The notes under the pieces: model-generated
The model's input: only the letters and a program-made list of their open reading frames with translations
What the model was told of the DNA's origin: nothing
Databases searched by the model: none
Made by a program: the position numbers and the translations under genes
Shown here: piece by piece, positions 1 to 23,766 of the stretch
Position numbering within the stretch: position 1 is the first letter of the stretch
Layout of the letters: each line of letters starts with the position of its first letter
Source of the DNA: a virus
DNA length: 23,766 bases
Strand: one strand, 5' to 3'
Virus record (IMG/VR): IMGVR_UViG_3300026519_000635
Span: 1 to 23,766 of that record

Positions 1-1095
1 CTAGCGTTTCCGACGTTTCCGACCGCCGTTTCCGACATCCGTTCCGGCCCTGTTCTCGAGCTTCAGGACCGCGGCCTCGGCCAGCCGGCGCGTGCGGGGC
101 AGATAGGTGTCGATGATCCGCTGGCAGTAGTCGATGCGGTGGCCGGATATCGAGGCGATCTCGGGCACCGTGCAGCCGGCCTCCGCCAGGCGGACGACGG
201 CGGTCCGTCTCAGGTCCGAGAAGCGGACGCCATCGACACCGGCTTCGCGCATGATGCGTCGGACCGTGTGCCGGAAATGGTCGGCGTGCCAGGGGCGGCC
301 ACGTTCGTCGGCGACGATCACCGGACAGTGGCGCGACGCCTGTTCGAGCGCCAGCCTGAGGGGCCCGGCCGCCGGTATCTGCAGATACGTGCCGGTCTTT
401 CCCTGCCGCACATGCAGGACCTCGCCGTCGTAGTCGCTCCATGTCATCCTAAGGACGTCGCCCACGCGCTGCGCGGTCCAGACGGCCAGCAGGTAGGCGA
501 GGCGCACTGACGGTCGACCCATGCGGTCGCAAGCCTCCAGAAAGCGCCGCTCCTGGTCATGTGTCCACACTGCCTGCCTGGGACGTGTGCGCAGCTGCCG
601 GAAGGCGCGGGCGGGGTTGTGGTCGCAGTAGCCCTCGCGAATTCCGAACGAGAACAGAAGGCGGAGCACGCGGATCTGGTAGTTCGTCTGCCATGGCGTC
701 GCGGCCCCGGCACGCTTGAGCGCCTGCACGACGCGAGGCGTGATGTCCGCGAGCCGTTCCTCTCCGAAGAGTTCGTCCAGTATCCCGAGGTGCCGGTCGT
801 AATCCCGCCTGGTCCGCTCGGCGAGTTCGCGGAAGTCGTCGTGAGCCTTGTATAGCCCTATGAGCCAGCGCACGGTTCCCGGTCGGGGCGCTCCGAGGAC
901 GCCGCGTGCGACATCGATGCGGTACCGGTCGGCCTCGGCATTCAGCTCCTCGGCCTCGCGGACGGCGATGGCGTAGTCGTCGGAGAGCCGACGGTCCCGG
1001 AAACCGAGGCGGCGGAGGGAGGGGCTGGGGCTCCAGTAATGGAGCCTCTTACCGCCCCGCCGCCCCTTGACGCTGAAGTGCCTTGGCCGCTTCAC
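1..1095 (-). CDS. int: Phage tyrosine recombinase (integrase)
   Basis: Site-specific recombinase expected to integrate the phage into the host chromosome. The 364-residue length is normal for phage integrases. An N-terminal arm/SAM-like region covers about residues 70-170 and the catalytic domain about 175-345. Visible catalytic positions are Arg210 (AQRVGD), Lys233 (QGKTGT), Arg296 in SDLRRT, His319 (SGHR) and the nucleophile Tyr331 (DTYLPR). The usual box II histidine is Ser293; from memory this variant occurs in related alphaproteobacterial phage integrases. The start is GTG and lies 47 bp inside the upstream small gene, so expression of the two is probably linked. The C-terminus is strongly basic (GGRKRRKR), encoded by a short direct repeat. 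Identity is confident; the attachment site is not visible. Confidence 0.95.
   Translation of the reverse strand: MKRPRHFSVKGRRGGKRLHYWSPSPSLRRLGFRDRRLSDDYAIAVREAEELNAEADRYRIDVARGVLGAPRPGTVRWLIGLYKAHDDFRELAERTRRDYDRHLGILDELFGEERLADITPRVVQALKRAGAATPWQTNYQIRVLRLLFSFGIREGYCDHNPARAFRQLRTRPRQAVWTHDQERRFLEACDRMGRPSVRLAYLLAVWTAQRVGDVLRMTWSDYDGEVLHVRQGKTGTYLQIPAAGPLRLALEQASRHCPVIVADERGRPWHADHFRHTVRRIMREAGVDGVRFSDLRRTAVVRLAEAGCTVPEIASISGHRIDYCQRIIDTYLPRTRRLAEAAVLKLENRAGTDVGNGGRKRRKR
5..36. repeat. Three copies of CGTTTCCGA at the 3' end of int
   Basis: The 9-mer CGTTTCCGA occurs at 5-13, 14-22 and 27-35, the first two copies in tandem. It encodes the basic C-terminal tail of the integrase. It could be a slippage product, or arm-type or core sequence of an attachment site overlapping the integrase end. 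The sequence alone does not decide. Confidence 0.5.
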
Positions 1096-1321
1096 GCTCG
1101 ATCCTCCCGACTATGGCCTCCTCGCGCGAGGATGCAGCGTCGGGGTTCCGGCCGTCGATCCATGCCTTGAGGCATGTTTCCGACCACCTCGGACCGTCCG
1201 GCAACTCGACGTCCGGGCGCGGGAAGAGGCCGAGCCGGCGGGCGCGCTGGAAGTCCCGCCAGCGACGGAAGCCGGCGAGGGCCGCGGCTTCGATCTCGGG
1301 CAGCAGGCGGGGAACGGTCAT
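1049..1321 (-). CDS. Small AlpA/excisionase-like wHTH protein
   Basis: A 90-residue protein directly upstream of the integrase. The segment GLFPRPDVELPDGPRW followed by LKAWIDGR (about residues 32-57) resembles AlpA-type winged-helix DNA-binding proteins, where a GxFPRP stretch and a tryptophan precede the 'aWi' recognition helix. Proteins of this kind act as excisionases or as regulators of integrase expression, which suits the position. The start ATG at 1321 forms an ATGA overlap with the previous gene, and the 3' end overlaps the integrase by 47 bp. Excisionase function is inferred from fold and position. Confidence 0.6.
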   Translation of the reverse strand: MTVPRLLPEIEAAALAGFRRWRDFQRARRLGLFPRPDVELPDGPRWSETCLKAWIDGRNPDAASSREEAIVGRIEREAAKALQRQGAAGR

Positions 1322-1629
1322 TCGACCTCCTCTTCCAGCCACTCGACGGCGGCGAGGATCTCCCGCTCGAACTGGTCGAACGCATCGAGAAGCGTGTCGA
1401 GGCTCCCCTGGATGCTGTTGTCGATGTCCTGCCACGGTATGGCGAGCCGCTCCAGCGTCGCCCGGGCGCTGTTGAGCGAGCGCCGGGTAACGGCGGCCAG
1501 CTTCTTCGGGGTCATCGGTCCGGCCATCGCCCGCTCGGCGCGCGTCACCCTCCGCGGGCGCCCGAACTGGCCCTGCGGGCGGGCGCCTTTCCTGGCGGGC
1601 TCGACGTCGGGAAAAAGCATACTGGTCAT
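1318..1629 (-). CDS. Hypothetical protein, first gene of the integrase operon
   Basis: A 103-residue protein not assigned to a family. It has a basic, glycine- and arginine-rich N-terminus (residues 10-35) and then two helical stretches. The second is acidic and could form a coiled coil (about 75-103, ending EWLEEEVE). It is joined by an ATGA overlap to the AlpA-like gene, so int, the AlpA-like gene and this one look like a single leftward unit. The ATG at 1629 is taken; an in-frame ATG at 1620 is an alternative, and neither has a strong ribosome site. The PKKLAAVTRRSLNSARATLERL segment might be an HTH-like pair of helices, but I would not assign DNA binding. Confidence 0.65.
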   Translation of the reverse strand: MTSMLFPDVEPARKGARPQGQFGRPRRVTRAERAMAGPMTPKKLAAVTRRSLNSARATLERLAIPWQDIDNSIQGSLDTLLDAFDQFEREILAAVEWLEEEVE

Positions 1630-1644
1630 CGCGCATCACCATCA

Positions 1645-1692
1645 TACACACAATATACACGTTCCCCATTGACGGGGACGTTATAGTGTGTA
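1645..1692. promoter_or_regulatory. Dyad operator candidate between hicA and the int operon
   Basis: An 11-bp arm TACACACAATA (1645-1655) is repeated inverted as TATAGTGTGTA (1682-1692), matching at 10 of 11 positions. Nested inside is a second, shorter dyad, GTTCCCC / GGGGAC (1661-1679). The right arm reaches the -10 box proposed for hicA. HicB proteins with an RHH domain usually bind operators of their own promoter, so this is the expected autoregulatory site; it may also affect the divergent int operon. Confidence 0.55.
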
Positions 1693-1696
1693 GTAT
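1669..1696 (+). promoter_or_regulatory. Candidate promoter of hicAB
   Basis: TTGACG (1669-1674) and TAGTAT (1691-1696) with a 16-bp spacer resemble a sigma70 promoter. A transcript starting near 1703 would have a leader of about 19 nt holding the GGGAGGAG ribosome site of hicA. The boxes lie within the dyad at 1645-1692. Confidence 0.5.
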
Positions 1697-1721
1697 ATAC
1701 ACATCGAAGGGGCGGGAGGAG

Positions 1722-1913
1722 ATGGACAGCAGGACGGTCATCCGAAAACTCGAGGAAGCCGGCTGGAAGCTGGTACGCACACGCGGCAGCCATCACCACT
1801 TCCGGCATCCAGAGCGGCCCGGCGTCGTCACCGTCCCGCATCCGAGAAAGGATCTCCCGCCCGGGACGCTGCGCTCCATCGAGAGACAGAGTGGCGTGAA
1901 ACTGAGGAGTTGA
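1722..1913 (+). CDS. hicA: HicA-type mRNA interferase toxin
   Basis: A 63-residue toxin of the HicA family, small dsRBD-like ribonucleases that cut mRNA and stall translation. The hallmark GSHHHF (residues 22-27) carries the catalytic histidine region, preceded by KLEEAGWKLVRTRG and followed by VTVPHP and the C-terminal helix LRSIERQSGV, as in typical HicA proteins. The ATG at 1722 was chosen because it follows GGGAGGAG at a good distance and gives the usual length; a longer reading from 1686 would start inside the promoter. The antitoxin gene begins 3 bp downstream. The pair faces opposite to the genes on both sides, like an inserted cassette that may stabilise the prophage. Confidence 0.92.
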   Translation: MDSRTVIRKLEEAGWKLVRTRGSHHHFRHPERPGVVTVPHPRKDLPPGTLRSIERQSGVKLRS

Positions 1914-1916
1914 GCG

Positions 1917-2348
1917 ATGTCCGTGCGGTGGTATCCGGCTGTTGTCGAGCGGGCGAAGGACGGCTTCGGCGTCGTCTTCCCCGACGTTCCCGGCTGCACG
2001 AGCGCCGGCGACACCGTCGAGGAGGCACTCAGCAACGCCGCCGAGGCGCTCGAAGGGCACATCGAGCTGCTGGTCGAGCACGGGGAGCCCGTGCCCGAGC
2101 CGGGACCTCCGGACGCGCCCGTCCCCGACTGGCTCGGTGAGGATGTGGACGTTGTCGTTCGCGTGCTGGTGCCGGTCGAGATGCCGGGCCGGGCTATGCG
2201 GCTGAACATCACCCTCGACGAGGGGCTCGTGCGCCGTATCGACAGGGTCGCCCGCGCGCTCGGCATGAGCCGTTCGGGTTTTCTCGCCGAGGCCGCCCGC
2301 CGCATGCTGCGTGAGCGCGGCGACGGGCAGGGAAAGGAAGCGGCCTGA
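1917..2348 (+). CDS. hicB: HicB-type antitoxin with C-terminal RHH domain
   Basis: Antitoxin partner of HicA. The N-terminal half has the degraded RNase H-like HicB fold (YPAVVERAKDGFGVVFPDVPGCTSAGDTVEEAL, cited in part as FPDVPGCTSAGDT at about residues 21-33), which binds and blocks the toxin. Residues 94-132 (MRLNITLDEGLVRRIDRVA, GMSRSGFLAEAARRML) form a ribbon-helix-helix DNA-binding domain, so the protein should also repress its own promoter. A proline-rich linker (about 57-72) joins the two. It starts 3 bp after the hicA stop and ends 2 bp before the stop of the convergent leftward operon, leaving no room for a terminator of usual size. Confidence 0.92.
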   Translation: MSVRWYPAVVERAKDGFGVVFPDVPGCTSAGDTVEEALSNAAEALEGHIELLVEHGEPVPEPGPPDAPVPDWLGEDVDVVVRVLVPVEMPGRAMRLNITLDEGLVRRIDRVARALGMSRSGFLAEAARRMLRERGDGQGKEAA

Positions 2349-2350
2349 CG

Positions 2351-2746
2351 TCATCGGTGCCCGTCCCTCTCCGTCATGGCGAGGTCGGGCCACGACAGGC
2401 CGTAATGATCGCACACTTCCGTTGCGGTTTCCTCGTCCACCGGCCCCAGCAGATGCCGCGCGAGCTCCCGCAGCCGACGGTTCTCCGCCTGCAGATCGCC
2501 GGACGCATCCTCCGTGCTGCGGAAGTGGACGGGAGACACGCCCATCGGATCGTCAGCCTGTGGCCGCAGAACATGCGCCAAACGGCGCATGGCGGGCGCC
2601 AGATGACGCAGGAAGTCGGGGTGCGCGGCATCTGTCATCACCAACAGTGCATGCTGTGCTGCCGCCTTGAGCTCTGCGACGCGCCGTCGCAGAATGCAGA
2701 TCTCCATGGCGGGATCTTCTCCTGCCGACGTAAGGCCTTGGCTCAT
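2351..2746 (-). CDS. Hypothetical protein, last gene of the leftward early operon
   Basis: A 131-residue protein that I do not recognise. It is mostly helical, with an N-terminal stretch EICILRRRVAELKAAAQHAL (about 15-34) and a second leucine/arginine-rich helix LQAENRRLRELARHLLGP (about 84-101) of coiled-coil character. The acidic C-terminal part ends in DLAMTERDGHR. The ATG at 2746 overlaps the previous stop as ATGA; an in-frame ATG at 2707 is possible. As part of the recombination operon it should be made early after infection or induction. No function is assigned. Confidence 0.65.
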   Translation of the reverse strand: MSQGLTSAGEDPAMEICILRRRVAELKAAAQHALLVMTDAAHPDFLRHLAPAMRRLAHVLRPQADDPMGVSPVHFRSTEDASGDLQAENRRLRELARHLLGPVDEETATEVCDHYGLSWPDLAMTERDGHR

Positions 2747-2964
2747 CGCGCACGCGTCTCCGGCACGAAGGCGGCGACGGCGGCCTCCCAGCGAATGCCC
2801 CACCACACGTCCATGCGCCTGCGGTAGGCCACGCTCTTAGGCTCCATGCCGAGCCGCTCGCCCAGGATCCGGTCGGCACCTGCGACGCCGTGGCGTTCGG
2901 CCAGGGCGAGCCATACCTCGCGCACTTCCTCCGGGCCGCGGAAGACGGGTTTGCGCCTCGGCAT
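2743..2964 (-). CDS. Small hypothetical protein, possible HTH
   Basis: A 73-residue protein downstream of the RecT-like gene, joined to it by a TGATG overlap and to the next gene by ATGA. The segment LALAERHGVAGADRILGERLGMEPKSVAYRRR (read in short pieces, residues about 18-50) has the spacing of a helix-turn-helix, with GMEPKSVAYRRR as a possible recognition helix. It lacks a clear family signature. It is encoded in the recombination operon, so a role in regulating or assisting recombination is possible but not shown. Confidence 0.65.
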   Translation of the reverse strand: MPRRKPVFRGPEEVREVWLALAERHGVAGADRILGERLGMEPKSVAYRRRMDVWWGIRWEAAVAAFVPETRAR

Positions 2965-3929
2965 CACAGCATCGCCTCCTGTTCCGGTGTGGAGGCCAGC
3001 GCCTCGGCCGTCTCGAGCTCCGCCTGGAAGGCATCGCGCATCGCCTCCGGAGCGCGCTTCGCGAGCATGCGCAGCGCCGGCATGTTGGCGGCGGCGAGAC
3101 CGGGCCGCTCCTCCGGGCCGGCGGCGGCCATCAGGCGGCGATACTCGGTCAGCCAGTCGCCGCCCGTGGCCACGGCCGCAGCGACTGAGCCGTCGGCAGC
3201 ATGGACGTTCAGCGACCCGCCCTTCTTCGCTGCCGTCTTCTTCTTCTGCCGCTCTCCCTCGGGCGGGCCTTTCCGCTCCGTCTCGGATGCCGCTTCTGCG
3301 CCGTTTTCGATCCGTTCCGCCTGTGGCAACAGCTTGGCCTTCAGCCCGGCGACGCCGCGCGCCAGCCTTTCGCCATCCCCTTCCGGGGAGGCCGGCGCAT
3401 GGTCGATGTCGGCGATCTCTTCGGCCACCGCCATGCCCTTGAGGACATCTGGAAACACGTCCCGGAGGGCGAACGCCCTGGCGCGCATCTGGAGCATGCG
3501 CTTCGGGTACTGCTGCCACGGCCCGGTCTTGTTCAGTAGCCCGGCGCGCTTGGCGTCCTCGGCCGTGAACTCGCGGGTGACCGGCGCTTCGCCGCGCCGC
3601 TTCACGGTGCATCGCGCACCGGCGTCCGTCACCTCCTCCTCGATGGCCTCGAGGAGGCCGCTCGCCCGCACCAGCGCGAGGACGGCATCGCCCCAGAGCG
3701 CCGGCCGACCGTTGATCACGGCGATGTTCTGCATGGCCTGCAGGGGCGGCAGACCGAGCTCCATGCCCCACTGGATGGCCACCAGCACGTTGCCCGGGTT
3801 GTTCTGGAAATCCTTCGGCACGATGCTCGATTTCGCCAGGACTTCGGCCGCCTTCAGCGCCTGGTCGAAGTCCCGAGGGATCATGCTGTTGATGTCCTGT
3901 CGCCGTGCCGGAACCGCGGCATCCGTCAT
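2964..3929 (-). CDS. recT: RecT-like single-strand annealing protein
   Basis: A 321-residue protein of the RecT-type annealing recombinases, which coat single-stranded DNA made by the partner exonuclease and pair it with complementary DNA. The core lies at about residues 15-175: GNVLVAIQWGMELGLPPLQA (46-65), VINGRPALWGDAVLALVR (71-88), KTGPWQQYPKRMLQMRARAF (134-153) and RDVFPDVLKGMAVAEE (156-171), all familiar from phage RecT proteins. A basic linker KKKTAAKKG near residue 210 and a helical C-terminal tail follow; these are not part of the core. The start ATG at 3929 forms an ATGA overlap with the exonuclease gene, as expected for a two-component recombination pair. Confidence 0.88.
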   Translation of the reverse strand: MTDAAVPARRQDINSMIPRDFDQALKAAEVLAKSSIVPKDFQNNPGNVLVAIQWGMELGLPPLQAMQNIAVINGRPALWGDAVLALVRASGLLEAIEEEVTDAGARCTVKRRGEAPVTREFTAEDAKRAGLLNKTGPWQQYPKRMLQMRARAFALRDVFPDVLKGMAVAEEIADIDHAPASPEGDGERLARGVAGLKAKLLPQAERIENGAEAASETERKGPPEGERQKKKTAAKKGGSLNVHAADGSVAAAVATGGDWLTEYRRLMAAAGPEERPGLAAANMPALRMLAKRAPEAMRDAFQAELETAEALASTPEQEAML

Positions 3930-4861
3930 GCTGCCATCTCCTCGTTCTCGGGTCTGACCTTCAGCAGGAACCGCCGGCTTTCCGTTTCCCGCTCGAATTC
4001 GCGCACGATGTCCGGGTGGGCTTTTCGGAGCGCCTTCGTATCGAGGCGCTTGGACGCGACCGCCTTCCACGTGGCGAGCGTCCGGCCATCCGGAGCGTCG
4101 AGCCGCTCCGCGTCCGCCATCGCCTTCTGTATGGCGGCGAGCAGTTCCTTCTCGCGCGTTTCGAGGGCCTTGAGCTCGGCCCGCAGGGCGGCGAGCTGTT
4201 CGGCCGCTTCCACGATGTCCGGCGGTGCCATGAGCACCCTGTCCGGCTCGTGACGCGGCCACCGGCGCCGGATATCATCGAGCGTACGAGGTTCCGGCGG
4301 CACGCGCGGCTCGACGTGCTCGCGCCAGAAACGGAGCTCCTCCTCGAAGAGAGCCCCGACGAGCTCGTCGTCCCGGTGGATGCGGTAGATGCGGAACAGG
4401 CGCTCGCCCAGGAACAGCACCGCGACATCGGCCCAGCGGCGGCCGGTGACGCCGAGGTAATGCTGCACCTGGGCGAGGTAATGCTCCGGGATTTCGTCGG
4501 TGCCTTCCTCGCCCCAATCATCGGACCGTCGCGCTGCCGTCTTGACTTCCAGCACGCCCGGGCCGCGCTCGTGAGCGACGATCTCGCGGTCGAGGTTGGC
4601 GAGGATGACCGGATGGTCCGGATGCGCCAGCGTGCGGTTGACGCGCCGGAGCTTCGCGCCCGTCCGTCGGGCATATTCCTCGGCCACGACGTCCTCGAGG
4701 ACCCGGCCCCAGTAGGTGGCCGCGGTGTCCGGCTGCGGCTGGCGCTCGCCGATCTTCTCGAGGTAGACCTCCAGGGGCGTGCGCCAGGGCGAGAGGCCGA
4801 GGATCGCGGCGGCGTCCGAGCCGCCGATGCCGCGCGTGCGATCCATCACGGTATCGGTCAC
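3926..4861 (-). CDS. YqaJ-like phage recombination exonuclease
   Basis: A 311-residue protein of the YqaJ viral recombinase family, lambda-exonuclease-fold enzymes that resect double-stranded ends. The N-terminus has the family motif RTRGIGGSDAAAILGLSPW (about residues 8-26). The metal-binding nuclease residues are seen in NLDREI (Asp91) and LEVKTA (Glu105, Lys107), followed by the helix AQVQHYLGVTG. The C-terminal third is a predicted coiled coil (AELKALETREKELLAAIQKAM). A GTG start at 4861 is preferred because it makes a GTGA overlap with the upstream stop; GTG at 4867 and ATG at 4846 are alternatives. It is translationally linked to the RecT-like gene. Confidence 0.88.
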   Translation of the reverse strand: MTDTVMDRTRGIGGSDAAAILGLSPWRTPLEVYLEKIGERQPQPDTAATYWGRVLEDVVAEEYARRTGAKLRRVNRTLAHPDHPVILANLDREIVAHERGPGVLEVKTAARRSDDWGEEGTDEIPEHYLAQVQHYLGVTGRRWADVAVLFLGERLFRIYRIHRDDELVGALFEEELRFWREHVEPRVPPEPRTLDDIRRRWPRHEPDRVLMAPPDIVEAAEQLAALRAELKALETREKELLAAIQKAMADAERLDAPDGRTLATWKAVASKRLDTKALRKAHPDIVREFERETESRRFLLKVRPENEEMAA

Positions 4862-5127
4862 GCCCACCTCCGCAGCGGCGAAAACTCGCCCTCCTCCTCG
4901 GCATCCGCGAGGGCTCGCAGCGAGGAGGCGAGGCTTTCGAGATCATGGCGCAGCGCCAGTCGGTCGAGTTCGTCGGCGAACCGCGCGCAGTCGAAGTCGT
5001 GGACGAGATGCCGGGCGGCGTAGTTGCGATCGGCCATGTCGGCCACGGCATCGCGAAGCCATTCCGCGGCTTCGGCCAACTGGGCCGTCGTGGTGGCTGT
5101 GGGTTCGGGAATGTCGGGAGCGCTCAT
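4858..5127 (-). CDS. Hypothetical protein in the recombination operon
   Basis: An 89-residue acidic, helical protein without a recognised domain. It starts at an ATGA overlap with the upstream gene and ends at a GTGA overlap with the exonuclease gene. The sequence holds two long helices (AQLAEAAEWLRDAVADMA and RFADELDRLALRHDLESLAS) and ends FSPLRRWA. Its place just before the exonuclease suggests an early role, possibly an accessory to recombination or an inhibitor of a host nuclease, but nothing in the sequence proves this. Confidence 0.65.
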   Translation of the reverse strand: MSAPDIPEPTATTTAQLAEAAEWLRDAVADMADRNYAARHLVHDFDCARFADELDRLALRHDLESLASSLRALADAEEEGEFSPLRRWA

Positions 5128-5366
5128 GACAGGATCCAGACGGCGAGCAGGCCCGCCACGAATCCCACCGCCACGACGGCGGCCACGACCGCGGCGTCCT
5201 CCACCGCGCGCTTGATCCGGCGGTAGCGCGCGAGCTCCTCGAGATCGGCCTGCACGCTCCTCAGCCTCCGGATCGCGCTGTCGCGCTCGCGGCGGGCCTG
5301 CCCGAGCTCGCGCTCCAGGCGCTCGATCCGGGCGGACGGGGGAAATCTCAGAATCTCGGCTTCCAT
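5124..5366 (-). CDS. Small coiled-coil, C-tail-anchored membrane protein
   Basis: An 80-residue protein, the first gene of the leftward early operon. Residues about 12-50 form a charged coiled coil (RIERLERELGQARRERDSAIRRLR), and the C-terminus is one hydrophobic segment (VVAAVVAVGFVAGLLAVWIL) ending right after it, so it should be tail-anchored with the coil in the cytoplasm. The ATG at 5366 follows AGGGAG by 5 nt; a longer reading from 5468 would run through the operators. The family is unknown. Small early membrane proteins of this shape can be exclusion or host-takeover factors, which is speculation here. Confidence 0.7.
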   Translation of the reverse strand: MEAEILRFPPSARIERLERELGQARRERDSAIRRLRSVQADLEELARYRRIKRAVEDAAVVAAVVAVGFVAGLLAVWILS

Positions 5367-5394
5367 CGTCACTCCCTTGGCGAGGACGTGGACA

Positions 5395-5422
5395 GGATTC
5401 AACAAAGTGTTGAATATGTCAA
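5395..5422 (-). promoter_or_regulatory. Candidate early leftward promoter (PL)
   Basis: On the minus strand a perfect TTGACA (5422-5417) lies about 50 bp before the first gene of the recombination operon. The -10 is weak: GAATCC at a 16-bp spacer or TTGAAT at 14 bp. The -35 is covered by operator OL2 and the spacer by OL1, the same arrangement as at the cro promoter, which supports the assignment despite the poor -10. Confidence 0.55.
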
Positions 5423-5433
5423 CAGCTTGTAGA
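5399..5433. promoter_or_regulatory. Left operator pair OL1 and OL2
   Basis: OL1 is TCAACA-AAG-TGTTGA (5399-5413), a perfect 6-bp dyad with a 3-bp centre; with flanks it extends to TTCAACA/TGTTGAA. OL2 is TCAACA-GCT-TGTAGA (5419-5433), with one mismatch. The sites start 20 bp apart, about two helical turns, so bound dimers would face the same side. The same site type stands three times beside the repressor gene, so the CI-like repressor, and perhaps Cro, is the likely ligand. Confidence 0.8.
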
Positions 5434-5437
5434 GCAC

Positions 5438-5458
5438 TAGCACATCCCCGACGTGCTA
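5438..5458. promoter_or_regulatory. Second dyad TAGCAC/GTGCTA beside OL
   Basis: A perfect 6-bp inverted repeat, TAGCAC (5438-5443) and GTGCTA (5453-5458), with a 9-bp centre lies just outside OL2. It differs from the TCAACA operators and could bind another regulator or a host factor. It has no T-run, so it is not a terminator. Confidence 0.35.
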
Positions 5459-5500
5459 CCGTTGCCACTCACGTGGGGCATCAGGCCCAAACCGCGACTT

Positions 5501-5529
5501 TTGACCACCTACGGGGCGGGGAGAAAAAT
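5501..5529 (+). promoter_or_regulatory. Candidate promoter of the cargo lipoprotein gene
   Basis: TTGACC (5501-5506) and AAAAAT (5524-5529), 17 bp apart, resemble a sigma70 promoter with a degenerate -10. It sits in the otherwise gene-free 5367-5641 stretch, reads toward the lipoprotein gene and is not covered by the TCAACA operators, so it could be active in a lysogen. Confidence 0.35.
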
Positions 5530-5641
5530 TAACACGCTGCCCGGCGGTGGAATTCAGGCCTCGGGGCTGCGTGGGGGGCTTGCCACAGAGGGCAGGGCGG
5601 GGGATCATCGCTCCATATTCTGCGGAACATGGAGGTGAACG

Positions 5642-6274
5642 ATGTACCGGAGGATCGCCGCGTTTCTGCTGCCGGCCATTCTGGCGGCCTGCGTCACCCC
5701 CCGGACGATGACCCGCGAGGAAATGCTCGACGTGACCTCACGGACATACTGCGGGGTCACGAAGGAGCAGATGCTGAAAGCCGCCGAAGATGTGCTCCGT
5801 CTGAACGATCCGAAGGATGTGGCGATCGCCTGGCCGGACGAGAACACGATGCTCGCCAGGCACCGCTGGCTCGTCTATTTCGTTTTCGGGGTCGGATCCG
5901 GCGAGCACGTCTGGCAGGTCAGGGCGGCCGACCCCGGAGATGATGGATGCCTGAAGGCGCACGTGCTCGTCTCGAACGCCGCCGGAGCGAGCACTTATGG
6001 TGCGTTCGGCATGACGTCGACCGGCGCGTATACTGTATCTCCGGGCACCATCCCGATACCCGGCAATGTGGTGAACCAGCCGGCAGTGTACGAGCTATTT
6101 TGGGCGCAGGTCGACTACATGCTGGGGCGCCGGAGCAGCTGGCCCACCTGCGATGAATGGGACAAGAAGGTGGAAGGGGGAGAGACATACGGCAATATGG
6201 AACCTCTCTGCCTGTTCGTGAACGACCAGCTCAGCCCCGACGACCCCCGTGCGGCCGCGGTCCTGGGCGGATGA
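5642..6274 (+). CDS. Hypothetical lipoprotein, lysogeny cargo candidate
   Basis: A 210-residue protein starting with a lipoprotein signal peptide: MYRRIAAFLLPAILAAC, with lipobox ILAAC and Cys17 as the lipidated residue. The mature protein has no family signature that I recognise; it contains a glycine- and threonine-rich middle (YGAFGMTSTGAYTVSPG), four further cysteines and a C-terminal acidic part. A strong ribosome site GGAGGTGA stands 8 nt before the ATG. It faces away from the early operon, has its own candidate promoter and is not in a phage structural or replication cluster, so it looks like accessory cargo. Envelope-located cargo lipoproteins sometimes block infection by other phages; that is only an idea here. 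Confidence 0.8.
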   Translation: MYRRIAAFLLPAILAACVTPRTMTREEMLDVTSRTYCGVTKEQMLKAAEDVLRLNDPKDVAIAWPDENTMLARHRWLVYFVFGVGSGEHVWQVRAADPGDDGCLKAHVLVSNAAGASTYGAFGMTSTGAYTVSPGTIPIPGNVVNQPAVYELFWAQVDYMLGRRSSWPTCDEWDKKVEGGETYGNMEPLCLFVNDQLSPDDPRAAAVLGG

Positions 6275-6375
6275 GGCGAGGGCAGAAGAGGTGCTGGCTT
6301 ACCATCCATCGTGGCGCAGGGAATCATGGGGCAGATTCGCGCCGAGCGCAGACCGTTGCCAATTTCGGATGACCA

Positions 6376-7305
6376 ATGGCTGGCCGATCGACATTTAGCA
6401 TCGCTTACGACGGGCCGGCCCTGCGGCATGGCAGAATGGATGTGCGGGATCTCGCGCCGGCTCTTTTGGCGCTTGGGGATCTCGTGGACGCGGCGAACCG
6501 CGTCCTGTACGGGGAGAAGGCCGCTCCGGTTAGCGTCCGCGTTTATGCGGTTTCCGGCGGATCGTTCGAGGTCGTTCTTGAGCTTTTTCAGTCGGTTACC
6601 CAATATGTGACGGATTTTCTGACCGGCAGGTCGGCCGACGCCCTGATGAATCTTCAGACTCTTCTGTTCGGCGGCGGCGCCACCGGCCTTGGAACCGGTC
6701 TCGTCTGGGTCATCAAGAAGCTCGGCAGAAGAAGGCCGAAGAAGATCGAGCCTCTGGAAAGCGGGCGTGTGCGCGTGGTGCCACGCGAAGGAGAGAGCTT
6801 CGAAACGACGCGGGACACCATGCGCCTTTACGCCAACATAGAGGTGCGCGTGGCTGCTTCCCACGTCGTGAAGCCGCTGGAAAATGAAGGAATCGACCGC
6901 TTGGTCATTCGCGGCGACGAGGCGGAGATCGAAGTCAGAAAGCATGAGCTGCCGTTCTTTGATCCTCCGGACAAGCCGGAAACGACGATCATCGACGACG
7001 TCCAGAAGAAAGCCTTCAAGATCGTCCGCCTCTCCTTCAAGGACGAGCCGACATGGCGCCTCCACGATGGCGAGGCGGAAATAAGTGCAAAGGTGACGGA
7101 CGAGGAGTTCCTGAAGAAAATCGACCGGAACCAGATCCGGTTCGCGAAGGGTGATACGCTCATTTGCCTGGTGCGCGTCGTTCAGAAGGAGACTCCTTCA
7201 GGCCTGAAGACGAGCTATACGATCGAAAGAGTGCTTGAGCATATGACTGCTAAACAACAGCTTGATCTGCCGATAAATGGGGAAAGCGATCTGGACAACG
7301 ACTGA
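6376..7305 (+). CDS. Membrane-associated protein of unknown family, cargo
   Basis: A 309-residue protein. The N-terminal domain ([40 protein letters not shown], quoted here in short as [20 protein letters not shown], residues 21-40) is compact and conserved-looking; I recall similar proteins scattered through bacterial genomes and prophages but cannot name a characterised member. A glycine-rich hydrophobic segment ([20 protein letters not shown], about 97-116) could be one membrane pass, followed by a basic patch [10 protein letters not shown]. The rest, about 125-295, is rich in predicted beta strands and charged residues. No enzyme motif is seen. No good ribosome site precedes the ATG at 6376; a second in-frame ATG lies at 6436. 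The layout of N-domain, membrane pass and C-domain would fit a sensor-effector, without proof. Confidence 0.75.
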
Positions 7306-7308
7306 ACC

Positions 7309-7803
7309 ATGGCCACACTGGCTGCAAAATTTCTTGTCGCAAAAATGCTGCTCGCCGCCGCTGCGTCCACCGCAGCTGAAACCATCACCGGCCCGGCCAT
7401 CGTTACCGATGGCGACAGTCTGCGGATCGGCGAGGAGCGCATCAGGCTGATCGGTATCGATGCGCCGGAAAAACGCCAGACATGCCGCGAGCGCGGCCGG
7501 AAGTGGCGCTGCGGCGTCGAGGCCCGCGAAGCGCTGCGCGAGCTCGTCCGTGGCCGCACCGTAACCTGCGACGTTCTCGGACGCGACAGATGGAAGAGGG
7601 CGCTGGCCGTCTGCCGGGCCGGTGCGCTCGAGCTCAACCGCGAGATGGTGCGCCGAGGATGGGCGTTGGCCTGGTACCCTAAGCGGGCGGTACCCGGCCC
7701 CGACTACGGGCCGGAGGAAGCGGAGGCGAGAAGCGCCAGGCGCGGGATCTGGCAGGGGCGGTTCGTCGAGCCGCAGATGTGGCGGCGGCAGCGGCGCGAG
7801 TAG
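7309..7803 (+). CDS. Exported thermonuclease (SNase)-like protein
   Basis: A 164-residue member of the staphylococcal nuclease family, Ca-dependent enzymes that cut DNA and RNA. An N-terminal signal peptide (LAAKFLVAKMLLAAAASTAAE) predicts export to the periplasm or medium. The nuclease core follows: VTDGDSLRI, RLIGIDAPE with Arg46, Asp51 and Glu54, and DRWKRALA with Arg97, corresponding to the Arg35/Asp40/Glu43/Arg87 set of the S. aureus enzyme. The gene starts 3 bp after the membrane protein gene and is probably cotranscribed with it. All catalytic residues are present, so it should be active. A periplasmic nuclease made by a prophage could degrade incoming DNA, or it may simply be cargo. 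Confidence 0.9.
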   Translation: MATLAAKFLVAKMLLAAAASTAAETITGPAIVTDGDSLRIGEERIRLIGIDAPEKRQTCRERGRKWRCGVEAREALRELVRGRTVTCDVLGRDRWKRALAVCRAGALELNREMVRRGWALAWYPKRAVPGPDYGPEEAEARSARRGIWQGRFVEPQMWRRQRRE

Positions 7804-7843
7804 CCGGCAGCACGGGCTGGGCGGCGGATCGGGCGGATGGACG

Positions 7844-8698
7844 TCAGGTTCCGAGCGCGGTACGGGCATCCCTCACGACGCTTTCGACCTCGTTGTACCC
7901 GATGAGAGTCGCCCTGATTTCTGCCGCGGCATGGCGCGCCTCGCCGATGGCTCTTCGGCCTTCTTCGGAGTCTGCCGGAGCGTAAACGGCGACCATTCGA
8001 ACGTCCTTCGGCACATCGAGCTTTTGGTCATCTACTGTCACGTGGCCGCCGCCGGCCCGGATCTTCTCCGCGATCCATGCCCATGCATGGACGTCTTTCG
8101 CCAGCTCGCCCGGGCCCGCGGTCTGGAGCGACCAGGTCCGGATGAGCTGCACCACGCGGCCATTGGCCACGGCGAACTCGAAGCGGTCCTCGTAGCCCCC
8201 GGCTTCCACCGCCGGTTTTTCCCTCAGGCTCGCATCAATGCGGGCCTCAGCGAAGGCCCTTCTGATCGCCTTGGCAAGCTGCGGCTGACCGACCCGCATG
8301 CGGCGCCTGCTCTCAGGATCGATGACCATGTCGTCGAAGATCATGTCCAAAGCATCCTCGGCGCTCGCTGCAATGGCCGGTAAAGGCGCAGAGATCTGGA
8401 TGATATTGCGCCATTCCGCGCTGATGCGGAGCAGTTCTGCCTCCGACATTCTGGGCACGCCATCCAGCTCAAGCTCGCCCATGGCAGTGTCGACCATCTC
8501 TCCCAGCAACTCGACCGCCACTAGGGCTTGTTTCAGGAGCCCTCGGCCCTCCTCGAAACGGCGAGCGCGGGCGAGGTTGCCGACGGTCCGGATCGCCCAC
8601 TCCCGCGCGGCGTCGCTTCCTGCGATCGCTCCGATATTGACAAATTCCCCGGTAGCCGGTTCCGGCACGAACCGGATCAGGCTGTACAGGTACCTCAT
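7844..8698 (-). CDS. DUF3037-like protein, third gene of the lysogeny operon
   Basis: A 284-residue protein whose N-terminus MRYLYSLIRFVPEPATGEFVNIG (MRYLYSLIRFVP, GEFVNIGAI) matches the DUF3037 family, in which a 'YslvRyvPd...GEfvNvGvi' pattern is typical. The rest is helical, with a conserved-looking strand near the end. DUF3037 genes are commonly found next to HipA-like kinase genes, and that is the case here: its ATG overlaps the stop of the HipA-like gene as ATGA. The biochemical role of the family is unknown to me. It is the last gene of the repressor operon and is convergent with the thermonuclease gene, 40 bp away. Confidence 0.75.
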   Translation of the reverse strand: MRYLYSLIRFVPEPATGEFVNIGAIAGSDAAREWAIRTVGNLARARRFEEGRGLLKQALVAVELLGEMVDTAMGELELDGVPRMSEAELLRISAEWRNIIQISAPLPAIAASAEDALDMIFDDMVIDPESRRRMRVGQPQLAKAIRRAFAEARIDASLREKPAVEAGGYEDRFEFAVANGRVVQLIRTWSLQTAGPGELAKDVHAWAWIAEKIRAGGGHVTVDDQKLDVPKDVRMVAVYAPADSEEGRRAIGEARHAAAEIRATLIGYNEVESVVRDARTALGT

Positions 8699-9492
8699 GC
8701 CACTCCTCCCGCCTGCTCGCGCAGCTTGTTGGCTATCTCGCGCGCGCGCCGCTCGAGAAACCATCCCACGCATTCCAGCTCTTCGTCGCTGACCGGCCAG
8801 CTGGACGGGATCCGTGCAAGTTCGTCGGTAAGGGATGTCCTGTCAAGCTTCTCGAGGCGGTCCGCATACGCCGTAGCGCTTGTGTGGTTTGCGCGAAAGC
8901 CGGGATGCTGAAAGGGACGCGGCAGACCTACGTTCGCGTCGAGGCTCGCGATGCACCATGTGGGGCCCTCCGGCGGCAGGAACCAGCCGTGGTCGTGGCT
9001 GAAGAAACACATGTCCTCGCCAGCCGCATGGAGCCCCTGCGCGTCTCCTCCCCAGCACCAGTCGAACAGCACCGCATAGCCGACGTACCTCGACGCGTTG
9101 TCGTCACGGTCGCGGTGCTCAAACCTTCTGCTCTCCACTGCCTTCGGCACCTCGCGTGAGCCATGCGCGATACCGGATCGGACTTGGAAGCCGCGGCCGG
9201 TACTCTCGCCTGCGAGTTCGTCGGATATTCGGACCGTGCAAACTTCACAGACGGGAGCGCCGACGAGGCGGCCCACTCTGCCGACGATCTGCTCGGTGAT
9301 TGGAACGCGCTCGGATTGCCTGTTGTTGAGCGGTTTTAACCAGTATCGTTGGCCGTCCGACCCCCGGACCCGGAATGCTCCCGAACCTCCCCCGGCGGGC
9401 ACCGTGTCGAGACGAACGGCGACGATGTCAGCCTCGTCGGATCGACGACCTCGGAGCAGACCGTGCCATCCGTCCCACTTCGTCCTGCTCAT
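8695..9492 (-). CDS. HipA-like kinase-fold protein, coupled to the repressor
   Basis: A 265-residue protein resembling the short HipA-like family found beside DUF3037 genes, rather than full-length HipA (about 440 residues). The visible kinase-fold signature is YWLKPL with Lys53, TEQIVGRVGRLVGAPV with Glu67, and SHDHGWFLP with Asp167, the metal-binding Asp. The expected catalytic loop, in HipA relatives a D-x-H/R-x-x-N type, reads GGDAQGLH around Asp150, so Asn and Arg appear to be missing. The protein could be a weakened or pseudo-kinase, or use a variant loop. Its start overlaps the repressor stop (ATGA) and its end overlaps the DUF3037-like gene (ATGA). HipA proteins phosphorylate translation factors; the substrate here is unknown. 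Confidence 0.72.
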   Translation of the reverse strand: MSRTKWDGWHGLLRGRRSDEADIVAVRLDTVPAGGGSGAFRVRGSDGQRYWLKPLNNRQSERVPITEQIVGRVGRLVGAPVCEVCTVRISDELAGESTGRGFQVRSGIAHGSREVPKAVESRRFEHRDRDDNASRYVGYAVLFDWCWGGDAQGLHAAGEDMCFFSHDHGWFLPPEGPTWCIASLDANVGLPRPFQHPGFRANHTSATAYADRLEKLDRTSLTDELARIPSSWPVSDEELECVGWFLERRAREIANKLREQAGGVA

Positions 9493-10082
9493 GGCCCCGC
9501 CCTCTTGATGTACCTGATCGGCGCCACCCAGACGAGGCGGACATCCTTCATCGGAGGGGCGGCGTGGGATTCGAGCGTCCACAGACCCGGCTTCGAGCCG
9601 CGCAGCAGGCGCTTGACGAAGGTGCGGCCGTCCTCGGTGCGGACGACCACGGTGTGGCCCACCAGTGCCTCCGGATCCACCATGCCATTCGGCGGCTCGT
9701 AGAAGATCAGGTCGCCGTCCCAGAACTCGGGCTCCATGCTGGAGCCGCGCACCACCACGGCGGCGAGCTGCCGGGCCTCCCTCCAGGGCGCCGGCACGCG
9801 GTCGAGCTCCTGGTCCTCGTCCGGCGGGTAGATCTCCGCGCCGGCGCCGACATGACCGACGACCGGGACGGTCCCGACGTCCTCCTCTCCTTCCGGCAGA
9901 AGGTCGTGCGGTGAACATTCAAGCGCCTGAGCAAGGCGCGTGAGAAATTCCGCTCGAATACGCCGCTCCCCGAGCTCCCAAAGCGAGATAGCTTGTGGAG
10001 TAGCGCCAACCCGTCTTGCGACTTCGGCTTGGCTCAAATTGAGCGCTTCGCGCCTCCGACGTATCCGCTCGCCTACACTCAT
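9489..10082 (-). CDS. cI: CI-like phage repressor with S24/LexA-type autoprotease
   Basis: A 197-residue lysogeny repressor. Residues 4-60 form an HTH_3 domain (RIRRRREALNLSQAEVARRVGATPQAISLWELG, with recognition helix TPQAISLWE). The C-terminal half is an S24 peptidase: probable self-cleavage site Ala80-Gly81 in HVGAGAEI, nucleophile Ser115 in RGSSMEP and Lys157 in RTFVKRLL. RecA-stimulated cleavage after DNA damage should therefore inactivate it and induce the prophage. The ATG at 10082 is adjacent to the operator array; a longer reading to 10274 would cross the operators. The stop overlaps the start of the HipA-like gene, so repressor, HipA-like and DUF3037-like proteins are translated from one message. 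Confidence 0.93.
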   Translation of the reverse strand: MSVGERIRRRREALNLSQAEVARRVGATPQAISLWELGERRIRAEFLTRLAQALECSPHDLLPEGEEDVGTVPVVGHVGAGAEIYPPDEDQELDRVPAPWREARQLAAVVVRGSSMEPEFWDGDLIFYEPPNGMVDPEALVGHTVVVRTEDGRTFVKRLLRGSKPGLWTLESHAAPPMKDVRLVWVAPIRYIKRAGP

Positions 10083-10110
10083 GCCGGATCCCTGTGGCCG
10101 CACGCGAGCG

Positions 10111-10171
10111 TCAACATCTCGTTGACCGCGCGTCAACCAACATGGTGTTGACAGGCTCAACAAACTGTTGA
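10111..10171. promoter_or_regulatory. Right operator array O1, O2, O3
   Basis: Three 15-bp sites of consensus TCAACA-N3-TGTTGA lie between the divergent repressor and cro genes. O1 is TCAACA-TCT-CGTTGA (10111-10125), O2 is CCAACA-TGG-TGTTGA (10137-10151) and O3 is TCAACA-AAC-TGTTGA (10157-10171); O3 is perfect and the others have one mismatch each. O2 and O3 start 20 bp apart, O1 and O2 26 bp. O2 overlaps the -35 and O3 the spacer and -10 of the cro promoter, so occupancy should shut it off. Confidence 0.85.
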
Positions 10172-10175
10172 GAAT
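10148..10175 (+). promoter_or_regulatory. Candidate early rightward promoter (PR) of cro
   Basis: A perfect TTGACA (10148-10153) and GAGAAT (10170-10175) are 16 bp apart. The predicted start is near 10182, only about 4 nt before the cro ATG at 10186, so the message would be almost leaderless. O2 and O3 cover the promoter. Confidence 0.7.
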
Positions 10176-10185
10176 GCGATGCGCC

Positions 10186-10419
10186 ATGAAACTGGACTCA
10201 TACCTGCGTCTGCATGAGATGTCAGAGCGGCGCTTTGCCGAGTTGCTGGGCGTGTCGTTCCAAGCGGTGAACAATTATCGCCGCGGCCTCCGCATTCCCG
10301 CACCACCGATCATGCGCCGCATTTACGAGACCACCGGCGGCGCCGTGACGCCAGCCGACTTCCTCGGGCTTAAGCCGCTTGGCGAGAGCGAAATGCAGGA
10401 GGCTTCCCATGCCTCCTGA
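10186..10419 (+). CDS. cro: Cro-like small HTH repressor
   Basis: A 77-residue protein with one helix-turn-helix domain: MKLDSYLRLHEMSERRFAELLGVSFQAVNNYRRGLRIPAPPIMRRIYETTGGAVTPADFL, quoted in part as RRFAELLGVSFQAVNNYRRG (about 15-34), with recognition helix SFQAVNNYR. It is divergent from the CI-like repressor and is the first gene after the right operators, so a Cro role, repressing the early promoters to favour lytic growth, is the natural reading. The ATG at 10186 is preferred: upstream ATG 10174 lies in the -10 box. No ribosome site precedes it, matching an almost leaderless transcript. The stop overlaps the start of the next gene by 11 bp. Confidence 0.85.
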   Translation: MKLDSYLRLHEMSERRFAELLGVSFQAVNNYRRGLRIPAPPIMRRIYETTGGAVTPADFLGLKPLGESEMQEASHAS

Positions 10420-10894
10420 CTGCCACGGTGCGGGGGAACGCGCATCGTCAGTCCGCGGTGCCGCGGCCGTGGATCTCGACGCGGTGCTGCGCCGGGAGCT
10501 GTGCCTGCAGGTGGGAAGAGCGCGGCGCTTTTCCTGCGAGGAGCTCGGCGACGCCCTGGAGGTGGCGCCCCGCCGGATCAAGGCGATCCGCGACGGCGAG
10601 CAGCGCGCGGGCCTCGACCTCGGGCTCCGCATCGCGGCGCTGCTCGGGCCGGGATCGCTCAACCGGCTGCTGCTCGCGGTCGGCTACGTCGCCCGGCCCG
10701 TGGAGGACGAGGACGGGGAGGCGGCGGCGTGGGCGCTCCTGGGCGAACTCGGGCGCGAGGTGGCGAGCCTCAGCGACGCGCTGGCCGACGGCCGGATCGA
10801 CCACCGGGAGAGGGCGAAACTCGCCCGGGAGCTGCAGGAACTCGTCGGGAAGGTGGCGAGCGTGGCGGTGAGGATGGAACGCGAGCAGCCATGA
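10409..10894 (+). CDS. CII-like phage regulatory protein
   Basis: A 161-residue protein. The N-terminal half contains a helix-turn-helix-like region (RRFSCEELGDALEVAPRRIKAIRDGE, about 37-62), then IAALLGPGSLNRLLLAVGY. The C-terminal half is helical and acidic, ending in a coiled coil (LARELQELVGKVASVAVRME). This order of HTH, 'LLgpgslN.LL..vGY' and coiled coil is typical of phage CII-like regulators (the P2 CP76-type group). The start ATG at 10409 follows AGGAGG and lies inside the end of cro. As the second gene of the rightward early operon, it probably regulates the lysis-lysogeny decision; the DNA target is unknown. Confidence 0.65.
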   Translation: MPPDCHGAGERASSVRGAAAVDLDAVLRRELCLQVGRARRFSCEELGDALEVAPRRIKAIRDGEQRAGLDLGLRIAALLGPGSLNRLLLAVGYVARPVEDEDGEAAAWALLGELGREVASLSDALADGRIDHRERAKLARELQELVGKVASVAVRMEREQP

Positions 10895-11079
10895 AAGACG
10901 AGAGCCGAGGCGACATCGAGACGCTGCTGAAAGCCGCCCAACGGGCGGTGACGGCGGCCCGTCGGGTGCTGCGCGGGTCGAAAGTCGAGGACGACGAGCA
11001 GTTGCTCGTCAGGGCACTCAGTCTTGCCCTGGATGCATCGATGCCGCGCTCGGAGCGCAGGGAGTGGTATCTCGAATGA
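10891..11079 (+). CDS. Small hypothetical protein
   Basis: A 62-residue helical protein (DIETLLKAAQRAVTAARRVL, then DEQLLVRALSLALDASM) joined by ATGA overlaps to the genes on both sides. No family is recognised. The tight coupling to the CII-like gene and conserved-looking helices support a real gene of the early operon. Confidence 0.65.
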   Translation: MKDESRGDIETLLKAAQRAVTAARRVLRGSKVEDDEQLLVRALSLALDASMPRSERREWYLE

Positions 11080-11285
11080 CCGGTCGTCCGAGTTCCGTCC
11101 GTCTCTGCTGCCCGAACTGCGGGGCGCGCATCCGGCTGGAAGTCGAGAGGCTCCCCGCGTCTGCGGACGCCGCAGAGCCCGGTGTCGGGGAGGCTCGTCC
11201 CCGCTGGATGCGTTTCGCGAGCAAGCGGGAGCTCGGCCTGCAGCGTTTCTGGCTGCGCTACTTCCCGCCGCTTCCCTGGAGGTAG
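11076..11285 (+). CDS. Small zinc-ribbon-like protein
   Basis: A 69-residue protein starting MTGRPSSVRLCCPNCGARIRLE. The CCPNCGA knuckle (residues 11-17) is a half zinc ribbon; a second CxxC is not present, so it may bind zinc as a dimer or be a remnant. The C-terminus is aromatic and basic (LQRFWLRYFPPLPWR). Its ATG overlaps the preceding stop as ATGA. Function is unknown; small zinc-ribbon proteins of this type are common in phage early regions. Confidence 0.6.
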   Translation: MTGRPSSVRLCCPNCGARIRLEVERLPASADAAEPGVGEARPRWMRFASKRELGLQRFWLRYFPPLPWR

Positions 11286-11294
11286 GTTTCGAAG

Positions 11295-11555
11295 ATGGGT
11301 GCGAAGATGACGACCGACGACGTGCTGCGGCTCGTGCTGGCGAATGTGGTCGCGGAACCCCGCCCGGGACACCCCGGCCTGCGCGTCCTGCTGGAGAACG
11401 CCCGCATTGCCGAGAAGGACGGCCGCCCGGGACCGATCGAGGCCGACCGGGTGACCGTCCTGGTCGATGTCGAGGGAAAGACCCTGCGGTTCGACTTCGA
11501 GCCGTTCAATCCGTTCCGCTCGACCCGTCCTTTTTCGATGCGTGTGGAGGAGTGA
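11295..11555 (+). CDS. Hypothetical protein, last gene of the early rightward cluster
   Basis: An 86-residue protein with a helical N-terminus (DDVLRLVLANVVAE) and a short beta-rich C-terminus (DRVTVLVDVEGKTLRFDFEP). It starts 9 bp after the previous gene, with GGAGG about 12 nt upstream; an internal in-frame ATG at 11307 is an alternative. The last 50 bp overlap, tail to tail, the reverse gene at 11506-11814. No family is recognised. Confidence 0.6.
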   Translation: MGAKMTTDDVLRLVLANVVAEPRPGHPGLRVLLENARIAEKDGRPGPIEADRVTVLVDVEGKTLRFDFEPFNPFRSTRPFSMRVEE

Positions 11556-11814
11556 GCGGACCGATGTCGGGCACGTTCCTCGGGTCGAGAGCCTTGGCGA
11601 CGACGCCCATCACCCGCTCGACGATAGCGTTGACCGACTCGGACCGGATGTCGACCGGATGGTGCATGTGGTCACGACGCGGCTCGACCTCGACAAGGAA
11701 TGCAATTTCGGCCCGTCCGTGTTCGCCATCCCATACGATGGTGCCGGCGATCTGGTCCCGGTCGCGTTCCGAGCTCCGGCCGATTCTCAGATCGCGTACC
11801 TCGAACCTGGACAT
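11506..11814 (-). CDS. Hypothetical protein, lone reverse gene
   Basis: A 102-residue protein encoded against its neighbours. The centre looks like a beta-sheet domain (DQIAGTIVWDGEHGRAEIAF, then LVEVEPRRD) and is followed by a helix (SVNAIVERVMGVVAKAL) and a polar tail. I do not recognise a family. The ATG at 11814 is supported by GGAGGA 7 nt upstream; a GTG directly before it is possible. The ribosome site is one arm of an 8-bp inverted repeat, so translation may be controlled. Its 3' end overlaps the gene at 11295-11555 by 50 bp in antisense. Confidence 0.6.
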   Translation of the reverse strand: MSRFEVRDLRIGRSSERDRDQIAGTIVWDGEHGRAEIAFLVEVEPRRDHMHHPVDIRSESVNAIVERVMGVVAKALDPRNVPDIGPLTPPHASKKDGSSGTD

Positions 11815-11822
11815 CACGAGTT

Positions 11823-11862
11823 CCTCCGGTGGTGTGGTTGCGCACTCCCATCATACCGGAGG
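11823..11862 (-). promoter_or_regulatory. Hairpin that can hide the ribosome site of the reverse gene
   Basis: ACCGGAGG and CCTCCGGT form a perfect 8-bp inverted repeat (arms 11823-11830 and 11855-11862, 24-nt loop). In the minus-strand RNA the arm nearer the gene contains GGAGG, the ribosome site of the 11814 start. Folding would hide it, so the hairpin may repress translation until opened. Confidence 0.4.
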
Positions 11863-11863
11863 T

Positions 11864-11904
11864 GCGGCCGGGCGTCGCGTCACCCGCCCGGCCGCGTTCC
11901 TTTT
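11864..11904 (+). terminator. Intrinsic terminator candidate
   Basis: A perfect 11-bp stem, GCGGCCGGGCG (11864-11874) with CGCCCGGCCGC (11885-11895), has a 10-nt loop and is followed by GTTCCTTTT. On the plus strand it would end the early rightward transcript after it passes the antisense gene. The T-run is interrupted by CC, so strength is uncertain. Confidence 0.6.
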
Positions 11905-12019
11905 CCGCGCCCCGTCCCCGAGCCGGTCCGCGCGGCCGGTTCCGGGCCGCGGCGCCTCATCCCGGAGCCGCCTGTCGGCGGCGCCGCGGCGCATGTGTGA
12001 TGCCTCCCTGATCGGACTC

Positions 12020-12054
12020 GCCCGGCGGGCCGCGCGCCCGTCGGGCATCCTTTT
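12020..12054 (+). terminator. Second intrinsic terminator candidate
   Basis: GCCCGGCGGG (12020-12029) pairs with CCCGTCGGGC (12037-12046) at 9 of 10 positions, with a 7-nt loop, followed by ATCCTTTT. It lies 12 bp before the PLA2-like gene. The sequence between this and the terminator at 11864 (11905-12019) shows no convincing promoter or gene. Confidence 0.5.
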
Positions 12055-12066
12055 CCGGGTGGAACC

Positions 12067-12348
12067 ATGAGCGGGCGGAAGCGCACGGACGGCTGTACCG
12101 GCGTGCCCGACATCGCGTGGCACTGCTGCGAGCTCCACGACGCCAGGTACCGCGGGATTCTGCGCGACGTTCCGGACCGGAAGGCGGCAGACGACGCCTT
12201 TTTCGACTGCCTCATGGGCATGGGCCGCCGCGACGAGTGGTACTGGCGCCCGTTCTGGTGGGCGATCGCGTGGGGGTTCTGGGCCGGCGTGCGGATCTTC
12301 GGCGCCCGCGCCTGGCGCGAGGGGCGGGCGTTTCTCAGGAAGGAGTGA
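12067..12348 (+). CDS. Small phospholipase A2-like membrane protein
   Basis: A 93-residue protein. Residues 10-30, CTGVPDIAWHCCELHDARY, carry the CC-x-x-HD core of phospholipase A2, with catalytic His24 and Asp25. The following ADDAFFDCL (about 41-49) matches the second PLA2 helix, where an Asp and a Cys are expected. The C-terminal part (YWRPFWWAIAWGFWAGVRIF, about 59-78) is strongly hydrophobic and should insert in or lie on the membrane. Short PLA2-like genes of this kind appear in other phages, in my memory annotated as hypothetical. Standing first in the lysis region, it could hydrolyse membrane lipids. Enzyme activity is not shown; the Ca-binding loop is reduced. Confidence 0.6.
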   Translation: MSGRKRTDGCTGVPDIAWHCCELHDARYRGILRDVPDRKAADDAFFDCLMGMGRRDEWYWRPFWWAIAWGFWAGVRIFGARAWREGRAFLRKE

Positions 12349-12353
12349 CGGCG

Positions 12354-12671
12354 ATGAAGCTGGAGCGGGACAAGGCGAAGCTGCTCAAGAGCTATTTCGA
12401 GCGCATCCGCTCGATGGAGGAGGAGCGGAGGAAGGCCTCTTCCGACATCTCGGAAGAGTGGAAAGCCATCAAGGACAGCGGTTTCGACGTCAAGGCGGCG
12501 CGCGAGGCCTACCGGCGGCTCTACAAGCTCGATCAGGACGTCCGCGACGCGGCCGACGTCTACGAGGAGGTCCTCGGCAAGACGCCGTTGGAGGCCGCAA
12601 TCGAATCGATCACGATCAAGAGCGGCGACAGCGAGGTCGAGCCCGAGCGTGCAGACATGGAGGCCGCGTGA
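12354..12671 (+). CDS. GapR-like (DUF2312) DNA-binding protein
   Basis: A 105-residue protein whose first 80 residues fit the GapR/DUF2312 family: LLKSYFERIRSMEEERRKAS, then DISEEWKAIKDSGFDVKAAR and a third helix ending YEEVLGKTP. GapR of Caulobacter is an essential nucleoid-associated protein that clamps overtwisted DNA and supports replication and topoisomerase action. The family is concentrated in Alphaproteobacteria and their phages. The long first helix with its E-E-E-R-R pattern is the DNA-clamp coiled coil. An acidic tail (about 85-105) is unlike cellular GapR. A ribosome site AGGAGTGA precedes the ATG. The phage copy may replace or disturb the host protein during phage DNA replication; this is inference. 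Confidence 0.8.
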   Translation: MKLERDKAKLLKSYFERIRSMEEERRKASSDISEEWKAIKDSGFDVKAAREAYRRLYKLDQDVRDAADVYEEVLGKTPLEAAIESITIKSGDSEVEPERADMEAA

Positions 12672-12910
12672 TGCGCGCCGGCCTCCGCAGGGCCATGCCG
12701 TTCGCCCTGCTGCTGCTCGCCGGCTGCACGCAGCTGCGGCCTGTGATCGATCAGGGGATCGAGGCGAGGCGGCAGATGAACGACGAGCAGGCGCGGCTGA
12801 CGGTCGTCGCCCTCTGTGACATTGCCGTCGGCAGCTACTGGCGCGTGCTCTCGGAGGAACAGCGGGCTCTCGTCGACCGCGTGTGCGGCGGCGGCGTGAG
12901 CGGACAGTGA
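12671..12910 (+). CDS. Small lipoprotein in the lysis region
   Basis: A 79-residue lipoprotein: MRAGLRRAMPFALLLLAGC is a signal peptide with lipobox LLAGC, Cys19 lipidated. The mature part is mostly helical (RPVIDQGIEARRQMNDEQAR) with two further cysteines. It overlaps the GapR-like stop by 1 bp (TGATG) and lies ahead of the endolysin gene, where outer-membrane spanin components are often found. It is longer and less proline-rich than a typical Rz1-type o-spanin and no partner i-spanin is seen, so a lysis role is only possible. Confidence 0.7.
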   Translation: MRAGLRRAMPFALLLLAGCTQLRPVIDQGIEARRQMNDEQARLTVVALCDIAVGSYWRVLSEEQRALVDRVCGGGVSGQ

Positions 12911-12935
12911 ACCGCATCGGTCGGGGAGATGAGAA

Positions 12936-13241
12936 ATGCGGACGACGGAACGGACGCGCGCGGTCGATCCGATCGCCCTGTCGCGGCTGCCGGACGAGGC
13001 GCTCGCGACCGAGATCGCCACGGCGCTCAACGCCGTGCGAGCGTATGACCCGAAGTTCCGCGACCACAGCAGCCATGTCGAGCGGGAATACGTGACGGCG
13101 AGACTCTGTCGCGACAGGAACGGAAGCCCGCTGCTCGCAGTTCAGGTGCGCCGCGTCGAGACCTCGATGCATCACATCGTCGGCGCCCAGATCCGGGCGA
13201 TGTGGCCAGGCCTCGCTTACGTCGCGGACGTGCGGTGGTGA
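12936..13241 (+). CDS. Hypothetical protein before the endolysin
   Basis: A 101-residue protein without recognised family, probably alpha/beta (a helix EALATEIATALNAVRAY, then strands EYVTARLCRDRNGSPLLAVQ). GGGGAG stands 7 nt before the ATG at 12936, a good ribosome site. The stop overlaps the GTG start of the endolysin as GTGA, so the two are coupled. Gene order suggests a late-lysis role but the sequence gives none. Confidence 0.65.
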   Translation: MRTTERTRAVDPIALSRLPDEALATEIATALNAVRAYDPKFRDHSSHVEREYVTARLCRDRNGSPLLAVQVRRVETSMHHIVGAQIRAMWPGLAYVADVRW

Positions 13242-13762
13242 CGCACGGCCGTGACGGCGCCGCGCTGGCCCTCGCCGCCGAGCTCGTCCGCCGGCACGAG
13301 GGCCTGCGGCTGCGCGTCTATGACGACGCGACCGGTCTGGAGATCCGTCCGGGCACGATCGTGCGCGGGCGCCCGACCATCGGCTGGGGGCGCAACCTCC
13401 TCGATCCCGGCATCACCGAAGCCGAGGCGGACGCCATGCTGGAGGCGGACCTGCGGCGGGCGAAATGGACCGCCGAGGCATTCGCCGGCGATGCGTGGGC
13501 ATGGCTGGACGACAGGCGCAGGGCGGCCGTGATCGACATGGCCTTCAATCTCGGTGGGCGGATCTTCCGGTTCGTCCGCATGCGCGAGGCTCTGGCGCGC
13601 GGCGACTACCCCACTGCCGCCCGCGAAATGCTGGATTCCCGCTGGGCGCGGCAGATCGGGCGCCGGGCGGAGACCCTGGCCAGGATCATGCGCGGCGATG
13701 CCGGCGGCGCGGTCGCCTGGGCGACCGGCACCGGAGCCGCGATCACGAGGAGGGGGCAATGA
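13238..13762 (+). CDS. GH24 endolysin (T4-lysozyme type)
   Basis: A 174-residue muramidase that cleaves the MurNAc-GlcNAc bond of peptidoglycan. The active-site region is HEGLRLRVYDD with Glu21 (acid) and Asp30, then PTIGWGRNL with Thr47, the E/D/T triad of T4 lysozyme; an insertion between Asp30 and Thr47 is common in phage lysozymes of this branch. A second conserved stretch is AVIDMAFNLGG and the C-terminal SRWARQIGRRAETLA. No signal peptide or SAR segment is present, so a holin is needed to reach the wall. GTG at 13238 (GTGA overlap) was chosen over GTG 13202. Confidence 0.9.
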   Translation: MTHGRDGAALALAAELVRRHEGLRLRVYDDATGLEIRPGTIVRGRPTIGWGRNLLDPGITEAEADAMLEADLRRAKWTAEAFAGDAWAWLDDRRRAAVIDMAFNLGGRIFRFVRMREALARGDYPTAAREMLDSRWARQIGRRAETLARIMRGDAGGAVAWATGTGAAITRRGQ

Positions 13763-13923
13763 CCGAGCTCGTCACCCGCTATCTCCCGCCGCGGCTCGTG
13801 CAGGCTCTCGTCATGCTCGTGACGCTCTCGCTGCTGTTCGGTCCGGATCGTGTCTCGAGGTGGATCGAGGCGCTCGGCGCGACGGCGGCACTGCGCATCC
13901 TCGGCCTTGAGGCGGCGCCGTGA
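13759..13923 (+). CDS. Small one-pass membrane protein, holin candidate
   Basis: A 54-residue protein with a single hydrophobic segment LVQALVMLVTLSLLFG (about 13-28) between a short N-terminus and an amphipathic tail. It starts at an ATGA overlap with the endolysin, with a purine-rich ribosome site GAGGAGGGGG. The size and position just after an endolysin without its own signal make it the best visible holin candidate, but holins have no shared sequence motif and one membrane pass is unusual. Its own stop overlaps the RuvC-like GTG start. Confidence 0.6.
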   Translation: MTELVTRYLPPRLVQALVMLVTLSLLFGPDRVSRWIEALGATAALRILGLEAAP

Positions 13924-14444
13924 GGATCGTCGGCATCGATCCGGGCGTGACCGGCGCGATCGCGTGCATCGAGACGCGGGGCCCCCGCGTCGTCGGCGCG
14001 TTCGACATGCAGGTGGTCGACATCGACCGCAGCATGGCGGTGGTCGACGAGGACTGGCTCATCAACACGATCACCGAATGGAACGTCGACGCCGTCGCCG
14101 TCGAGCGGCAGGGGCCGATCTACGACCCGAAGCGCGGCCGGCTGATGGGGGGATCGAGCGTCGCGAAGCTCGGGATGGTCACGGGCTCGATCATCGCGAT
14201 CTGCCGGCTCGCCGGCCGCCCGATGCACTATCTCACACCGGGCAGCTGGAAGACGACGCTGGCGCTGGCCGGGAAGCCGAAGGACCGGGCGCTCGACCGC
14301 GCCCGGGCACTTTTCCCGGAGCACGACCTTTTCCGCCACGGGCGTGGCGACGGCCCGAAGACGCTCGCCGTCGCGCGTGCCGAGGCCGCGCTCATCGCCT
14401 GGGCGCTGTGGCTGAGGGTCTTCGCGCAGCGGGTGGCTGCATGA
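13920..14444 (+). CDS. RuvC-like Holliday junction resolvase
   Basis: A 174-residue protein with the RNase H fold of RuvC-type resolvases. The first strand is RIVGIDPGVTGAIA with catalytic Asp7, the second acidic residue is in AVERQGP (about residue 62), and the C-terminal helix AVARAEAALIAWALW supplies the last acid (AEA). It should cut Holliday junctions or branched DNA that block packaging, and complements the recombination genes in the left operon. The start is GTG in a GTGA overlap with the small membrane protein. It belongs to the replication/recombination block rather than to lysis. Confidence 0.85.
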   Translation: MRIVGIDPGVTGAIACIETRGPRVVGAFDMQVVDIDRSMAVVDEDWLINTITEWNVDAVAVERQGPIYDPKRGRLMGGSSVAKLGMVTGSIIAICRLAGRPMHYLTPGSWKTTLALAGKPKDRALDRARALFPEHDLFRHGRGDGPKTLAVARAEAALIAWALWLRVFAQRVAA

Positions 14445-14445
14445 C

Positions 14446-15351
14446 ATGCTCGTCTTCTGGGACGTCCGCGAGGTCACGGCAGACGCGCTGCTCCGGCGGC
14501 TCGGGAAACTGCCGGACGTCGTGCTCGGATCCCCACCATGCCAGGACGCCAGCACCGCCAATCCCGGCGGGCGCGGGGTGGACGGAAAGCGCACGGGTCT
14601 GTCCTGGGAAGCCGCACGCATCATCCGCGAGGTCAGACCTGTTTGGTTCGCGCTTGAGAACGTTGCTGGGCTCCGCCATCGCGGGGTCGAGAGGCTGTGC
14701 CTACGGCTGGAGGCCGCTTCGTACGCCGTCGAACTGCTGGAGATCGGTGCGGATTGTGTGGGCGCTCCACACAGACGGCGAAGGATCTTTGTTCTCGGCG
14801 CGCGAACCGATGCTGCCAACCCCGACGGCGTCGGCGAGCCGCAGCCGTGGCAACCGTTCGAACGGCGGTCGGCACCTGCCAGAGCTGGTCAGACGGATGC
14901 TCCCCACCGTGACAGCAAGCGACGCGCGCCTTTCTGGATCACGCAACGCGCCGGGCTCAAAGGCCAACGCGGGAACGAGTCTGTCGGATCTCGTCTCGAC
15001 TGGGGCGAGCTCGGGGCGCTGCTCGACGCATGGCGACACTGGAACCCGCATCTCCATCCTCTGTGCCCTGGCGTGGTGGATGCTTGGCTTGCCATGCCGC
15101 ACCGCGAGCGCCTGCGATGGGTGTCAGCGCTCGGAGACAGCGTGATGCCGGCGATCACCGGCCCGATATGTCGCGTGATGCGTCGCCTGTGCGGCGGGGC
15201 GACCGCGATCGAACTGTTCGCCGGCGCTGTAGGCGGCTGGTCGCTGGGAGCACGTGAAGCGGGAATCGACGTGGTGGCCATTGCCGAGGCCGATCGCTGG
15301 CGCGTCGCGCGTTACATGGACCTCCATGGTCATCGTGTGAGGGCTGCGTGA
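14446..15351 (+). CDS. Circularly permuted DNA cytosine-5 methyltransferase, probable frame disturbance
   Basis: A 301-residue protein with the motifs of C5-cytosine methyltransferases in a rotated order. From the N-terminus: GSPPCQDAS with catalytic Cys32 (motif IV), ALENVAGL (VI, 70-77), RRRRIFVLG (VIII, 110-118), ALGDSVMP (X, 228-235) and only then ELFAGAVGGWSLG (I, 256-268), with a motif II acid in AIAEADRW. So the SAM-binding motif is C-terminal. Between motifs VIII and X the present frame reads a peptide with few conserved features, while the +1 frame from 14810 reads two MLPT-TAS repeats of the type that I associate with the specificity part of phage methyltransferases. This may be a pair of compensating frameshifts. 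Activity is uncertain; it could protect phage DNA from restriction. Confidence 0.75.
   Translation: MLVFWDVREVTADALLRRLGKLPDVVLGSPPCQDASTANPGGRGVDGKRTGLSWEAARIIREVRPVWFALENVAGLRHRGVERLCLRLEAASYAVELLEIGADCVGAPHRRRRIFVLGARTDAANPDGVGEPQPWQPFERRSAPARAGQTDAPHRDSKRRAPFWITQRAGLKGQRGNESVGSRLDWGELGALLDAWRHWNPHLHPLCPGVVDAWLAMPHRERLRWVSALGDSVMPAITGPICRVMRRLCGGATAIELFAGAVGGWSLGAREAGIDVVAIAEADRWRVARYMDLHGHRVRAA
14810..15030 (+). other. Alternative-frame target-recognition segment inside the methyltransferase
   Basis: In the frame shifted by one base from the methyltransferase, codons from 14810 give MLPTPTASA (14810-14836) and MLPTVTASD (14897-14923), then SGSRNAPGSKANAGTSLSDLV. The two repeats share 7 of 9 residues through codons that differ at synonymous sites (ctg/ctc, cca/ccc, acg/aca, gcg/gca, tcg/agc), as coding selection in this frame would leave. 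In the annotated frame the same pair shares only three residues. The frame has no start of its own and stays open to a stop at about 15145. The right border given is approximate. Confidence 0.5.
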
Positions 15352-15890
15352 TGGACTGGTTCCGTTGTCCGGTTGGTCTCACTCGGGACGTCAGACTCTG
15401 GATCGTGGCCAAACGTGCCGGAGTGCATCGCGGATGCGCTTTTGCGGCGTGGATCGCGGTCCTCGAGCACGCCTGCCAGCGGGATCACGACGGGTACGTG
15501 GGTGATCTGTCGACGGCCCGTCTGGCAGAGGCAGTCGATATCCCGATCGACAAAGCAGAGCAGCTGCTCAGGGGCTTTTACGAAAAAGGACTGCTCAGAA
15601 ACGGATACGTCAGAGAGTGGGAGGAGAAATACAAAAAACCTGTCTCCTGGGATGATCGGCTTGATCTGCCAAAACACACGTGGAGAAAGATAAGGCAGGA
15701 TATCCTCCTTCGAGATGGGAGGCGCTGCAGATACTGCTGGTCGAACGTTGGACCATTCGAAATCGACCACGTGATCCCCGTGTCTCGTGGCGGCGGAAGC
15801 GAGCCCGACAATCTCGTCGTCGCATGCAGGCTATGCAATCGCCGCAAGAAGGACCGCACACCATACGAATGGCTGGCGAACAATGGCTGA
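15351..15890 (+). CDS. wHTH-HNH endonuclease fusion
   Basis: A 179-residue protein of two parts. Residues 1-90 resemble the N-terminal winged-helix domain of phage replication initiators (WIAVLEHACQRDHDGYV, STARLAEAVDIPIDKAEQLL, EKGLLRNGYV). Residues 110-172 are an HNH nuclease: WRKIRQDILLRDGRRCRYCW with Cys126 and Cys129, EIDHVIPVSRGG with Asp139-His140, DNLVVACRLCNRRK with Asn154, Cys159, Cys162 and Asn163. All HNH metal and catalytic positions are present. The ATG at 15351 overlaps the methyltransferase stop (TGATG). It could be a homing-type nuclease that captured an initiator domain, or a replication protein with a nicking domain. GC is lower here than in the neighbours, a sign of separate origin. 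Confidence 0.85.
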   Translation: MDWFRCPVGLTRDVRLWIVAKRAGVHRGCAFAAWIAVLEHACQRDHDGYVGDLSTARLAEAVDIPIDKAEQLLRGFYEKGLLRNGYVREWEEKYKKPVSWDDRLDLPKHTWRKIRQDILLRDGRRCRYCWSNVGPFEIDHVIPVSRGGGSEPDNLVVACRLCNRRKKDRTPYEWLANNG

Positions 15891-16869
15891 CTATCCGTTC
15901 CTCCCTCTGTGGACGGATGCCTACCTGGCGGACACGACGCACCTGACGACCGAGGAACACGGCGCGTATCTGCTCCTCCTCATGGCCATGTGGCGAACCA
16001 AGCGGTGCCGCATTCCAGATGATGACGATCTGTTGGCGCGGATTACCCGGCTCGGGAAGCGGCGATGGCGGAGGGTGCGGAGCGTAATCGAGCCCTTCTT
16101 CACGATCCAGGATGGAACGTGGACGCAAGGGAGACTGCTCCAGGAGCGGATAGCCGTAGAAAGGCGGTCAGAAACGCAGAGGGCCAAGGCCCGGGCGCGC
16201 TGGTTGCGCGTTCGAGATGGCGACCCGCAAAAGTTTTGCGACGGACGGCAGCAAAGTTTTGCAATCGACGGCTCCGAAACAGCCGATCAGTCCGAGGGAA
16301 CTAACTCATTGAAAAGGCCCAATGTAGGCAATGCAGCGGCATCGGCGCGGCATGTACCGCGGGAATGCAATCCATACCCAGACTCAGAATCTACACCCCC
16401 CTCTCCCCTCACTTCGTTCGGGGATCTCCCCCCTGCTGGGGGCGACCATGCCTCCGCGCCTGGCGGCGCTCCGGCCGCGCCACAGGGGGGCGGGGAGGAG
16501 TTGCGCAAGCCCAAGCGGAAATCCGACCCGGCGCGTGGATCGCGTCTGCCGCCGGACTGGCAGCCCTCCGAGGACGATCTCCGCTTCGCCGCGGGGCTCG
16601 GCTTGACGCCCCCGGAAATCCGCATCGAGACCGAGAAGTTCCGCGACTACTGGGCCGCCCAGACCGGACAGCGGGCCCGCAAGTGCGACTGGCGCGCCAC
16701 CTGGCGGAACTGGTGCCGCAAGGCGGCCGACGATCTGCGCCGCAACCGCGCCCCGCCCGGCCAGCCCGGAAGCGTGCTGGAAGCCTACCGCATGGCGAGC
16801 GTACTGAACCCGGAGACCGAGGACGATGACCCCGTCGAGCATGGACCACTGCAGGCGCTGCCTCACTGA
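15883..16869 (+). CDS. DUF1376 (YdaU-like) phage replication protein
   Basis: A 328-residue protein with an N-terminal DUF1376 domain (FLPLWTDAYLADTTHLTTEE, HGAYLLLLMAMWR, PDDDDLLARITRL), typical of phage replication initiators related to lambda O or YdaU. The middle is a low-complexity linker rich in Pro, Gly and Ala (about 165-215). The C-terminal part (LPPDWQPSEDDLRFAAGLGL, FRDYWAAQTGQRARKCDW, WRNWCRKAADD) is the usual tail of this group. The ATG at 15883 overlaps the HNH gene by 8 bp. As in lambda O, the gene contains candidate origin repeats (16227-16262). The linker coincides with a palindromic repeat (16396-16500). Confidence 0.8.
   Translation: MADYPFLPLWTDAYLADTTHLTTEEHGAYLLLLMAMWRTKRCRIPDDDDLLARITRLGKRRWRRVRSVIEPFFTIQDGTWTQGRLLQERIAVERRSETQRAKARARWLRVRDGDPQKFCDGRQQSFAIDGSETADQSEGTNSLKRPNVGNAAASARHVPRECNPYPDSESTPPSPLTSFGDLPPAGGDHASAPGGAPAAPQGGGEELRKPKRKSDPARGSRLPPDWQPSEDDLRFAAGLGLTPPEIRIETEKFRDYWAAQTGQRARKCDWRATWRNWCRKAADDLRRNRAPPGQPGSVLEAYRMASVLNPETEDDDPVEHGPLQALPH
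16227..16262. repeat. Two palindromic origin-like repeats
   Basis: GCAAAAGTTTTGC (16227-16239) is a perfect palindrome around one base, and GCAAAGTTTTGC (16251-16262) has 5-bp arms around GT. The copies begin 24 bp apart and each is followed by a related GACGG stretch. They lie inside the replication gene, in a locally AT-rich part, as lambda's iterons lie inside gene O. Two copies are few for an origin, so this is a candidate only. Confidence 0.45.
16396..16500. repeat. GC-rich interspersed palindromic repeat inside a coding region
   Basis: The stretch opens with CCCCCCTCTCCCC (16396-16408), has an inner hairpin CCCCC-TGCT-GGGGG (16429-16442) and closes with GGGGGGCGGGGAGGAG (16485-16500). 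Its look matches the CCCCTC/GGGGAG intergenic palindromes that I know from Alphaproteobacteria. It is read in frame and encodes the Pro/Gly/Ala linker of the DUF1376 protein. The family assignment rests on memory of its appearance. Confidence 0.45.
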
Positions 16870-17641
16870 GCTGTGGCTGGCCGTGCGCGCGCCGCGGATG
16901 CCGACGCACGACATCGCGGCCAAGATCGAACGGTACGCCAAGCCGCTCCGGAAATACCCTCCGGACGCGGTCGAGCGTGCGTGCGACCGGTGGGCCGAGG
17001 AACATCCGGGATGGCCGAGCCTGTCCGAGATCATGGAGGCCTGCGGACGGGAGGTGGCGGCGGAGAGGCCGGCCATCGAGCCTCCGCGCGGCAGGGACGC
17101 GATCAACGAGGCGCTCGGGTACCTGCCGGGCATCGTCGTCCGGTCGATCGACTGTCCGACCGAAATCAACGGTGGCATCCCGTGGTCGCACGCCGTCAGC
17201 CGGCAGGAGATCATGCGCGCCATCGCGAAAGCCTGGACGGTCACGCCGGTGCCGCCGCGTCCTCCCGAACGCGATCCGGCAGGGCGGGCAAAGGCGGCAT
17301 TCGCGCGGCGCCTCGGGGACGCCCTCGGCATCGCGGTCCGTTCCGGCGATCCGTCGCGCATCGAACCAGGGCGCGACCTGCACCCGGAATGGTGCGACAT
17401 GACGGACAGCCAATGGTGGTCGCACGACGGGCTGCGCGAGCTCGTCGACGAGATCGAGACCGGCAGATATTTCGGCGGATTCCGTGCGCTCGCGATCTCG
17501 ACGCTCGCCCGCCATCTCGCGGCCGGCCGCATGCCGGCGGACGTGGCCGACCGGGCGATCGCGCTCGTCCACGGCACCGCGCCCGAACCGCAACACCCGA
17601 CCCCGGAGCCCACGGCAAGGCTGGTGGAGGCCGCCACGTGA
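16826..17641 (+). CDS. Hypothetical replication-region protein, possible helicase loader
   Basis: A 271-residue protein directly after the replication initiator, overlapping it by 44 bp. The N-terminus (LTELWLAVRAPRMPTHDIAAKIERYAKPLRKYPPDAVERACDRW, partly quoted as KIERYAKPLRKYPPDAVER) and HPGWPSLSEIMEACGRE resemble the short helical domain seen in phage helicase-loader-like or lambda P-like proteins, where 'P.wPtl.Ei...c' recurs. No Walker A motif is present, so it is not a DnaC-type ATPase. The rest has no recognised domain. The pairing of initiator and loader fits lambda O/P order. ATG 16826 is used; ATG 16841 is an alternative. Confidence 0.6.
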   Translation: MTPSSMDHCRRCLTELWLAVRAPRMPTHDIAAKIERYAKPLRKYPPDAVERACDRWAEEHPGWPSLSEIMEACGREVAAERPAIEPPRGRDAINEALGYLPGIVVRSIDCPTEINGGIPWSHAVSRQEIMRAIAKAWTVTPVPPRPPERDPAGRAKAAFARRLGDALGIAVRSGDPSRIEPGRDLHPEWCDMTDSQWWSHDGLRELVDEIETGRYFGGFRALAISTLARHLAAGRMPADVADRAIALVHGTAPEPQHPTPEPTARLVEAAT

Positions 17642-17955
17642 GCTGGCTCGGCGACCTCGCACGCGACCTCGGCGATGAGGCGGCCCGATCCCTCGCCCAG
17701 TCGTACGGCGGAACCAGCATCTACGTCCCCGGATCGCTCTCGCCGCGCCTCGTCGCCATGGTCGGGCGCGACATCGCGCAGTGGCTCGTCGATCACCACG
17801 GCGGTCAGAAACTCTACGTCCCCATGCCCGACCTCCGCCAGAGAGACGCCGAACGCGCACGCGAGCTCCACCACATGGGAACCAGACCAGGCGATATCGC
17901 ACGCCTCATCGGACGATCGGAGCGATGGGTCGCAAGAGTGCTGCGCGGAGAGTGA
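17638..17955 (+). CDS. Mor-like transcription regulator
   Basis: A 105-residue protein resembling the Mor/C group of phage Mu activators. Two copies of a 'GG-x-x-(I/L)YVP' pattern, YGGTSIYVP (23-31) and GGQKLYVP (55-62), correspond to the dimerisation strand of Mor, and the C-terminal GTRPGDIARLIGRSERWVARVL (81-102) is a helix-turn-helix. In Mu, Mor activates the middle promoter that turns on C and then the late genes. Here it sits just before the terminase genes, so activating the late genes is a sensible inference. The start is GTG in a GTGA overlap. Confidence 0.65.
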   Translation: MSWLGDLARDLGDEAARSLAQSYGGTSIYVPGSLSPRLVAMVGRDIAQWLVDHHGGQKLYVPMPDLRQRDAERARELHHMGTRPGDIARLIGRSERWVARVLRGE

Positions 17956-17960
17956 CGGAC

Positions 17961-18317
17961 ATGCCTCGCACACGGCGCACAAGGAAAAAACGGTTGCTCC
18001 AGGCCCTCGCCGCAGGCCTGTCGGTGAAGGCAGCCTGCGAGGTGGCCGGCATCGGCCGCCGCACGGCCTATGACTGGCGCAACGAGGACCAGGAGTTCGC
18101 ATCCGCCTGGGACGAGGCCATCGAGACCGGAACCGACGCCCTCGAGGACGAGGCGCTCAGCAGGGCCATGAACGGCTCCGATACCATGCTGATCTTCCTG
18201 CTCAAGGCTCGCCGCCCCGAGAAATACCGCGACACGCACCGCGTCCAGCACGACGGCGGCCTGCGCGTCGAGGTCGTGACCTGCCTTCCCGAGCCCGATG
18301 AAGACGCTGCGGATTGA
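17961..18317 (+). CDS. Terminase small subunit-like protein
   Basis: A 118-residue protein with an N-terminal helix-turn-helix (KKRLLQALAAGLSVKAACEV, GIGRRTAYDWRNEDQEFASA) and a helical oligomerisation part (EDEALSRAMNGSDTMLIFLLKARRPEKYRD) typical of phage small terminases that recognise the packaging site. It lies directly before and overlaps the large subunit by 20 bp, which supports the role. The ATG at 17961 follows GGAGAG by 8 nt; a GTG at 17952 would add three residues. Confidence 0.82.
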   Translation: MPRTRRTRKKRLLQALAAGLSVKAACEVAGIGRRTAYDWRNEDQEFASAWDEAIETGTDALEDEALSRAMNGSDTMLIFLLKARRPEKYRDTHRVQHDGGLRVEVVTCLPEPDEDAAD

Positions 18318-19605
18318 ACTCTCCTGGACGCCCCGCCACTATCAGCTCGAGGCGGCGCGCCGCAGAAGGCTGCGCAACGTCCTCGTCTGGCACCGCCGGG
18401 CCGGCAAGACCGAGTTCTGCGCCGGCCTGCTGCTCACCGAAATGCTGCGTCACCCCGGCCTCTACTGGTACATCGCACCCTACCGCAACCAGGCCCGGCG
18501 CATCCTCTGGGACCGGCTCAAGTCGCTCGCACGGCGCCTCATCACCACCGGCATCGTCCAGGTCCGCGAGGTCGAGATGGCGCTCGCGACCACGGGCGGC
18601 GGCCGCATCGAACTCCACGGCGCGGACCATCCCGATGCGCTCCGTGGCGTGGGCCTGCGGGGCGTCGTCTACGACGAGGTGGCGCAGATGGAGCCCACCA
18701 CCTGGGAGGAGGTCACCCTGCCCGCGCTCGCCGACCAGCCCGGGGCGTGGGAGATCTTCATCGGCACCCCCAAGGGCCTGAACCACTTCAAGGACCTCTA
18801 CGACCGCGCCGTCGCCGAGATGGAGGCGGGCGGGCCGAGCTATGCGAGCCTGCTCACCGTCGACGACACGGGCGTGATCGACCGCGGGTTCCTCGAGCGC
18901 GCGAAGCGCATCATGACGCGCGCGGCCTTCATGCAGGAATTCTACTGCGTCTGGGATGCCGGAGGCGTCTCGCTGATCGACCCCGCGGACGTGGCCGCCT
19001 GCGAACTCGCCGAGGCCGGCGATCCCCGCCGCTACGCCAATGGCACCTGCGTCGTCGGCGTGGATCTCGCAGTCCGCGGCGATCTCACGGTCGCCGTCGT
19101 ACTCGAGCGCACCGGCCCGCGCTGGATCCTGCGCGAGATGCTCGAACGCCGGAACGTTCCGCTGCTCGAGCAGGTCGAGGACATCGCCAGGATCATGCGC
19201 GATTACCGCGTCTCCAGGCTCGTGGTGGACCGCACCGGCCTCGGCGAGGCCGTGGTGGAGACGCTCGAGCGCCGCTGGGGCGGCGTCGTCGACGGTGTGA
19301 TCATGACCCCGCAGCGCCGCATCGAGCTCGTCCAGGACATGCGCCTCGCCTTCGCCGAGCGCAGGATCGCCATCCCCCCGCACGACGGGCTGCGGCGTGA
19401 CCTGGCGGGGATCAGGCTCGACTGGACGAACCGCGGCCAGCCGCGCCTCGAGATCGACCGCGCCGGCGGCTCGCACGCCGATCGCGCGATGGCGCTAGCG
19501 CTCGCCGTCTCGGCCATCGGCTCGTACCTGCCCGGCGCCGAGATCGCGACGGCAGGCCTCACTAGACCGTCCGCGATGCTGGACGATTTCATCGGAGGAC
19601 TGTAA
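18298..19605 (+). CDS. terL: Terminase large subunit (packaging ATPase-nuclease)
   Basis: A 435-residue packaging motor. Walker A is HRRAGKT (32-38), Walker B with the catalytic glutamate is GVVYDEVAQM (Asp126, Glu127), and the coupling motif region is FIGTPKG (154-160). The C-terminal RNase H-like nuclease starts at VVGVDLAVRGD with Asp256; a second acid is in VVDRTGLGE (near 314) and a third near DRAMALALA. All functional parts are present at a normal length. It ends in a TAATG overlap with the portal gene. Confidence 0.95.
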   Translation: MKTLRIELSWTPRHYQLEAARRRRLRNVLVWHRRAGKTEFCAGLLLTEMLRHPGLYWYIAPYRNQARRILWDRLKSLARRLITTGIVQVREVEMALATTGGGRIELHGADHPDALRGVGLRGVVYDEVAQMEPTTWEEVTLPALADQPGAWEIFIGTPKGLNHFKDLYDRAVAEMEAGGPSYASLLTVDDTGVIDRGFLERAKRIMTRAAFMQEFYCVWDAGGVSLIDPADVAACELAEAGDPRRYANGTCVVGVDLAVRGDLTVAVVLERTGPRWILREMLERRNVPLLEQVEDIARIMRDYRVSRLVVDRTGLGEAVVETLERRWGGVVDGVIMTPQRRIELVQDMRLAFAERRIAIPPHDGLRRDLAGIRLDWTNRGQPRLEIDRAGGSHADRAMALALAVSAIGSYLPGAEIATAGLTRPSAMLDDFIGGL

Positions 19606-21065
19606 TGCCCACGCCCATCTTCCGCGAGGTCGCAGGCGAACAGAGCATCCGGGCCGGATACATCGAGCCCCTCCTGCGCCAGCCCTCGGACCCGATCCTC
19701 GCCGCCAGGGGCTTAGACCTCGCCGTCTACGACGAGCTCCTGCGGGACGATCAGGTTTCCAGCACCTTCCAGCAGCGCAGGCTCGCCGTCGTCTCGCGCG
19801 AGCTGGTGATCGAGGCCGGCGCCGCGGATGCCGCGTCCCAGGCGGCCGCCGATCTTCTCCGCGAGATCCTCGACCGCCTGCCGTTCGACGAGATCACCGA
19901 CAAGATGCTCTACGGCCTCTTCTACGGCTGGGCCGTGGCCGAGGTCATCTGGGCACGCGACGGCGGCCGCATCGTCATCGACGCCATCAAGGTCCGCGAC
20001 CGCAGGCATTTCCGCTGGGACCGCGACGGCCGCCTGCGCCTCGTGACCATGCGGAACCCGGGAGGCGAGCCCCTGCCCGAGCGGAAGTTCTGGATCTTCA
20101 GGTCGGGAGGCGCCGACGACAGCGACCCCTACGGCCGCGGGCTCGGGTGGCAGCTCTACTGGCCCGTGTTCTTCAAGCGTCACGGCGTCAAGTTCTGGCT
20201 CGCGTTCCTCGACAGGTTCGGAACACCGCCGCTCATCGGCCGCTATCCGAGAGGAGACGAGCACGAAAAGGAACGGCTCATTGAGGCCCTGAAGGCGCTC
20301 AACCGTGAAGCCGTGACCGCCATCCCCGACGGCATGCTCGTGGAGCTCCTTGAGACCCGCAGAACCGGCACCGCTTCCTACGGCGAACTCGTCCAGCGCA
20401 TGGACGCGGCGATCGCCAAGATCGTGCTCTCCCAGACCATGACCACCGATCCCGGCTCCTCGCGCGCCCAGGCGCAGGTGCACATGGAGGTGCGCGAGGA
20501 GGTCGTCAAAGCTGATGCCGACCGGCTGTGCGCGAGCTTCAACGCCGGAGTGGCCCGTTGGCTCACCGAATTCAACTTTCCCGGCGCAGCCCCGCCCAGG
20601 ATCTGGCGCCGGGTGGAGGACGATCCCGATCTCCGCGAGATCGCCGAGCGCGACCGCATCATCGCCGAGCTCGGCTACCGCCCGAAGCCGGAGTACATCC
20701 GCGAGACCTACGGCGAGGGCTGGCTGCCGGTCGGCCCCGCGCCGGCCGACGCCCGGAACGCCCAGGCGTCCATGTCGGATGGCTGCCCGTGCTGCGGCGA
20801 GGCGGATCTCGCCGAAGGCATCCGGAAAAAGGACCGCATCGACCGTCTCACCGACATGCTGGACGACGCGACGCGGAGCGTGACCGACGCATGGATCGAC
20901 CGGATCCGGCAGCTTGTCGAGACCTCGGAGAGCCTCGAGGAGGTCGGGCGCCGGCTGCTTGAGATCGAACGCGACCTCGATCCCCGCCAGCTCGCGGACA
21001 TGCTGCAGCGGGCGCTCGCGCTTGCCGGACTGCAGGGCCGGGACGACCTAATCCGGGGACGCTGA
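19605..21065 (+). CDS. Mu gp29-like portal protein (DUF935)
   Basis: A 486-residue portal protein of the Mu gp29 family, which forms the dodecameric ring at the head vertex for DNA entry and exit. Diagnostic stretches are DDQVSSTFQQRRLAVVSREL (about 48-67), KMLYGLFYGWAVAEVIW (about 100-116), YWPVFFKRHGVKFWLAFLDRFG (partly quoted, about 185-206) and GTASYGELVQRMDAAIAKIV. A short Cys-rich insert CPCCGEADL occurs near residue 395. The length is near Mu's 512 residues. GGAGGA stands 6 nt before the ATG and the start overlaps the terminase stop. Confidence 0.93.
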   Translation: MPTPIFREVAGEQSIRAGYIEPLLRQPSDPILAARGLDLAVYDELLRDDQVSSTFQQRRLAVVSRELVIEAGAADAASQAAADLLREILDRLPFDEITDKMLYGLFYGWAVAEVIWARDGGRIVIDAIKVRDRRHFRWDRDGRLRLVTMRNPGGEPLPERKFWIFRSGGADDSDPYGRGLGWQLYWPVFFKRHGVKFWLAFLDRFGTPPLIGRYPRGDEHEKERLIEALKALNREAVTAIPDGMLVELLETRRTGTASYGELVQRMDAAIAKIVLSQTMTTDPGSSRAQAQVHMEVREEVVKADADRLCASFNAGVARWLTEFNFPGAAPPRIWRRVEDDPDLREIAERDRIIAELGYRPKPEYIRETYGEGWLPVGPAPADARNAQASMSDGCPCCGEADLAEGIRKKDRIDRLTDMLDDATRSVTDAWIDRIRQLVETSESLEEVGRRLLEIERDLDPRQLADMLQRALALAGLQGRDDLIRGR

Positions 21066-21068
21066 TCC

Positions 21069-22289
21069 GTGGCGATCCAGCCGGAATACGCGGCCGTCCC
21101 GTTCGACCTGGCGATCCGCATGGTGCGGGAACGCGTGCGGCTGCCCACCGAGCGGTGGACCGACCTATGGCAGGAGATGCACGCCCGCGCCTTCACGGTC
21201 GCCGGCGCCATGAAGCTCGATCTCCTGGCCGACCTCAAGGAGGCCGTCCTCCAGGGCCTTGAGCAGGGCACGACGCTCGACGAGTTCCGCAAAAACTTCG
21301 ACCGCATCGTCGCCACCCGCGGCTGGTCCTATCGCGGCACGCGCAACTGGCGCACCCGGGTGATCTTCGAGACCAACCTGCGGGTCGCATACAACGCTGG
21401 CCGCTGGGCGCAGGCGCAGGAGTCCAGGGACCGGCGGCCCTATGTGCGCTATTCGGCCGTGCTCGACGACCGCACCCGGCCGATGCACCGGCGCTACCAC
21501 GGTACGCTCCTGCCGATCGATCACCCCTGGTGGCGGACGCACTGGCCCCCGAACGGCTGGGGGTGCCGGTGCACGGTGATCACCCTGTCCGAGCGCCAGC
21601 TCCGGCGTCGCGGCTGGAAGGTGTCCGAGAACCCGCCGCCCGAGCGCACCGTCGAAAAGACCCTCTACCGCTTCGGGCAGAAATGGACCGTGCGGGTCCC
21701 GGAGGGGATCGACCCGGGCTGGAACTATAATCCGGGCATCGCCCGCTGGGGTGAGGGAACGGCGGAGGAAGTCCTGCGCGCCGAGCGCGAGGGCAGCGGC
21801 CGGTGGCGCTCGCTCGAGGAGACCATCTGGCGCGATTTCGACCTGCCGCCCGAGCTGCCGCTCGATGAGCCGCCGGTAGAACGGGCCCGGCGCGTGGAGA
21901 CGCGCGAGGAGCTGCTGCAGCTCGTCCGTGAGGTCTTCGGCGGAGATCAGGCACGGTTCGACGTGGCCGGGCTGCCGGTGTGGATCGACGTCCCGGCGCT
22001 CGCGGCGCACATCGGCCTGGAGCGGTCAATCTGGCTGCCGCTGGTGCCGGATGTCCTTGCACGCCCACGAGAGGTATGGCTGGATTTCGAGCGGCATGAG
22101 GAGACGGGGCATGTGCGCCTTCGCCTGCGCGTGCTCAAAGCGTACCGGGTAAAACAAGGGAGAGCGCTCGTCGTGGTCGTTGACGGCGACAGGGGTTACC
22201 TCGCCACGATCACGACGTTTCCGCTCTCCAAGAAACGAGAGTGGAACCGTCGTAGGACGGGCAGGCCGATACTTGCCCGACATGATTGA
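21069..22289 (+). CDS. Mu F-like head morphogenesis protein with C-terminal PBECR-type nuclease domain
   Basis: A 406-residue protein. Residues about 40-175 are the MuF (gp30-like) domain: RTRVIFETNLRVAYNAGRW (95-113), LDDRTRPMHRRYHG (132-145) and PPNGWGCRCTVITLSERQL (160-178). The segment 180-310 is a linker. Residues about 318-405 (WLPLVPDVLARPREVWLDFE, VRLRLRVLKAYRV, ALVVVVDGDRGYLATITTFP, SKKREWNRRRTGRP) resemble the PBECR nuclease-fold domains attached to phage head proteins, related to barnase, EndoU, colicin E5 and RelE. MuF proteins enter the virion, so the tail may be delivered to the host as an RNase-like effector; this is inference. Start GTG. Confidence 0.85.
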   Translation: MAIQPEYAAVPFDLAIRMVRERVRLPTERWTDLWQEMHARAFTVAGAMKLDLLADLKEAVLQGLEQGTTLDEFRKNFDRIVATRGWSYRGTRNWRTRVIFETNLRVAYNAGRWAQAQESRDRRPYVRYSAVLDDRTRPMHRRYHGTLLPIDHPWWRTHWPPNGWGCRCTVITLSERQLRRRGWKVSENPPPERTVEKTLYRFGQKWTVRVPEGIDPGWNYNPGIARWGEGTAEEVLRAEREGSGRWRSLEETIWRDFDLPPELPLDEPPVERARRVETREELLQLVREVFGGDQARFDVAGLPVWIDVPALAAHIGLERSIWLPLVPDVLARPREVWLDFERHEETGHVRLRLRVLKAYRVKQGRALVVVVDGDRGYLATITTFPLSKKREWNRRRTGRPILARHD

Positions 22290-22446
22290 GGCCGCCATCC
22301 GACGGCCTTCTAGGAACCGACATCCCCCCCGGCTGAGACCGGCCGGCTCGCCCCGCTCGAGCGGCAACCGGGACCATCGCGGGGCCAGCTACTCCGAAGA
22401 TGGCAAGACCTGCTCCGCGGGTCAAGTTCGGAAGAACGCCGTCGCC

Positions 22447-22474
22447 ATGACAGGCCCGCGCGTGCCGTTACAAT
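22447..22474 (+). promoter_or_regulatory. Candidate promoter for the head protease, nearly leaderless
   Basis: ATGACA (22447-22452) and TACAAT (22469-22474) each match the sigma70 consensus at 5 of 6 positions and have a 16-bp spacer. The predicted start near 22481 is only a few nucleotides from the ATG at 22484. The rest of the gene-free stretch 22290-22446 holds only a weak hairpin, AGGCCG/CGGCCT, after the MuF stop; no small gene was found. Confidence 0.5.
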
Positions 22475-22483
22475 GGCCCGTCG

Positions 22484-23452
22484 ATGAAGATCGAGATCCT
22501 GCGCACAGGCCGCTTCCGCGACGCCGGCGGCCGTCCGGTGGAAATCACCACGGACGCGCTGCGGCACATCGCCGAAGCCTACGACCCCGGCGCCCACGAG
22601 GCGCCCGTCGTCATCGGGCATCCCCGCGACGACGCCCCGGCCTATGGCTGGGTCAAGCGCCTCGAGGTCCAGGAAGACACCCTCCTCGCCGAGCTCGACC
22701 AACTCGACCCCGCCTTCCTCGAACTCGTCAGGACCGGACGCTACAAGCAGCGCAGCGCCTCCCTGTACCTGCCGGGCCACCCCAACCACCCCCGCGGCGG
22801 CGAGGGCATGTACCTGCGCCACATCGGCTTTCTGGGCGCCCAGCCCCCGGCGGTCAAAGGGCTGCGACCCGTCCAGCTCGCCGACGACGGCGAATTCATC
22901 GCCGAACTCTCCCTCCCCGCCCGACGACCGAAGGAGAACGCAGACATGGCCGACCACAACGCTCCCGATGCGATGGAGGCGCGCCTCAAGGAGCTCGAGG
23001 GCCGGGCGCGCGAGCTCGAGGCACGGATGCGCGAGCTGGCCGAAAAAGAGGCCGCCATCCTGGCCCGCGAAAAGGAACTCGAGGCGGAACGCCGCAGGAT
23101 GCGGCACGACACCAACGTCGCCTTCGCCGAAGCCCTCGTGCAGCAGGGCAGGCTGACGCCGGCCGAGGTCGAGACGGTCGCCGTCGTCCTCGACGTCCTC
23201 GACAGCCTGCCCGCCGACTTCGCCGACAAAGCGGCCCAGGGCACCGCCGAAAGGTTCCGCAAGTGGCTGCGCGACCTCCCCGCCAAAGTCGAGTTCGGTG
23301 AGCGCGCCCCCGCATCCACCAACGGCATCGACACCGCCGATGCCGACGAAATCGCCCGGGCTGCCCTCGCATACCAGCGGCAGCTCGCCGACCAGGGCGT
23401 CGAGATCCGCATCGATGAGGCGGTGCGTCGCATCACGGAGGGCAAGCGATGA
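22484..23452 (+). CDS. Mu I-like capsid assembly protease with scaffold domain
   Basis: A 322-residue protein of the Mu gp32 (I) family. The N-terminal protease region covers about residues 1-140: APVVIGHPRDDAPAYGWVKR (39-58), GRYKQRSASLYL (86-97) and YLRHIGFLGAQPPAVKGL (107-124) are family landmarks. The C-terminal half is a long coiled coil (EARLKELEGRARELEARMRE) and a tail for capsid binding, the scaffold part. The protease should cleave the scaffold after the procapsid forms. No ribosome site precedes ATG 22484, matching the promoter directly upstream. The stop overlaps the next start (ATGA). Confidence 0.9.
   Translation: MKIEILRTGRFRDAGGRPVEITTDALRHIAEAYDPGAHEAPVVIGHPRDDAPAYGWVKRLEVQEDTLLAELDQLDPAFLELVRTGRYKQRSASLYLPGHPNHPRGGEGMYLRHIGFLGAQPPAVKGLRPVQLADDGEFIAELSLPARRPKENADMADHNAPDAMEARLKELEGRARELEARMRELAEKEAAILAREKELEAERRRMRHDTNVAFAEALVQQGRLTPAEVETVAVVLDVLDSLPADFADKAAQGTAERFRKWLRDLPAKVEFGERAPASTNGIDTADADEIARAALAYQRQLADQGVEIRIDEAVRRITEGKR
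22946..23452 (+). CDS. Nested scaffold protein (Mu Z-like internal start)
   Basis: An in-frame ATG at 22946 (codon 155 of the protease gene) follows AAGGAG by 9 nt, a good ribosome site. It would produce a 168-residue protein containing only the coiled-coil scaffold half, as Mu Z is produced inside gene I. The protease's own start lacks such a site, so the scaffold should be made in larger amount, as assembly requires. Confidence 0.75.
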   Translation: MADHNAPDAMEARLKELEGRARELEARMRELAEKEAAILAREKELEAERRRMRHDTNVAFAEALVQQGRLTPAEVETVAVVLDVLDSLPADFADKAAQGTAERFRKWLRDLPAKVEFGERAPASTNGIDTADADEIARAALAYQRQLADQGVEIRIDEAVRRITEGKR

Positions 23453-23766
23453 GCTGGAGCAACCCCGGCCTCGTCAAGAACTGGATCGCCGAAGGCGCGA
23501 TCACGAAGTACCGCATCGTCAAGCTCGGCACCGCCGATGGCCGGATCGCCCAGGCCGGCGCCTCCACCGACGCGATCGTCGGCGTGGCCGCGGAGCTCGA
23601 TGCCGCCGATGGTGAGCGCATCGACGTGATCCACTCCGGCATCGCCGAGGTCGAATTCGGCGGCGCCGTCACCCGCGGCGCCCTGGTGACCGCCGATGCC
23701 CAGGGCCGCGCCATCACCGCCGCGCCGGTCGCAGGCACCAACGCCCGCATCGTCGGCACCGCCATC
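23449..23766 (+). CDS. Capsid cement/decoration-like protein (partial, DUF2190-like)
   Basis: The first 106 residues are visible; the gene runs off the window. The sequence is alternating beta strands with GEAI-type turns: TKYRIVKLGTADGRIAQAG, DAIVGVAAELDAADGERIDV, GIAEVEFGGAVTRGALVTAD. This resembles the DUF2190 capsid cement proteins found between the protease and the major capsid gene of many phages. It starts at an ATGA overlap with the protease. A Mu-type order would place the major capsid protein next. Confidence 0.75.
   Translation, partial: MSWSNPGLVKNWIAEGAITKYRIVKLGTADGRIAQAGASTDAIVGVAAELDAADGERIDVIHSGIAEVEFGGAVTRGALVTADAQGRAITAAPVAGTNARIVGTAI

Follow-up and report, generated by a model that had tools for sequence, protein, structure and literature searches.

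A HipA-Like/DUF3037 Gene Pair Behind a Phage CI Repressor: A Probable Lysogeny Operon With Putative Defence Cargo

Why should a temperate phage carry genes for a HipA-like protein and a DUF3037 protein directly behind its CI repressor, and what might the pair do in a lysogen? The locus lies in a 23,766-nucleotide stretch of viral DNA (IMG/VR record IMGVR_UViG_3300026519_000635, positions 1 to 23,766; hereafter the window), which begins at contig position 67180 and represents the left portion of a prophage (Table 1). A tRNA-Lys(TTT) gene (L128:7090–7165), whose end lies about 15 bases away from the integrase gene, directly adjoins it and is a likely attachment site. RecT and YqaJ recombination genes run leftward; the rightward genes encode a methyltransferase, an HNH nuclease, a replication protein, terminase, portal, a minor head protein, and a protease.

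Operon Layout and Immunity Region

The product of the first gene of the operon, cI, matches HTH_3 (2.6e-14) and Peptidase_S24 (1.7e-10) in Pfam, that of the second HipA_2 (PF20613, 1.3e-9), and that of the third DUF3037 (PF11236, 1.8e-10); the latter two matches confirm family assignments that a preliminary description had made from the letters alone. Coding is supported for all three open reading frames (ORFs) by codon-position GC. The same description had the genes coupled by two ATGA overlaps, and the ORF translations and positions agree with this; GGAGG stands immediately 5′ of the DUF3037 start. The pair follows cI on the same strand, opposite cro, with no promoter- or terminator-like site between. 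Within 7300–10600, there is no minus-strand terminator-like site, the only promoter-like site is PR for cro on the plus strand, and a consensus scan recognised no PRM-like promoter for cI. The predicted cotranscription of the pair with cI, and hence its production in lysogens, as also proposed earlier, is well supported by gene order, the overlaps, and the operator-like sites.

Table 1. Coordinates of features in the window (sites and roles as predicted)
Feature	Position	Strand	Details
Integrase	1–1095
YqaJ recombinase	3926–4867	-	Leftward operon downstream of left operators
Two operator-like sites, left region	5399–5413 and 5419–5433
DUF3037 protein	7844–8698	-	284 aa; PF11236, PADLOC PDC-M66B; presumed antitoxin
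ATGA	8695–8698	-	hipA stop overlapping DUF3037 start
HipA-like kinase-fold protein	8695–9492	-	265 aa; PF20613; K53, E67, D144, D150, Q152, D167
ATGA	9489–9492	-	cI stop overlapping hipA start
cI, HTH + S24 repressor	9489–10082	-	197 aa; LexA-type cleavage site, Ser/Lys dyad (Pfam, sequence)
CI/Cro operator-like site, right region	10111–10125		TCAACATCTCGTTGA
CI/Cro operator-like site, right region	10137–10151		CCAACATGGTGTTGA
CI/Cro operator-like site, right region	10157–10171		TCAACAAACTGTTGA
Promoter-like PR for cro	10148–10175	+	TTGACA-16-GAGAAT; overlapped by operators
Cro-like HTH protein	10186–10419	+	Divergent from cI
CII-like activator	10379–10894	+	Weak Phage_CP76/phrog_101 match; start tentative

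Three instances of a 15-bp palindrome (TCAACANNNTGTTGA), located between cI and cro, form the right operator-like sites; the left sites lie upstream of the leftward YqaJ/RecT recombination operon. At one mismatch or fewer, the palindrome occurs nine times in the whole 3.2-Mb genome: five occurrences are the prophage operator-like sites, and the remaining four are single and scattered on other contigs, with no other cluster in the genome. Divergent cI and cro genes with repeated operator-like sites in two regions make up a putative immunity region of lambda type, in which the operator-like sites have the layout of lambda OR and OL; this arrangement was absent from the earlier account. CI retains the A80-G81 cleavage site and the S115/K157 dyad, so it is reasonable to expect that the level of the pair would drop on induction. 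A tblastn search with CI recovered, among other relatives, repressors from phages of Ruegeria, Mesorhizobium, and Komagataeibacter, which points to a probably alphaproteobacterial host.

In hipBA operons an HTH gene lies directly upstream of hipA. An HTH gene also directly precedes the HipA relative here, and the first two genes could on that ground be read as a hipBA operon with a HipB-like antitoxin, the DUF3037 protein being accessory. This reading is very improbable. Instead of a HipB-type HTH protein without S24, the upstream gene encodes a CI with both HTH and a full S24 domain, complete with cleavage site and Ser/Lys dyad; the divergent cro-like gene and the operator-like sites in two clusters are as in lambda; the closest clade relatives have DUF3037 and no HTH repressor upstream; and in a tested relative it is DUF3037 that neutralises the toxin (PMC12548924).

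A HipAD-Like Pair With a Rebuilt Catalytic Loop

HipAD reportedly stems from a 2025 study of E. coli prophage defence systems by Brenes and Laub. The DefensePredictor study describes a HipA-like/DUF3037 pair as DS-6, renamed HipAD: it protects against phage, the protection is lost on catalytic mutation, and AlphaFold3 supports a two-protein complex (PMC13092281). In a study of retrons, the HipA-like/DUF3037 pair of Retron-Sda1 defends alone; loss of its HipA removes defence, and loss of its DUF3037 protein is toxic (PMC12548924). By analogy, both relatives support the defence role first suggested for the window pair.

The window pair has the two-gene architecture of HipAD, of PDC-M66, the candidate system under which PADLOC lists such pairs, and of the Retron-Sda1 pair, a HipA_2-family gene followed directly by a DUF3037 gene, but no retron parts, unlike Retron-Sda1. 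Its DUF3037 protein matches PADLOC PDC-M66B (2.6e-8); the HipA-like protein matches no PADLOC model, and in place of the N-x-D-R...N loop it has, like its whole clade, G-x-D-x-Q. Because both the catalytic loop and the HipA match are lacking, the pair is called HipAD-like, not HipAD. In each of the 23 DUF3037 loci retrieved from other genomes, a HipA-like ORF lies directly upstream; the adjacency is not chance. L070, L072, and L076 share the ATGA overlap of hipA and DUF3037. Apparently truncated or split HipA ORFs were seen beside the DUF3037 gene at L078:4504–5007 and L139:5460–5912 (Salmonella phage SW-37; G417).

Searches with the window proteins returned little: tblastn of both against phages and of the DUF3037 protein against plasmids gave no match, single-protein scans of viral_contigs gave no relative of either, NCBIfam holds no model for the pair, and a PDB sequence search with both profiles gave chance-level matches only. 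The wide family proved too diverged in alignment to allow pattern scans.

A maximum-likelihood tree of 58 HipA-like proteins places the window protein in a ten-member clade (100/99) drawn from Pseudomonadota, Chloroflexota, WPS-2, and Actinomycetota, and the enteric phage proteins elsewhere; the deeper joins are not trustworthy because many branches are long. Its nearest relatives are L070 (WPS-2, 46% identity), L071 (Tepidiformaceae, 41%), and L072 (Kribbella, 28%); six further members, found with a profile of these relatives, belong to the order of L072. Each of the ten has a DUF3037 neighbour.

All but one of the 48 other family members (47) carry an x-D-R loop. In the clade it is replaced by G-x-D-x-Q; none of the ten proteins retains N-x-D-R or the Asn after it, and K53, D144, D150, Q152, D167, H168, and G169 are invariant among them. 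The preliminary description was therefore right to call the loop degenerate and understated the matter, the alteration being clade-wide; its metal site, SHDHG, is better described as holding the DFG-type Asp (D167), the remaining loop Asp being D150 in GGDAQ. Alignment with hhalign, spacing, and predicted secondary structure disagree on whether D150 is the catalytic Asp or occupies the position beside the metal Asn. Simple decay of the loop was considered and rejected: since all ten members, distant as they are, keep D150 and Q152, the change is a conserved feature of the clade.

An AlphaFold2 model of the window HipA (pLDDT 79, pTM 0.83) retrieves kinase folds in Foldseek, with CtkA (3akk) as the best PDB match (TM 0.55) and HipA (3dnv, 4pu5) lower. 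The modelled fold is a kinase fold shared with the HipBA and CtkA structures; unlike these, the window has no HipB, its protein belongs to a different family (PF20613), and its catalytic loop is rebuilt in a way that is conserved across phyla. The predicted helix-to-strand loop has three residues (148–150), as against 13 (138–150) in the enteric HipA, whose model is of lower confidence; the enteric protein keeps both N-x-D-R and the longer loop.

Without N-x-D-R, the activity of the window HipA cannot be assumed from HipAD, and two accounts of the loop may be considered. The clade may consist of dead pseudokinases that act by binding, as sensors or scaffolds, with DUF3037 or another protein as effector; the missing N-x-D-R and Asn in all ten members and the predicted shortening of the loop favour this account, and the invariance of K53, D150, Q152, and D167 speaks against it, arguing for a retained nucleotide/metal site. 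We regard it as somewhat unlikely. The other account, tentative and also rather unlikely, is that the clade comprises kinase-fold enzymes whose chemistry has changed (to nucleotide transfer, for instance, as in SelO pseudokinases) and that serve as DUF3037-partnered defence toxins, tied translationally to CI in this phage; were it true, the phage would obtain superinfection defence and lysogenic immunity from a single message in fixed proportion. The clade thus marked out across several phyla, with its catalytic loop rebuilt yet conserved, makes testable the role of a HipA relative without N-x-D-R and its restraint by DUF3037.

Repressor Linkage in Other Phages and Genomes

The preliminary description implied that coupling of such a pair to a phage repressor is unusual, which is not borne out. 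In Escherichia phage PhiR5_1 (PV340545.1), the annotated order is cII, cro, cI, HipA, HipD, kil, gam, bet, which places cI-HipA-HipD at the rexAB position, between cro/cII/O/P and kil/gam/bet. As in the window, the two genes of the PhiR5_1 pair overlap at ATGA and stand immediately behind a prophage cI, with cro and cII divergent; identity of the window proteins to HipA and HipD of the PhiR5_1 type is only about 20%. Starting from PhiR5_1 HipD, 36 viral contigs were fetched. Thirty distinct proteins encoded directly upstream of HipA (from the window, enteric phage loci, related phages, and L148) all carry HTH_3, and 18 also match S24 (Pfam), so that coupling is the rule in enteric phages. Near-identical HipAD genes occur in 284 of 5,426 complete E. 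coli genomes, chromosomal in every case.

L148 was the only sampled bacterial locus with a CI-like repressor just upstream; this protein is a full CI-like one, and an oppositely oriented gene nearby has a weak match to the primosomal protein DnaT. Its HipA groups with those of L150 and L151 (97/85) in the tree. L070, L071, and L072, the closest clade relatives of the window HipA, are not beside a repressor. The repressor-linked HipAs are not most closely related to one another, a pattern suggestive of separate captures, and by sequence the window is an independent and very distant case of a cI-linked pair. The slot behind cI is filled by HipA/DUF3037 pairs of at least three separate lineages (the window phage, the enteric phages, and L148), and the position is therefore a recurrent home for this type of defence.

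The gap between repressor and hipA is 23–438 nt in enteric phages and 75 nt in L148, in contrast to the 4-nt overlap in the window; none of the other HipA/DUF3037 loci compared has a cI/hipA overlap. Since the cI-HipA-HipD arrangement is already known from enteric phages, the novelty of the window lies in this overlap and the conserved variant loop; only the overlap and the kinase subclade set it apart. In Ruegeria phage 45A6, the start of a small ORF (L074:4582–4785) and the stop of that phage's CI-type repressor gene overlap in an ATGA; a cI gene that overlaps the gene after it is therefore not peculiar to the window.

One candidate for an empty-site relative, G017, was rejected, because its CI remnant has no HTH and lies in another gene context. 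At this locus (L127:11964–13280), a CI C-terminal remnant that is 78% identical precedes what looks like a RelE/HTH toxin-antitoxin pair.

A Probable Defence Cargo at the rexAB Position

Lambda rexAB and RexABpp of P. putida (PMC12894663) are likewise two-gene exclusion systems in the operon of a CI-type repressor; their proteins are unrelated to the window pair, and RexB is a membrane effector. Taken together, the evidence makes it probable that the window holds a temperate-phage lysogeny operon in which cI is followed, at the position of lambda rexAB, by a toxin/antitoxin defence pair of HipAD type. CI bound at the three right and two left operators would turn off lytic transcription and govern its own promoter; this feedback, exerted at the right operators, would determine how much of each of the three proteins is made. 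Every CI message would also yield the HipA-like protein and then DUF3037 by re-initiation at the ATGA overlaps; as the message also encodes the pair, a lysogen would always contain both proteins. In the resting lysogen DUF3037 would bind and silence the HipA-like toxin, and an infecting second phage would upset the balance between them, freeing toxin to halt growth or the production of phage. Cleavage of CI upon SOS induction would end synthesis of the pair, so that the phage's own lytic growth would be spared. The toxin, antitoxin, and defence roles are assigned to the window pair provisionally from its relatives; the proposed trigger and target, like the chemistry of the loop peculiar to the clade, are putative.

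The pair could instead be a passenger toxin-antitoxin system behind cI, serving mainly prophage maintenance through post-segregational killing. Such a role would agree with the toxin/antitoxin logic of the family, with the stand-alone pairs of the clade relatives (that of L070 lies near a tyrosine-recombinase-like ORF), and with the HicAB pair in the same prophage. It is nevertheless improbable, since a relative at the same phage position and the Retron-Sda1 pair defend experimentally, and the separate lineages behind a repressor suggest selection for expression in lysogens.

Several other genes lie in the same prophage. The HicA/HicB toxin-antitoxin genes (1686–2348, plus strand; PF07927, 7e-24; PF15919, 3e-30) are near the integrase. 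A plus-strand gene at 6376–7305, between the left operators and the cI operon, encodes a protein with a strong match to the phage protein family phrog_3243 (6.8e-62). In the early right region a DNA methyltransferase gene is followed by an HNH nuclease gene (14446–15890, plus strand). Convergent with the DUF3037 gene, a plus-strand gene (7309–7803) encodes a Staphylococcal-nuclease-like protein with a weak PADLOC SNc+LTD match.
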